Positions 1 through 64,000 of a stretch of 64,000 nt of DNA are shown here, one piece after another. The notes under the pieces were generated by a model. It was not told the origin of the DNA. It worked only from the letters and a program-made list of their open reading frames with translations, and did no database searches. Location of the stretch: the NCBI RefSeq assembly GCF_000734895.2, contig NZ_CP011382.1, forward strand, positions 434,001 to 498,000. The letters run 5' to 3'. Origin of the DNA: Calothrix sp. 336/3 (GTDB lineage: Bacteria > Cyanobacteriota > Cyanobacteriia > Cyanobacteriales > Nostocaceae). How positions within the stretch are numbered: position 1 is the first letter of the stretch; the number at the start of each line of letters is the position of its first letter. A program made the position numbers and the translations under genes.

Positions 1-873
1 CGAGAAGTTGTAGCGTTCAGCTTACGAGACAGCCTGATCTCTGTTTCTAGTATTCCTCGTTATATGTACTTGGACAAAATCAACCAAATCGGTGATGTGG
101 TTTTAGTTGACAACGAGGATGTGATTGAAGACTTAGACCCAGAAATGTACAGTAACTTAATGAACTGGGAAGTCATCACTGAAACAGGGGAAGTATTAGG
201 CAGGGTACGCGGTTTTAAATTCGATACGGAAAATGGTAAAATCTACTCGATTACCATTGCTTCCTTGGGATTACCACAAATTCCCGACCAGTTTTTAAGC
301 ACCTACGAACTCTCCATCGAAGAAATTGTCAGCACCGGACCAAATCGCCTGATAGTATTTGAAGGGGCAGAGGAACGAGTCACCCAATTGACAGTCGGTT
401 TTCTGGAACGTTTGGGTATTGGTAGAGCCCCCTGGGATAATGCTGATGAGGAGTATAGTTACACTCCCCGTTCTGTTGCACCAGCAAATCAGCTTCCTAG
501 TGGTGTACCCCTAGAACCACCCAAACAGAAAGTTCGCGCTCCCGAACCCGTAGCACGGGAAGAATGGGACGAAGATTACTATGAGGAAGAACGTCCCCGT
601 CGTCAAGTCATGGAAGCACGTTCCTACGAGTCGATTCGCTATGAAGAAGAAGACGAAGACGACAATTGGAGCGAAGCTAGTGGCAAGGATAAATATCAAA
701 AAGCTGCCAGTTATGAACCCCCCGCACCGAGTAAAAAATCCTACGGAGATGACTACGATGACTTTCAGGATGATTTAGATAAGGATGCGTGGGATGATGA
801 ACCAGCCAAACCTCTAAATATTCCTAAGAAAGTTAAAGAGAAGCAACCAGAATACGAAGAAGAAGGGTATTAG
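1..873 (+). CDS. PRC-barrel domain protein, 5' end outside window
   Basis: The reading frame is open from the first base, so the ATG at 64 is probably internal and the gene starts upstream. The visible 290 residues contain what look like two PRC-barrel-like beta segments: one at the left edge ending near IGDVVLVDNEDVIEDLD, and one at about residues 53-135 (TGEVLGRVRGFKFD followed by alternating beta strands). The last 130 residues are low-complexity, strongly acidic and proline/tyrosine-rich, so probably disordered. PRC barrels are small beta folds found in photosystem assembly and RNA-processing factors. Cyanobacterial proteins of this layout are usually annotated only as PRC-barrel proteins. 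No partner can be inferred because the next gene is on the other strand. The family call is fairly secure; the function is not known to me. Confidence 0.8.
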   Translation, partial: REVVAFSLRDSLISVSSIPRYMYLDKINQIGDVVLVDNEDVIEDLDPEMYSNLMNWEVITETGEVLGRVRGFKFDTENGKIYSITIASLGLPQIPDQFLSTYELSIEEIVSTGPNRLIVFEGAEERVTQLTVGFLERLGIGRAPWDNADEEYSYTPRSVAPANQLPSGVPLEPPKQKVRAPEPVAREEWDEDYYEEERPRRQVMEARSYESIRYEEEDEDDNWSEASGKDKYQKAASYEPPAPSKKSYGDDYDDFQDDLDKDAWDDEPAKPLNIPKKVKEKQPEYEEEGY

Positions 874-902
874 GAAGCATTAATTATCTAGTTACATATC
901 TC

Positions 903-934
903 AACCTCCTCAAAATTAGGGGAGGTTTTGTTTT
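903..934 (+). terminator. Rho-independent terminator of the PRC-barrel gene
   Basis: A perfect 7-bp stem (AACCTCC at 903-909, GGAGGTT at 921-927) encloses an 11-base loop and is followed by TTGTTTT. It starts 29 bases after the stop codon, as expected for an intrinsic terminator. Confidence 0.8.
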
Positions 935-1066
935 GGCAATCCAGCAAAGTGCTAGGTAATAACTGTAGGAATGAATTGAGCAAATTTTTCGATAAAAATA
1001 AATCAATGACACGCTTTATACATGATCAATTTGCCAAAGATTATCTCGAAGAGTTACTGACTAATT

Positions 1067-1477
1067 CTATTTCAACCGCATTCCTAAGATAATACCTAAC
1101 TGTACAGCAAGAATACCCAAAAAGGCGCTACCTGCCCAATAGAAAATAGCTGTGAATAAACTAGCATTTCTCCACAAATTCACACTATCAATACCGTAGG
1201 TAGAAAAGGTGGTATATGCGCCAAGAAAACCCGTAAAAATGATTAAGCTCAACTCCGGGGAAATCAGATTAACTTTCTGCACAAACACAGTGGTGAGAAA
1301 CCCCATGGCGAAGCAACCAGTAACATTAATAAAAAATGTGCCGTAGGGAAAACCCGTACCAAAGCGACTAGCAAACCACAGGGTAAGATAATAACGAGTC
1401 AAAGCACCAGCGATCGCCCCCAGAGAAACAGCGATCGCCCGACGAATTTCTGGATGTTGCACCATTCTCACAACCAA
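1067..1477 (-). CDS. crcB: Fluoride ion exporter CrcB/Fluc
   Basis: This 136-residue protein has four hydrophobic segments and the CrcB signatures [11 protein letters not shown] (about residues 46-56) and [15 protein letters not shown] (about 82-96). CrcB/Fluc proteins form dual-topology dimeric fluoride channels in the inner membrane and remove toxic fluoride. Some bacteria carry two crcB copies in tandem; only one is present here, which fits a homodimer. The first ATG is used; a second in-frame ATG four codons later is possible. I looked for a fluoride riboswitch in the 235 bases upstream and saw none. Confidence 0.9.
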
Positions 1478-1712
1478 AGATAATTCCCCATTTTACCTCT
1501 GAAGATAGATGCAAAAAGTAGCGGATACTCATATCAGTTCAACTCTGGAAAAAAGGCTTAAATTCTCAGGAAAATCCGCAAAATAGCTAATTATAAAGTA
1601 GGGAAACCGTACTGGATGAGAGAAAAATTTCTACCTGATATTTCTATTCCTAGATAGATAAAATCAGGGTAATCCTTAACATACCAGAGAATTTACAAAA
1701 ATTATTACTTCC

Positions 1713-2600
1713 ATGGGAAATCAATTCAAAACCCTAGTTTTACTTGCTGTCCTCAGTGCCATTTTAATTAGTATTAGTTATGCGGTAATTGGTGGTACCA
1801 CAGGTATTATCGTCGGCGTTGGTTTAGCAGCAGTCACTAATTTATTATCTTGGTATCAATCAGATAAAATTGCCTTGGCAGCATACCAAGCTCAACCAGT
1901 GTCTGCCCAAGAAGCACCAGGACTTTATCAAATGGTAGAACGACTGGCAAGACGAGCAAATTTACCTATGCCTGGGGTATATATTGTACCTAGTCAAGCA
2001 GCAAATGCCTTTGCCACTGGGCGCGATCCCGAACACGCAGCAGTTGCCGTCACAGAAGGTATTTTAAATATTTTACCCGCCGATGAGTTAGAGGCAGTCA
2101 TTGCCCATGAACTTACCCACGTTGCCAACCGTGACACCCTAACTCAAGCAGTTGCCGCTACCATTGCCGGAGCCATATCTTTCCTCGCGCAAATGGTAAG
2201 TTACAGCGCTTGGATGACAACTGGTTCCCGCGATAGAGCTACGCTCCGCCTGGAAGGCGATCGCCAAAACGCCAATCCCCTAGGTATACTCCTGACAGTT
2301 ATACTCGCTCCCATCTCTGCGACTATCATTCAATTAGCCATTTCCCGTACCCGTGAATTTGCGGCAGATGCAGGAGCAGCCAAACTCACAGCGAATCCTC
2401 GCGCTTTAGCCAAAGCACTCCAAAGGTTAGAAGCTAACGCCCGAAATATACCCATGCAGGCAAATCCAGCCTTTGAACCCCTGTTAATTACTAACGCTGC
2501 CACAGGGCAATTCCTCGGCAATTTGTTCTCTTCTCACCCATCTACAGAAGCACGGGTGGCAGCATTGTTGAAAATAGAAGAACAACTAATTACAAATTAG
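1713..2600 (+). CDS. htpX: M48 family zinc metalloprotease, HtpX type
   Basis: This 295-residue membrane protease has two N-terminal hydrophobic segments (about 7-45), the zinc-binding helix AHELTHV (His132, Glu133, His136) and the downstream glutamate ligand in REFAADAG (Glu215). HtpX proteins sit in the plasma membrane and degrade misfolded membrane proteins with FtsH. The start ATG at 1713 directly precedes the first transmembrane helix. Between the zinc helix and the second hydrophobic pair, codons around 2230-2270 contain a repeat-like insert (SRDRATLRLEGDRQ) that shares a 16-mer with non-coding DNA at 27097. The gene converges with the histidine kinase, with only 11 bases between the stop codons. 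Confidence 0.9.
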   Translation: MGNQFKTLVLLAVLSAILISISYAVIGGTTGIIVGVGLAAVTNLLSWYQSDKIALAAYQAQPVSAQEAPGLYQMVERLARRANLPMPGVYIVPSQAANAFATGRDPEHAAVAVTEGILNILPADELEAVIAHELTHVANRDTLTQAVAATIAGAISFLAQMVSYSAWMTTGSRDRATLRLEGDRQNANPLGILLTVILAPISATIIQLAISRTREFAADAGAAKLTANPRALAKALQRLEANARNIPMQANPAFEPLLITNAATGQFLGNLFSSHPSTEARVAALLKIEEQLITN

Positions 2601-2611
2601 TGATTGACTGT

Positions 2612-4348
2612 CTACAAATTGGAATTAGGAATCTCAATAATAAACTCAGTGTATTTGCCAACTTCTGACTCCACACTGAGTTTACCACCATGCCTATTCT
2701 CGATGATTTCTTGAGCAATCGAAAGTCCTAAACCTGTACCTTTGCCAACATTTTTAGTTGTAAATAAATGGTCAAAAATTCGTGTTTTTATCTCATCCGG
2801 AATACCTGCACCATTATCACGAATTTTGATGGTAAAGAATTGATTATCCCCACTCATTGCCGTAGTAATTGTAATCACATTCGGATGGCTTTTGATATCA
2901 GCATAGGAGCGCCCCTGGTTCGCTTCATCAAAAGTATCAATGGCGTTAGCAATCAGATTCATAAATACTTGGTTGAGTTGCCCCAGAAAACATTCTACCC
3001 GATTGACAGAACTGTAATTTTTGACAATTTCAATCTGAGGGCGATGTTCATTAGCTTTCAGACGATGCTGGAGAATCATTAAAGTACTGTCAATCCCCTC
3101 ATGAATATTGACTGCAACTTTGGAGTCGGTATCACTACGAGAGAAAGTTCGTAGGGAAGTGCTGATATTTTTAATGCGATCGCAACCAACTTGCATCGAA
3201 TCAACCATCTTGGGCAAATCTGCCAAAATGTAATCTAAATCAATATCTTCCGCATGCTCGGCAATCTCGGATTCTGACTTACCCTCTTGGTATAGCTGCA
3301 AATGTTCCAAAATATCTTGTAAGTTTTGTTTGATTTCCTTGAGGTTGCCAGAAATAAAGCCAATGGGATTATTAATTTCGTGAGCAACACCCGCTACTAA
3401 GTTACCCAAGGCAGACATTTTTTCATTTTGAATTACCTGAATTTGGCTTTGTTGTAAATCTTGTAGCGCTTTTCTTAAATCACCCTCAGCTTGGATACGT
3501 CTGATACACAAGGAAATTTCACTAGATACTAAAAAAAGAGTGTGTAAAACTTGTTCTGATAACTTTTGTCGGGAAAACATAGCAATCACACCCACCAATT
3601 GCTCACCCACAATCAGAGGATAACCAGCAAAAGCCATCATCCCCTCACGTTTTGCCCATTCTTTATCACCAACACGGGGATCGCTTAAAACATCATTCGT
3701 CAGGTGTGGTTCTTTTTCTTCAGCAATCAAGCCAATCTTAAATTTACCCACAGGCACACAGCGATGGGGTCCATCGATATGAGTATACATCCCCGCACTA
3801 GCTTTTAATTCCAAGACATTTTCCTGGGGATTTAACAGCCAAATCCTTGCAAAAGCCGCATTTAGGTATTGAACGACAACTTCTGTAAACTCTTGTAACG
3901 TTTTGGATAAATTCTCAGCACGGGAAGAAATATTACTGATAGCTGCTCGAAATGCCAATATATTTGTCTGCTCTGTCAGTAAATAGGAGTCAGCAATCAC
4001 CTCGGCGTGCATCTGAGCGTTTCTTACCATCTCTCCATGGGTAAGTATGGGATTTGTTTGGGGTGATGGGGGATAAACGCCAATATTCATGTTATCCCAG
4101 GGAATTTCGTTGGGAGTGATGCTTCCTAAGACAAGAGGTTTTTCGAGGTTAGAATCATCAATCCAATTTCTACACTTGCCCACCATTCCCAGACTACTGG
4201 GGGTAGTATAGTCAAAAACTTGCGGCAGTTCCATCGCCATTGTTGGGAACACAATTTCCCCCACCCCTTGATATAATCGCCTGCGAGCAGCATTATGGGG
4301 TTTTGTACATACCCTCAAAGTCGGTAAATCTAAAGAAATGTTTACCAT
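2612..4348 (-). CDS. Sensor histidine kinase with GAF domain
   Basis: This 578-residue protein has no transmembrane segment. Residues 1-110 match nothing I recognise. About 145-295 look like a GAF sensor domain ([20 protein letters not shown] through [12 protein letters not shown]). A short coiled coil follows, then the HisKA helix [11 protein letters not shown] with phospho-accepting His323. The ATPase domain shows NAIDT (N box), DNGAGIP (G1) and [13 protein letters not shown] (G2). It is a soluble two-component kinase that autophosphorylates His323 and should pass phosphate to a response regulator. No regulator gene is adjacent, so it is an orphan here. The signal sensed by the GAF domain is unknown. 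Confidence 0.9.
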
Positions 4349-4717
4349 CCAACTTTCCTGAATTTTTTACATACCATATAGATATAGATTTCCCTTTTTT
4401 CAGGAGAATATTTGCAATTTGCCAGTAGAAACTGGAATTTTGCGAAAAATGGCAGATAAATCTCCCGAAAATGGCTAGAAAGTCCCCACCAGAAAGGTTA
4501 GGAGATTTTCTCATGCTGAAAACAAAAAATTTTCCCCTTAGCTTAAATCTCTTTTCTTAAAAAGGAATGGGAATAGGAGCAGCTGATGCTAGATAATGAA
4601 AAAGCTTTAACCCCTAAAGAATAAAGTAGAGAAACTGTTCAGACTTGAGCTTTGATACTTTATCCTTGAAAAGGCTTATATTTGTAAATCTAGCGCGAAG
4701 AATCAGAACTAGTACCT
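4349..4717. other. Intergenic spacer between divergent kinase and aspS
   Basis: This AT-rich stretch separates divergent genes and must carry both promoters. Short reading frames occur, for example 4293-4514 on the minus strand, but they overlap the kinase start and have no recognisable features. I see no repeat or RNA gene. Confidence 0.5.
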
Positions 4718-6505
4718 ATGCGAACTCACTATTGCGGCGAACTCCGCTCCTCACACATTGGAGAAACTGTCACCTTATACGGATGGGTAGACCGTCGCCG
4801 CGATCATGGGGGCGTGATATTCTTAGATTTGCGCGATCGCTCTGGCACAGTGCAAATTGTCAGCGATCCCCAACGCACACCAGATTCCTACGAAGAGGCA
4901 AACGCCCTCCGCAATGAGTATGTTGTGGAAATTACAGGTAGAGTCACCCAACGCCCGGAAGAATCCCTAAATAGCCGTATTCCTACCGGGGAAGTAGAAA
5001 TCTACGCAGATAAAATTACACTGTTAAATGCGGTGCGCAAGCAGTTACCTTTCCAAGTATCCTCGGCAGATACGGAACCTGTACGGGAAGAGCTGCGCTT
5101 AAAATATCGTTACCTAGATTTGCGGCGCGATCGCATGGCGAAGAACCTCCAACTGCGCCACCAAGTCGTCAAATCCATCCGCCGCTACCTGGAAGATGTG
5201 GAAGGATTTATGGAAGTGGAAACCCCCTTCCTCACCCGCTCTACCCCCGAAGGAGCCAGAGACTATATCCTTCCCAGTCGCGTCAACCCCGGTGAATGGT
5301 TTGCCCTACCCCAATCACCCCAACTATTCAAGCAGTTACTCATGGTTTCTGGATGTGATAGATACTACCAGGTAGCTCGGTGTTTTCGCGACGAAGATTT
5401 ACGAGCAGACAGACAACCAGAATTCACCCAATTAGACATGGAGATGAGTTTCATGTCCTTGGAAGAAATCATCGAACTGAATGAAAAGCTCGTCTGTCAT
5501 ATTTTCCAAAATATCAAGGGTATAGAAGTATCACGTCCTTTCCCCCGCCTTACCTACGCCGAAGCCATGGCACGGTATGGCAGCGATAAGCCAGATACCC
5601 GTTATGGTTTAGAACTGGTAGATGTTTCCGATATCCTCAAAGATAGTGGTTTCAAAGTCTTTAACGAGGCGATCGCCAAGGGGGGAATCGTCAAAATCCT
5701 CCCCATTCCTCACGGCAATGATGCCATTTCCAACGTCCGCATCAAACCGGGTGGAGATATCTTCAAAGAGGCAAGTGAGGCTGGAGCTAAGGGATTGGCT
5801 TACATCCGGGTACGGGAAAATGGCGAAATCGACACCATCGGCGCAATTAAAGATAACCTGACACCGGAACAAAAACAGGAAATTCTCCAACGCACCAACG
5901 CCCAACCTGGACATTTACTCCTCTTTGGCGCAGGAGACGGGGCAACTGTCAATAAGACCTTGGATAGATTACGCCAATATACAGCCAGGGAATTCAATTT
6001 AATTGATAGCCAGAAAATTAACCTGTTGTGGGTAGTAGACTTCCCCATGTTTGAGTGGAACCCAGGGGAGAAACGTCTAGAAGCTCTGCACCACCCCTTC
6101 ACCGCACCCCACCCCGATGATTTAGACGACCTGAAAACCGCCAGAGCGCAAGCCTATGACCTAGTATTGAATGGGTTAGAAGTGGGAGGTGGTAGTCGGC
6201 GGATTTACCAACGGGAAATTCAAGAACAGGTATTTGAGGCGATCGGTTTATCCCCCGAAGAAGCACAAAATAAATTTGGGTTCCTCCTGGAAGCTTTTGA
6301 ATACGGTACACCCCCCCACGGTGGAATTGCCTACGGTTTAGATAGGTTGGTGATGCTGCTCACAGGTGAAGAATCGATTCGAGATGTCATTGCCTTCCCC
6401 AAGACGCAACAAGCACGCTGTTTGCTTACCGATGCACCCTCCAGTGTGGATGACAAACAGTTGAAGGAATTACAGGTTGCTTCCACCTTTAAACCGAAAG
6501 TTTAG
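4718..6505 (+). CDS. aspS: Aspartate--tRNA ligase
   Basis: This 595-residue class II synthetase is full length for the bacterial type. It begins [20 protein letters not shown] with the anticodon-binding OB fold (about 1-105). The catalytic core starts at [10 protein letters not shown], with motif 2 in [24 protein letters not shown]-like insertion lies at about 300-420, and motif 3 is in [15 protein letters not shown] near the C-terminus. It charges tRNA-Asp in the cytoplasm. The gene stands alone, preceded by a 369-base spacer and followed by a hairpin at 6537. Confidence 0.97.
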
Positions 6506-6536
6506 TTATAGGGTGACTGTATTTGATTTTTGGGCG

Positions 6537-6563
6537 TTGCATAGTGAGGTTTCTGCTATGCAA
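6537..6563. other. Perfect hairpin downstream of aspS
   Basis: TTGCATAG (6537-6544) pairs exactly with CTATGCAA (6556-6563), leaving an 11-base loop, 31 bases after the aspS stop. No T-run follows, so it may stabilise the mRNA end rather than terminate transcription. Confidence 0.45.
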
Positions 6564-6712
6564 TGCTCATAATGCAGTTCTACTAAGATAAGAAAAAATG
6601 GGCGTTACTGAATCGGAGTATGAATTTGAATTTTTGCCATGATTGAACAATGATTATTTGTGTCTTTGCGCCTCTGAGTGAGACACATTCATACTTTCAA
6701 TCAGCAACGCCG

Positions 6713-6913
6713 TTAAATTACTAAGACACTTAAGTCTGCGTTGCTTAAATGTGCTCCAGTGAAATCAACGTCACTCAAATTAGCTTTTAAGTGAGCAATC
6801 GGATGTTTGGTAATAACATCAACCTAGCTCTGACGAGGGTTATGCTCCAGGTTTGAAATAGTCAAGCAGGCGATCGCTGTTACTAAACCTAGAAAAATTT
6901 GAGAGATTTTCAT
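6713..6913 (-). pseudogene. Degraded pentapeptide-repeat protein gene
   Basis: Read on the minus strand from ATG at 6913, the first 30 codons give a signal-peptide-like start (MKISQIFLGLVTAIACL) ending NPRQS followed by TAG. The same frame then continues VDVITKHPIAHLKANLSD and on to VDFTGAHLSNADLS before TAA at 6713. ANLSDVDFTGAHLSNADL is the A(D/N)LXX pentapeptide-repeat pattern. Cyanobacteria have many small secreted proteins with a signal peptide followed by such repeats. One in-frame stop therefore separates the two halves. The repeat array is also very short and its usual Cys-containing entry is missing, so I call it a decaying remnant, not a readthrough gene. Confidence 0.6.
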
Positions 6914-6939
6914 ATACTTTTATTAGTATTGCTGAGGAA

Positions 6940-7248
6940 TTAAGAATATATTTTTTGTTTTAACCAATCGGCGATCGCCTGATTCACTGGCTCTACACAT
7001 TCTGCCATAACTAGATGTCCGGCATTGGCAAAATGTAAATGAGTCGCGTTTATGAAGTGACTTGCTAACTCGTGTCCCATTTTTTGGGTAAACATGGCGT
7101 CTTTTCCCGCAGTAATGACTAAAATTGGAATATATAAATTCTTGGGTAATGGATGACGGACAAAAAAGTTATATTCCCAAAAAATCTCTAAAGCTTTGTA
7201 AGTATCAAAATCAGTTGGTACTGGGTTTTCGATAAAAAACTGCTCCAT
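6940..7248 (-). pseudogene. C-terminal fragment of an alpha/beta hydrolase
   Basis: The 102 codons from ATG 7248 match the end of an alpha/beta-hydrolase fold: a lid region (FDTYKALEIFWEYNFFVRH), the beta strand with the acid residue (ILVITAGKDAMFT) and the catalytic-His loop (HLHFANAGHLVMAE). The nucleophile elbow (GxSxG) and N-terminal half, normally about 180 residues, are absent. Upstream in the same frame the homologous-looking sequence continues only for FNNFLSSSYRHSV before a stop, so the gene is 5'-truncated. It could still be translated, but a hydrolase without its nucleophile is not expected to be active. Confidence 0.65.
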
Positions 7249-7449
7249 AACGCTGTGACGGTAAGAACTGGAAAGGAAGTTATTAAAGACTCTTTAATAT
7301 AGCTTTTATCACTTTGATGAGATACTAAATCACCACTCCCCATAGACACGGAGCCGCTTATTGCAGAGTAACCTCTCCCTTCAACCAACTTAGAGCATCG
7401 GTTGGTAAATTTTCCCATATCCAAGGGTTGAAACTTGATTATTGCTAAT

Positions 7450-7914
7450 TTATTTCCCTTTGGGGATTTTCTGAGATTCCCAGAAATGACGTAGTAAATA
7501 GATAAAAACTGTAACATTGAGTATTAATATTACCAGCTTTAATGGTGTAATTCCTTGAATTAATTCAAATATTTCTACTGGAATAGTCATGCCAACTATT
7601 ACTAAAACAAAAATTATTGCCCATCGTTGCTCATACCACAAACCAATCGCTTCAATGGCATTGACAACTGCATATATGGCAAATCCTATATCACTTAATT
7701 TCAGGGTTTTAGGATTGATGTTAATTAACGTATGGAGAAAAAATTCTACAAGTGGCAATTTACTCTCTAACAGATAAGATGATGAAAATTCAGCCAATTT
7801 GTCATGATTTTTTAACGCTAGTAGTAAAGCAATAGAAGTGACAGCTAGTAAGGAGGCTGTAAAAATTTTGTAAATAATAATTGCTAATAAAGCACGATTA
7901 CGCTTGATTTTCAT
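7450..7914 (-). CDS. DUF2127 family membrane protein
   Basis: This 154-residue protein has about four transmembrane segments (roughly residues 8-32, 75-92, 98-118 and 128-147) and the charged stretches typical of DUF2127, including VVNAIEAIGLWYEQRWA. The family has no established biochemical role. It starts at ATG 7914 after an AT-rich spacer and is followed on the same strand by the truncated hydrolase, so the two may share a transcript. The family assignment comes from pattern recognition and I am fairly sure of it. The function is unknown. Confidence 0.75.
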   Translation of the reverse strand: MKIKRNRALLAIIIYKIFTASLLAVTSIALLLALKNHDKLAEFSSSYLLESKLPLVEFFLHTLININPKTLKLSDIGFAIYAVVNAIEAIGLWYEQRWAIIFVLVIVGMTIPVEIFELIQGITPLKLVILILNVTVFIYLLRHFWESQKIPKGK

Positions 7915-8006
7915 CGCATAAATTACTATTTATTGTAGATAATCTACCAAGTCACAGAACATTTCTCAGCCTAAAAATTAGACTTGTATAAGTGATTAAT
8001 TATTAA

Positions 8007-8750
8007 TTATTTTGACATATAGGTGATGCGAAGACTCTGTATAAGCAGCAGTAAAGACATAATTGCCATGAAACCACCCCAAAACCAGTAGGGTAAAAAT
8101 AATTGTTGTTGAATCTGGGCTGTATCAGAAAGTCCGAGGGAACCAGCACTATAACTAAACAAATAATTTAATTGATGGTAGGTGCTAACACAAGCTTGTA
8201 CACCTAGAAATTGCACAGTAAAATTTTTTAACCAGTTACTACCTTTAAAAGCAATAGCTAAAATGGCTATACCCAATAAGGGTATTAATATTAAACCTAA
8301 TAAAGAACGCACCCAGATAATCACGGAAAGCAGGAGTAAACTCCCTAATATCTTTAAACTCAAATTTGCTGCTCTGTGACTACGAGAAGCCACAATCAAA
8401 GTTGCACCAGCGATGGGTGGTCCCATGGGACCTGCTGCGGCAATTAAAGCACGGCGAATGGGGTCGAAGGAATAGGGAATCGCATATCTGGCAAATCCAG
8501 AACCATCTGCAAAAATCTGCAATTGGTCAAATCTTCCGCCTAATACTTGTGCTGTTAATCCATGACTCATTTCGTGAAACCAGGTTGCCAGAATTGTGAA
8601 GGGGTATAGAATGTAATTCCCCCAGGGAATTTGCCAAAGTACAGCAGTGGCGATCGCCGCTACAATTAACCAAGTCAAACTCTGGGAGCGATCGCCTAGA
8701 TTAAGTTGACGAATAGCAGCAAATTCTTCTTTATTTCCTGGTTCTTGCAT
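8007..8750 (-). CDS. M50 family membrane metallopeptidase (putative)
   Basis: This 247-residue multi-pass protein carries the zinc motif HEMSH within TWFHEMSHGLTAQVLGG (about residues 62-78), placed in a hydrophobic segment as in site-2-protease-like M50 enzymes. About six hydrophobic segments follow, with a GPMGPPIAGA turn near residue 110. Proteins of this type (the M50B-like group) are annotated as membrane metallopeptidases, but most have no known substrate. The N-terminal 25 residues are soluble and charged. Expression alone or with the downstream DUF2127 gene is possible, though a 92-base gap separates them. Confidence 0.75.
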   Translation of the reverse strand: MQEPGNKEEFAAIRQLNLGDRSQSLTWLIVAAIATAVLWQIPWGNYILYPFTILATWFHEMSHGLTAQVLGGRFDQLQIFADGSGFARYAIPYSFDPIRRALIAAAGPMGPPIAGATLIVASRSHRAANLSLKILGSLLLLSVIIWVRSLLGLILIPLLGIAILAIAFKGSNWLKNFTVQFLGVQACVSTYHQLNYLFSYSAGSLGLSDTAQIQQQLFLPYWFWGGFMAIMSLLLLIQSLRITYMSK

Positions 8751-8811
8751 GAGTCACTTTCCTGAAACTACCCCAACAAAGAATTTTGACCTTTTCCCAT
8801 CCTAGCGAGAC

Positions 8812-9186
8812 TCACTGAAATTGTGTAGCCATGGGGTAATCATCTAGTAGTGTTGTTGTAGAAGTCATTTCATGATAAGTAGTTTCTCCCAAATTAATTT
8901 GAATTTGTGGACCAGAACGAGCTAAACGAAAAATCACACCATCAGTAATTGGTATTTTTTCAATGGCTTTACCATCAACGTAAGTTCCATTAGCTCCAAA
9001 ACTGACAACGTGCCAAATCTCTTGGATACGTCGCACTTCTACATGACGACGGGAGACTACAGCACTATATAAAACGACATCGTTATCTATTGCCCTACCA
9101 ATGCGAATAACTGACTCATCATCCGCAAAAGTCCAGCTTTGTGCTGGAATGGGTTGTAATGGGTGCAGCAGAGTAAGTGTAATCAC
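8812..9186 (-). CDS. FHA domain protein
   Basis: This 124-residue protein is essentially one forkhead-associated domain. It shows VIRIGRAIDNDVVLYSAVVS then RRHVEVRR, and the conserved GANGTYVDGKAI. FHA domains bind phosphothreonine peptides and usually read out Ser/Thr kinase signalling. The conserved Arg, Ser, His and Asn positions are all present, so binding should be intact. A second FHA protein lies upstream on the same strand (9399-10289), so the two may work together, but no kinase gene is adjacent. Confidence 0.85.
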   Translation of the reverse strand: MITLTLLHPLQPIPAQSWTFADDESVIRIGRAIDNDVVLYSAVVSRRHVEVRRIQEIWHVVSFGANGTYVDGKAIEKIPITDGVIFRLARSGPQIQINLGETTYHEMTSTTTLLDDYPMATQFQ

Positions 9187-9398
9187 GCTCTATGCTTGTA
9201 TAAAATCTCCTCCACTATAACTCATAGGATTTTAATTGGTATTCAGGGAGAAAGCTGGCTTCCGCCATAAGTTTGGACTAGTACAACTGGCGCTGAGTTT
9301 TATCAAAGTCCGAACGGGAGCAGGGAGAAGAAAGAGTTGCCAATCTTTTCCCCATTACACGTTCGACTTACCTCACGGCAAGCATTCCCCATCCCTAA

Positions 9399-10289
9399 TT
9401 AGGAGATTTGAAATAAAAATGTCACCATGTCTCCCTTCCCAAGACTGATGCGATCGCCTGTGCGTAAGCGGTGACGATTTCCTGGTAATAATGGCAAATT
9501 GTTGATATAAGTCCCGTTAGAACTACCAACATCTTCAATATAATGAGCATCCCCTTCAATGCGAATATCCGCATGAATACGGGAAACAATCTCAGAACTG
9601 GGAAACCCAGATACATCTACATCCGGAGGAATACGGTCATTTGGTTTGCCAATATGTACAACTGATAAATTTTGGGGTAGCTCGATTTGTCTGTCAGTTT
9701 GTACGTGTACCAAACGGGCTGTGATTTGTTGCAGTCTGGTACTGGATGGCACCACGGGAACGGGTTCTGGTGCGGGTTCCGGTGCGGGTTCTGGTACGGG
9801 TTCCGGTGCGGGTTCCGGTGCGGGTGCTTCGGCAACGACGGGTGCAGGTTCAGGAGCAACAGGTGCAGGTTCCGGCGCAGTTTCCGGGGCAGGTTCCGGT
9901 GCGGGGGCGGGTGGTATAGTCACGGGTGCCGCCGCAATTGGTGGCAGACTGGCTTCTGTTGAGACTTCCACAGCACCAGGGGTAGATACCATGGTTGGCG
10001 GCATAGGTGCAGGCTCTGCGGCGGCTGGAACTGGTATTGGTTGCACTGGTGCTATTTCTGGAGGAAGGCTGACGGCGGTTTCCTGGGGGATATCGGGCGC
10101 AATGGTTGCTGCAACGTTTGCTACATGGGCGCGTAAGTGATAACCACACTGACCGCAGAAGGATGCATCTGCCTGCACAGTCGCTCCACAGTTAGGACAA
10201 ATAGTAGTTGCTGGTAAGGGCGTGTAACAAGCTTCACATTGAACAGCGCCATCAGGGTTAGGGTGATTACAGTTAGGGCAGACGATCAT
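9399..10289 (-). CDS. Double zinc ribbon / FHA domain protein with Pro-Ala linker
   Basis: This 296-residue protein has three parts. Residues 1-55 contain two zinc-ribbon modules, CPNCNHPNPDGAVQCEAC and CPNCGATVQADASFCGQC. Residues 60-190 are a disordered Pro/Ala/Glu linker with a run of PEPA units. Residues 195-296 are an FHA domain with VVHIGKPNDRIPPDVDVSGF, VSRIHADI and SSNGTYINN. It probably acts as a flexible cytoplasmic phosphopeptide reader, with the ribbons contacting nucleic acid or protein. The repeated GGTTCCGGTGCG-type codons at about 9765-9905 also keep several other frames open, which produces false ORFs over this gene. Confidence 0.85.
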   Translation of the reverse strand: MIVCPNCNHPNPDGAVQCEACYTPLPATTICPNCGATVQADASFCGQCGYHLRAHVANVAATIAPDIPQETAVSLPPEIAPVQPIPVPAAAEPAPMPPTMVSTPGAVEVSTEASLPPIAAAPVTIPPAPAPEPAPETAPEPAPVAPEPAPVVAEAPAPEPAPEPVPEPAPEPAPEPVPVVPSSTRLQQITARLVHVQTDRQIELPQNLSVVHIGKPNDRIPPDVDVSGFPSSEIVSRIHADIRIEGDAHYIEDVGSSNGTYINNLPLLPGNRHRLRTGDRISLGKGDMVTFLFQIS

Positions 10290-10460
10290 GGAGATAAGCC
10301 TTTGTTCTAGATCATCGTAAAATAAATGCTGGCAAGCAGAGCGGCAGCTCTAGCTTCCGATTTTAACAATTAGTTTTGAAGGCGGAAGGGGCAAATTATG
10401 AAGTATAAAGTTATGAAGTGTAAATTCTCTTATTCTTCATGACTTTGCCTTTTGCCTTCA

Positions 10461-11186
10461 TCAGTTTATCTGGACTTCACTGCCAGCTGCCGCATCCAGA
10501 AGCCACCAAAGTTCACCTTGTGGTTGAATTAGGCGGGATGGATAGGTAGATTCATCTGCCACTGGGGCAAAAACTTGAGCTAGAGCAGGTTTTTTGTTAG
10601 CGCCAGCAACTACAAACATAACGCAATGGGCGGCATTAATGAAGGGATAGGTGAAGGTAATGCGCTGATTTTCGTCTTTATTACCGACTGTTACCAGGCG
10701 ATCGCCTACTTTTAACGCTTCAGTGTGGGGAAATAAGGATGCTGTATGGGCATCATCTCCCATACCTAATAAAATCACATCTAATGAGGGAAAAGTACCA
10801 GGTGCGGATTGGAAAAATTCTCGCAGTTGCTGCTCGTGTTTTGCCGCAGAAATGGCGGGATCGCCGTCTTGGGTGGGTATTGCGTGGATGTTTTCAGCTG
10901 GGATAGCTACGTGATCTAACCAGGCAAGACGTGCCATTCGTTCGTTACTATCAGGGTGATTGGGTGGAACATAGCGTTCATCTCCCCAAAAGACATGGAT
11001 TTTATCCCAGGGTAAATTCTGCTGGGCGATCGCCTCGTATAGGGGTTTGGGTGTACTTCCACCTGCTAAGGCAATAGTAAATCTTCCCCGTTGGGCGATC
11101 GCTATCTGCATTTTCGCCAGAATTAATTCTAGCGATCGCGCAATTAATGCTGTTTGATTTGTGAGAACTTCAACCTTTCTATTCAT
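10461..11186 (-). CDS. pgl: 6-phosphogluconolactonase
   Basis: This 241-residue protein is of the DevB/Pgl type. It has the N-terminal phosphate-binding segment TIALAGGSTPKPLYEAIA, the WGDERYVPPNHPDSN motif and GMGDDAHTASLFPH, which carries the catalytic His. It hydrolyses 6-phosphogluconolactone, the second step of the oxidative pentose phosphate pathway, which supplies NADPH at night and in heterocysts. Neither zwf nor gnd is adjacent. The length is normal and the start ATG is supported by the usual short N-terminus (MNRKVEVL). Confidence 0.95.
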   Translation of the reverse strand: MNRKVEVLTNQTALIARSLELILAKMQIAIAQRGRFTIALAGGSTPKPLYEAIAQQNLPWDKIHVFWGDERYVPPNHPDSNERMARLAWLDHVAIPAENIHAIPTQDGDPAISAAKHEQQLREFFQSAPGTFPSLDVILLGMGDDAHTASLFPHTEALKVGDRLVTVGNKDENQRITFTYPFINAAHCVMFVVAGANKKPALAQVFAPVADESTYPSRLIQPQGELWWLLDAAAGSEVQIN

Positions 11187-11312
11187 TTCACGATCATTAC
11201 GACTTCCAGCATTACCATACCGGACTTCGATGAATCTGACTGTTCAGCTTTTGAAACTTTTAAGGTTGACAGTTGAGACAAAAACATCTTTTCCCCTCTA
11301 AATGCTTGCACC

Positions 11313-12053
11313 TCAACCCTGATATAAATCATTCCAGTCAGCGATCGCCTCTCGTTGTAATGCTAATAATTGTTGAATTCCTTTTTCCGCAAAATCTAGG
11401 AGTTGATTTAACTGAGTGCGACTAAAACAACCTTCCTCCGCAGTTCCTTGCACCTCGATAATTCCTAAATGTTGATTCATCACCACGTTGAAATCCACTG
11501 CTGCGGCAACATCTTCGGGATAATTTAAATCTAGAAATGCTTCTTGCTCTAATAATCCTACGGAAATCGCAGCTACTTGTCCAACTAATGGCGATCGCGT
11601 TAATATTCCCTTTTGTAATAGAAAAGAAATCGCATTTGCCAGGGCAACAAAACCCCCCGTAATCGCTGTGGTACGAGTTCCAGCGTCTGCTTGCAGTACA
11701 TCTGCATCTACTGTTAAAGTCCGTTCACCTAATAAATCTAAGTCTACAGCTGCCCGTAAACTCCGCCCAATCAAACGCTGAATTTCTTGAGTTCTACCCG
11801 AAAGTTTCAACAATTCTCGTTCCTGCCGTTGCTGGGTTGCACTTGGCAACATTCGATACTCAGCAGTCAGCCATCCTCTACCAGTTCCGGCGAGAAACTT
11901 GGGAACCCCTTCTGTAACACTTACTGTACAAAGCACCTGAGTTTCACCACATTTTGCCAATACCGAACCAGGAGCATAACGAGTAAAATTTTGTACAAAG
12001 CTGACAGGACGTAATTCATGGGGTTGTCTACCGTCGGGACGTTGCCAAACCAT
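11313..12053 (-). CDS. rph: Ribonuclease PH
   Basis: This 246-residue phosphorolytic exoribonuclease trims tRNA 3' ends. The family pattern [13 protein letters not shown] opens the protein, [16 protein letters not shown] lies near residue 58-73, and [21 protein letters not shown] carries the conserved acidic metal-site residues. The C-terminal helix ([19 protein letters not shown]) is intact. It lies downstream of the adenylate-kinase-like gene on the same strand with a 93-base gap, so co-transcription is possible but not evident. Confidence 0.95.
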
Positions 12054-12146
12054 GGGAGTAGCCTCAAAGTATTTAGTTAGTCATATTCTCCCTCATCTTT
12101 ATGTTGCAAGAATTTGAGATTTCCTGAATCTATTAGGAGAGAAAAA

Positions 12147-12731
12147 TCACCCTTGGGAGCTATCCAGGAGAGTAATAATATTCATTTGTACTGCTTCTGG
12201 TTGTTGATCACCATTAATTGTCAGCAAGCGACGACGGCGATCGTAGTATTCTAGGATGGGGACAGTACAGTCATAAAAAAGCTCTACCCGTTTTTGTACG
12301 ATTTCCGGTTCATCGTCAGGTAGAGAACGTTCTAAGGAACGGTTAACCATCACAGCTTCTGGTACTTGTAGGTAAATAGCCCAATTTAGCTGTTGTTGTA
12401 AATCATCTAAGAGAAAATCCAATTCCTCCGCTTGAAACGCTGTGCGAGGATATCCTTCGAGAATCCAACCATTACTGACATCTGATTTTTTCAGGCGATC
12501 GCGGATGAGTTCAATCATGATTTCGTCGGGTACAAATTCCCCTCTCTCCACATAGGGTTGAACAACACACCCTAAATCTGTAGGATTCACCTCAGTACAG
12601 TGGGAACTTTGTTCCATAGCATCTCGCAGAATTTCCCCAGTGGAAATCAAAGGAACAAGAAAGTCTCTACTTAACCTTTGTGCTTGGGTACTTTTCCCAG
12701 AACCCGATCCACCAATAATTACTAGTCTCAC
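12147..12731 (-). CDS. Adenylate kinase family protein
   Basis: This 194-residue nucleoside monophosphate kinase begins MRLVIIGGSGSGKSTQAQRL, which contains the P-loop. LISTGEILRDA and GWILEGYPRTAFQAEELDFLL correspond to the NMP-binding and CORE segments of adenylate kinase. The lid segment is short (LERSLPDDEPEIVQKRVELF), as in the short-type enzymes. Main adk genes in cyanobacteria usually sit next to secY in the ribosomal operon, so I expect this to be a second, divergent kinase. Whether the acceptor is AMP cannot be told from sequence alone. Confidence 0.8.
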   Translation of the reverse strand: MRLVIIGGSGSGKSTQAQRLSRDFLVPLISTGEILRDAMEQSSHCTEVNPTDLGCVVQPYVERGEFVPDEIMIELIRDRLKKSDVSNGWILEGYPRTAFQAEELDFLLDDLQQQLNWAIYLQVPEAVMVNRSLERSLPDDEPEIVQKRVELFYDCTVPILEYYDRRRRLLTINGDQQPEAVQMNIITLLDSSQG

Positions 12732-13198
12732 AAAAATTTACTCCTCCCACACCAGTTATGATTTATCAGTTCCCTAGACAAACTTTCTATACTTGTTTTT
12801 CCCAAACAGACAGGAAATTACACATCTAGACAATCAAAATATTCGGAAATTTGTACTAATTTTCTGGCACTTGCGAAGCAATACTTCCTGGAATATTCTC
12901 TGTTCTAATTTTTACTGACTTTTTCATGGCTATCGGTAAGATACAATCTCAATCATCAACCATGCTATCTTGCCTGAATGGCGATGCGTAGTCCATTACC
13001 TGTTCCCCATCATCAAATTACTAGGTAATATTTGTGTCCCAAACTTCCATTAGTCGCGTATTCTCTTCACTTGACTAAAAGTAAACCAAATGGTTGACTA
13101 AATAATGCACCTTGTAATCAATAACTTCATTCCATAAGTAAAAAAAATTTTTTTGCTTCCGTAAAATTTCTTGATTGTAATTTTTAGAACATTTATCT
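12732..13198. other. Intergenic spacer
   Basis: 467 AT-rich bases between divergent genes. I see no ORF with coding character, no RNA gene and no strong hairpin. It should contain promoters for the kinase-like gene and the P-loop gene. Confidence 0.5.
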
Positions 13199-13735
13199 AT
13201 GGTTGCCCAGCTAGAAACCCCCCGTGGAAACTCGACCCTTAGCTTACCTTATAACCTAGAAGGACTCGTACAAGTTTTCACCAGCACTCACCGTAACTTT
13301 TTTACTGGGGTAATGGCACAAACACTGAGAATCGCTGGTCAAGGTACGCCAGTCCTAATAGTACAGTTTCTCAAGGGTGGTATTCGCCAAGGACATGATC
13401 GCCCCATCCAATTAGGGCAAAATTTGGATTGGATTCGTTGTGACTTGCCTCGTTGTATTGATACAGCCCAACTTGATGATGTCGAAGCTGAGTCTTTAGA
13501 AAAATTGTGGCAACATACACAAAAAGTCGTCTGTGAAGGTAAGTATTCTCTCGTTGTCTTGGATGAGTTAAGTTTGGCAATTAGCTTTAATTTGATTCCA
13601 GAGGCGGAGGTCTTAGCCTTCTTGACAAAAAGACCTAATTATGTAGATGTAATTCTCACAGGTACGGAAATGCCGAAGTCAATTTTAGATATGGCTGATC
13701 AAATTACAGAAATTCGTCGCAGTCATCAACCGTAG
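13199..13735 (+). CDS. CobO/BtuR-like P-loop protein with degenerate Walker A
   Basis: The 178 residues follow the ATP:corrinoid adenosyltransferase (CobO/BtuR) fold: VLIVQFLKGG after the first helix, YSLVVLDELSLAISFNLIP as Walker B region, and NYVDVILTGTEMP then LDMADQITEIR at the end. In CobO the loop near residue 20-30 is a glycine-rich GNGKGKTT. Here it is FTSTHRNFFTG, without GK(S/T), so ATP binding in the standard way is doubtful. Cyanobacterial proteins of this kind are annotated as P-loop NTPase family. It is probably not the cobalamin adenosyltransferase. The next same-strand gene is 250 bases away. Confidence 0.65.
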   Translation: MVAQLETPRGNSTLSLPYNLEGLVQVFTSTHRNFFTGVMAQTLRIAGQGTPVLIVQFLKGGIRQGHDRPIQLGQNLDWIRCDLPRCIDTAQLDDVEAESLEKLWQHTQKVVCEGKYSLVVLDELSLAISFNLIPEAEVLAFLTKRPNYVDVILTGTEMPKSILDMADQITEIRRSHQP

Positions 13736-13982
13736 GGGGTAATGAGTAGGGAGTCTCCCAATACCATGTGGCGACTACACCAAAAAGCCGTCCTAGAAGG
13801 ATGTGACTTGAATCCCGTTTTTCGGTCATACTGACTGAACATTGAGTCAGCACAGCATAACCATTACTTTCAGCCAGCCGTTGCCAAGCTTGTGCCGAGT
13901 CGGTACAATGTAGATACTCTGTATATACATTCCTTTCAGAATTAGATTGCAAAAATTTAACGAATCTAGAGATAAGGTTCAA
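13704..13982 (-). CDS. Hypothetical small protein (doubtful)
   Basis: A 92-codon frame fills the gap between the P-loop gene and mazE and runs antisense to both ends. The segment YTEYLHCTDSAQAWQRLAES has a protein-like composition, but I recognise no family. It overlaps the P-loop gene by 32 bases and its start lies 3 bases from the mazE ATG, so the divergent promoters would have to sit inside coding sequence. It may be a chance frame. Confidence 0.25.
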   Translation of the reverse strand: MNLISRFVKFLQSNSERNVYTEYLHCTDSAQAWQRLAESNGYAVLTQCSVSMTEKRDSSHILLGRLFGVVATWYWETPYSLPPTVDDCDEFL

Positions 13983-13985
13983 CCT

Positions 13986-14228
13986 ATGGTTGCGACAGTT
14001 GCTAAGTGGGGGAATAGTTTAGCTGTTCGGATTCCCCAGCATGTAGCCAAAGAGATTCAGTTAACTGAAGGTGCTGAGGTCGATCTTGTGGTGATCGACG
14101 GTAATCTAGTGATCAAACCTAGGCTTCGTAGACGCTATTCCTTGGAAGAGTTAGTTGCCGCCATCACACCAGAGAATTTACATTCAGAAGTTGAGACTGG
14201 AGTCGCTGCGGGGAATGAAGTTTGGTAG
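13986..14228 (+). CDS. mazE: MazE/AbrB-type antitoxin
   Basis: This 80-residue protein starts MVATVAKWGNSLAVRIPQHV, the swapped-hairpin AbrB DNA-binding fold of MazE antitoxins, with LTEGAEVDLVVIDGNLVIKP completing it. The C-terminal tail (RRYSLEELVAAITPENLH through GNEVW) is the toxin-neutralising segment typical of PemI/MazE. The ATG at 13986 is preferred over the in-frame ATG at 13947, because the family begins just before AKWGNS. The stop overlaps the toxin start by 7 bases, so the pair is translationally coupled. It should bind and silence its own promoter with the toxin. Confidence 0.9.
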   Translation: MVATVAKWGNSLAVRIPQHVAKEIQLTEGAEVDLVVIDGNLVIKPRLRRRYSLEELVAAITPENLHSEVETGVAAGNEVW

Positions 14229-14569
14229 CTTCAACAGAGCGCTATATTCCAGACAGAGGACACATCGTTTATCTAGACTTTGATGCCACTAAAGGTCATG
14301 AACAACGGGGAACCCGACCTGCCTTTGTGATTTCACCTCGTAGTTACAATGCAAAAAGCTCCCTAGCATTGTTTATGCCTATTACTAAACAGCAAAAGGG
14401 GTATCCCTTTGAGGTTCCCTTGCCCCTTGAGCTACAAATTCAAGGGGTAATACTGGCTGATCAAATCAAGTGTCTAGACTGGAAAGTCCGTGACATTCAG
14501 TTTGTTGAAACTGTTCCAGAAAGTTTGATTGAGGAGGTACAGGCAAAAATTGAGCCACTAATCTTGTAG
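14222..14569 (+). CDS. mazF: MazF/PemK-type mRNA interferase toxin
   Basis: This 115-residue protein matches MazF. It shows RGHIVYLDFDATKGHEQRGTR, with the conserved GHEQRGTRPAFVIS, then LFMPITKQQKGYPFEVPL and a C-terminal ADQIKCLDW. MazF enzymes cleave mRNA at short sequence motifs and arrest growth when the antitoxin is lost. The only start that preserves the N-terminus is TTG at 14222, inside the last codons of mazE. A weak start within an overlap would keep toxin output below antitoxin output. No later ATG would retain the first beta strand. Confidence 0.9.
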   Translation: MVASTERYIPDRGHIVYLDFDATKGHEQRGTRPAFVISPRSYNAKSSLALFMPITKQQKGYPFEVPLPLELQIQGVILADQIKCLDWKVRDIQFVETVPESLIEEVQAKIEPLIL

Positions 14570-14737
14570 AGATTAGACTTTACAGAAAAATCTACTAAAG
14601 ATGTTGCATTGCCGTTTAATTTTGTTGATCAGATATTAAGAGTTTTCGATGATTTAGGTACAAGGAACAACCTGATAGGACAACTATCAGCTCCCATCTG
14701 TTCTCTGCTGGGATTTCGATGCATTCCCAAACCCTGA

Positions 14738-15574
14738 CTATGAATGAAATACTACTGTTATTAAGGGTAAAAAGGCGAGTAATAATCCGTAGGAAAAAGT
14801 TGTATTAATTTCCTCCGATGCCGATTGTCCTAATAGTGCCTCAATCCGTTGCTCTAAGCGGTCAACACCACTAGAACCAAGGGCAGCGCAACAAATTTCT
14901 GACTCCACAAAGGGGGTACTAGCTACGTATAACAGCGACTCTGCCAGTAAAATTCTATCCACCTGGGCAGCAGCATAGGCATCGGCACGGAGTTCTCGCA
15001 ATACCAGTAACTCTTGCCAGAGAGCGTGACTTTGGGGTAGCCAAGCAGTACAATTGCGTATCCATCCTAACCAGAAGAACCAGAAGGTATCACGGTAATG
15101 GTAATGTCCTTGCTCGTGGGCAAAAACCGTGGCTAAATGCTCCTCTGACAGGGTTTCTAGTAGTCCCTCGCTGACGACTAATTCGGGTTGCCAAAAGCCA
15201 ATTTGCCCTGCAAACAGGGATTTAGTGGTTAACAGTCGAATATTTTTGCCGCCAATATTAACTAGGGGGTAGCTGCGAGCCAATTTCACAGATTGCCAAC
15301 CTTGTCTAGCTAATTTGATGCACAAAACGGCGAAGATTGCCAAATACCCTAGGGAAATTACGTAACTTAGACATCCTGTTTGGATACCACCCATTTGTCC
15401 TTGGGGTCCCATGTATAACAGGGCGATCGCCGTCATGAAAATTAACAGTGGGGGAAAGAGAAAGGCAAATAGGGTTTTGTGCCAGCGTACACCCCAAGGA
15501 GCAGTGCTAGGAGTCCAAAAATATCGATACAGGTAAGCCGCGCTCAGGGTAGAAAATATAATTAGCAAGTGCAT
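14738..15574 (-). CDS. M56 family (BlaR1-like) membrane metallopeptidase
   Basis: This 278-residue membrane protein has three or four transmembrane segments and the zinc motif HEQGH in VFAHEQGHYHYRDTFW (about residues 149-164), followed by LRELRADAYAA carrying the third ligand. M56 proteins such as BlaR1 and MecR1 sense a signal and cleave a BlaI-type repressor. Here the extracellular penicillin-binding sensor domain of BlaR1 is absent: the protein ends soon after a C-terminal hydrophobic helix. It overlaps the upstream repressor gene by one base, so the pair should act together, with an unknown inducer. Confidence 0.85.
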   Translation of the reverse strand: MHLLIIFSTLSAAYLYRYFWTPSTAPWGVRWHKTLFAFLFPPLLIFMTAIALLYMGPQGQMGGIQTGCLSYVISLGYLAIFAVLCIKLARQGWQSVKLARSYPLVNIGGKNIRLLTTKSLFAGQIGFWQPELVVSEGLLETLSEEHLATVFAHEQGHYHYRDTFWFFWLGWIRNCTAWLPQSHALWQELLVLRELRADAYAAAQVDRILLAESLLYVASTPFVESEICCAALGSSGVDRLEQRIEALLGQSASEEINTTFSYGLLLAFLPLITVVFHS

Positions 15575-15993
15575 TATGATTCCTCCCTAGCTTCCCTAGC
15601 AGCTTGAATACGTTTGGCGATCGCCTGAATTTTTTCGGAAGCGACATCATCCAGACTGTCTGCAAATGCTGCGACAACATCGGGATTACCCACCGCTAAA
15701 AACTTGTGTAACTGTTCATGGGCTTTAATCATCTCAGCTTGTAGCTTACTGACTAATGGTCGCCAATAGAAAGCACGTCCCTTTTTATCACAAGCGAGCC
15801 AACCCTTTTCAGTCAATCGACGTAGGACAGTTGTAACGGAAGTATAAGCTAATTCCCGGTTGGGGTCAGCCAGAATGCGATCATGGACATCTTTGACTGT
15901 AACAGAACCGAGTTCCCAAACGATACTTAAAATTTCTGCCTCCAAGGGACCAAGGGACAGTTGTTTGGGACGATAGTCAGGTAGAGGAGCCAT
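15574..15993 (-). CDS. BlaI/MecI/CopY family transcriptional repressor
   Basis: This 139-residue winged-helix protein contains LSLGPLEAEILSIVWELGSV and the recognition helix region AYTSVTTVLRRLTEKGWL, typical of BlaI/MecI. The C-terminal half (about 80-139) is the helical dimerisation segment that M56 peptidases cut. In staphylococci this module controls beta-lactamase. In cyanobacteria related BlaI/M56 pairs have been linked to control of energy and copper genes, but the target here is not visible. Start and stop positions (ATGA-type overlap with the peptidase gene) indicate one transcript. Confidence 0.9.
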   Translation of the reverse strand: MAPLPDYRPKQLSLGPLEAEILSIVWELGSVTVKDVHDRILADPNRELAYTSVTTVLRRLTEKGWLACDKKGRAFYWRPLVSKLQAEMIKAHEQLHKFLAVGNPDVVAAFADSLDDVASEKIQAIAKRIQAAREAREES

Positions 15994-16220
15994 AGTTGAA
16001 TTGTAAATCTAGTGTGAAAATGGGGAATTGGGTAATCATGAAGTTCATTCTTGCCATTTGCCCCAAGATATAGTTAAAAAATTACCCTTAATTATGATAT
16101 TTATCAGATTTTCGCTGATATTACAGTTACAAATTTACTAGTTTGGGTCATGGGTCATAGGAAAATATCCTTTTCCCTTAACCTTTCCTCCCTAAAACCT
16201 TTTAATTGCACTACGAAATC

Positions 16221-16859
16221 ATGTCTATTTTTTTCCACGAACAATTACATCGTACTCCTGAACTGATACAGAAGATGCGAGAATTTCCCGTGACTGTATG
16301 TGGTGGGGGTGCTTTGGGTGGAAATATTACCGAGAATTTGGCACGCTCCGGTTTTGCAAAACTGCGGGTGATTGACCGCGATCGCATTGAGGAACGCAAC
16401 CTTTCTACCCAACCATATTACCGTTCTGATATCGGCGCTTACAAGGCAAAAATTCTTACCAACTCTCTCTACCGTGCATTAGGTGTCACCATTGATGGGC
16501 AAACAAAAGAATTAACAGCTCAAAATGCTGGACAATTACTAGGGAATAGCTCTCTGGTGGTGGATACCTTTGATAATAGTGGTAGTCGGCAAGCAGTCAC
16601 AGACTTTTGTACCCATTCCCCAATACCTTGCCTCCATGTAGGTTTAGCTAGTGGATACGGGGAAATTCTCTGGAATTCTGTTTACCGTGTTCCCTCCCCA
16701 GCAAATGATGATGTTTGTGACTACCCCCTAGCAAGAAACTTGGTAAATTTGGTGGTAGCTGTTGCCTGCGAGGTGATAATTACCTTTATTGCTACGGGAA
16801 AACAACAAAATTACACCGTCACCCTAGGTGATTTTGCCGTCAAGCCATTTACTGTGTAA
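16221..16859 (+). CDS. ThiF/E1-like adenylyltransferase family protein
   Basis: The 212 residues form a Rossmann ThiF fold: VCGGGALGGNITENLARSG is the nucleotide-binding loop, and RVIDRDRIEERNLSTQPYYR holds the conserved Asp and Arg/Asn residues that bind ATP. Full ThiF/MoeB proteins are about 240-270 residues and carry two CxxC zinc pairs. Neither pair is present, so this is a compact member. E1-like proteins adenylate the C-terminus of small sulfur carriers or ubiquitin-like proteins, but no such partner is adjacent. I use ATG 16221 rather than the TTG five codons upstream. Confidence 0.75.
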   Translation: MSIFFHEQLHRTPELIQKMREFPVTVCGGGALGGNITENLARSGFAKLRVIDRDRIEERNLSTQPYYRSDIGAYKAKILTNSLYRALGVTIDGQTKELTAQNAGQLLGNSSLVVDTFDNSGSRQAVTDFCTHSPIPCLHVGLASGYGEILWNSVYRVPSPANDDVCDYPLARNLVNLVVAVACEVIITFIATGKQQNYTVTLGDFAVKPFTV

Positions 16860-16920
16860 AGTTGAGAAAACTAGTTCTCTATAGTTAAAATGTCCCCTAG
16901 GAACTGAAATCATATTACTT

Positions 16921-17190
16921 ATGTCAGGAAGTCACGATTCTGAGTCCAAAAACTTGGAGCCAAATCAGCAAGAACAACGTCGTGCCGCACTTCAAGAGTT
17001 CCTGGAGTCCCTCGAACAACTAGAAGATATTCTCCAGGAAGAGGAAAATGAGCCAATCCCCACACCACCGATTGTGGAATCCCACGAATCAAAGGAAAAT
17101 CCTGGTGCGATTGATTTGGCAGCTTGGGAAGATGCAGTGGCTGATATTGAGCAGTATATGGCGAAGAAGAAGGGGAAAGAAAAGGGTTAA
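16921..17190 (+). CDS. Small acidic conserved hypothetical protein
   Basis: This 89-residue, highly charged protein has a predicted helix (RRAALQEFLESLEQLEDILQ), a Pro-rich middle (EEENEPIPTPP) and a second helix ending in a basic tail (MAKKKGKEKG). There is no membrane segment or signal peptide. I recognise no domain. It follows the ThiF-like gene by 61 bases on the same strand and may be co-transcribed. A small acidic protein beside an E1-like enzyme is noteworthy, but the C-terminus is not diglycine, so it is unlikely to be its substrate. Confidence 0.6.
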   Translation: MSGSHDSESKNLEPNQQEQRRAALQEFLESLEQLEDILQEEENEPIPTPPIVESHESKENPGAIDLAAWEDAVADIEQYMAKKKGKEKG

Positions 17191-17268
17191 TCGATTTGAA
17201 TTCTATCTTTTTAATTCAATATTGGGATATGATTCCCCACGACTGGGAGCCGTGGGAGTATCAATGTA

Positions 17269-19239
17269 TTAGCTGCCTTCTCGGAGTTTATCGAGAACGC
17301 TTCTATCTTCTAGGGTAGAGGTATCGCCGGAGACTTCCTGACCAGATGCAAGGTTTCGTAATAGGCGACGCATGATTTTACCAGAGCGGGTTTTGGGTAG
17401 AGCATCGGTGAACCGAATTTCTCCCGGACGGGCGATCGCCCCAATTTCTTGGACAACGTGTTGCTTGAGTTCCTTGTTTAACTCTTCACTGGCATTTTTA
17501 CCGCCTTCTAAGGTGACAAAAGCAACTATTTCTTCTCCCTTCAAATCATCGGGTTTGCCGACAACTGCGGCTTCAGCCACGGCGGGGTGGGAAACTAAAG
17601 CAGATTCAATTTCCATAGTTCCTAGGCGATGACCTGCCACATTTATCACATCATCGACACGACCCATGACCCAGAAGTAACCATCTTCGTCTTTTCTGGC
17701 TCCATCCCCAGCAAAGTACACATACTTGCCATCTTGGGGGGGGATATGTTCCCAGTAGGTGCGACGGAAGCGATCGTCATCACCGTAGACAGTCCGCATC
17801 ATGCTGGGCCAGGGATGGCGTACAACTAAATATCCGCCTTCGTTATCACCGACAGAACTGCCGTCTAAATCCACCACATCGGCGAGAATACCGGGGAAAG
17901 GACGGGTTGCGGAACCGGGTTTAGTCGGAATTGCTCCAGGCAAGGGGGTAATCATGATGCCGCCGGTTTCTGTTTGCCACCATGTATCGACGATTGGGCA
18001 ACGTTCCCCGCCTATTATCCTATGATACCACATCCAGGCTTCTGGATTAATTGGTTCGCCAACTGTTCCTAGTAAGCGCAGAGATGATAAATTTCTGGCT
18101 TTGGGTAGATGCTCACCCATTTTTATAAAGGCACGGATGGCGGTAGGTGCAGTATAAAATATTGTGACACCGAGCTTTTCAATAATGTCCCACATACAAC
18201 CCGGATTGGAAGCACGGGGCGCTCCTTCATACATGACAGTGGTGGCACCGTTGGAGAGGGGACCGTAGACAATATAACTATGCCCCGTAATCCAACCGAC
18301 ATCAGCAGTACACCAATATACGTCGGTGTCATTCAAGTCAAAAATCCACTTGGTTGTCATGTGGGTGTAGAGGTTGTAACCACCAGTACTATGAACAACT
18401 CCCTTCGGTTTGCCTGTACTGCCAGAGGTGTAGAGAATGAAGAGCATATCTTCACTATCCATGGGTTCAGCTGGGCAATCTGCGGAAACACCCTTTTGTA
18501 AATCATGCCACCAATGGTCACGCCCTGGCTCCATAGCAACGGTTTGTTTGGTACGCTCCACAACCAAGACATTTTCCACCGAGGGAACTGCACCATCATC
18601 CAAGGCTTTATCTACCTGTTCTTTGAGAGCTACAATAGCATCCTTGCGCCAACCACCATCGGCAGTGATGACTAATTTTGCCTGAGCATCGATTAATCTA
18701 TCCCGTAAGGCTTCTGCACTGAATCCCCCAAATACTACACTATGGGGTGCGCCAATTCTCGCACAGGCTAGCATAGCGATCGCCGCTTCTGGAATCATGG
18801 GTAAATAAATCCCTACGCGATCGCCCTTTTTCACACCCAATTGTTTGAGTACATTGGCAAACTGACAGACTTCTCGATGTAACTGTGCGTAGGTAAGGGT
18901 GCGAGAGTCTCCGGGTTCACCTTCCCAAATAATTGCGGCTTTATTTTTTCGCCAAGTTGTCAGGTGTCTATCTATGCAGTTGTAGGAAATATTGATTTTC
19001 CCGTTGACAAACCACTTCGCAAAGGGGGGTTGCCAATCGAGGATGGTATCCCACTTTTGAAACCAGTGTAATTCTGTTTCTGCCAGTTCTGCCCAAAATT
19101 GTTCGGGATTGGCTTTAGCTTTGGCGTAGAGTTGCTCGTAGTCTGCCAAACTTTTAATTTGGGCATTTTGAGAAAAGTCTGCTGTGGGGGCAAATAAGCG
19201 CTTTTCCTGAAGGATTGATTCTATCGTCGGTTGAGACAT
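17269..19239 (-). CDS. acs: Acetyl-CoA synthetase (AMP-forming)
   Basis: This 656-residue enzyme has the length and layout of bacterial Acs. The P-loop-like [19 protein letters not shown] (near 265-285) binds [13 protein letters not shown] lies in the acetate/AMP site. The C-terminal hinge-lysine region reads [15 protein letters not shown], whose Lys is the usual site of regulatory acetylation. It converts acetate, CoA and ATP to acetyl-CoA. It is transcribed alone, with murJ upstream on the same strand after 58 bases. No acetyltransferase or deacetylase gene is next to it. Confidence 0.97.
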
Positions 19240-19297
19240 AACGACTTCAATGGGGTGTATCTGAAACTATTCTGTACTTAAAGCTACTAGATTAGTA

Positions 19298-20917
19298 TTA
19301 CTTTTTCAAAAGCCTTTGCCGCATTCGAGTCACAAAAATGTTGATTTCTGGGAGTCTCATGGTAGTGGCGATCGCCCCAAAAACTACCAAACCGATGATC
19401 CCCGATAGGCTAAGTTGCAATAATTGAATGATTAAACCTTCCTTACCCAGGAATCTCTGCAATATTTCCAGGGTTCCATAACTAGCAAATCCGGCGATCG
19501 CGCTACCGACTGTTAAGCCGAAAATCGGTATTGCCCATTCTCGAATCGGTAAACCATTTAACTTCCGATTCAGGACAAATAACAGCATGATTACGGAACA
19601 GCAATTGACGCTGACGGTGGCTAAAACTAATCCAGGAGCGCCGAAGGGTTTAATTAAGATGTAATCCAGAAGAGCATTCAGCAAGATATTAATCATACTG
19701 ATGCGAAAGGGTGTTTCCCCATCCCCCAAAGCATAAAATACCCTAACCAGTACATCCCTTCCTAAATAGACAAACATCCCAATCCCATTGGCAATCAGTA
19801 AAGATGCAACTAGGGCAGAATCCTGTACCTTAAAAGCACCCCGCTCATAAACTATCCGCACAATCGGCACGGCGAGGGTAATCATTAACGCCCCTAGGGG
19901 TAACATGGTAAAGGCAGAGAGTAATAATCCTTGGCGAATCCTGGCTTTGAGTTCATCCCAGTCTTGGGGATCGGTAAGACGGGAAAATAGGGGTAGTAGG
20001 GGTACAAGAATCACGTTAGAAATGATTCCCAGGGGAGTTTGTACTAGTAAACCTGCATTCGCTAAACCCGCAGCAACCCCAGTGATGGGAATCAGGGAAG
20101 CAAAGAATAAATCTGTGTAAAGGTTAATTTGCAGCATTCCAGAGGAGAAAGTTGCTGGAAGCATAATTTTCATTACATCTCCTACCCCTGGTTGGCGAAA
20201 ATCGAACCGCAAACGTAGCGCACCTAAACCAGATTTTACCTGGGCAACAACTTGCACCACCCACTGTAAAATTGCCCCAATCAACACACTCCCTGCAAGC
20301 ACCATCCCCCCCTGGAGGGCAAATTCCGCAGAGCTAATTTTGCTACCTAGCTGTATGTAGAGAATACTCACACCAATAATGACGGTAACGCTGGAAAATA
20401 GGGGACTGATGGAGGGTAGCCAAAATTGATTGGCAGCATTTAACACCCCAAAACCGATACCAATTAAACCTGCTAATACCGCCATTGGTGACATAATTTG
20501 CAATTGTCGGATGGCGATCGCTCTGACTAATTCCTTCTCTGGAACCCGCAAACCGGGAGCAAAAATATCAATCAAATGGGGAGCCAGAAAAATTAAGGCA
20601 ATGCTGATAACGAGTAAAATACCGCCAATCAGGGTAGTAATTGTCTCCACCAGGGGTGCAGATTCTTCTTTCTTGCGTTTGGCTAAAACGCTGACAATGG
20701 CACTGTAAAATGGACCATTAATCCCACCCAGTAATATCAGCAAAAAACCGGGAATTGTATAAGCATAGTTGAAAGCGTCCGCAGCTGCACCCAAGCCAAA
20801 AGCCGCAGCTATCACTTGCTGACGTACCAACCCAAATACCTTACTAATTAAGGTTGCCGCAGCTACAATCCCTGCAATCCCAGCTAGGGAACGACCAGAT
20901 TTTTGTTCTTGTGTCAC
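19298..20917 (-). CDS. murJ: Lipid II flippase MurJ
   Basis: This 539-residue polytopic protein has about 14 hydrophobic segments. The family start is GIVAAATLISKVFGLVRQQV, with conserved charged positions in the first helix and GDGETPFRISMINILLNALLDY in the C-terminal half. MurJ of the MVF/MOP superfamily flips lipid II across the plasma membrane for peptidoglycan synthesis. The start codon appears to be GTG at 20917. The gene stands 58 bases upstream of acs, with no functional link evident. Other MOP-family exporters are possible, but the N-terminal motif favours MurJ. Confidence 0.92.
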   Translation of the reverse strand: MTQEQKSGRSLAGIAGIVAAATLISKVFGLVRQQVIAAAFGLGAAADAFNYAYTIPGFLLILLGGINGPFYSAIVSVLAKRKKEESAPLVETITTLIGGILLVISIALIFLAPHLIDIFAPGLRVPEKELVRAIAIRQLQIMSPMAVLAGLIGIGFGVLNAANQFWLPSISPLFSSVTVIIGVSILYIQLGSKISSAEFALQGGMVLAGSVLIGAILQWVVQVVAQVKSGLGALRLRFDFRQPGVGDVMKIMLPATFSSGMLQINLYTDLFFASLIPITGVAAGLANAGLLVQTPLGIISNVILVPLLPLFSRLTDPQDWDELKARIRQGLLLSAFTMLPLGALMITLAVPIVRIVYERGAFKVQDSALVASLLIANGIGMFVYLGRDVLVRVFYALGDGETPFRISMINILLNALLDYILIKPFGAPGLVLATVSVNCCSVIMLLFVLNRKLNGLPIREWAIPIFGLTVGSAIAGFASYGTLEILQRFLGKEGLIIQLLQLSLSGIIGLVVFGAIATTMRLPEINIFVTRMRQRLLKK

Positions 20918-21086
20918 AAATTATACTCTATAAAATCCAGGGGAAACTATACAAAATATGCATACCTGAGAATATTTAACCGGAAAGTGGGTATTCATGC
21001 CGAACAACTTGGAAAAATCCAAAATCCCATCCTTACCTGTGGATATAGGATTTATCATAGTACTGGCAAATTTTCCACCCCTACCC

Positions 21087-21755
21087 ATGATTAACTTTAC
21101 CAAAGGATTAATAGTTTCCTGCCAAGCTCCCGTGGATTCTCCCTTACATCATCCCATGGTGATTGCAGCTATGGCAGAAGCGGCGGTGAATCAAGGAGCA
21201 GTAGGAGTGAGAATTGATACTCCAGCCCACATCAGTGCCGTCAGGGAACGGGTAAAAGTACCAATTATTGGACTATGGAAACAAGTTATCCCCGGAAGCG
21301 ATGTATATATTACACCTCAGTATCACCACGCAGTGGCAGTGGCAGAAGCCGGAGCGGATATTATTGCCATTGATAGCACCTTGCGATCGCGCCCCGGTGA
21401 TGAGACATTTGGGGAGATAATTGCCCGCATCCATGGAGATTTAGGTAAGTTGGTAATGGCAGATGTGGATACCATGGAAGCCGCGATCGCAGCCGCCGAG
21501 GCAGGGGCTGATATGATTGGTACTACCCTCTTTGGTTATACGGGGGAAACCAAGCACCTCACGCCCCCAGGGTGGGATTTACTGAGTCAAATGGTCGCTA
21601 ATTTACAGGTTCCTAGTATCTGTGAAGGGGGAGTTGCTACTCCGGAAATGGCGAGAAAAGCTTTAGATTTAGGTGCAGCAGCAGTTGTTGTGGGTACGGC
21701 AATTACTGGTATTGATTTATTAGTGCAGGGTTATCAAAGGGCGATAGGTTTTTAG
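21087..21755 (+). CDS. nanE: N-acetylmannosamine-6-phosphate 2-epimerase (putative)
   Basis: The 222 residues form a TIM barrel of the NanE family. The start is MINFTKGLIVSCQAPVDSPL, followed by the conserved phosphate-binding end (ICEGGVATPEMARKALDLGA and VVVGTAITG). Catalytic Lys and acidic residues appear in VPIIGLWKQ and DTMEAA. NanE interconverts ManNAc-6-P and GlcNAc-6-P in sialic acid catabolism. Cyanobacteria carry it without a nan operon, so its role may be in amino-sugar salvage. I choose ATG 21087, because the 30 codons from the ATG at 20997 are not part of the family. Confidence 0.85.
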   Translation: MINFTKGLIVSCQAPVDSPLHHPMVIAAMAEAAVNQGAVGVRIDTPAHISAVRERVKVPIIGLWKQVIPGSDVYITPQYHHAVAVAEAGADIIAIDSTLRSRPGDETFGEIIARIHGDLGKLVMADVDTMEAAIAAAEAGADMIGTTLFGYTGETKHLTPPGWDLLSQMVANLQVPSICEGGVATPEMARKALDLGAAAVVVGTAITGIDLLVQGYQRAIGF

Positions 21756-22570
21756 CTCAGGAAAGGAGCGATAGAGCTCCGCTAAAGCGATAGACTTACA
21801 GTCCGCTAAAGCGATCGCCAAGAGTGAGAACATTAACTAATTTTCCAGTTTGTTTTCTCTCTAATTAGTTTTATAAGTAATGGCTAATTCTGGTTTTAAA
21901 TAACTATTTTCGGGGTTATTTTGATTCATTTAACCTAACAATTTGTCATATCAATTTTTATCACTATTTTTTTCGTGCTTAAGTATATTTTTTCATAAAA
22001 TTATTTTATATATCTTTTTACTTCGGTTTTTACTGCTAAATATTTTTAATAGGCGGTGAATTCAACAATGTGTCAATTAATTTATCCTAAATCTGGCTAA
22101 TCCAGGTGTTTTCTTATCCCTCGTGAGAAATCCGGGTAATGCGAATTATGCGACTTTCAAGCAATCATTTGTGCTTAATAGAGGCAGAGCGCTAAGAATA
22201 TCTTTGGATTCCAAAATATTACAAAATATATTTTTCTTCTATTATATCAAGTGTACTTGATTAGTTTCAATCAGCCTAGGTTTATCACGTTAGCGATACG
22301 TAACGATACTTTACAAATAAACGGTATTACTAAGCAAATTTAACTTGTTGATAACTGTTTTTTTACTTTTTATACCATTATTCTATGGTAAGTTCCTGTT
22401 GGAATTAATGGCTATTCCTGCAATTTGATTACTTGTAGCGCTGATTCTGACTGTATCCTAACCCATACCCGTATTTTCCCCATGACTATCATCTCTGCGG
22501 TTTAGTGTATTAATTCCGCGATAAACCTACGGTTTGCTCACGCGAACCCACTCACATCAACAAGAATTTT
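21756..22570. other. Long AT-rich spacer upstream of phoD
   Basis: 815 bases without a credible gene. The first 75 bases contain two short related repeats (GCGATAGAGCTCCGCTAAAGCGAT and GCGATAGACTTACAGTCCGCTAAAGCGAT style). The rest is AT-rich, with poly-T tracts. One isolated half-site TTTAACCT at 21929-21936 resembles a cyanobacterial Pho box unit, but no tandem partner follows. Confidence 0.5.
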
Positions 22571-24154
22571 ATGACACTTAACCGTCGTCAGTTTTTAATT
22601 AATTCTGCTGTCACTGCTGGTGGAATTATTACCACAGATATACTCTCTCAATCAGGGGTATTTGCCCAAGCTCCTGGGATTATCACTGCGGAAAAAATGC
22701 GTCCAGGTATACCCTATGGTGTAGCCTGTGGAGATATTAGCAACAATCGGATTGTGATTTGGAGTCGTAGCGATCGCCCTGCTCGCTTAGTAGTAGAATA
22801 CTCACCCTTTGAGAATTTTCGCCGCGCACGTCGTGTATTTGGTTCCTATGCTTTGGAAGCAAACGACTATACTGCCAGGGTGAACCTAGAAGGATTACCC
22901 GCAGGTCAACAGATATTCTACCGCGTCAGCTTCCAAGATTTAGGCTACACAAGAGTTTACAGCAACACAGTCAAAGGTACTTTCCGCACACCATCTCCAT
23001 TCCCTAAAGATATCTTCTTTGCCTGGTCTGGGGATACTGCTGGACAGGGTTGGGGTATTAATCCTGACTTTGGGGGCATGAAAATCTACGAAACCATGCG
23101 GAAATTAAAGCCCGACTTTTTCATCCATTCTGGCGATAACATCTATGCTGATAATCCCATTCAGTCCGAAGTTAAACTAGATGATGGCAGTATTTGGAAA
23201 AATATTACCATTCCGGAAAAGTCAAAAGTTGCGGAAACCCTGGCAGAATTCCGAGGTAACTACAAATACAACTTGATGGATGAAAACATCAAAAGATTTA
23301 ACGCAGAGGTTCCCCTATTGGTGCAGTGGGATGATCATGAAGTCACCAACAATTGGTATCCCTCTGAAGTACTTCTGAGCGATAACCGTTATACAGTCAA
23401 AGAGGTAGATATTTTAGCCAAGCGTGCTAGACAGGCATTTTTAGAATATATGCCAATTCGCTTCCAAAAAAATGACCTAGAGAAAACAAAAATCTACCGC
23501 TCCTTCCAATACAGCCCCCTATTAGATATTTTCATGTTAGATGAACGTACCTATCGGGGAATCAATTCACCCAACAATCAACCTGTACAAAGTGAAGAAA
23601 CCAAATTTTTAGGCAGCAAGCAAATCCAGTGGATTAAAAATCAATTATTGCAATCCAATGCAACCTGGAAAGTTATTGCTAGCGACATGCCTTTAGGTTT
23701 GGTTGTTGCTGATGGTAGCACCGATTTTGAGGCTTGGGCAAATGGTGATGGAATAGCTTTAGGTCGAGAATTAGAACTAGCTGATTTACTCAAATTTATC
23801 AAACAAAATGACATCAAGAATGTGGTTTGGTTAACTGCTGATGTACATTACGCGGCTGCCCATTATTATGACCCCAACAAAGCCCAGTTTCAAGACTTCA
23901 AACCCTTCTGGGAATTTGTTGCTGGACCCCTAAATTCTGGTACCTTTGGACCCAATAAGTTAGATAATACCTTCGGTCCCCAGGTAAAATTTATCAGTAT
24001 TCCAGAGGGAATGAAAGCCAATCGTCCTCCCAGTGATGGTTTACAATTTTTCGGAACAGTCAAAATTGATGCTGCCACTTCAGTGATGACAGTTGCTCTG
24101 TATAACCAGGAAGGGAAGGTACTTTATAGCATTGATTTGCCACCAGAAGTGTAA
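22571..24154 (+). CDS. phoD: Alkaline phosphatase D (PhoD-like phosphodiesterase/phosphatase)
   Basis: This 527-residue secreted enzyme opens with a Tat signal (NRRQFLINSAVTAGGI), consistent with export of a folded metalloenzyme. A PhoD N-terminal beta domain follows (PYGVACGDISNNRIVIWSR). The metallophosphatase core shows GDTAGQG, HSGDNIYADNP, WDDHEVTNNW and VWLTADVHYAA. PhoD enzymes use Ca and Fe to release phosphate from organic esters outside the plasma membrane and are usually induced by phosphate starvation. The next plus-strand gene is another secreted phosphohydrolase, suggesting a phosphorus-scavenging group. Confidence 0.93.
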   Translation: MTLNRRQFLINSAVTAGGIITTDILSQSGVFAQAPGIITAEKMRPGIPYGVACGDISNNRIVIWSRSDRPARLVVEYSPFENFRRARRVFGSYALEANDYTARVNLEGLPAGQQIFYRVSFQDLGYTRVYSNTVKGTFRTPSPFPKDIFFAWSGDTAGQGWGINPDFGGMKIYETMRKLKPDFFIHSGDNIYADNPIQSEVKLDDGSIWKNITIPEKSKVAETLAEFRGNYKYNLMDENIKRFNAEVPLLVQWDDHEVTNNWYPSEVLLSDNRYTVKEVDILAKRARQAFLEYMPIRFQKNDLEKTKIYRSFQYSPLLDIFMLDERTYRGINSPNNQPVQSEETKFLGSKQIQWIKNQLLQSNATWKVIASDMPLGLVVADGSTDFEAWANGDGIALGRELELADLLKFIKQNDIKNVVWLTADVHYAAAHYYDPNKAQFQDFKPFWEFVAGPLNSGTFGPNKLDNTFGPQVKFISIPEGMKANRPPSDGLQFFGTVKIDAATSVMTVALYNQEGKVLYSIDLPPEV

Positions 24155-24352
24155 GGGTATTTTTGATAATGGGGAATGGGAGAAACCGCGTGTAGCAAGT
24201 CTACAGGATAAATGAAAAATGTTTGCCCTTCCCCTTTCCCCAAATCCCACCCCAAGCAAAAATAAATTGATTCAAATGTTTAGCCAGAATAATTGCAAAA
24301 TTAACCTTTTGACACTATCCAACTATCACAGTAGTTAGAATAAGTACCAGTT

Positions 24353-24649
24353 TTAACTGCTGGGGAAACAGGTAGATTCAGATGCTTTGGGTTGTTGCCA
24401 TAGGATGAGTTGTAATTGAGAACAATAGAAAGCTCCACTCATGATTTCATCTGGGTTATTAGCTATCCAATCATAAATTTGTGTAGCTTTGGCTAATGCC
24501 ACTTTTTCAGAACGATAAAGCCGAGGAGTGGGGCAGTAGGCTTTACCATCAATATGTATGGCTGCAATCTGCCAATAATCGCTGTATTCACCCTCTGGTA
24601 TAACTTCTACAAACCCATTATCGTAAGGCTGAATGATTCCGATGTTCAT
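24353..24649 (-). CDS. Conserved hypothetical small protein
   Basis: This 98-residue soluble protein has no signal peptide. NGFVEVIPEGEYSDYWQIAAIHIDG suggests a small beta sheet and SEKVALAKATQIYDWI a helix. I recognise no named domain, although such short proteins recur in cyanobacteria. It lies antisense between two secreted phosphohydrolase genes. The composition is protein-like throughout and an ATG with an upstream purine-rich stretch (AAAGAGATGAAC region) supports it as a gene. Confidence 0.5.
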   Translation of the reverse strand: MNIGIIQPYDNGFVEVIPEGEYSDYWQIAAIHIDGKAYCPTPRLYRSEKVALAKATQIYDWIANNPDEIMSGAFYCSQLQLILWQQPKASESTCFPSS

Positions 24650-24914
24650 CTCTTTAAATGAAGGGGATAAGAGAGATACCAGCTATACAAGGGAAGATAA
24701 GCTGGAGTTGTGAGAGGATACCGTAGCAACCCCCTACTAATGATTTTGTGTCTGTGACCGATGAAAATCTGAATTATTGGTCACTTTTTGACTTGATTCC
24801 AGATTTTTCGCTAAAATCCTCACCCATACTGGGGAATTCCAGGGTTAGGTAATCTAGAAAACATCATTTCGAGTAAAATCAATTCCGTAGATTAGGAGTT
24901 GTTTTTAGCTAAAT

Positions 24915-26408
24915 ATGAAACTTACTTGTAAGGGATATAGTGTATTTTTACCAGTGTTGGCAGCAGTAACCTTTACTACCCCAGCCTGGGCAGAAATCGT
25001 GAATATTAACCTGCTGCACCTGAACGATATTTACGAAATTACGCCTGTAGAAGGGGGGACTCGCGGTGGTTTAGCTCGTGTGGCAACCCTACGACAGGAA
25101 CTGTACAAGACTAATCCCCGCACCTATACTATGTTCGCGGGAGATGCTTTTAGCCCTTCAGCCTTGGGAACTGCCAAAATTAATGGTATACCCCTAGCAG
25201 GTCAGCAAATGGTTGCTGTGATGAATGCTTTGGGAATGAATTATGGGACTTTTGGTAATCACGAATTTGACTTACCGGAAAACTTTTTTTATCAAAGATT
25301 ACAAGAATCTCGGTTTCGCTGGATTTCTAGTAATGTATCTGATAGCACAGGAAAACCATTTAAAAATGTTCCCCGCTCCCTAGTATTTAATGTTAAAGGC
25401 GATCGCGGCTCTGTGGTAAAAGTGGGATTAATTGGTGTCACCCTTGATAGTAATCGACCGAAGTATGTCAGTTACACCGATCCGATTGCCACAGCGAAAC
25501 AGCAGGTGCAAGCACTCAAGGGAAAAGTTGATATTATAGTCGCTCTGACCCATTTAGCAATGGAAGATGACCGCAAACTCGCGGAAACCGTACCCGAAAT
25601 TGATATAATTTTGGGTGGTCATGAACATGAAAATATTCAACAGTGGCGAGGTCGAGATTTTACGCCAATTTTTAAAGCCGATGCCAATGCACGTACAGTT
25701 TATGTTCACCAATTGAGTTACGATACTATCAAAAAAAGCCTCGCTATTAACTCCCGACTAGTACCAATTACTGATAAGATTCCCGATGAGCCAAAAACTG
25801 CCAAGATAATCAAGCAATGGCTGGAACGAGGGTATCAAGCATTTCGCACTAACGGATTTGAACCCAATCAGGAAATAGGAAAACTACCATTTGCCTTAGA
25901 TGGTTTAGAATCGAGTGTCCGCAACCAATCTACTCAACTCACACAATTAATTGCGGAAGCGATGTTACAAGAAGTACCTGATGCAGACTTAGCTATATTT
26001 AATGGTGGTTCAATTCGCATTGATGATGTGATTCCACCAGGAGTTATTACTCAGTATGATGTGATTCGGATGCTACCTTTTGGTGGTAAAGTTGTCGTGA
26101 TTGAAATTAGTGGCGCGCTTTTACAGAGAGTATTAAATCAAGGATTAGCCAATAAAGGTAGTGGTGGCTATTTGCAAACAGCAAAAGTTACTCAGGAGGC
26201 AAATTCTAGAAATTGGTTGATTCGAGGTAAATCCCTTGATTCTCAACGCACTTACAAAATCGCAATTAATGACTTCTTGATTAGCGGTAAAGAAAAAGGA
26301 TTAGATTTTTTAAATCTTCAACAACCAGGGATTAAACTGATTAGCGAAAAACGGGATATTCGTTTTGTGATGATTGACCAGTTGAAGCGTCAAGCAACTC
26401 CTAATTAA
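24915..26408 (+). CDS. UshA-type 5'-nucleotidase / bifunctional metallophosphatase
   Basis: This 497-residue secreted enzyme has a Sec signal peptide (residues 1-27, ending AWA-E) and the two-domain UshA layout. The metallophosphatase domain carries LLHLNDIYEI, FAGDAFSPS, YGTFGNHEFD, ALTHLAMEDD and LGGHEHEN, the full set of metal ligands. The C-terminal substrate domain carries FNGGSIRIDD and a late YKIAINDFLISG. It should hydrolyse extracellular nucleotides to nucleosides and phosphate. With PhoD upstream and a secreted nuclease downstream, a joint role in using organic phosphorus is likely, though no clear Pho box is visible before it. Confidence 0.9.
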   Translation: MKLTCKGYSVFLPVLAAVTFTTPAWAEIVNINLLHLNDIYEITPVEGGTRGGLARVATLRQELYKTNPRTYTMFAGDAFSPSALGTAKINGIPLAGQQMVAVMNALGMNYGTFGNHEFDLPENFFYQRLQESRFRWISSNVSDSTGKPFKNVPRSLVFNVKGDRGSVVKVGLIGVTLDSNRPKYVSYTDPIATAKQQVQALKGKVDIIVALTHLAMEDDRKLAETVPEIDIILGGHEHENIQQWRGRDFTPIFKADANARTVYVHQLSYDTIKKSLAINSRLVPITDKIPDEPKTAKIIKQWLERGYQAFRTNGFEPNQEIGKLPFALDGLESSVRNQSTQLTQLIAEAMLQEVPDADLAIFNGGSIRIDDVIPPGVITQYDVIRMLPFGGKVVVIEISGALLQRVLNQGLANKGSGGYLQTAKVTQEANSRNWLIRGKSLDSQRTYKIAINDFLISGKEKGLDFLNLQQPGIKLISEKRDIRFVMIDQLKRQATPN

Positions 26409-26436
26409 AATCTACAGTAGTTTGGAGGCAAATCAG

Positions 26437-27030
26437 CTAACCTGACTTTTTATTCAAACTGCGATATTCCCAAGGTTTAGTAAACTTCGAGTCGCCCCAC
26501 ACACCACGTTTTTTTTGTTGCGCTTCTGTTTCTGCCGCTTCAATGATATCCCGACTCGGACATTTATTCAGGTATGGACGATATACCAGAGCTAAACCTT
26601 CTCTGACTAGGACTTCTTGGGCAAATGTACCATTAGATGTCCGCACTTCTGCAACTTTGCGCCCATAGCGATCGCTATCTGTGATGGTAAGTTTGACGCG
26701 ATCGCCACCTTGTTTTACTAGACTTTCCAATTTCTGTTGTGCTTTCTCACCCCAAGCAAATTGATTGCGATCGCTAGTGCGTTTACTCTCCCTTTCCTTA
26801 CGCGAATGGGGAACTTCTGGTGCATCAATACAGGCAAACCGCACCGTCAAATCCTTACCCTGCTCATCTTTCACCGTCAGAGTATCACCATCACTAACAC
26901 GTTTAACAACCTCACCACCAGGGGAAAATAACAGGTTACACCCGGCAATATTCATACAGATAATTGTAATCAGAAAACCAATTAAACCCCGTTTACTTAA
27001 TTTCACAGGATGTCGCCAGAATAAACTCAC
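26437..27030 (-). CDS. Thermonuclease family lipoprotein (SNase-like)
   Basis: This 197-residue protein has an N-terminal hydrophobic helix and lipobox IAGC (Cys about 30), so it is probably anchored outside the membrane as a lipoprotein. A staphylococcal-nuclease fold follows, with RVSDGDTLTV, RFACIDAPEVP (the Asp and Glu of the active site) and SDRYGRKVAEV (catalytic Arg). The usual nuclease residues are therefore all present, and it should cut DNA and RNA outside the cell. It converges with the 5'-nucleotidase gene (28 bases apart). Nuclease and nucleotidase would act in sequence on environmental nucleic acids. Confidence 0.9.
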   Translation of the reverse strand: MSLFWRHPVKLSKRGLIGFLITIICMNIAGCNLLFSPGGEVVKRVSDGDTLTVKDEQGKDLTVRFACIDAPEVPHSRKERESKRTSDRNQFAWGEKAQQKLESLVKQGGDRVKLTITDSDRYGRKVAEVRTSNGTFAQEVLVREGLALVYRPYLNKCPSRDIIEAAETEAQQKKRGVWGDSKFTKPWEYRSLNKKSG

Positions 27031-27412
27031 TTTGCAATCAACATCCTAGCATCCCATATCAAGTGTGAAACCAATTCATAATACCCTGTTCCGCAAAGAG
27101 CTACGCTCCGCCCTAAAACTTGCACATTGAAGCTTGCCAATCTCTAGGAAAATGCTTTTTCTCCCTGCTTCCTGATAACAACTATTCCACCATTCCGATT
27201 ACCCGACTTCTATCCCTTATAACCTCTGTAAGTCCGCGTAATTTTAATGCAATAGGTGTAAATACGGAAACGCGGAGCCTCACCCCTCATAAGTTCCGTA
27301 AATCAACGAATGGTATCTAAGTGCGCACTTTTAGAAAATAAGTACATCTTTGACGACAGTTTACGCAACTCCGTTTTTTCGGGAAAAGGAGTTACTTTTA
27401 AAGGATATATAT
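27031..27412. other. Spacer upstream of sigF
   Basis: 382 bases with no credible gene. It contains the 16-mer AGAGCTACGCTCCGCC (27097-27112) that also occurs inside htpX at 2235-2250. The promoter of sigF should be in the right half. Confidence 0.5.
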
Positions 27413-28195
27413 ATGGCAGTAAGTCAGTCCTCTATGCGGTCTGATGGTATGGAACTATTGCAGTTATATCATCAGAATCCCTCGATTAAACTCCGTAATC
27501 AACTAGTACAATTACATACCGGTTTAGTACGAAAGATGGCTCATAAGTTTAGCCACCAATGTAATGAGCCCTACGAAGACTTAGAACAAATTGGTTACTT
27601 TGGTCTAATTCGAGCCATTGAACGCTTCGACCCCAGCCAGGGCTATGCTTTTAGCTCCTTTGCTGTTCCCTATATTCGCGGTGAAATGCTGCACTTTTTG
27701 CGCGATCGCAGTACCCTGTTAAAGATTCCCCGTCGTTGGCAAGAACTCTATAACGAAGGGCAAAAAGTCCGCAAAGAATTAGCCGAATCCCTTGGTCGTC
27801 CCCCCAAGGACTCAGAAATTGCTAAGGAACTCAAAGTCTCTGTTCAAGAATGGCAAGAAACTAAATTAGCAGCCCAAAACCGGATGCCCTTGAGCTTAGA
27901 TGCTACCGTAGTCAATCATGTTGACTGTCAAGTAACTCTGGGCGAAGCTTTACCCTGTCCTCGTTCTACTTCCCAGCAACATCAAGACGAAGAACGGCAA
28001 CAATTGCAAGGGGCAATTAATTTGTTAGAAGAAAAACCCCGCATGGCAGTGGAAATGGTATTCCTCAAAGAACTGTCTCGCAAGGATGCAGCGAAAAATA
28101 TCGGCACCAGTCCCATGACTGTCACTCGCTATCTGCAAAAAGGTATTAACGACTTGATGTCTATCCTCCAACATCAAGCTGTAACTACAGCCTAG
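27413..28195 (+). CDS. sigF: RNA polymerase sigma factor SigF (group 3)
   Basis: This 260-residue sigma factor is of the SigB/SigF type. Region 2 reads YEDLEQIGYFGLIRAIERFD and YAFSSFAVPYIRGEMLHFLRD. Region 3 (PRRWQELYNEGQKVRKEL) and region 4 (LSRKDAAKNIGTSPMTVTRY) follow. In cyanobacteria SigF directs genes for pili, motility, surface components and salt response. I use ATG 27413, preceded by AAAGGA eight bases upstream; the longer TTG-initiated frame at 27350 adds residues outside the family. No anti-sigma factor gene is adjacent. Confidence 0.92.
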   Translation: MAVSQSSMRSDGMELLQLYHQNPSIKLRNQLVQLHTGLVRKMAHKFSHQCNEPYEDLEQIGYFGLIRAIERFDPSQGYAFSSFAVPYIRGEMLHFLRDRSTLLKIPRRWQELYNEGQKVRKELAESLGRPPKDSEIAKELKVSVQEWQETKLAAQNRMPLSLDATVVNHVDCQVTLGEALPCPRSTSQQHQDEERQQLQGAINLLEEKPRMAVEMVFLKELSRKDAAKNIGTSPMTVTRYLQKGINDLMSILQHQAVTTA

Positions 28196-28341
28196 GAAAG
28201 ATTTATCCATTTACCTCCCTAGCTGTCAAACAAAAAAATTTAGTATCATCAGCAACAAAAGTTTTAACTAAGAATTGATAGATGAATTTGTCAAACCTAG
28301 ACTGTATCTAGATTTTATTCATCTCAAATTTTCCATTTGAC

Positions 28342-29400
28342 CTATAATTCCCTTCCCACAAGGTTTACGGTTTCCATCATTGCTGCTGTACTACAGTCAG
28401 GAATCTGCTCTAAAGCTTCGCGGATAACTTCTACACCAGCTCCAGATTGGCAGGAATGCTCTGTTAAATGGCGCTTCCAGATTCTACTTCCTGGTTGCCC
28501 AGCAAATAATTGCAGCATATGCCGACTAATTTTATTGAGTTTTAAACCTTTTTTCACCCAGATATCAATATATTCAAACATGGCAGTCGCAACTTCTTGG
28601 CGACTAGGTACTTTGCTATTCGCGGCAAAAATTTCTGCATCTGCCATTGCAAATAGGTATGGATAGTCATAGGCTGCTCGTCCAATCATCACAGCGTCAA
28701 CAAAACTTAATTGTTGTTTAACTTCTGCCAAACTGTTAAAACCACCGTTAATTTCAATCAACAGTTGGGGAAAATCCTGCTTGAGACGATGAACATCCCC
28801 ATAACGCAGGGGGGGGATATCACGGTTTTCTTTCGGACTTAACCCTTGTAACCACGCTTTGCGAGCATGGACAGTGAAGCGTTGGCAGCCTGTTTGTGAG
28901 ACAATTTGTACAAAGTTACTCATATCCTCGTAACGGTCAAGCTCATCAATCCCGATGCGATGCTTGACACTCACAGGGATAGAAGTTGCGTTTAACATGG
29001 CAGCCACACAGTCGGCAACTTTTTGGGGTTGTGCCATCAAACAAGCTCCAAAGTTACCATCTTGGACTCGACTACTCGGACAACCGACATTCAGGTTAAT
29101 CTCGTCGTAACCCATACCCTCGGCAATACGGGAGCATTCAGCTAATTCTTGGGGATTATCTCCTCCTACCTGTAATACTAAAGGTTTTTCTATTGGGGAA
29201 AACCCAAGTAAATGTTCTCTATCCCCATGGATAATAGCTGCACTCGTCACCATTTCTGTGTAGAGTAGGGTGTGTCGAGTGATTTGCCGCATAAAATAAC
29301 GAAAATGTCGGTCTGTGCGATCCATCATGGGTGCAACACTCAGAGGATAGTAACTCTGATTGGCTGATGGGGTGAGGGTAAGGGAAGAAAAAGCAGTCAT
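28342..29400 (-). CDS. dusA: tRNA-dihydrouridine synthase A
   Basis: This 352-residue flavin TIM barrel has the DusA pattern: SVAPMMDRTDRHFRYFMRQ at the start, NLNVGCPSSRVQDGNFGACL with the catalytic Cys in the loop, FTVHARKAWLQGLSPKENR, and INGGFNSL near the FMN phosphate. It reduces uridines 20/20a of tRNA to dihydrouridine. The motif set is specific for the DusA subfamily. A 26-codon frame with a good Shine-Dalgarno lies 18 bases upstream on the same strand (29419-29499) and may be part of its transcript. Confidence 0.95.
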   Translation of the reverse strand: MTAFSSLTLTPSANQSYYPLSVAPMMDRTDRHFRYFMRQITRHTLLYTEMVTSAAIIHGDREHLLGFSPIEKPLVLQVGGDNPQELAECSRIAEGMGYDEINLNVGCPSSRVQDGNFGACLMAQPQKVADCVAAMLNATSIPVSVKHRIGIDELDRYEDMSNFVQIVSQTGCQRFTVHARKAWLQGLSPKENRDIPPLRYGDVHRLKQDFPQLLIEINGGFNSLAEVKQQLSFVDAVMIGRAAYDYPYLFAMADAEIFAANSKVPSRQEVATAMFEYIDIWVKKGLKLNKISRHMLQLFAGQPGSRIWKRHLTEHSCQSGAGVEVIREALEQIPDCSTAAMMETVNLVGREL

Positions 29401-29418
29401 CCGATTGGGGATTGGGGA

Positions 29419-29499
29419 TTAATTCCAGGCTTCTGGGGGAGATGTATCTATCTCCGTATATTTAGTATTCCCCAAAATTTGCCGGAAATACTTTCTCAT
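29419..29499 (-). CDS. Possible 26-residue small protein or leader ORF before dusA
   Basis: From ATG 29499 to TAA 29419 there are 26 codons (MRKYFRQILGNTKYTEID onward, ending PPEAWN). A strong GGAGG lies 10 bases before the ATG, better than that of most genes here. dusA begins 18 bases after its stop. It could be a small protein or an upstream ORF affecting dusA translation. I do not recognise the sequence, and its short length keeps confidence low. Confidence 0.35.
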   Translation of the reverse strand: MRKYFRQILGNTKYTEIDTSPPEAWN

Positions 29500-29580
29500 A
29501 GAAAAAATTCCTCCAACCAGCGCTATCCCAATATTCTGTGACGGCAAATTACCTGAATTATCCCTCAATCTCGAACAGCA

Positions 29581-30354
29581 ATGCAGATATTTCGTCTTCC
29601 AGTGCTAACTGATAATTATATTTTTCTCCTTTATGATCAGTCCCAGGGGACTGCTGCGGTGGTTGATCCCGCAGAGGGGAAACCTGTTTTAGATAAGCTG
29701 AATGAGCTGCAAGCAGACTTGGTCGCAATTTTTAATACCCACCATCATTATGATCATGTGGGAGGCAATCAGGAATTACTGGCGAAATTTCCCCAAGCTC
29801 AAGTATATGGAGGTGCGGAAGATCGGGGTAGGATTCCGGGACAACAGATATTTTTAGTAGATGGCGATCGCGTGACTTTTGCCCATAGAACCGCCGAAAT
29901 TCTCTTTGTTCCTGGACATACTCGCGCCCATATCGCCTACTATTTTCCCCCAGAAACTGCCGATGGCACGGGGGAATTATTCTGTGGTGATACCCTATTT
30001 GCCGGTGGTTGTGGTCGCTTGTTTGAAGGAACACCGCAGCAGATGGTTAATTCCCTGAGTAAATTTTTGGCTTTACCCGATAATACGCGGGTTTGGTGTG
30101 CCCATGAGTATACTTTAAACAACCTGCGCTTTGCTGTGACTGTAGATGGGGAGAATCCCGAATTGCAACAAAGATACACCGCAGTACAAGCATCCCGAAG
30201 TCGAGGAGAAGCCACAATTCCCTCAATTTTGGGGGTAGAGAAACAGACAAATCCATTTTTACGCTGGCAAGAACCAAAATTACAATTGGCAATGAACAGT
30301 GATGAACCGATACAGACTTTTGCCAGACTCCGGGGAATGAAAGATAAATTTTAG
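29581..30354 (+). CDS. gloB: Hydroxyacylglutathione hydrolase (glyoxalase II)
   Basis: This 257-residue metallo-beta-lactamase-fold enzyme has the dinuclear site [11 protein letters not shown] (about residues 54-64), [32 protein letters not shown] and [13 protein letters not shown]. The GCGR and EYT elements mark glyoxalase II rather than other lactamase-fold hydrolases. It hydrolyses S-lactoylglutathione to lactate and glutathione in methylglyoxal detoxification. It starts at ATG 29581 and is followed by rplI after 142 bases. No glyoxalase I gene is in the window. Confidence 0.95.
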
Positions 30355-30496
30355 TAGTCAAAAGGGTTGCGATCGCCCCAAGAATTTCGCTAGGATCACA
30401 AAGCTCTATTCAGTCATCCATAGCTGAATTACAGCTAGTTGAGCTGATTATCCTCTATAAATAGAAGAGGAAAATTGGGATTTCACAGGAAAAACA

Positions 30497-30955
30497 ATGG
30501 CGAAACGTATACAGTTAGTATTGAATCAAGATATCAGCAAACTGGGTAGAAATGGTGACTTGGTAGAAGTTGCACCTGGTTATGCACGGAATTATCTCCT
30601 CCCTAAAAAAATGGCAACTTTTGCCACCCCCGGTTTGCTCAAACAAGTTGAGCGTCGTCGGGAATTAGAACGCCAACGTCAATTAGAATTGAAGCAACAA
30701 GCACAAGAGCAACAAGCTACCTTGGAAAAAGCTACTGGCTTGAAAATTGCCAAACAAGTTGGCGAAAATGAAGCGATTTTTGGTACTGTCACCACCCAAG
30801 ACATTGTTGATGCGATTAAAGCAGCAATCAACCTGGAAATCGACAAACGCGGTATTACCATCCCCGACATCGGTAAGTTGGGTACTTACGAAGCAGAAAT
30901 TAAGTTACATTCGGAAGTCACAGCCAAAATTAACATCGAAGTCATCGCTAGTTAA
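30497..30955 (+). CDS. rplI: 50S ribosomal protein L9
   Basis: This 152-residue protein is full length. The N-terminal domain has [25 protein letters not shown], the bL9 signature. A long connecting helix ([20 protein letters not shown]) and the C-terminal domain ([19 protein letters not shown]) follow. It binds 23S rRNA at the base of the L1 stalk. It precedes dnaB, the common bacterial rplI-dnaB order, but a 154-base spacer filled with heptameric repeats separates the two. A small hairpin (TCCTCT/AGAGGA) lies just upstream of its ribosome binding site. Confidence 0.97.
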
Positions 30956-30963
30956 TCAGCTTA

Positions 30964-31047
30964 GGTAATGGGTAATGGGTATTAGGTAATAGGTAATGGG
31001 TATTAGGTAATAGGTAATGGGTAATACTGCTCCCTGCTCCCTGCTCC
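30964..31047. repeat. Short tandem heptamer repeats between rplI and dnaB
   Basis: Nine head-to-tail 7-mers of the GGTAATG/GGTATTA/GGTAATA type fill 30964-31026. Three copies of CTGCTCC follow at 31027-31047, then C-rich sequence with AACCCTT units. Such period-7 arrays are the short tandemly repeated repetitive sequences known from heterocystous cyanobacteria. They are non-coding and should vary in copy number between strains. Confidence 0.85.
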
Positions 31048-31109
31048 CTTCACCCTTTCCCCTCCCCCTTAACCCTTAACCCTTCCCCCTTTCCCTATTA
31101 AAAAAACCT

Positions 31110-32468
31110 ATGTCTGAGGAATTAAGTTTTCAGAGTGATGGTAGCGATCGCGTACCTCCCCAAAATATTGAAGCGGAAGAGGCAATTTTAGGTGGTATAC
31201 TCCTAGACCCAGAGGCTATCGGTCGCATCAATGATATCCTCTCCCCCGAAGCATTCTATATATTTGCCCATAAAGAAATTTACCAAGCTACCCAGCGTCT
31301 CCACAGTCAAGGAAAACCCACAGATTTACTATCCGTAACTAGTTGGCTATCTGACCATGATTTATTAACTAAAATTGGTGGCAGAAATAAATTAGCATCC
31401 CTCGTAGATCGCACGGTTTCAGCTGTAAATATTGACTCCCTAGCACAGCTTGTCACCGAAAAATATTTACGACGACAATTAATTAAAGCTGGGAATGAAA
31501 TTGTTCAACTAGGATTTACCACCGAAACCGAATTACCCCTGGTTCTTGATGAAGCAGAACAAAAAGTTTTTGCCATCACCCAAGAAAAACCTCAATCAGG
31601 TTTAGTACATATATCAGATACTTTAATTAATAATTTTCAAGAAATTGAAGCTCGAAATCAAGGAGTTGCCTTACCAGGAATTCCCTGCGGTTTCTATGAT
31701 TTAGATGCCATGACCAGTGGCTTTCAACGCTCAGATTTAATCATTGTTGCTGGTAGACCATCCATGGGAAAAACAGCATTTTGTTTGAACCTGGCTCACA
31801 ATATTGCCGCATCCTATAAATTACCAGTGGCTGTTTTTAGTTTAGAAATGTCTAAGGAACAATTAGTTCAAAGATTATTAGCAGCAGAAGCAGGAATTGA
31901 AAGCCAATATTTACGCAGTGGCAGACTGAGTCAAACCCAATGGGAACCCTTAAGTAGGGCGATTGGGGTACTCTCTGAAATGCCAATTTTTATTGATGAT
32001 ACTCCTAATATTACTGTTACGGAAATGCGTTCCCAAGCACGCAGATTACAAGCTGAGATTGGAGCCGATTTAGGCTTAATTGTGATTGATTATCTGCAAT
32101 TAATGGAGGGTGCAGGAGATAATCGGGTGCAAGAATTATCGAGGATTACTCGTAGTATTAAAGGTTTAGCTAGGGAATTATCCGTTCCCGTAATTGCCCT
32201 ATCTCAGTTAAGTCGTGGTGTGGAAGCACGCACAAATAAACGTCCCATGCTATCAGATTTGAGAGAATCCGGCAGTATAGAACAAGATGCGGATTTAGTA
32301 ATTATGTTATATAGAGATGATTACTATAATAGTGACAGTCCCGATCGCGGCATTGCGGAAGTGATTATTGCCAAACATCGGAATGGACCCACAGGAACCG
32401 TCAAACTTTTATTTGACCCACAATATACAAAGTTTAAGAACTTAGTGAATAATGCTCGGAATTTTTGA
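31110..32468 (+). CDS. dnaB: Replicative DNA helicase DnaB
   Basis: This 452-residue hexameric helicase starts with the N-terminal primase-interacting domain (PPQNIEAEEAILGGILLDPE). The RecA-like motor shows GRPSMGKTAFCLNLA (Walker A), VIDYLQLM (Walker B), VIALSQLSRGVEAR and the late DLRESGSIEQDADLV. It unwinds DNA at the fork. Many cyanobacterial dnaB genes are interrupted by inteins; none is present here, as the P-loop and H4 regions are uninterrupted. It sits behind rplI, separated by tandem heptamers. Confidence 0.97.
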   Translation: MSEELSFQSDGSDRVPPQNIEAEEAILGGILLDPEAIGRINDILSPEAFYIFAHKEIYQATQRLHSQGKPTDLLSVTSWLSDHDLLTKIGGRNKLASLVDRTVSAVNIDSLAQLVTEKYLRRQLIKAGNEIVQLGFTTETELPLVLDEAEQKVFAITQEKPQSGLVHISDTLINNFQEIEARNQGVALPGIPCGFYDLDAMTSGFQRSDLIIVAGRPSMGKTAFCLNLAHNIAASYKLPVAVFSLEMSKEQLVQRLLAAEAGIESQYLRSGRLSQTQWEPLSRAIGVLSEMPIFIDDTPNITVTEMRSQARRLQAEIGADLGLIVIDYLQLMEGAGDNRVQELSRITRSIKGLARELSVPVIALSQLSRGVEARTNKRPMLSDLRESGSIEQDADLVIMLYRDDYYNSDSPDRGIAEVIIAKHRNGPTGTVKLLFDPQYTKFKNLVNNARNF

Positions 32469-32660
32469 GGTAACGGGTAATGGGCAACAATTAATAAAAT
32501 TTAACCCTTTGAATCTTACAAATATACAGCTAAGAACAATGGGATTTCTTGCAACTACATCTAAAAAATCTTGACTTGTTGTGAGAAAAGTAAATTTTTT
32601 AGGTCTTATGAGAATGCTGCAAAATTACGAATTAACTTATCACCCATAACCCATTACGTA

Positions 32661-33203
32661 CTAATTAACCTTGATTAATTCCACATCAAAGATGAGGGTT
32701 GCGTAGGGGGGAATCACACCACCTGCACCACGCGCACCATAACCTAATTCGGAAGGAATAATTAGCTGACGCTTACCACCAACTTTCATGGTGCTAAGTC
32801 CTTCATCCCAACCTTTGATAACTTGTCCAGTACCAATGGCAAAGCTAAAAGGACGATTGCGATCGCGGGAACTATCAAATTTAGTCCCGTCTTCTAAAGT
32901 ACCAGTATAGTGAACCGTGACGGTTTGTCCTGGTTGGGGAGTCGCACCAGTACCCTCTTCGATTTCGATATATTTCAATCCAGAGGATGTAGTGACGACA
33001 TTCGCATCAGACATGGGTTTACTCGCTATTAAAGTGTTCTGTTTGTTCTCTTGTTTGCTTTCTGTAACAGTAGTGGGTGCTGGTGTGGGTTTTGACAATT
33101 GCGCCGCCACAGCAGTATCTTGTTTACCGCCGGTAATTTGCGCCACTACCAAAACCACAACACAAATCAGCATGATACCCACGCTGAAAAAAATCGCTTT
33201 CAA
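32661..33203 (-). CDS. FKBP-type peptidyl-prolyl isomerase, membrane anchored
   Basis: This 180-residue protein begins with a hydrophobic helix ([17 protein letters not shown]) acting as signal or anchor. A Thr/Lys-rich linker (about 25-70) leads to an FKBP domain with [46 protein letters not shown] and [15 protein letters not shown]. It should catalyse proline isomerisation in the periplasm or thylakoid lumen. Such enzymes occur in thylakoid lumen proteomes, but targeting cannot be decided here. It stands alone between spacers. Confidence 0.92.
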
Positions 33204-33394
33204 TTTAACAGTCCTCCTACGTAGGTGGTCTGGATAATGAGGATTACCAGTAGGACAAAACTTAGTTTAAAGCAGAAAGGGGATGAATGGTTAGAAGCAG
33301 GAAGAAACGAGAAAGGGTTTTTCTGTTAACTATTACCCCTTCAACTTACTTCGGTACAAGTCGCTTATGGTGGTAAGCATTCCCCATTCCCACG

Positions 33395-33718
33395 CTATTT
33401 CCACAATTTATTTTCCAAATCCCTGACTTGACGCTCTAGGCGGTCAATTCTACCACGCAGTTCATCGACTTCCGATTGACGTGCCACACCAATATCTTGC
33501 ATCATGTTCCGCAGTTGCCGTTGCATATTCACCTCCCAATTGCCCTGATCCGACTTCATCTGTTTGAGAACATCGTCCATGACTGCCTTGGCTTGGTCTG
33601 GGTTGAGTTTACCATCTTGCACTAATTGGTCACTGACTTCTTTGATTTTTTCTGCCATCAAGGAAGTTGTACCTAAACCTAGCATTAATAACTGTTGCAT
33701 CCAATTGTTATTATCCAT
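33395..33718 (-). CDS. Phasin-like coiled-coil protein
   Basis: This 107-residue helical protein has a hydrophobic N-terminal helix (QQLLMLGLGTTSLMAEKIKE), a middle helix (KLNPDQAKAVMDDVLKQMKS) and a C-terminal leucine-heptad coiled coil (DELRGRIDRLERQVRDLENK). The pattern is that of short phasin-family proteins, which can coat polyhydroxyalkanoate granules. Many cyanobacterial members are not linked to PHA synthesis, and no pha gene is nearby. Role uncertain. Confidence 0.65.
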   Translation of the reverse strand: MDNNNWMQQLLMLGLGTTSLMAEKIKEVSDQLVQDGKLNPDQAKAVMDDVLKQMKSDQGNWEVNMQRQLRNMMQDIGVARQSEVDELRGRIDRLERQVRDLENKLWK

Positions 33719-33955
33719 ACTGTTTTTCCTAAATGATGTTCAACCACAGAACCCTCAGAATTCAGGGAAGGGTAAAGGTCAAAGAAAAATCCTGTTCCTT
33801 TATCCTTGGTGAAAAATTTGTTTTCTAAGAGGTCTATTCTGAAAATGTTAGCGATAAGCCAAAGGCTTGACGCTGTGAGTATCGCGGTATGCTAAAAGCA
33901 TAATTACTTCAGCCTACTGTTCTATTCTGACAAACGTAAATGGGGAATTAAAAGT

Positions 33956-34270
33956 GTGGTTATTGAGCAATTAAAGGTGAAAGTACCGCCCAATATGCGG
34001 GAAAAGTACATTCAAGTGGATGCAGAAATCTGGACAACTGCACTCTCCCGTTATCCTGGGTTCTTAAGCAAGGAAGTCTGGATTAACCCTAATGACAACA
34101 CGGAGATAGTCATGGTCATTAAATGGGAAACTAGGAAACAATGGAAAGCTATTCCGGAAGCAGAGTTAGCTGCTATTGATGCTCAGTTTACCAAAGTTCT
34201 AGGTACAGCCTATCCCTTGACGGAATCTTCAGAGTTTCAGGTGCGAAAATTTCCTTCAGTCAAGCCTTGA
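33956..34270 (+). CDS. TIGR03792 family protein
   Basis: This 104-residue protein is a small ferredoxin-like (ABM/Dabb-type) domain: VIEQLKVKVPPNMREKYIQ, then YPGFLSKEVWINPNDNTEIV and VMVIKWETRKQWKAIPEAEL. The family, TIGR03792, is found mainly in cyanobacteria and has no known activity; the fold resembles antibiotic-biosynthesis monooxygenases. The start appears to be GTG at 33956, because no ATG precedes the first beta strand. Confidence in the family is good; function is unknown. Confidence 0.8.
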   Translation: MVIEQLKVKVPPNMREKYIQVDAEIWTTALSRYPGFLSKEVWINPNDNTEIVMVIKWETRKQWKAIPEAELAAIDAQFTKVLGTAYPLTESSEFQVRKFPSVKP

Positions 34271-34701
34271 TACGACAAACATTCCTACTGAGTCGAAATA
34301 ATTATAAGTAAATATACTGATATTTTCTTCTAAGAATAATGTCAAATAAGTCAGATTTTTTAAGTAGTAGCAGGAATTGATTTTTCTGAATTCACTTTGT
34401 TGGAGGGATTTGCAAATTCCGAGAAATATTCCTAGATTCTCGGTAGCAGAATTTGTACTCCCATCTACAATCTCAATTTCATCGCAGGCTCCATTCCTGT
34501 TTTTATCTGAAATCAACTCTTCTCTTGTGTATTAAATACTGCTTTATATATACGCCTATACTCGCACAGTCAGTGTGATTTAAGTCACAAATATACTGAG
34601 ATAACAATCACTATGAGTTACTGATCTGTATCAATCAATGCAGTATTAATTTCTTAGATATTGGTTAAAGAAACAATTCCCCAAATTATGTTTTAATCAC
34701 A
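34271..34701. other. Spacer with one doubtful antisense frame
   Basis: 431 bases. An 86-codon minus frame (34256-34516) begins DKNRNGACDEIEIVDGS but degenerates into AT-rich codons and overlaps the preceding gene's stop. I do not call it a gene. No RNA or repeat is seen. Confidence 0.4.
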
Positions 34702-34923
34702 ATGATTCGCTCACTTATTGAATCTGCTTTTGAGACAGGGTGTTTAAGCGTAGAATCCGAAGGGCTTCTGCATCAGGTATTGATGACAAAAAGCTATAAT
34801 TCCGAAGATTTATTGGCATTAAAAGCGCTATCTGAGGCGGTAAAGGCGGGTAGGATTAAGCGAGAAGCTTCTAGAAAAAACCAGTTAATAGAATTCATGG
34901 CTGATTCTGGGAGTATTTCCTGA
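34702..34923 (+). CDS. Small conserved cyanobacterial protein
   Basis: This 73-residue, mainly helical protein has the pattern SLIESAFETGCLSVESEGLLHQVL followed by DLLALKALSEAVKAGRIKREA. No cysteine cluster, membrane segment or signal is present. Short proteins of this kind are common in cyanobacteria and unassigned. The composition differs clearly from the surrounding AT-rich spacer and the start ATG follows an AT-rich promoter-like stretch. Confidence 0.6.
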   Translation: MIRSLIESAFETGCLSVESEGLLHQVLMTKSYNSEDLLALKALSEAVKAGRIKREASRKNQLIEFMADSGSIS

Positions 34924-35803
34924 AGATTTTCTGTTAGCGATCGCCTGAAAGGCGGGTTGTAAGCCTATCGTCCTACTCCTTCCCCGTGAGTGTTCCCTTT
35001 GCACTTAGATATTCAGTTAAGCCCCATCACAATACCCGCAAGGCTTTACCAGAGGCTAATTGTCGCTCTCACCCTAGCCAAAATCTTTAGCTAATGTAAC
35101 TTCTGTAATTAATATTGGAAATTTTGGCATTGCCTGATAATATCAGCATCTGGGTGAAACATTATCCCTACAACATCAACCTGAAAAGTATATTCGGTCA
35201 AGGTTTCACAATCTGATATCTCCAATTGCCAATTCCCAAGCCAAAATTCAGTTTAATTTTCTTGATGCTACCTTGAAGAGGCATTAACTGAGAAGATTTT
35301 GGCTTCTATCTGAAAAACTTACAGTCTTGTGACCTAAAAATATGAAGGTCAGCAAGAGAATAAGCTAATATCAAATACATAGGGGTAAATGTTAAAGCCC
35401 AACCCCCAAACTTCCCAGCGATGCCAATGAATACAAGTAGGCAACTTAAACAACCGCAAATCAAGATTGTTCTCAAGTATCTTTTATTACATAATGGTAA
35501 TCAGGACACATCAACAACTTGTGGTCTGCTCAGGTCTAACCCTCGATCATATGACTTCTCTGAAGTTAATATCCTTTGAGTATCCTGAGCTGGTATAGAG
35601 TTGAGAAGGTGCAGTAACTGTAACCTCCATGATCCAAGGTTTATCTAAAAACTATAATTAAATCTTTCAATAAGTTTTTAAGACCTGGGTCGTTTTCAGT
35701 ACTCTTAAAGGTTTATTGCAAAAACCTAGAAAAAGTACTAAATACTGGGGTAAAACCTAGATGTTGACAGATTTCACTAAGTTTAAAAAGGCAGAAGCTG
35801 TAG
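34924..35803. other. 880-base spacer without a recognised gene
   Basis: The longest empty stretch in the window. The first 60 bases carry a HIP1-type GCGATCGC. The remainder has no frame longer than a few tens of codons with coding character and no tRNA-like TpsiC box. It could hold a long 5' leader of the following gene or a small RNA; I cannot show either. Confidence 0.5.
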
Positions 35804-36115
35804 ATGCTACACCGCAAGATTTATCAACTTTGTTGCGATGGGCGAGAGGTATGTATTTTCTTGCGGGACCAGCAACGCTGGATCGAACGTGCCCGCATCA
35901 CCGACATAGAGGGAGATTTAGTCACTCTACGTTATGAAACAGAGGAAGAAGATGAAACTTGTTCTTGGGAAGAAATGGTGCGCCTTGAAAGTATTGGTGC
36001 TGTAACACAGAAATTAGCTTCAGTACCACGGGGCAACGTAGAACCATTATTAACAGAAGACTGTCCTGAGGCGGAACGTATCCGCAATCACTTTACTGAC
36101 TCTAATCCAGAGTAA
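35804..36115 (+). CDS. DUF6679 family protein
   Basis: This 103-residue protein opens LHRKIYQLCCDGREVCIFLR, with DQQRWIERARITDIEGDLVTLRYE forming what looks like a small SH3-like or Sm-like barrel, and an acidic C-terminal half (EEEDETCSWEEMVRLESIG). The sequence is typical of a cyanobacteria-specific family that I believe is DUF6679. Its role is not known. The barrel-like pattern would suit RNA or peptide binding. It follows an unusually long 880-base spacer. Confidence 0.65.
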   Translation: MLHRKIYQLCCDGREVCIFLRDQQRWIERARITDIEGDLVTLRYETEEEDETCSWEEMVRLESIGAVTQKLASVPRGNVEPLLTEDCPEAERIRNHFTDSNPE

Positions 36116-36242
36116 TTGACTTCTGACAGAAGCCAGGGAAAAGGTGAAAGGGGAAAGGGTGAAAGGGTTTGCCTATCTTTCTCTGAACCTGATTAGTCAA
36201 TTGTGGCTAATTACTGATTTTCCGTTCCCGATTCCCAATTAC

Positions 36243-37904
36243 TCATGAATTTAGACGTTCAAAGGCAGGACAATAGCCATCGAGGGTAACTTTAAAATTG
36301 TACAAAGGGGACGCGGGATTCCAGCACCGTTGTCCCCTTTGATGTCGGCAGGTACCGCAGCAGTCAACGTCAGAGGAAACATAGCGATCGCCACTTTGGT
36401 TTAATAATTCCCGTTGGGATAGTCCCCGCAAAACTATTTCTTCTCCCTGCCATCTGGCTTCTATTAATCCCGTATCGGCAAAGTCGCGCCATCGGGGATC
36501 GGCGGTAATGGCATCTGGCAGGGTAATCGTAATGACTGTTCCTAATTCCGTTAATTCCCCTTCGTAGTTGGTTTCCGGGGCAGATGGCTGAATAAATGTC
36601 TCACCAATGGGTAATTCGACTAAATTTCCGGCATTGGGAGAATGGAGGTGATAGCGGTTCTGTAGTTCCTCCAGACTGGTTAAATCTGCCAGGTAGACAG
36701 GGGAACCATGGACAAAGACAACGTGCTGTGGTCGTAAATTATGGATTAATTGGGTTGTTCCTGGACCATCACTGTGTTGTGCTAGGAGATAGGTTTCAAT
36801 GGTGGCTTGCTGGGCAATTTTATCGGGTATGGTGATATTAGTTTTTTCTGGCAGGAGAATTAACCAGGGTTCTGTTTCTGGTTGACAGTATTCGTTGATA
36901 TCAATAATGGCATCGGTGAGAATAATACAGGGCGATTTGCCAACTATCCCCCGTTGCTCTGGCTGTAACCGTCGGACACGGGGGCGGACTCGTTCATCCC
37001 AAAATAGGGGTTGGTGACGGGCAAAGTTCTGGACTGAGGGGGGAAAATGGGGTAAGAGTTCCAGGTAGGTGTCACAACCCACAGCCACCGTCCCATCCAC
37101 CCAAATATCTAAATCTCGCCCGGTGAAGTGGTGATGACTGCGTAGTAACATTAACAATTCTTGACCTAAGCCGAGGGCAGGTGTGGGCAAAATTACAGAA
37201 CAACGGTCGGCGATCGCCCGGTTAATTCTTTCTGCCAGTTGATTTTCTTGGTGGCGGCGGTGGGGATGGCGAGAAGTGCCATAACTGCCTTCAATTATCA
37301 GTACATCTAACTCGATACCTCGTAATTCATCTAACTTCAACCCTTCAACTAAGCGGGAGTTAGACAGGAAAAAATCCCCTGTATAGAGGAGTTTGTAGGT
37401 ACGCTGGGGAGCAGTGTAGGTCAGTAAAATTGCTACAGCCCCTGGCAAATGACCCGATGGGAATAGCTCAACGACTAAACCTTCCCGCACCTCCACGGGC
37501 GATCGCAGGGGTAAAGCTTGGCAAAATTGTGGAATTGTCTCGATATTTGAGTTCAGCCAATTTAGGGGTAATAACTTACTGGTGACTTCGCTGGCGTAAA
37601 TTGGTAATAGGGGGCAAGCTTGATGTAGCTCCAGCAAACCCCGTGCATGATCAGGATGAGCATGACTCACAAGCACTAAATCCGCAGGTAGAATCGAGCT
37701 ACGCTGGTTAGCTTGTTTAGTCACTCCCCCAATCAAAGTAGCTATGTTATCTAAACCACAATCTAAAATAATTCGATGTGGTCCCATACGTACTAGTAAA
37801 CAAACACCCTCATTTTCATGTTGGACAGCATAGGGCAGACATTGTAAATCACTAATCGCCTCGCTGACATCAACACGAGAAGGCGGCGAGTTGCGATCGC
37901 TCAT
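36243..37904 (-). CDS. MBL-fold / beta-CASP-like metallohydrolase
   Basis: This 553-residue protein has a metallo-beta-lactamase core: RIILDCGLDN, LVLVSHAHPDHARGLLEL (HxHxDH), FPSGHLPGAVAILLTY and LLYTGDFFLSNSRLV. A beta-CASP-like insertion follows (IIEGSYGTSRHPHR, then HVVFVHGSPVYLADL), as in CPSF/RNase J-like nucleases. The last 45 residues carry a cysteine cluster (CCGTC, then RCW and YCPAF) that may bind zinc or a cluster. It is likely an RNA- or DNA-processing hydrolase. I use ATG 37904, preceded by GGAGG, rather than ATG 37946. Confidence 0.8.
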   Translation of the reverse strand: MSDRNSPPSRVDVSEAISDLQCLPYAVQHENEGVCLLVRMGPHRIILDCGLDNIATLIGGVTKQANQRSSILPADLVLVSHAHPDHARGLLELHQACPLLPIYASEVTSKLLPLNWLNSNIETIPQFCQALPLRSPVEVREGLVVELFPSGHLPGAVAILLTYTAPQRTYKLLYTGDFFLSNSRLVEGLKLDELRGIELDVLIIEGSYGTSRHPHRRHQENQLAERINRAIADRCSVILPTPALGLGQELLMLLRSHHHFTGRDLDIWVDGTVAVGCDTYLELLPHFPPSVQNFARHQPLFWDERVRPRVRRLQPEQRGIVGKSPCIILTDAIIDINEYCQPETEPWLILLPEKTNITIPDKIAQQATIETYLLAQHSDGPGTTQLIHNLRPQHVVFVHGSPVYLADLTSLEELQNRYHLHSPNAGNLVELPIGETFIQPSAPETNYEGELTELGTVITITLPDAITADPRWRDFADTGLIEARWQGEEIVLRGLSQRELLNQSGDRYVSSDVDCCGTCRHQRGQRCWNPASPLYNFKVTLDGYCPAFERLNS

Positions 37905-38096
37905 GCTTTCTTCCCCTCCAACCTTATTTTCACGGTAATTTACCACAAACCAAGACCCAAGAAGATTTTCTTAACCTTCCCATAGAGCAAATTTTTTATC
38001 TGCCCCACACTGGTATGCGGTATTGTTTGAAGAGTCAGCCTATACGCAACTCACAACCAGACTTTTACCCTCTACAGAAAAATTAATCCCCTGAGA

Positions 38097-38219
38097 TTAA
38101 TGTGCTGAGCCATTACCATGATAGTTGTCGGAGTCATAGAAGCCGTTTTTCGTGCCAAAGAAAAGACAAGCCATGGAAAAGATGACTGTCAAGCCAACTA
38201 AAATTAACTTTACATCCAT
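38097..38219 (-). CDS. 40-residue single-span membrane protein
   Basis: From ATG 38219 to TAA 38097 the frame reads MDVKLILVGLTVIFSMACLF, then FGTKNGFYDSDNYHGNGSAH. A hydrophobic helix fills residues 4-21, followed by a polar tail with Asp, His and Asn. The size and layout match the tiny one-helix subunits of photosynthetic or NDH complexes, but I cannot match it to a named subunit (it is not PetN, PetM, PsbX or PsaX as I know them). It lies alone between the divergent MBL and ligA genes. The clear hydrophobic/polar partition argues for a real gene. Confidence 0.6.
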   Translation of the reverse strand: MDVKLILVGLTVIFSMACLFFGTKNGFYDSDNYHGNGSAH

Positions 38220-38292
38220 TTGATTAATGCTCTCTAATTAAAGACCTTACTTCTATTATTAAGGGCATTTCTCCAGGTCAGCGAATCTCTAG

Positions 38293-40389
<2,097 letters not shown>

Positions 40390-41310
40390 CTCAGTAAGTA
40401 GCCGTCATCAGTTGCATACAGGATGTTTTCTAACCATAAACACAAGAAAATCAAATGCAAGTGATTATTATGATAGTTGTATAATTAGCATCTACTTTGT
40501 TCTGGTTACTTAATACCATTTCTCTAAATTCCCTCTACATATAATTTTCACGCCTGCCCCCTGTTGTCTATATGTAGCTTGATTTTGGAGAATTCGTATA
40601 AGTTTCCTCAGTTCATGAGTATAAAAATAGCGATCGCCTATTTTGTGGGATACAAAGAGTTTGAAAACACGCCCTAGATTTTTCAAATTTTGAAGTAATA
40701 AATAATACTTTTCAAATATCCTTTGATCACTTGCTTGCAAGAGCAAATATGTCTCAAGATAGATGTATGAAAAGTAATTGTATGTGTTTATTCTTTTTGT
40801 AAAAAAATAATAAAGTTATCGTAAATATTCGGAAAAAAGAGATTTTTTTATTCTGTCAGTCTTGACATCATATAAGGTTAGGCATTACAACAATACAGTG
40901 CGTTAATACACATTGTTGATACTTTCTTGATTCCACGATTAACTTAATTTTCAGATAACTGTTAATTTCCCAAAATCTGGAGAAGAAAAGAAACTCGTGG
41001 TAGGTATATAGAACTGGCAATTATGACAGCTACGTTGAACAATTGCGGTTTCTATTTCAAGCCCTTATATCATTATAGGTAAATCAATTTTGTATTTTAG
41101 CTTTATTTCATGAATGCATGCAGGGACTCTAATCGATATAAGATTTTAAATTTTGTATCTAGCCTACGGTAACGCTATTCGTACAATCCAAAATTTAAAT
41201 ATTTAAAATCTAAAACTCCGTAATCATTGATTAGATTCCACCTGAATTATTCGTGAAATCATAATTGCAATAAAACTGTCGATACATTTAGACGCAATTT
41301 GGATTTAGGG
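40390..41310. other. Spacer upstream of the peptide-export operon
   Basis: An AT-rich region between ligA and the HTH gene. Apart from the doubtful minus frame at 40510-40746 it holds no credible gene. The 560 bases before 41311 should carry the operon promoter; several A/T tracts and the direct repeat AAATTTTGTAT / AAATTTAAAT style sequences near 41140-41210 are the only structure I see. Confidence 0.45.
40510..40746 (-). CDS. Hypothetical small protein (doubtful)
   Basis: A 78-codon frame, basic and helical in composition (KIGDRYFYTHELRKLIRILQ, then QGAGVKIICRG). The latter half looks protein-like, but I recognise no family, and the ATG lacks a clear ribosome binding site. It may be a remnant of a larger gene or a chance frame. 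Confidence 0.3.
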   Translation of the reverse strand: MLLQASDQRIFEKYYLLLQNLKNLGRVFKLFVSHKIGDRYFYTHELRKLIRILQNQATYRQQGAGVKIICRGNLEKWY

Positions 41311-41895
41311 ATGAGTCTTATATCACAAAATTCTTTGCCAGATGTTGAAAATCGATTTTTTAGCCCTGAACAGCACCAAGATTTATTGAAGAATTTACAT
41401 CATAATTTGCCGATAGAATATCGACGGCGAATCGAAATTATGTTGTTAGCTGATTTGGGAAAGTCACAAGCCGAAATTTGTAAGATTTTAGGTTGTTCTC
41501 AGGAAATGGCAAGGTATTGGATAACTATTGCCAAAGCAGGTTTTGTGGAACAATGGCAGCAAAAACCAATAGGCAGACCAAAAACTGTCAATCAGCAATA
41601 CCTGGACAGATTAAAAGAGTTGTTGAGTCATAGTCCTCGGAAATATGGTTACGCTTTTAGTAGTTGGACATCTCAATGGTTGAGCAAACATTTGGCTACA
41701 GAATTTGGGATTGAAATCAGCAATCGCCATATTAATCGCTTACTCAAAGAAATGGGTTTGGCTACACAAAAACGGTCATCGAGAAAACGTGATATTGAAG
41801 ACAATCATCCGACTACTGTGAGAATCTATGACTTACAATCTTCTAGTGATTCTCAAATATATCAGTCTTTCAATTTGATGCAAATTCATAACTAA
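41311..41895 (+). CDS. Helix-turn-helix protein, IS630-type DNA-binding fold
   Basis: This 194-residue protein has an N-terminal HTH (YRRRIEIMLLADLGKSQAEI to CKILGCSQEMARYWI) and a second winged-helix unit (KYGYAFSSWTSQWLSKHLAT then SNRHINRLLKEMG). The arrangement is that of the DNA-binding half of IS630-like transposases, but no DDE domain follows. It is therefore probably a domesticated regulator rather than a mobile element. It begins at ATG 41311 (the TTG at 41299 is less likely) and ends 21 bases before the transporter, so it is likely the operon's own regulator. Confidence 0.75.
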   Translation: MSLISQNSLPDVENRFFSPEQHQDLLKNLHHNLPIEYRRRIEIMLLADLGKSQAEICKILGCSQEMARYWITIAKAGFVEQWQQKPIGRPKTVNQQYLDRLKELLSHSPRKYGYAFSSWTSQWLSKHLATEFGIEISNRHINRLLKEMGLATQKRSSRKRDIEDNHPTTVRIYDLQSSSDSQIYQSFNLMQIHN

Positions 41896-41916
41896 ACTTG
41901 GGCTACAGGAGAGCGA

Positions 41917-44900
41917 ATGCCATCAATATTTTCCCAAGAACAACTAGGTCAATTACTGACTAATTTTTTGGGTGAACAGCTTTCAGATAGAGAGTTACAG
42001 AATTGTTTGTCAAAATTAGAAATTATTGAACCACCAGTCGCAAAACTATTTTGGCAATCACAAGCAGCTGAATCGGGAATTTATTTAGTTATTAGGGGTA
42101 AAGTTAGATTATTAGATAGTTCTGGTAACTTAATTTCTACCCTAGGTGTAGGGTCTTCATTTGGTGAAATGACCTTGTTTCCAGAATTAGAATTTAGCTT
42201 TTACGCTGCGAGGGCTTCCAATAATTTAAAACTCTGTTATCTCAATTTAGATATTTTGCAGACTTTGATGGCTAAATACCCCAAAATCTGCGATCGCCTG
42301 TTGCAAAGTGCAGAACTTTGGGATTTGCTGATGTTGTATCGCCAACAATATCCGCAGACATCTTCCGAAGGAATCTTACAGGCGTTATCTTTGTTTGAAA
42401 GGCTTTCTCTGAGAGAGTTTCAGGAAATTAATCTGACTGCAAATACTAAGTTATATCTGCTACATAAAGGGAAACTACGTCACGCTGATGGTAGTTATTT
42501 AATTCCAGGGAAAATCTGCACGCCAAAACAGGATGATTGGCAAGCAACTCAACCAACGGTTATTTATCGTTTAAGGAATGCAGATTGGCAAACAGCACTA
42601 CACTCTTGGCAAGAATTAGCAGAGTTAACTAATTCCCAAGAAAACCCAGATAGGGCAGAAAATCGCGAAAATATTCGCCAATCTTCAATTCCCAATGTCA
42701 TCCCTTTCCCCACAAACACCACCCCTAAAAAGAAGCAACGAGGCACTTATTTTCCCAGTCCACAAATCAAAGCCAGACATTTATGGGCACAATTAACCAA
42801 ACGCTATCCCTTTTTTGAACAACAAAGTGCCTCCGACTGTGGTGTCGCTTGTTTGGTGATGATTGGTCGTTATTGGGGTAAAAGCTTTAGTATTAACAGA
42901 TTGCGGGATTTAGCTAACGTTAATCGCATCGGCGTTTCTTTGCGAGGTTTAGCCAGCGCTGCTGAAAGTATTGGTTTTGCTAGCCGTCCAGTCAAAGCCA
43001 GCTTAGATAAATTAGCACAACAGCGCCTACCTGCGATCGCGCATTGGGAAGGTAATCATTACATCGTTGTTTATGAAGTTACCAAAAAACAGGTGATTGT
43101 TGGTGATCCAGCTATTGGTCAACGTACTCTTAGCCATCATCAATTCCAAGCAGATTGGACTGGTTACGCTTTAATCTTACAACCTACCGCCCTCCTCAAA
43201 GAAAGCGAAGAAGCCAATACACCATTTTGGCAGTTATTCGAGTTAGTCAAACCCCATTGGCAAGTACTGTTAGAAGTTTTCATTGCTTCGGTATTAATTC
43301 AATTATTTGGATTAATTACACCTCTATTCACTCAGTTACTTTTAGATAGAGTAATTGTCCAAGGTAGTACCCTCACCTTAACTGCTGTTGGGTTTGGTTT
43401 GCTGATTTTTGGTTTATTCCGCGTCGCCCTCAACGGACTACGACAATACCTGTTAGACCACACCGCCAACCGTATCGGCGTAGCGTTAATGGTAGGTTTT
43501 ATTAAACATACTTTCCGCCTACCATTAGCCTTTTTTGAGTCGCGTTACGTTGGTGATATTATTTCTCGCGTCCAAGAGAATCAGAAAATTCAGCAATTTC
43601 TAACAGGGGAAGCACTGTCAATTATTCTTGATTTACTGACAGTATTTATCTATGTGGGATTGATGTTTTGGTATAGCTGGCAAATGGCATTGCTAGCATT
43701 GGCAATTGTGCCGCCATTTTTAATTTTGGCACTGGTTTCTACACCATTGTTTCGCCGCATCAACCGGGAAGTTTTTGGCGCATTATCCAAAGAGAATAGT
43801 TATTTAATTCAATCTCTGACAGGAATTCGTTCTATTCGCTCCATGGCTATTGAACAGACAGTGCGCTGGCGTTGGGAAGAATTGCTGAATAACTTGACTA
43901 AAAAAATGTTTGGTGGGCAGATAGTAGGCAACCAAATGCAGATTTTTAGTTCAACAATTGAATCTTTAGCCACTACCGGCTTACTCTGGTTTGGTGCTTG
44001 GTTAGTGATTCAAAACCAACTGACAATTGGGCAATTAGTTGCTTTTAATATGTTGTTGGGTAACATTATTCATCCCTTTCAACGTCTCACCGTTCTTTGG
44101 AATCAAATACAAGAAGTGGTTATTTCCACCGAAAGGATTAATGATGTTCTAGAAGCAGAACCAGAAGAAGACTTACAAAATCAACCACGTCAATCTTTAG
44201 GCAGCATTCGCGGAAACATTCGCTTTGAGAATCTTACCTTTCGCTACCATCCCGATAGTGATATTAATGTCCTAGAAAACCTGAGTTTTGAAATTCAGCC
44301 AGAACAAACAGTAGCCTTGGTAGGGCGGAGTGGTTCCGGAAAAACCACCCTAGCCAAATTGATTTTGGGCTTATATAAACCAACAGAAGGTAAAATTTTA
44401 ATTGATGGTCATGATGTCACTAATTTAGCGTTGCGATCGCTGCGTTCTCAAATTGGTGTTGTCGATCAAGATACCTTCTTATTTGGCGGTACAATTCGTG
44501 AAAATATTAGTATCGCCTTCCCCGAAGCTTCCTTAGCAGAAATTATGGAAGCAGCGCGTTTAGCTGGTGCAGATGAATTTATTCGCCAATTACCCATGGG
44601 TTATGAAACCCAAATCGGTGAAGGTGGTGGAATGTTATCTGGTGGACAACGCCAACGTTTAGCGATCGCACGCGCTTTGTTAGGTAATCCCCGTCTATTG
44701 GTTTTTGACGAAGCCACCAGTCATTTAGACGCAGAATCAGAACGCATCATTCAGAACAATTTAAATACAATTCTCCAAGGACGTACCAGTCTAATTATTG
44801 CCCATCGACTGTCTACAATCCGCAATGCTGACTTAATTTTAGTATTAGATCGCGGTTTGTTAATCGAAAGCGGTACCCATGAAGAATTAATCGCTAAAAA

Positions 44901-44949
44901 AGGTCATTACTACTACCTAAATGAGCAACAATTCGCGCAAGCAGTTTGA
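41917..44949 (+). CDS. HetC-like peptidase-containing ABC exporter
   Basis: This 1010-residue protein fuses several modules. Residues about 35-140 are a cyclic-nucleotide-binding-like domain (SGIYLVIRGKVRLLDSSGNL). A degenerate second copy or linker runs to about 290. About 295-430 are a C39 peptidase with Cys308 (SASDCGVACLVMI), His381 (NHYIVVYEV) and Asp397 (VGDPA), all catalytic positions intact. Six transmembrane helices follow (about 445-730). The ABC ATPase has GRSGSGKT at 803-810, LSGGQRQRLAIARALL near 907 and LLVFDEATSHLD near 927. Such exporters cleave double-glycine leaders while exporting the peptide. The domain order is that of HetC. The HlyD gene follows after 32 bases. Confidence 0.93.
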   Translation: MPSIFSQEQLGQLLTNFLGEQLSDRELQNCLSKLEIIEPPVAKLFWQSQAAESGIYLVIRGKVRLLDSSGNLISTLGVGSSFGEMTLFPELEFSFYAARASNNLKLCYLNLDILQTLMAKYPKICDRLLQSAELWDLLMLYRQQYPQTSSEGILQALSLFERLSLREFQEINLTANTKLYLLHKGKLRHADGSYLIPGKICTPKQDDWQATQPTVIYRLRNADWQTALHSWQELAELTNSQENPDRAENRENIRQSSIPNVIPFPTNTTPKKKQRGTYFPSPQIKARHLWAQLTKRYPFFEQQSASDCGVACLVMIGRYWGKSFSINRLRDLANVNRIGVSLRGLASAAESIGFASRPVKASLDKLAQQRLPAIAHWEGNHYIVVYEVTKKQVIVGDPAIGQRTLSHHQFQADWTGYALILQPTALLKESEEANTPFWQLFELVKPHWQVLLEVFIASVLIQLFGLITPLFTQLLLDRVIVQGSTLTLTAVGFGLLIFGLFRVALNGLRQYLLDHTANRIGVALMVGFIKHTFRLPLAFFESRYVGDIISRVQENQKIQQFLTGEALSIILDLLTVFIYVGLMFWYSWQMALLALAIVPPFLILALVSTPLFRRINREVFGALSKENSYLIQSLTGIRSIRSMAIEQTVRWRWEELLNNLTKKMFGGQIVGNQMQIFSSTIESLATTGLLWFGAWLVIQNQLTIGQLVAFNMLLGNIIHPFQRLTVLWNQIQEVVISTERINDVLEAEPEEDLQNQPRQSLGSIRGNIRFENLTFRYHPDSDINVLENLSFEIQPEQTVALVGRSGSGKTTLAKLILGLYKPTEGKILIDGHDVTNLALRSLRSQIGVVDQDTFLFGGTIRENISIAFPEASLAEIMEAARLAGADEFIRQLPMGYETQIGEGGGMLSGGQRQRLAIARALLGNPRLLVFDEATSHLDAESERIIQNNLNTILQGRTSLIIAHRLSTIRNADLILVLDRGLLIESGTHEELIAKKGHYYYLNEQQFAQAV

Positions 44950-44981
44950 TTTAAGAGTGAGAAATTTAGAGTTTAGATATT

Positions 44982-46502
44982 ATGCCTAATACTGCTAGTA
45001 ATTCATCATCAGCATTAACTGAAGAACAACTCAATAATTCAGCCACTCATAGCATTGAAGATAATCAAGCTGTAGTAGCTAATTCTCCTGATTGGTATTA
45101 CGGTACAGAAGAACTGTTAGATGCCTTACCCAAACTTTGGACACGTTCGTTACTGTATTTATTAGTTATTTTTAGTGCGGTAGTTTTACCTTGGGCAATG
45201 CTTTCTAAAGTAGATGAGACAGGAAGCGCTAGAGGTAAAATTGAACCACTAGGTGAAACTCACAGATTAGATACTCAAGTTAGTGGCAATATTATTGCTG
45301 TTAAAGTAAAAGAGGGTGAAACTGTTAAAGCTGGTCAGTTACTTCTAGAATTAGAGTCAAATGTTCTCCAAACTGATTTACAACAGGGCAAAGCAAAGCT
45401 AGAAGGATTAATCAATCGATTAGCAGAATTAGACATTTTAAAAAACCAATTAAAACTAGCAATTGGTGTGCAAGAACAACAAAAAAAATCTCAAGAATTA
45501 GAAAAAATTTCTCAAATTAATCAAGCACAACAACTGCTAGATGCCAAACAAAGTACTTATAACTTGCAAAAATTGGAGAAACTAGCATTAGTAAATCAGG
45601 CTGAACAAAACCAGGTTGCTACTCAGACTACCTATAAATTAGCTGCAAGTCGTTGGCAGAAAGATTTAACAGAAATTGAACGTTATCGCCCTCTAGGAGA
45701 GCAAGGTGCTATTCCGAAAATTAAAGTTGTGGAACTAGAAAAAATTGCCGATGAGAGTGAAAGACTCTATCAGCAAAGTGAATCAAATGTCAAACAGGCA
45801 AAGTTACGCTTTCAAGAAGAACAAAACCGCTATCAGGGAGTAATGCGCCAAGCTTTGGCGGATATTCAGCAAGCTAAATTGCGACTTGAAGAACAGAAAA
45901 ATGGTTATAAAAGTGTAGTTCATGCTGGTGAATTGGCTCTGTTAAAAAATCAGGAGCAATTGAAAGATATGCAAACGCAAATTACCAGCCTCAAATCAGA
46001 AATAGCTCAAACTAAAAGTCAGATTAGTTCTTTAAAACTACAATTAGCACAACGCATAATCAAATCGCCAATTGATGGTGTAATTTTTAATTTACCCATC
46101 AAAAAGCCTGGTGCAGTTGTGCAAACTGGTCAGACAATTGCCCAAATTGCGCCTAAAGATATTCCCTTTATTCTCAAGGCGAATATGCCTAGTCAACAAA
46201 GTGCTTTCCTGAAGGTGGGAATGCCAGTTAAAGTTAAGTTTGATGCCTATCCATTTCAAGAGTATGGAGTTGTGACAGGGAAAGTAATTCGGATGTCACC
46301 CGACTCTAAAGTTATGGAAACTCCCCAAGGTAAAATAGAAGTTTTTGAAATGGAAATTGCATTGAATAAATCTGATAACCAACGCATTCCATTAACTCCA
46401 GGACAAACAGCGACAGCAGAGGTAATTGTCCGTCAGCGTCGTCTGATTGATTTCATTTTAGATCCATTCAAACAGTTACAAAAAGGTGGATTAAATCTTT
46501 AA
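44982..46502 (+). CDS. HlyD family membrane-fusion protein
   Basis: This 506-residue periplasmic adaptor has a cytoplasmic N-terminus of about 50 residues, one transmembrane helix (LLYLLVIFSAVVLPWAML), then the lipoyl-type half-motif SGNIIAVKVKEGETVKAGQLLLELES. A long coiled coil follows (about 140-370, rich in Gln/Leu/Lys) and the second half-motif (IIKSPIDGVIFNLPIKKPGAVVQTGQTI). A beta barrel ends the protein. It joins the ABC exporter to an outer-membrane TolC-type channel, which is not encoded here. Its place between exporter and isomerase marks a type I secretion operon. Confidence 0.93.
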   Translation: MPNTASNSSSALTEEQLNNSATHSIEDNQAVVANSPDWYYGTEELLDALPKLWTRSLLYLLVIFSAVVLPWAMLSKVDETGSARGKIEPLGETHRLDTQVSGNIIAVKVKEGETVKAGQLLLELESNVLQTDLQQGKAKLEGLINRLAELDILKNQLKLAIGVQEQQKKSQELEKISQINQAQQLLDAKQSTYNLQKLEKLALVNQAEQNQVATQTTYKLAASRWQKDLTEIERYRPLGEQGAIPKIKVVELEKIADESERLYQQSESNVKQAKLRFQEEQNRYQGVMRQALADIQQAKLRLEEQKNGYKSVVHAGELALLKNQEQLKDMQTQITSLKSEIAQTKSQISSLKLQLAQRIIKSPIDGVIFNLPIKKPGAVVQTGQTIAQIAPKDIPFILKANMPSQQSAFLKVGMPVKVKFDAYPFQEYGVVTGKVIRMSPDSKVMETPQGKIEVFEMEIALNKSDNQRIPLTPGQTATAEVIVRQRRLIDFILDPFKQLQKGGLNL

Positions 46503-46553
46503 TGAAAGACGACAGGGAATAGAGAACAGGGAACACTAAGCCGCCCTTGTAAT

Positions 46554-46664
46554 TTCTCGTTTCTATACAGAGTATGAGAATGAATGGAAAGAAGGCTTCG
46601 CCTTCAATGCAACAAAGGCAGAGCCTATTTTCGTGCATTTCCAGTCAGAGCCTGGAAACGAGAT
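46554..46664. repeat. Imperfect inverted repeat typical of cyanobacterial intergenic DNA
   Basis: CTCGTTTC at 46556-46563 faces GAAACGAG at about 46657-46664, with an inner arm CATTTCCAGTCAGAGCCTGG that recurs in many cyanobacterial spacers. The centre holds a short hairpin (GAAGGCTTCGCCTTC). It interrupts the operon between hlyD and the isomerase gene. Confidence 0.5.
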
Positions 46665-46715
46665 AAGTAAACCATAAATTTGCTAAATCATTTAAATTAG
46701 TCAAGGAGTTAGAAA

Positions 46716-47501
46716 ATGATGAAATCATTAAATGTATCTCAAAAAGAGATAATTGAACAACTAAAACTGTCATGTCAAGTTCCTAGTTTATTAGAAGCGA
46801 TCGCCACTCGTAAAATAATCTTTAATACAGTCAAAGATGCAGGCATTAAAGTAGAAAATGAAGAACTACAACAGGCAGCTGATGCCTTGCGGGCTGCTAA
46901 CCGACTCATTAAAGCTGAAGACACTTGGAACTGGCTACAAAAATATTATCTTTCTGTCGAAGATTTTGAACAATTAGCAGAAATGAGCCTGTTATCTGTC
47001 AAGTTAGCCCATCATTTATTTGCAGACAAAGTTAAACCGTACTTTTATGAAAACCAACTCAATTATCTAGCTGCTGTCACCTACGAAGTTGTCTTAGAAG
47101 ACGAAGATTTAGCTTGGGAATTATTTTATGCAGTCACTGAAGGCGAAATTACCTTTCAGGATGTGACTCGTCAACACATTCAAAATCCAGAGTTGCGACG
47201 CGCTGGGGGATATCGCGGTATCAAACATCGTCATGAGTTGAAACCAGATATTGCTGCTGCGGTGTTTATTGCGAATTCTCCAGAGTTACTCAAACCGATT
47301 GCGATTGGAAAAAAAGTACATTTAATTTGGGTTGAGGAAATTATCCAGCCAAAATTAGACGAGCAGCTATGCTTAAAGATTATGGGTGATTTATTCGCAG
47401 ATTGGTTAAAACAACAAATTACCCAAGTAGAAATTATTCCCCATTTTGAATCAGATTCCTATTCTCAACCTGTGCAGGAATTATTGAGGATAGCTTCATA
47501 A
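46716..47501 (+). CDS. PpiC/SurA-type peptidyl-prolyl isomerase, cytoplasmic
   Basis: This 261-residue protein resembles the parvulin-type chaperones next to cyanobacterial C39 exporters. A helical N-terminal half (NVSQKEIIEQLKLSCQVPSL to about 130) is followed by a parvulin-like core with AWELFYAVTEGEITFQDVTR, RRAGGYRGIKHRHELKPDIA and HLIWVEEIIQPKLDE. There is no signal peptide, unlike true SurA, so it acts in the cytoplasm, perhaps holding peptide precursors for the exporter. An AAGGAG ribosome site precedes the ATG pair at 46716/46719. It follows hlyD by 213 bases. Confidence 0.85.
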   Translation: MMKSLNVSQKEIIEQLKLSCQVPSLLEAIATRKIIFNTVKDAGIKVENEELQQAADALRAANRLIKAEDTWNWLQKYYLSVEDFEQLAEMSLLSVKLAHHLFADKVKPYFYENQLNYLAAVTYEVVLEDEDLAWELFYAVTEGEITFQDVTRQHIQNPELRRAGGYRGIKHRHELKPDIAAAVFIANSPELLKPIAIGKKVHLIWVEEIIQPKLDEQLCLKIMGDLFADWLKQQITQVEIIPHFESDSYSQPVQELLRIAS

Positions 47502-47586
47502 TTTTTGGATTATATTATAGTAGGTTGGGCATTGCTCACCCTACGAAATCATTAGTGAAAATTTATAACCCTGAAAACTCAGTGGA

Positions 47587-47858
47587 TGTTTGAAAAGTAC
47601 TATTGTTGGTATCAAAACATTCTCGATCCCCCTCAATCCACGCCACTTGCTACAACGGGGGGAACCCCCGCAACACAGTGGCTCCCCTTCAAAAGGGGGA
47701 CTTTTATATATGTAGTTTCTTTGGGACTATTAACACCTGAAGTATTTGCCCTCTAAGCTTTTTGGAAAGTTAGACTTGGATTCCGGTTCCCCACTTTTTA
47801 AGGGGGGTTAGGGGGGATCTCTAAGTGCCTAAAATCACAGCCAACTACTTTTCAAACA
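47587..47858. mobile_element. MITE-like non-coding element
   Basis: Perfect 13-bp terminal inverted repeats TGTTTGAAAAGTA (47587-47599) and TACTTTTCAAACA (47846-47858) bound 272 bases without a coding frame. Inside, the arms stay loosely complementary (GATCCCCCTCAATCC on the left, GGGGTTAGGGGGGATC on the right), with smaller GGGGG/CCCCC hairpins. This is the structure of a miniature transposable element mobilised in trans. No target duplication is obvious. It lies between the isomerase and the leader-peptide gene. Confidence 0.65.
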
Positions 47859-48127
47859 ACCTCTTACGTCGCAATGACGTTAATGCGTAGTCCTTAGGTA
47901 AATCCTAGCCATAATACCTCCCTACACAGAATGGTGCGCTATAGCTTTCGCTTAACGCACCCTACTTACGTATCCCAACGACCAATATTTACGTTGTTAT
48001 ACTCATTTAGTTATGAACAGATGAAATGAAATAAAAAGAACCATTCGTGTATATATGCCATTATGAAATTTTCGTTTTTTCGGTAATATCCACAAAATGG
48101 TCTCATTCTTTTATCAGGAGTATGTAA

Positions 48128-48346
48128 TTACTTGTCCAACTTTTTGACCAAGAAATTTACGATTGTATTAGCTATATTTAATACACCGTTACCTATGACG
48201 AACAAGCCATTTAGTACTCCACCCCAAAATAGCAATAATTCCGTAGAAGAAACACCACCGTTAACGAATGCAGCTTCGGTTTCAGCTACTTCATTGATGA
48301 AGGAATTAGAATCGATAGCTAAGTCGGAAATTGTAATTCTAGACAT
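48128..48346 (-). CDS. Double-glycine leader peptide (bacteriocin-type or signal peptide precursor)
   Basis: This 72-residue precursor begins MSRITISDLAIDSNSFINEV, with the leader ending ETEAAFVNGG at residues 22-31. The ITISDL start and acidic/hydrophobic spacing up to GG match the double-glycine leaders of cyanobacterial bacteriocin-type precursors that C39 exporters cut. The 41-residue core (from Val32) is hydrophobic and glycine-rich (FWGGVLNGLFVIGNGVLNIA) and ends KKLDK, with no Cys. It is therefore not a lanthipeptide and could be membrane-active or self-assembling. It lies 626 bases past the exporter operon on the opposite strand, with only a weak ribosome site. Confidence 0.75.
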   Translation of the reverse strand: MSRITISDLAIDSNSFINEVAETEAAFVNGGVSSTELLLFWGGVLNGLFVIGNGVLNIANTIVNFLVKKLDK

Positions 48347-49083
48347 GAGATTTTACTTTTTTAAGTGAATTTTTTGTTGCGGTTAAGCTTGTTTACTTAA
48401 CTCTTGAATCTATTTTTATCGATCACAATTGTAAATTCAATAGTTAAAAAGAAGAGATAAGACATAACTAAAGTAGTTTTGTCTCTTGGTTTTTAATATT
48501 AAGAAATATCGATTATATCTAGAATTGCATTATTTACAATTTATCGAGGTTCTGTCGCTCAAAATTACTCAAAGACATAATTCCAAGAGTTTTGTCCTCA
48601 AAACTTGGGTTTGATATCAAAGTCGGATAATTAGTGATGATTCCTATATTTGTAAATTCAGTTTCAACCCCGATGTTTAGGAGTCGTGTTATTAGTTATG
48701 AGATTTCTCGGTGAGCGATACGCAAAGCGTAAAGCCAAGGGCTTATCGCAACACCGATGCAACAAGTCAGCTTTGTTCACAGAATGTTATTCTCGGTTCT
48801 TTGGTAATCCTGGGTTTGCACCACACAAACAAATGCGGAGAGACACAAAACCCTATGTTTAGGTTGACTCCCTAAGTAAGTCGGTGAGAATAAACCTAAC
48901 TATGTAACAGATTGTAAAATCGTCAAAACCGTTGCGATTGCTTCATTCCACTTCGTTTCATTCGCAATGACATAGCGTGAATTATTTAAGCCGTTCTACT
49001 TACCATTTTGTCTCAAAATAAAAAGAGGTCAAACTTCGACCTCTTCACAACTCCCTACATTGAAATAATAAATTTTATAGAAA
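48347..49083. other. Spacer with interspersed repeats
   Basis: 737 bases between the leader-peptide gene and apcC. I see no further leader peptide on either strand. Two common cyanobacterial repeats are present: a GCGATACGCAAAGCGTAAAGCC unit near 48715 and a palindromic TTGCGATTGCTTCATTCC / TTCATTCGCAATGA unit at 48931-48971. Confidence 0.5.
49013..49046 (-). terminator. Terminator of the apc operon
   Basis: On the minus strand an 8-bp stem (AAGAGGTC at 49038-49045, GACCTCTT at 49023-49030) with a 7-base loop is followed by TTTATTTT. It lies about 40 bases after the apcC stop. Confidence 0.85.
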
Positions 49084-49290
49084 CTAAGATAAACCAGTGT
49101 TCAAACCTTGCTTACCAGTTGCTAATTCCACTTTGACAATTTTGCCACCCATTTTTTGGATGCGTTGTTGCTCAAGGAACCAGTTATCGTAAGCAACTAA
49201 CTTAGTGAAGTATGTATTTTGGAGTTCACGCTGGGTACGGATGCGGGTTTGGCTAGGAACGCAAGCAGTAATCTTAAATAATCGCGCCAT
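49084..49290 (-). CDS. apcC: Allophycocyanin core linker ApcC (LC 7.8)
   Basis: This 68-residue protein is one CpcD-like domain, MARLFKITACVPSQTRIRTQ onward, ending KQGLNTGLS. It is the standard small core linker. It sits in the end discs of phycobilisome core cylinders and stabilises allophycocyanin hexamers. It is the last gene of apcE-A-B-C, 249 bases after apcB, with a strong terminator behind it. Length and sequence are normal. Confidence 0.97.
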   Translation of the reverse strand: MARLFKITACVPSQTRIRTQRELQNTYFTKLVAYDNWFLEQQRIQKMGGKIVKVELATGKQGLNTGLS

Positions 49291-49539
49291 GGCGGTTAAA
49301 TCTCCTATTGTGAGGGGGGAAATTTTTTATCTCAAAAATAATGAATGTTGTCAGAGACAGTTTACTCATTTATCAATTCAAAGGCTGGAAATCAATCATC
49401 AATACTAGACCACAAACACTTTTCACTCTGGCATCAGACAATTCAGAAGGAAAAGCGACTCGATGTTCTAGCACTCACAGCTGATTCCCAGACCTTAATT
49501 AAGTTGCACCTAAATTATTAAGCGCCAACTTTCTAACTC

Positions 49540-50025
49540 TTAGCTTAAGCCAGAGCAGATATAGTCTAAGTAAACACCCATTTCTTTACCAGCATCAGCA
49601 CCAACTAAGCTAGCGGTAACTTCTTTGATAGCTTGGATAGCTTGTACTGTTGCGCCAACGGGTACACCCAAGGAATTGTAGGTTTCTTTCAAACCGTTGA
49701 GTACACGCTCGTCAAGGATGGAGGGGTCGCCAGCTAACATAGCGTAGGTAGCATAACGCAGGTAGTAATCCAAGTCACGGATACAAGCTGCGTAACGACG
49801 GGTGGTGTACATGTTACCACCGGGACGGGTGATATCAGAGTACAACAAAGATTTAGCTACAGCTTCTTTAACGATCGCAGCTGCGTTAGCACTGATGGTG
49901 GTAGCTGCACGAACGCGCAATTCACCAGTAGCGAAATAGCCTTTGAGTTTTTCGAGAGCCGCGTTGTCCAAGTATTTACCTTGAACGTCCGAAGAATTAA
50001 TTACAGAGGTAATTGCGTCTTGCAT
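49540..50025 (-). CDS. apcB: Allophycocyanin beta subunit
   Basis: This 161-residue globin-fold phycobiliprotein begins [20 protein letters not shown]. Cys81 ([12 protein letters not shown]) is the phycocyanobilin attachment site, and Asn71 (RPGGN) is the usual methylated asparagine. It pairs with ApcA to form the allophycocyanin trimers of the phycobilisome core that pass energy to the photosystems. It follows apcA by 61 bases and is surely co-transcribed. All diagnostic residues are present. Confidence 0.98.
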
Positions 50026-50086
50026 GTTGTTATTTCCTTATTTCCAGCAGTATTGCAATGCTTGGTGTTATAGCAGGTAAAACCTA

Positions 50087-50572
50087 CTAGGACATAGCAC
50101 CGACTAAGTAGTCGAAGTAAGAACCAGCTTCAGATGCATCTTCACCAGACAGCAAGGAAGCAGCAACGCCCTTCATAGCGGTTACACCACCAGCAACAGC
50201 ATCGATAGGAGTACCGAGAGACTTGTACATCTCACGTACGCCAACAACGCCGATTTCTTCGATGGGGGTAACATCACCGGAAACAATACCGTAGGTGATG
50301 AGACGGAGGTAGTAATCCAGGTCACGCAGACAGGTAGCTGTCATTTCTTGACCGTAAGCGTTACCGCCAGGAGAAACTACATCAGGACGCTTTTGGAACA
50401 GCTGGTCGCCAGCTTGTTTTACGATCCGCTCGCGGTTTTCGGTCAAAATTTGAGCGATACGTAGGCGCTTTTCACCGCCGGTAACAAAGCTCTTGATGCG
50501 ATCTAGTTCGCCGGGGCTTAGGTAGCGAGCTTCTGCATCAGCATTCACGATGGACTTCGTGACGATACTCAT
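50087..50572 (-). CDS. apcA: Allophycocyanin alpha subunit
   Basis: This 161-residue phycobiliprotein starts [20 protein letters not shown] and has the bilin-binding Cys81 in [14 protein letters not shown]. It is the major alpha subunit, not the red-shifted ApcD, judging from its close fit to the consensus and its location. Translation follows a good upstream GGAGGAATCC-type site. A 414-base leader separates it from apcE, so apcA-apcB-apcC may have its own strong promoter. Confidence 0.98.
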
Positions 50573-50986
50573 TAATGGATTCCTCCAGTACTAACGAAAC
50601 CAGGATTTAATTAAACTGGTGCGACTTGAAACATTTCACTGAGCTTACCACCTCTTAGGGTGACAGTAACAGCAATAACTGCGGTTTCTCTCACACCTCA
50701 GGATTTACTTGAGTATTCAGCAGTACCCAAGTCAGGAAACTCAGCAACCTTCCGGATTTATTTTCGGGCATTATGATGAGTATTTATGACAGATGTTAAT
50801 AGTTTGTAATATTTACTTTCATTTTTTGGGGAAGGGGCAGGTAAAAAATGGCAAAGACGCGGCGACTCGGAAAAATTTTTACTAATCTCTCCGCGTTACC
50901 GCGCCTAGTAATTTGTCAACAGTCCTTAGCCATTCTTTACAAATGACCAATGACCGTTGACTAGTGATGAATTGAGACGAGGAGAA
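50573..50986. other. Leader region of apcAB
   Basis: 414 bases between apcE and apcA. In other cyanobacteria strong promoters for apcAB lie here. I see AT-rich tracts but no conserved operator I can name, and no terminator after apcE. Confidence 0.5.
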
Positions 50987-54759
<3,773 letters not shown>

Positions 54760-54951
54760 CTAGCGAGATTCAGTCCCTTGGTTGGGAGCACCTTCTACAT
54801 CAGTTTTACCAGATGCAGATTCCGGCTTTGCTGTTTCTCTGGCATCGTTTTCAGCATATAACCCAGTATGGCGAGCAGCTTCGTCTATGGGGGTTTGATA
54901 ACCACCTTCAGAATTCTTTTTCTTGTTTTTTTCTGTAGATTTATCAGACAT
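54760..54951 (-). CDS. Small hydrophilic protein
   Basis: This 63-residue protein is basic at the start (MSDKSTEKNKKKNSEGGYQT) and then acidic and Glu/Ala/Thr-rich (DEAARHTGLYAENDARETAK). It has no hydrophobic core and is probably disordered. AGGAG lies eight bases upstream of the ATG, which supports translation. I recognise no family. It lies just outside the apc operon, which it parallels. Confidence 0.5.
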   Translation of the reverse strand: MSDKSTEKNKKKNSEGGYQTPIDEAARHTGLYAENDARETAKPESASGKTDVEGAPNQGTESR

Positions 54952-55783
54952 GATTTAGCTCCTAGTACTATGAATTCGGTCAACAATTTGTCAGTGGTAT
55001 TGATAAATAGTTAACTGATTTAACTCATCACGTCTTTAATCTAGTCAGTGTTGCTCTGTAATTTACTCCCTCGGAAATCAGATTATGTACGAAGAATTAG
55101 TCTGTCATCAGGATGAGACTAGATTCAATCTTTTGTGATGGGAAGTATCTGACTATGGTGAATTATTGTTCGCTAACTTAAAATGCGCGGAATCCTTTGA
55201 TTATAAGTAGAGTAACTGAATTGCCTGAAATTGCCCCTTTTCTAGGATGAGGTTTTAGTCGTAATCAATCTTGATACTTGCCTAAGTGCCGTGATTAACA
55301 GATGTCATGGTGTATACAAGTTCCTGATGGATAATCAATAAATAGGAGGCGATGGATAGTTATAAATTATCAAGAAAGCTACTTTTGACGTGACAAGAAG
55401 ATATCAAAAGAGGCAGAGAACAGAGGATAAGCTTGATATTTGACAAGTAGAGTTAGAAAGAGGTTATACTTAATCAAGTTTATTATTAGGTTGTAAAGTA
55501 AATATTAAGGCTATTATCATAAAAGTAGCTTCTCCTATTGCTATCAGAAAAAATACTTATAAAAAAAGCTCATTCTTTGGTGTTGTATTTAGCTTTTAAA
55601 TGAATATTTGGCGATAGGGAATTAATATTAGGTGATGAGAAAATAAATTTATGGGGTATTGTAATAATAATTAACATCATAATCGATTCAGGATGATGTT
55701 CTATGTAAATTTGAGGTTGACATTTATCTGTTATTTACAGAATTATTTTAGGGACACCGGATACTTATTTACGAGAGGAAACT
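54952..55783. other. Long AT-rich spacer upstream of the antiporter
   Basis: 832 bases, very AT-rich toward the right. No frame has coding character beyond a few codons. It may include a long leader for the antiporter gene. No RNA gene or repeat is recognised. Confidence 0.5.
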
Positions 55784-57958
55784 ATGCACACAGTTGTTGC
55801 TGTTTTGCTAGAGGTACTGATTGTAATTGGTCTGTCACGGCTGGTAGGGCTTGCCTTTAGGTGGATTAATCAACCACTGGTAATTGGAGAAATCGTTGCC
55901 GGAATTATGCTTGGTCCTTCTCTATTTGGTTTGTTAGCACCAGATTTAGCAGCTACCTTATTTCCTCCAGAAACAGTACCTTTCCTGAATATGTTGTCTC
56001 AGGTAGGGCTGATATTTTTCATGTTTTTGATTGGGTTAGAGTTAAATCCTAAATACCTGAAGGGAAATTTAGATATTGCAATTCTTACTTCCCATGTGAG
56101 TATTTTAGTGCCCTTTTCCTTGGGAAGTTTATTGGCAATACTGCTTTACCCTTTAGTTTCAAATGGGAGTGTATCTTTCACTGCTTTTGCTTTATTTTTA
56201 GGGGCAGCAATGTCAATTACAGCCTTTCCTGTACTGGCAAGAATTATCACTGAAAATAATTTACAAAGTACAAGGTTAGGAACTTTAGCATTAACTTGTG
56301 CAGCAGTGGATGATGTGACAGCATGGTGTGTGTTAGCGTTAGCGATCGCCGTTGCTAGGGAAGGTTCCATTGCCGGAGCAATTCCCACCATTATTGAGAG
56401 TGTGCTGTATATTGGCTTGATGGTGACTCTGGGACGTTCGTTACTGTCACGTTTAGCAGTATATTATCGTCGGACAGGACGTTTGAGTCAATTTGCCTTG
56501 GCTGGAATTTACGTGGGGGTTGTAGCTTCGGCATTAATTACAGAATTGATTGGTATTCATCTGATTTTTGGGGCATTTTTATTAGGGGCAATTATGCCCA
56601 AGAATGAAGCTTTAGTGCGGGAATTGGCAGTTAAAACCGAAGATTTTGTCTTGATATTTCTCCTGCCAATATTTTTTGCCTACAGTGGTTTAAAGACACA
56701 GATTGGTTTACTAAATCGTCCAGAATTATGGGGTTTATGTTTGGCGGTTTTAGCTGTGGCGATCGCCGGGAAATATGTGGGAACCTATGCAGCAGCTCGT
56801 GTGAGTGGGATTAGCAAACGTGAAGCATCTGCTTTGGGTTGGTTGATGAATACGCGGGGATTAACGGAGCTGATAGTTTTAAATATTGGTTTGGAATTGG
56901 GAGTAATTTCTCCTTTACTATTCACCATGCTGGTAATTATGGCTTTGGTGACAACCTTTATGACATCTCCCCTCCTGGAATGGACATATCCCAAGAAACT
57001 GATCAAATTAGATATGGTGGAAACGGATGTGGTAGGGGATGGGGAAAACCTGTCTGATGGGGATATACATAGCAAACCTTACCGAATTTTAGTTCCCGTT
57101 GCTAACCCCGATACCCAAAAAGGTTTAGTGCAATTAGCAGCAGCGATCGCCATCAACCATACTCAACCTGCGGCAGTTAATCCCCTAAGTTTAATTGAAT
57201 TGGAAGAAGACTACGCCTTTGAAAGCACCCCAGAGGAAGCCAATAGATTAATTATCCAGCGTCGTCAACAATTGGAGGAGCTGATTCAACGTCTCGAACC
57301 CCCAACAGTACGTTCCTATATCCATCCCATCATCCGGATTTCCAATAATGTTGCTAGGGAAACCTCACAAATTGCCACTTTAGAAGAAGCTGATTTAATT
57401 TTAGTAGGATGGCATCGTCCAGCTTTTAGTAATAATCGTCTAGGGGGTAGAGTTGGGCAAATTCTGACTTCCGTCTCCATAGATGTTGCAGTCTTTATTG
57501 ATAAGGGAGAGGAGCGCATCGAAAGTATTCTCGTTCCCTATTCTGGCAATATCCATGATGATTTAGCCTTGATTTTGGCATTACGCTTACTGATAAATCG
57601 TGATACCTGTCGCCTAGAAATTCTCCAAGTGCTGGGTGAAAATCAGACAAATCAGGATTTGAGCCATGAGTTGGATAGTATGATGGAAAAATTACCTCAA
57701 AATGTGCGCGATCGCATCCATATCCAATCCGTCGCCTCGACAGAACCCATTCATACCGTTGTTAGTGCATCGGAAACTGTGGATTTAACCATTGCTGGTA
57801 CTAGTCGCGCTTGGGGCATCGAACGTCAAACCCTCGGTAGATACACGGACGAATTAGCCATCCATTGCCGCTCTTCCCTACTCATCACCCGTCGTCATAG
57901 TCAAGTCACCTCTCACCTGACATCAATTCTCCCAGAGGTGACATCAGTGGAAGTTTAG
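55784..57958 (+). CDS. CPA2 family cation:proton antiporter with Usp-like C-terminus
   Basis: This 724-residue protein has about 12-13 transmembrane helices over residues 1-405 with the CPA2 elements INQPLVIGEIVAGIMLGPSL, a CAAVDDVTAWCVLALAIA helix carrying the paired Asp-Asp exchange site, and NTRGLTELIVLNIGLELG. The soluble part (about 430-724) contains two universal-stress-protein-like units (RILVPVANPDTQKGLVQLAA and SILVPYSGNIHDDLALILAL), which in this family bind nucleotides and gate transport. It exchanges Na+ or K+ for H+ at the plasma or thylakoid membrane. The ion is not decided by sequence. Confidence 0.93.
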   Translation: MHTVVAVLLEVLIVIGLSRLVGLAFRWINQPLVIGEIVAGIMLGPSLFGLLAPDLAATLFPPETVPFLNMLSQVGLIFFMFLIGLELNPKYLKGNLDIAILTSHVSILVPFSLGSLLAILLYPLVSNGSVSFTAFALFLGAAMSITAFPVLARIITENNLQSTRLGTLALTCAAVDDVTAWCVLALAIAVAREGSIAGAIPTIIESVLYIGLMVTLGRSLLSRLAVYYRRTGRLSQFALAGIYVGVVASALITELIGIHLIFGAFLLGAIMPKNEALVRELAVKTEDFVLIFLLPIFFAYSGLKTQIGLLNRPELWGLCLAVLAVAIAGKYVGTYAAARVSGISKREASALGWLMNTRGLTELIVLNIGLELGVISPLLFTMLVIMALVTTFMTSPLLEWTYPKKLIKLDMVETDVVGDGENLSDGDIHSKPYRILVPVANPDTQKGLVQLAAAIAINHTQPAAVNPLSLIELEEDYAFESTPEEANRLIIQRRQQLEELIQRLEPPTVRSYIHPIIRISNNVARETSQIATLEEADLILVGWHRPAFSNNRLGGRVGQILTSVSIDVAVFIDKGEERIESILVPYSGNIHDDLALILALRLLINRDTCRLEILQVLGENQTNQDLSHELDSMMEKLPQNVRDRIHIQSVASTEPIHTVVSASETVDLTIAGTSRAWGIERQTLGRYTDELAIHCRSSLLITRRHSQVTSHLTSILPEVTSVEV

Positions 57959-58076
57959 CTGACAGGAAAAATACCCTTACTCCTGACACCAATTTGAAAA
58001 AAGGATGAGATACACACATTCTCAAACCCTTGTTCTGTCTGGCTTTCTGAATTTTGAATTGATATTAACCCTTCCT

Positions 58077-58601
58077 ATGCATCACTTCAATATTAAATCT
58101 TTGGTATTTTATGGTGTCGCCATTAGTTCTGTTTTAGTCTTATTTAAGTTAGTCACTACTTACGGAGAAAGTCAGCTCAAAGCAGCAAAAACATTGGGCG
58201 ATCGCTATAGTCTACAGCTAGCAGAAAAACTCGGTGATTGTTCCCAATCTCCAAATTTGCAGTTGCAAATACAGCAATCAGGAATTTACCTGAATGGATT
58301 TTTATTACCTGAAGCTAACCCAAATACCTCTTCTGCTCCTACCCACCGCATTCAACCCACCCTCACAGGTAAACTAATCAACCACCATCAACAAATCAGC
58401 TTATCGGGGAATATTCCCCAAACAACCCTTTGCCCAGATAAAAATACACCTGGAAATCTCACAAAAAACATTTCTCTCCAGATTCCCCTAGTCAATCCCA
58501 AAAATTTAACAGGGCAAATGAATATCACTGGCAATTCCCAAGCAATTAAGTTTACCCTAGTACCTACTCCCACTCAGGAAAAATCATCACAAAGTCATTA
58601 G
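58077..58601 (+). CDS. Membrane-anchored hypothetical protein
   Basis: This 174-residue protein has one N-terminal hydrophobic helix (IKSLVFYGVAISSVLVLFKL) and an extracytoplasmic beta-rich domain (LQIQQSGIYLNGFLLPEA, then LTGKLINHHQQISLSGNIP) with two cysteines. No named domain is recognised. I choose ATG 58077, because the 24 residues from the ATG at 58005 precede the natural charged start. It follows the antiporter by 118 bases on the same strand and may share its transcript. Confidence 0.6.
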   Translation: MHHFNIKSLVFYGVAISSVLVLFKLVTTYGESQLKAAKTLGDRYSLQLAEKLGDCSQSPNLQLQIQQSGIYLNGFLLPEANPNTSSAPTHRIQPTLTGKLINHHQQISLSGNIPQTTLCPDKNTPGNLTKNISLQIPLVNPKNLTGQMNITGNSQAIKFTLVPTPTQEKSSQSH

Positions 58602-58680
58602 GATTGCTATGTCACCTTGCGCCGTATAACATCAGGGAAAACACGGTGCATAATATGGGGTGTGCTGAGGTTGATAAATA

Positions 58681-58803
58681 ATACCGATTCAAAAAATGTT
58701 TACGACAGATACCCCACCCGCTCTATCGGGCACCCTCCCCGAAATCGGGGAGGGCTGGGGAGGGGTTTTGTCCATGTGTCGTATTGTTTTTTCAAATTGG
58801 TAT
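58681..58803. mobile_element. Second MITE-like element with internal GC hairpin
   Basis: Imperfect terminal inverted repeats (26 bases, 19 paired) start ATACCGATTCAAAAAA on the left and end TTTTTTCAAATTGGTAT on the right. The 123-base body has a GC-rich hairpin (CCTCCCC/GGGGAGG at about 58733-58753) that could act as a bidirectional terminator. No coding frame is present, and the ends differ from those of the element at 47587. Confidence 0.55.
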
Positions 58804-58868
58804 AAATTTACCCATCCGATAAATTGCTATCAGTCGGATGTTTCATGTTGAATTGCAGGAAAAGAAAA

Positions 58869-59747
58869 ATGATACAGGCGAAGTTAGATAATAAGGTTGT
58901 TAATTCTAGGCATGGGTTATTGTTCAAGGTATTACTGGCTGGAAGTGCCATGATAATTCTGGGAACAGAACATACCTTAGCTGCACCAGTGGCAAAATTA
59001 GAAGACTGGCGATTTTCTCCCGAAGCAAATCAACTAGAAATTACCCTTTCTGCTGCCATCCAACCACAATATTTTTATCTTGCCCAACCTCCGCGCTTAG
59101 TCGTGGATTTACCGGGAACAAAATTAGGTTATGTGGCGACTCGACAAAATTATTCTGGCAATATTCAAAGTATCCGTGTTTCTCAGTTAAACGCAGATGT
59201 GACTCGAATTGTCATGGATTTAGCACCGACAGCCATGTTAGTACCCAATCAGGTACAGTTACAACCGCTTTCCTCCCAAAATCCTACCCGTTGGGTATTG
59301 CGTTCCCAGATAACTGCTGTACCAGGAAATTTTGCTGATACCCCTCCCAGTCAAAATTATGGTAATGTCGCAGCACCTCTAAAGAATCCCCTGACACCAA
59401 ATAATAATTGGCAAAATAACTCACCTCCCAGTATCGAAAATTACAATAATTCCGACCCTTCTGTTCCTACCGTCTCCCCATCTTTCACTACCCTGCCCAG
59501 CACGGTTAACAATTCCCAAACAGTCCCCTTTGTCACCGTACCACCGCTATCACAGGATAGTTTCAGCCCCCTCAACAATTCACCCCTTCCTCCTGCAACT
59601 TTTCCTCTGCCCTCTGGAAACGTCAATGCAGTTCCTTTCCCTACACCCACTTTATATACACCAAATAATACAAACAGACCGGAGAATAATTACTTAGACA
59701 ATCAGCCCATCGAATTTGGGCAACCCTTACCCAATTCCACTCCTTAA
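58869..59747 (+). CDS. AMIN-domain cell-envelope protein
   Basis: This 292-residue exported protein has a signal peptide ending near HTLAA-P and an AMIN domain (VAKLEDWRFSPEANQLEITL through SQITAV). The Asn/Pro-rich tail (about 165-292) is low-complexity. AMIN domains bind peptidoglycan and target amidases or secretins to the periplasm or septum. There is no amidase domain, so the protein may be a localisation or adaptor factor. I use ATG 58869 with AGGA upstream; the TTG at 58824 and ATG at 58845 give longer alternatives. Confidence 0.8.
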   Translation: MIQAKLDNKVVNSRHGLLFKVLLAGSAMIILGTEHTLAAPVAKLEDWRFSPEANQLEITLSAAIQPQYFYLAQPPRLVVDLPGTKLGYVATRQNYSGNIQSIRVSQLNADVTRIVMDLAPTAMLVPNQVQLQPLSSQNPTRWVLRSQITAVPGNFADTPPSQNYGNVAAPLKNPLTPNNNWQNNSPPSIENYNNSDPSVPTVSPSFTTLPSTVNNSQTVPFVTVPPLSQDSFSPLNNSPLPPATFPLPSGNVNAVPFPTPTLYTPNNTNRPENNYLDNQPIEFGQPLPNSTP

Positions 59748-59936
59748 AGTAGGTAGTCAAAGGTGTTGTATCCCCCTCAATCCTTGAATAAGGGGGACTT
59801 TTTCTAACTGCGTAATTGAAAAAATCTTTAGCCAGTAGCAACTAGTCTATATCTAAGAAAATTTGGACTTGGGAACAGGTTGGAATACCCTTCTTCCAGT
59901 GCGTTGTATGATGTACCCATAGAAGGAGATAAAGAA

Positions 59937-60242
59937 ATGACCTCATACAACATCGAGTTAAAAGAAAACCTCTTAGAAATCAACTTTGGTGGACCTGCAT
60001 CCAACGATCGCATTGTCATCGATGCTGCTGCAAGACTGGAAGAAATGGCAAAAGCTGGGATTTTACGGGGAGGACAATTACTGAAAATCAATGGTCCCAC
60101 ATCCATACCTGTAGCATTTGTTTTAGCCCATCGTCTGTGTCATCTTTACGGGGCGATCGCCTGTTTTGACCCCAAATTAGGAAAATACGTGATTTGTGTC
60201 ACTCACAACCCTACGTATAACCTAGGGGATTTAATCGATTAA
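59937..60242 (+). CDS. csx3: Stand-alone Csx3 family protein, probable ring nuclease
   Basis: This 101-residue protein matches the Csx3 domain: GGQLLKINGPTSIPVAFVLA, then HRLCHLYGAIACFDPKLGKY and VICVTHNPTYNLGDLID. His65, His69, Asp78 and His90 align with the positions I recall as H57, H60/61, D69 and H80 of Archaeoglobus Csx3 (Crn3). That protein cuts cyclic tetra-adenylate and so switches off type III CRISPR signalling. AGGAG precedes ATG 59937. It is followed after 42 bases by a second Csx3 gene, then by cas10, so it begins the CRISPR operon visible here. Confidence 0.85.
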   Translation: MTSYNIELKENLLEINFGGPASNDRIVIDAAARLEEMAKAGILRGGQLLKINGPTSIPVAFVLAHRLCHLYGAIACFDPKLGKYVICVTHNPTYNLGDLID

Positions 60243-60284
60243 GTTGAGATTAGAACTAGGGTTCGCAAGCTACCAGGAAGTTGT

Positions 60285-61202
60285 ATGAGTACCTACCATA
60301 TAGATTTGGATGGTGATATTTTACAAGTTGGGTTTGGGGAAACAATAGCAACGGGTGACAAAATAGTTCAGGATGTTGTGGTGTTATTGGATGCAATGAT
60401 TGCATCTGGGGAAATACCAGGTGGTGAGTTAATCAAAATTAACGGACGTGCATCCGTATTAGTAAGTCAGGTTTTAGCGTATAAATTAGCGCAGATATAT
60501 GAGGCGATCGCCTTTTTTGACCCCAAGATAGGTGATAAGGGTTTAGATAGATATGTTGTCACCGTTAGTAATAACCCAAAATATCAAATCGGCGATATTT
60601 TAGATGTTAACCGGGAAGAAAATCCTAGTCATATAAAAGTAGTTATTTGCGGATTTGCCAACACAGGGAAAACCTGCTTTCGTGAAGGATTAAAACAAGC
60701 ATTAATACATATACCTAACGCACCCAAATCCTATGTTATTTCAGGATGTCCTGACGGGGATGGTTCCTGGTTTTCCGACACAGCAAAACGAGATTTTGAG
60801 CTAGCCAAAAAATTAAAAGCTGAATATAAAACCAAATTTACACCAGCATTTGCTCAGTTTAAAGCGCAAGAATTTAGAAACGTCAAAGAACCCATATTTA
60901 TTTTTGATGTCGGAGGACAAATATCCCCAGAAAATCGCATAATTATGGCAGAAGCAACCCATGCCGTAATTTTAGTAAAAGAAGATAAGGAAATATCAAT
61001 TTGGGAAAACTTTTGTAAATCTTTGAGTTTACAAGTTCTGGCGATCGTCTTTAGTGATTATCATGGTATAAAAGATTTCATCGAGTCAGAAACGCCGATT
61101 TTAAAGGGTAGAGTTCATCGTTTGCAGCGTGGCGTTGACGTTTGGGATAGGGAAATTATACAGGCTTTAGCGAAAATTTTGGTTAGCAAGGTGAGGGGAT
61201 AA
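60285..61202 (+). CDS. csx3: Csx3-ATPase fusion protein
   Basis: This 305-residue protein has an N-terminal Csx3 domain (about 1-108) that resembles the preceding protein (GGELIKINGRASVLVSQVLA, FFDPKIG, NPKYQIGDIL), then an AAA/P-loop domain with Walker A GFANTGKT (123-130) and Walker B-like IFIFDVGGQ (Asp208). Csx3-AAA fusions are known in cyanobacterial type III-B loci. At the four Csx3 active-site positions it has Tyr66, Gln70, Asp79 and Asn96, so only the Asp remains and cA4 cleavage by this half is doubtful. It may sense or bind the messenger and drive the ATPase. Cas10 starts 3 bases after its stop, within the same operon. Confidence 0.9.
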   Translation: MSTYHIDLDGDILQVGFGETIATGDKIVQDVVVLLDAMIASGEIPGGELIKINGRASVLVSQVLAYKLAQIYEAIAFFDPKIGDKGLDRYVVTVSNNPKYQIGDILDVNREENPSHIKVVICGFANTGKTCFREGLKQALIHIPNAPKSYVISGCPDGDGSWFSDTAKRDFELAKKLKAEYKTKFTPAFAQFKAQEFRNVKEPIFIFDVGGQISPENRIIMAEATHAVILVKEDKEISIWENFCKSLSLQVLAIVFSDYHGIKDFIESETPILKGRVHRLQRGVDVWDREIIQALAKILVSKVRG

Positions 61203-61205
61203 ATT

Positions 61206-63590
61206 ATGACAGAAAAAATGCATCCTATCTCTATTGGAATCGCTTGGTGTTTAGCTTGGGGTGAAACACGGAAAGCAGAGAACTGGGAATTATTACAGCA
61301 AACTCGACAAGCTTTAATTGAAGATAGAGAATTACCGCAGAATTTTAAGTCAATTATTGAAGAAGTTAAAAAATTAGATAATCTAGAATTTCCTCAAACA
61401 TTAGATAAATTAAAGAATCTTACAGAAACATGTTCTCAGCGATGGGAATCAAAAATAGGTTTAGTTTATGGTGGTGTAACAAAGGTTAAACAATATGTTT
61501 TTGAAGCTGCAACACTTCCAGATATTCGAGGTGCTTCATCTTTGCTGGATAGAATAAATTTAATAGATTTACCTACTTTCTTTGGTGTGATACCTAAACA
61601 TAATCCAGAATTAAATACTCAGAAGAACTATAATGCTCAATGTAGCAGTGTAAGAAAGTGGTTAAATGATAATTTTCCACAACATTCGGAAAATGAAAAA
61701 AAACTATCAGATGCTTTAATCGAAGAACTGATTATATATTCTACTGGTGGGAATATATTAGCATTTTGTCCAGCAGCTTTTGTAGATGACTTAGCTAATG
61801 CAATTGAGAAACGCTATACTCATGAAACATTAACAGCAAATTCTTGTGCAGTAGGGGACAGATTCAAATTACTAGAAATTCAATTTGGTTTATTAAGGGA
61901 TAATATCGAAGATACCTTTTGGCTAGATAAATATAAAAAAGATTATAAAAACCCTATAGTTGAAGGTTGCTTTGGGAAAGTAGAGAGCGATTCCCAAGTT
62001 ATAGAAAATAATTTCCGAGACCATAAAAGCTTTAACGAGCTAACTACCAAGCTAGCAATTGCATTTAATCAACGTCGTTCGGGAAATGAAACCCCAAATC
62101 GTCCTAGTCGTCGTTATCCACCGATGTTAGAAACCCATCCTTATTTAAGGAGAGATGAGGTTGAAAAACGTAGCGCGATCGCTCACATCACCCAAGTTAC
62201 CGGACAACCTTATTTATCTGAAGCTTCCCTAAGAAAAAGATGCATCGGCGATCGAGCAAAAAAGGGGGAATTACCATCATGGTATCGAGATTTATGTCAA
62301 AACACAAATTTAGATTGGCAACCAGGTATTATTGAAAGTTGGACGAATAAATTTGAACTATTTCTGAAACAAAATCCCGACAAACATCAAAAATATTGCA
62401 GAAACTATAACCTTGAAAACATAGAAACATCTCCATCTTTAACTCACCTCGGCAAAGTCAGTAATGGCTTTATTGCCTATATTTATGCTGATGGGAATAA
62501 CATGGGTGGATATATTCAAAAAATCCGTACTCCTCAGGAGTATCAAAACTTTAGCGCTGATGTTGAAAATGCAACTAAATATTCGGTTTTTCATGCTTTA
62601 GCCAATCATCTTCACCCCAGACAATTACAAGGAATCGACGAATCAACCTCCAGATTAAACAATGGAGATTTTATCCATCCCTTTGAAATTATCACCATAG
62701 GTGAAGATGATATTATCCTGATAGTTCCCGCAGACAAAGCATTAGAGATAGCGAAAGATATCGGCGAAAACTTTGAAAATATTCTCTTGGATAATCTGAA
62801 AATACAAGAACATGGAAAACAACTAGAAATCAAAGGTAATTATTTCGATGAGTATTATGACGGTAGAAAAGCTCATCGTTGTCATCAAAACAATAAAAGC
62901 CCAGAAAAATCTAATTGTAAACTGAGTATCTCTAGTGGAGTTTTGATTGCTGCATATAATACTCCTATTTATTACGCGGAAAATTTAACTAAACAGTTAA
63001 TGAAGTCAGCCAAAGATTATGCTAAAAAATTACACTTTAAGAATGATGATAAAAAGACTAATGAAGATAAATATTATGGTGGTACGGTAGATTTTTTCAC
63101 AATGAAATCAGTTACAATGGTTTCGTCTAGTATTAAAGATTTTCGTGATAATGCACTAACAAAAAATCAAGGTGCAGAAATAAAACTTTACGCAGCACCC
63201 TATACACTTCACGAACTAGATGGTTTAATAGCCTCAATCAAAGCTTTAATTGCAGCAGATTTTCCTAAATCTCAACTCTATCAAATTCGAGATTTCCTTG
63301 CAAAAGGACGACGCACTGCTATTTTAAATTACTGTTATTTCCGCTCCAGACTCAAACAAGGGCAAACTCAATTAAGAGAAGATTTTGAAAAAGCCTGGTG
63401 TGATGCGAAAACAAATGGAGGAAATATCGCACCTTGGATGTACGAAAATAGATTCCCAGAAGAAAAACACAATAAATATTACGAAACTATTTGGCGGGAA
63501 ATGGTTGATTTGTATGAATTCCTTAAGGAAGATGAGGAGAATAATGAATCGGAACAAACAGCAACAAATATATCCAATACATCTAAATAA
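61206..63590 (+). CDS. cas10: Cas10 (Cmr2-type) subunit of a type III CRISPR effector
   Basis: This 794-residue protein shows KQYVFEAATLPDIRGASSLL at about 98-117, a Cas10 N-terminal feature. The palm polymerase domain has YADGNNMGGYIQ (Asp429) and IGEDDIIL (Gly499-Asp502), where GEDD replaces the usual GGDD. A possible zinc-binding region (AHRCHQNNKSPEKSNCKL) follows, then the C-terminal helical part. No HD-nuclease motif is visible in the first 200 residues, so target DNA cutting is not expected, but cyclic-oligoadenylate synthesis by the palm is. The RAMP gene follows after 8 bases. The Cmr2 subtype is my inference from the neighbours and the layout. Confidence 0.93.
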   Translation: MTEKMHPISIGIAWCLAWGETRKAENWELLQQTRQALIEDRELPQNFKSIIEEVKKLDNLEFPQTLDKLKNLTETCSQRWESKIGLVYGGVTKVKQYVFEAATLPDIRGASSLLDRINLIDLPTFFGVIPKHNPELNTQKNYNAQCSSVRKWLNDNFPQHSENEKKLSDALIEELIIYSTGGNILAFCPAAFVDDLANAIEKRYTHETLTANSCAVGDRFKLLEIQFGLLRDNIEDTFWLDKYKKDYKNPIVEGCFGKVESDSQVIENNFRDHKSFNELTTKLAIAFNQRRSGNETPNRPSRRYPPMLETHPYLRRDEVEKRSAIAHITQVTGQPYLSEASLRKRCIGDRAKKGELPSWYRDLCQNTNLDWQPGIIESWTNKFELFLKQNPDKHQKYCRNYNLENIETSPSLTHLGKVSNGFIAYIYADGNNMGGYIQKIRTPQEYQNFSADVENATKYSVFHALANHLHPRQLQGIDESTSRLNNGDFIHPFEIITIGEDDIILIVPADKALEIAKDIGENFENILLDNLKIQEHGKQLEIKGNYFDEYYDGRKAHRCHQNNKSPEKSNCKLSISSGVLIAAYNTPIYYAENLTKQLMKSAKDYAKKLHFKNDDKKTNEDKYYGGTVDFFTMKSVTMVSSSIKDFRDNALTKNQGAEIKLYAAPYTLHELDGLIASIKALIAADFPKSQLYQIRDFLAKGRRTAILNYCYFRSRLKQGQTQLREDFEKAWCDAKTNGGNIAPWMYENRFPEEKHNKYYETIWREMVDLYEFLKEDEENNESEQTATNISNTSK

Positions 63591-63598
63591 ACTATGCC

Positions 63599-64000
63599 AT
63601 GATACAACTTCAACAATTAATCAATACTAATTTTGTTGAGACTAATAGAATTACAGCAATTATTGATTCTGCATTATGTGTAGGTGCTGGTGGTTCCTCT
63701 GGTTCCCTTGCAGATAAACCAATAGTTCGTAACTCCGAAGGTAATTTATTAATTCCTGCATCCCAGCTAAAAGGTAGATTGCGTCACGAATGCGAGAAGA
63801 TAGCACGGGGTTTAGGATGGTCAATTTGTGAGTCTCCTAATGCGGGAAGAATGGTAATTAGGAGAAACGATGCACCGGAAGATTTTCAACGCGAGGAGTA
63901 TGAAATACCCGGTTATAATGACACCTATCACTGCTTAATTAGTCAAATTTTCGGCGACCCAATTTTACCATCAAGGATAATATTTGATGATTTAATCTGC
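63599..64000 (+). CDS. RAMP-family CRISPR protein, 3' end outside window
   Basis: The frame from ATG 63599 is open for 134 codons to the window edge. It starts MIQLQQLINTNFVETNRITA and has ASQLKGRLRHECEKIARGLG, a RAMP-type glycine/basic helix, then QIFGDPILPSRIIFDDLIC. RAMP (Cas7/Cas5-like) subunits form the backbone of type III effectors that hold crRNA. It is separated from cas10 by 8 bases. Which Cmr or Csm subunit it is cannot be told from the N-terminus alone; a Cas7-like subunit is most likely. Confidence 0.8.
   Translation, partial: MIQLQQLINTNFVETNRITAIIDSALCVGAGGSSGSLADKPIVRNSEGNLLIPASQLKGRLRHECEKIARGLGWSICESPNAGRMVIRRNDAPEDFQREEYEIPGYNDTYHCLISQIFGDPILPSRIIFDDLIC

Follow-up and report, generated by a model that had tools for sequence, protein, structure and literature searches.

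The window, a stretch of 64 000 nucleotides (C1:434001-498000) from a genome of 6.42 Mb in four contigs, carries at its downstream end two adjacent genes encoding Csx3-family proteins, followed by genes of a type III CRISPR system:

59937..60242, + strand: stand-alone Csx3 (Crn3 family), 101 amino acids, identified by Pfam Cas_csx3 and PADLOC Csx3
60285..61202, + strand: Csx3-NTPase fusion, 305 amino acids, PADLOC 'Csx3-AAA' PDLC01045, E 2.7e-106
61206..63590, + strand: Cas10 of the type III system, beginning 3 nt past the fusion, NCBIfam Cas10/Cmr2, E 1.8e-34
63599..64000, + strand: first Cas7-type RAMP gene, continuing beyond the window end

The stand-alone Csx3 gene is separated from the fusion gene downstream of it by 42 nt. 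Beyond the window end (locus L035) follow genes encoding Csx10, Csm2, a CARF7-RelE protein, further Cas7-type proteins, Csx19 and Csx21. The earlier note had connected Csx3-AAA fusions with III-B loci, a label that we have replaced for this locus: the locus is of type III-D, based on the Csx10-type Cas5 (PADLOC Cas5_IIId, E 1.5e-120), the Csm2-type Cas11 (8.8e-48) and Csx19 (4.2e-42) alongside Cas10, and a Cmr model was the best match for none of the nine downstream genes, Cmr3 and Cmr4 appearing as weaker secondary matches only. It is Cas10 taken alone that looks like III-B, matching the Cmr2 model with 119.5 bits (cut-off 79.4) and Cas10b better than Cas10d. The palm motif of this Cas10 is GEDD, compared with GGDD in all 44 further loci for which a Cas10-like frame was identified, which may indicate weaker cOA synthesis in this strain or a harmless variant. 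The CARF7-RelE protein (L035:10157-11341, about 2.2 kb beyond the window end; PADLOC E 1.1e-124) has APE2256-family proteins as its PDB relatives, and similar proteins were present in 46 of the 196 fetched loci (phmmer, E 1e-10). It is likely the main cOA-activated effector of the locus, which makes the Csx3 module more likely a regulator than the sole effector.

The stand-alone Csx3 matched Pfam Cas_csx3 with an E value of 3.6e-7 and 30.4 bits, above the cut-off of 21, and NCBIfam TIGR02579 with 26 bits, under the cut-off of 55.4. Using a profile of nine Csx3 sequences, the family was aligned to the ring nuclease AF1864 (PDB 3WZI; E = 8e-21) free of gaps over positions 44 to 80, and positions given below without a residue of our proteins are those of AF1864. 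The AF1864-anchored alignment identified four catalytic-type residues in the stand-alone protein:

60129..60131, + strand: codon of H65, equivalent of AF1864 H57
60141..60143, + strand: codon of H69, equivalent of AF1864 H60 (essential in AF1864)
60168..60170, + strand: codon of D78, equivalent of AF1864 D69 (essential in AF1864)
60204..60206, + strand: codon of H90, equivalent of AF1864 H80

In these residues, and in its Csx3 domain as judged by profile, the stand-alone protein resembles Crn3/Csx3 AF1864 (PDB 3WZI, 6YUD, 6VJG). It differs in having Lys (K80) in place of R71, Pro at position 46 and one extra residue separating the first two histidines (the H57 and H60 equivalents), a spacing referred to here as the 'long' type of Csx3. 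H57 and R71 are reported as absolutely conserved in Csx3 in passages of the AF1864 study (PMC7371418). Thus, among the residues expected of a ring nuclease, H57, H60, H80 and D69 all have equivalents and R71 is replaced by Lys, as it is in 49 of the 50 long-type partner Csx3 proteins surveyed below. Judged by its residues, the stand-alone protein looks catalytic and seems able to destroy cA4. A phage origin of this gene was rejected after a tblastn search (E 0.01) of 50,697 phage records gave no match; for the fusion family, one viral-contig scan with a single peptide pattern returned no relative, a weak negative given the single pattern.

The fusion combines a Csx3 half with an NTPase half, the motifs of the latter being taken from aligned NTPase domains:

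60285..60605, + strand: Csx3 half of the fusion (residues 1-107), with Y66, Q70 and N96 replacing the H60 face and N53-G54-R55, D79 and K81 forming the D69 face
60651..60674, + strand: Walker A / P-loop GFANTGKT (residues 123-130)
60906..60917, + strand: Walker B-like DVGG (residues 208-211)

Aligned over 107 columns, stand-alone Csx3 and Csx3 half are 43% identical (E = 2e-29 as a single comparison), and the gaps in their pairwise alignment fall outside the catalytic sites. At the equivalent sites the fusion has Y66 (H57), Q70 (H60), D79 (D69), K81 (R71) and N96 (H80), so that it lacks all three histidines found in AF1864 and expected of a ring nuclease. The contrast between H65/H69/D78/H90 in the stand-alone protein and Y66/Q70/D79/N96 in the fusion, first drawn in the earlier note, was confirmed by both the pairwise and the AF1864-anchored alignment, in which H69 and Q70, each nine residues ahead of the Asp, correspond to H60. 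Beyond what the earlier note recorded, Lys occupies position 71 in both proteins, and position 46 is Arg in the fusion and Pro in the stand-alone Csx3. An alignment artefact was ruled out, the sites being unambiguous in the pairwise alignment and all 30 members of the fusion's clade agreeing.

Residues 1-300 of the fusion matched PDLC01045 over nearly its full length (model positions 1-285 of 286). In the aligned NTPase domains, G123, G128 and K129 were present in 175 of 175 sequences and D208 in 174, regardless of which residues the Csx3 half had kept. The label 'AAA' for this part rests on the PADLOC name and the P-loop, since no AAA family matched the fusion (P0002) above its curated cut-off and seven relatives of the fusion gave sub-threshold matches to AAA families only (best AAA_16, E 0.0012, 19.8 bits, cut-off 32.6). 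A solved relative for the NTPase part was also rejected, PDB profile matches beyond Csx3 being short and confined to the surroundings of the P-loop among the best 60 of 75 matches. Structure models were of low confidence (AlphaFold pLDDT 36.5 for the fusion, 63 for the Csx3 half). Structure searches on this low-confidence basis gave a best Foldseek E of 0.028, none reaching 0.001, and a best VIA-align Z of 6.2; neither program had a Csx3 chain in its 50 listed rows.

The consequences of losing these histidines can be gauged from AF1864. According to passages of the published study (PMC7371418), cA4 cleavage is abolished in the H60A and D69A mutants and strongly reduced in H80A and R71A, and mixing the H60A and D69A proteins restores activity because a site forms only where one dimer contributes its D69 face and a second dimer its H60 face, the two clamping a single cA4. 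Most of the contacts with cA4 described there lie on the D69 face (I22, S44, G45, R46, I49 and R71); on the H60 face, H80 is the single contact mentioned. The H60A protein still binds cA4 in crystals, and it turns milky with cA4, which its authors read as fibres bridged by cA4. The histidines of the stand-alone protein map to H57, H60 and H80, and mutants at H60 and H80 are impaired (PMC7371418, same passages), which upholds the earlier view of them as catalytic residues. Residue mapping and the two-face mechanism together make the fusion, on paper, a natural Csx3 with a dead H60 face. The window pair thereby resembles the engineered H60A + D69A pair in having one partner without the H60 face and another with it; it differs in being natural, in being encoded by two genes of which one is fused to an NTPase, and in that the stand-alone Csx3 retains its own D69.

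Csx3-AAA proteins (PDLC01045) were sought in 386 cyanobacterial, 217 same-family and 388 same-order genomes (overlapping sets). The survey figures apply among the matches listed, part of which were fetched, with 6-10 candidates scored per genome in most. The resulting 196 loci comprised 188 fetched stretches, five plasmid loci and three Calothrix loci (L032-L034), the latter being the three relatives from one scan of named genomes, with 74-83% identity to the fusion. They contained 179 NTPase-bearing frames, of which 151 had one Csx3 half, 21 had two and seven had none. For 74 of the 151 one-Csx3 fusions, another Csx3 frame of the same strand lay no more than 600 nt away (paired); the other 77 were scored as unpaired, meaning that the fetched stretch held no such frame, with further copies elsewhere in the genome possible and some calls affected by stretches that end at a contig end. 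After two overlapping, broken frames of L192 and one duplicate (L157) had been dropped, 148 fusions were counted. All three histidines were kept in 58 of the 77 unpaired and 5 of the 71 paired fusions, and the difference was found in both the long type (26/32 unpaired vs 4/50 paired) and the short type (32/45 vs 1/21). The earlier note had named as grounds for abandoning its reading that most Csx3-AAA fusions keep the histidines; this proved true of unpaired fusions and false of paired ones. The remaining 19 unpaired fusions lacked at least one histidine, seven of them all three, and the five paired keepers comprised four of the long type and one of the short type.

Stand-alone Csx3 proteins kept all three histidines in 69 of 73 cases beside a fusion, in all six that adjoin an NTPase gene lacking a Csx3 half, and in 20 of 22 elsewhere. 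Both the L192 fragment and the duplicate are counted among the 73 partners, and the four non-keepers were L178 (HYH), L173, which aligns oddly, the truncated L042 and the L192 fragment; the two non-keepers among the 22 were both truncated, L083 being half of a fusion and L101 a frame. The order was stand-alone gene followed by fusion in 70 of 72 pairs, with 60 nt or less between the open frames in 58. A recent local duplication as the source of the window pair was rejected, 49 of the 50 long-type partners belonging to a clade of stand-alone proteins, separate from the Csx3 halves of fusions, in a FastTree-only tree of this short domain; the exception was the partner in L200, which groups with its own fusion. 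As a separate observation, the six loci L078, L082 and L217-L220 hold an NTPase gene without a Csx3 half adjoining an intact stand-alone Csx3, an arrangement that is a split version of the same module.

The window fusion belongs to a clade of 30 fusions. All 30 lack all three histidines, yet N44, G45, R46, D69 and K71 are invariant (30/30) and positions 22 and 49 are conserved in 29 of 30. Given 35 invariant columns among 105, invariance at five of five D69-face sites has a probability of 0.003, whereas positions 57, 60 and 80 rank 85th, 68th and 91st in conservation among the 105 columns. In the 30 stand-alone partners of these fusions, the same three columns are invariant His. For comparison, 26 unpaired long-type fusions were used that had been picked for having H60, so that their H60 column is uninformative. 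The retained D69 face in the window's clade fits binding of cA4 without cutting, as far as the residues tell. Replacements of the histidines recur in this clade as D at position 57 (21/30), K at 60 (24/30) and R, K or N at 80 (30/30). Such charged or amide residues raise the improbable alternative that the fusion recognises a new ligand through its changed face (Y/D, Q/K, N/K/R), be it a different cyclic oligonucleotide, the end of an RNA or a protein, with the two copies reading different signals; the replacements are shared by descent within one clade, however, and the D69 face that contacts cA4 is unchanged.

The same conservation bears on the idea that the neighbouring Csx3 simply made the histidines of the fusion dispensable, leaving the Csx3 half as a docking or dimerisation platform that is finally lost. 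The five invariant D69-face sites of the window's clade argue against such decay, as do G45, P46, D69 and K71 in 16 of 16 members of a second long paired clade (position 44 in 15 of 16). Loss of histidines was moreover not linked to a non-adjacent Csx3 elsewhere in the genome, the short-type fusions L066, L068, L069, L070 and L072 having such a copy and still all three histidines. Redundancy finds its evidence in the short-type paired clade (19 fusions with the partner upstream), in which D69 is kept in 10 of 19 and Arg at position 71 in 9 of 19, making decay or a docking role likelier there, and in the six loci with a separate NTPase gene beside an intact Csx3. The erosion of both faces in that clade makes decay a serious competitor; as an account of the window pair we consider it unlikely.

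The relation between histidine loss and an adjacent partner, with a row-level Fisher P of 2e-18, is striking by rows; this P value carries no weight in our conclusions because the sequences compared are relatives of one another. In trees built from the NTPase half (FastTree and IQ-TREE quick, one short NTPase remnant, L081, left out), the pairing state changes seven times, and five supported independent pairs gave a non-significant sign test, some pairs being opposite. Under irreversible-loss counting, H60 was lost 13 times in paired vs 5 times in unpaired lineages at branch lengths of 14.1 vs 13.3 (P = 0.10), H57 7 vs 7 times and H80 13 vs 9 times. The second long paired clade shows repeated partial losses, with different histidines gone in different members. 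The association rests on a few deep events together with these partial losses; counted as evolutionary events the link is weak and not significant.

Two Csx3 domains also occur together in the 21 frames that encode single-chain Csx3-Csx3-NTPase proteins, 16 of the long and five of the short type. K129 and D208 of the NTPase are present in all 21. In 12 of the 16 long-type proteins H80 is missing from the first domain, which keeps H57 and H60, and H57 is missing from the second, which keeps H60 and H80:

Twelve reciprocal-loss (HH- / -HH) proteins: L073, L075, L188, L189, L191, L193-L199

Of the other four long-type doubles, two have lost a single histidine, H80 of the first domain, one has likewise lost only H57 of the first domain, and one lacks all six histidines; the five short-type doubles have lost all histidines or all but one. 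The short-type doubles of L175-L177 and L212 have lost nearly all mapped catalytic residues in both Csx3 domains, D69 included. Second domains of 13 of the 16 long-type proteins form one clade (support 98), so that the reciprocal pattern may have a single origin, with varying replacements (T, N, D, E; S, N, L, Y, Q). The simplest reading of the reciprocal-loss chains is an intramolecular pair that would form one composite site. Single-chain doubles such as L105 (Pseudanabaena galeata plasmid) resemble the window pair in having two Csx3 domains and one NTPase per unit, and are architectural support for two Csx3 domains cooperating beside one NTPase. They differ in forming one chain and, in the 12 long-type proteins (L105 not among them), in having lost a different single histidine in each domain; the tree gave no sign of their domains being orthologous to the two window genes.

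Based on these observations, we tentatively favour, with somewhat less than even confidence, a reading in which the adjacent genes encode one module with divided labour, the fusion gripping cA4 and gating its NTPase and the stand-alone protein supplying the cutting face. For this module we infer cA4 binding, cleavage, subunit contact and NTPase coupling alike. The fusion would capture cA4 on its D69 face and, unable to cut it, switch its NTPase domains; the stand-alone Csx3 would dock by its H60 face on the same cA4 complete the active site in trans, cut cA4 and so release the NTPase. cA4 would act as both ligand and bridge, the subunit ratio would set how long the NTPase is engaged, and the assembly could be either homodimer on homodimer or a mixed dimer. 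Loss of the histidines in fusions with an adjacent histidine-bearing partner and the reciprocal losses in the double-Csx3 proteins are counted in favour of such a module, as are the mapping on AF1864 with its H60A + D69A rescue, the invariant D69 face of the window's clade, the conserved Walker A Lys and the gene order. Against it stand the weak link when events are counted, the D69 retained by the stand-alone protein, which could therefore act alone, the Lys at position 71 in both subunits, the erosion of D69-face residues among short-type paired fusions, the histidine loss in unpaired fusions, including those of Synechocystis type, and the five paired keepers. A bolder and more doubtful form of the same idea is a heteromeric ring nuclease with cA4 as glue, in which one cA4 molecule would first bring the complex together and switch the NTPase, to be cut afterwards by the assembled complex; the reciprocal-loss single-chain relatives would, if this holds, be fused versions of a heteromeric built-in timer.

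The earlier note had instead proposed a sensor with a separate off-switch. Its observations of lost histidines, kept Asp, intact Walker motifs and a catalytic-looking partner were borne out and its labels III-B and AAA were not; the stand-alone Csx3 appears likelier as the other half of one enzyme than as a separate off-switch because the known site consists of two half-sites on different dimers. In its strict form, with the fusion alone a non-destroying cA4 sensor coupled to NTP hydrolysis and the stand-alone protein a separate homotetramer that only lowers cA4, we regard this as rather unlikely. Invariance of the D69 face and conservation of the NTPase motifs despite the lost histidines agree with it, as do the binding of cA4 by crystalline H60A protein in the account of PMC7371418 and the Synechocystis-type fusions L061, L064, L103, L181 and L227, all five of which have lost two or three histidines and have no adjacent Csx3 gene. 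By itself, however, it leaves unexplained both the histidine loss beside an adjacent partner and the reciprocal losses in single-chain proteins, and it would give the sensor a lone D69 face without the opposite clamp.

Fusions of this kind are known as Csx3-AAA or Csx3' proteins (PDLC01045), for example slr7080 of Synechocystis. The window fusion has their domain order and the near full-length match to PDLC01045. It differs in having lost the H60 face while retaining the D69 face and in adjoining a catalytic-looking Csx3; the Synechocystis copy on pSYSA_M (L103, presumably slr7080) has also lost all three histidines and has no adjacent Csx3. Deletion of slr7080 is stated in a passage of PMC9676260, citing others, to leave defence against an invader plasmid unaffected, and SyCsm6 is named there as another ring nuclease reported in Synechocystis. 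What seems to be new is the division of the histidines between adjacent Csx3 copies: no account of histidine loss in Csx3-AAA proteins was found in the portions of open-licence PMC papers that were available, and Makarova 2020 and Brown 2020 may discuss it. Going by residues, a split between gripping and cutting is seen as a pattern in many cyanobacteria, and it allows a prediction, for each of their Csx3-NTPase proteins, of whether cA4 is cut. Passages of PMC12409355 and PMC9676260 describe the NTPase domain attached to Crn3 as having an unknown or uncharacterised role, and a natural separation of gripping from cutting would offer a direct handle on it, with two small proteins from one locus, one of them missing a defined half of the known site. 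It would show how one assembly can let an NTPase read a type III CRISPR alarm and also erase that alarm.

In all five plasmid loci (L103-L107) the Csx3 gene or genes are immediately preceded by a divergent CRISPR-associated gene of the TIGR03985 family, in four of them along with an HD-domain gene; TIGR03985 matched neither of the two genes upstream in the window. The plasmids L104 and L106, which carry the two-gene Csx3 pair, were typed as conjugative. Elsewhere in the window, and unrelated to the Csx3 genes, two frames of 161 amino acids and one of 1138 amino acids (49540-54403, - strand) look like what we take to be allophycocyanin subunits and a phycobilisome core linker, respectively.
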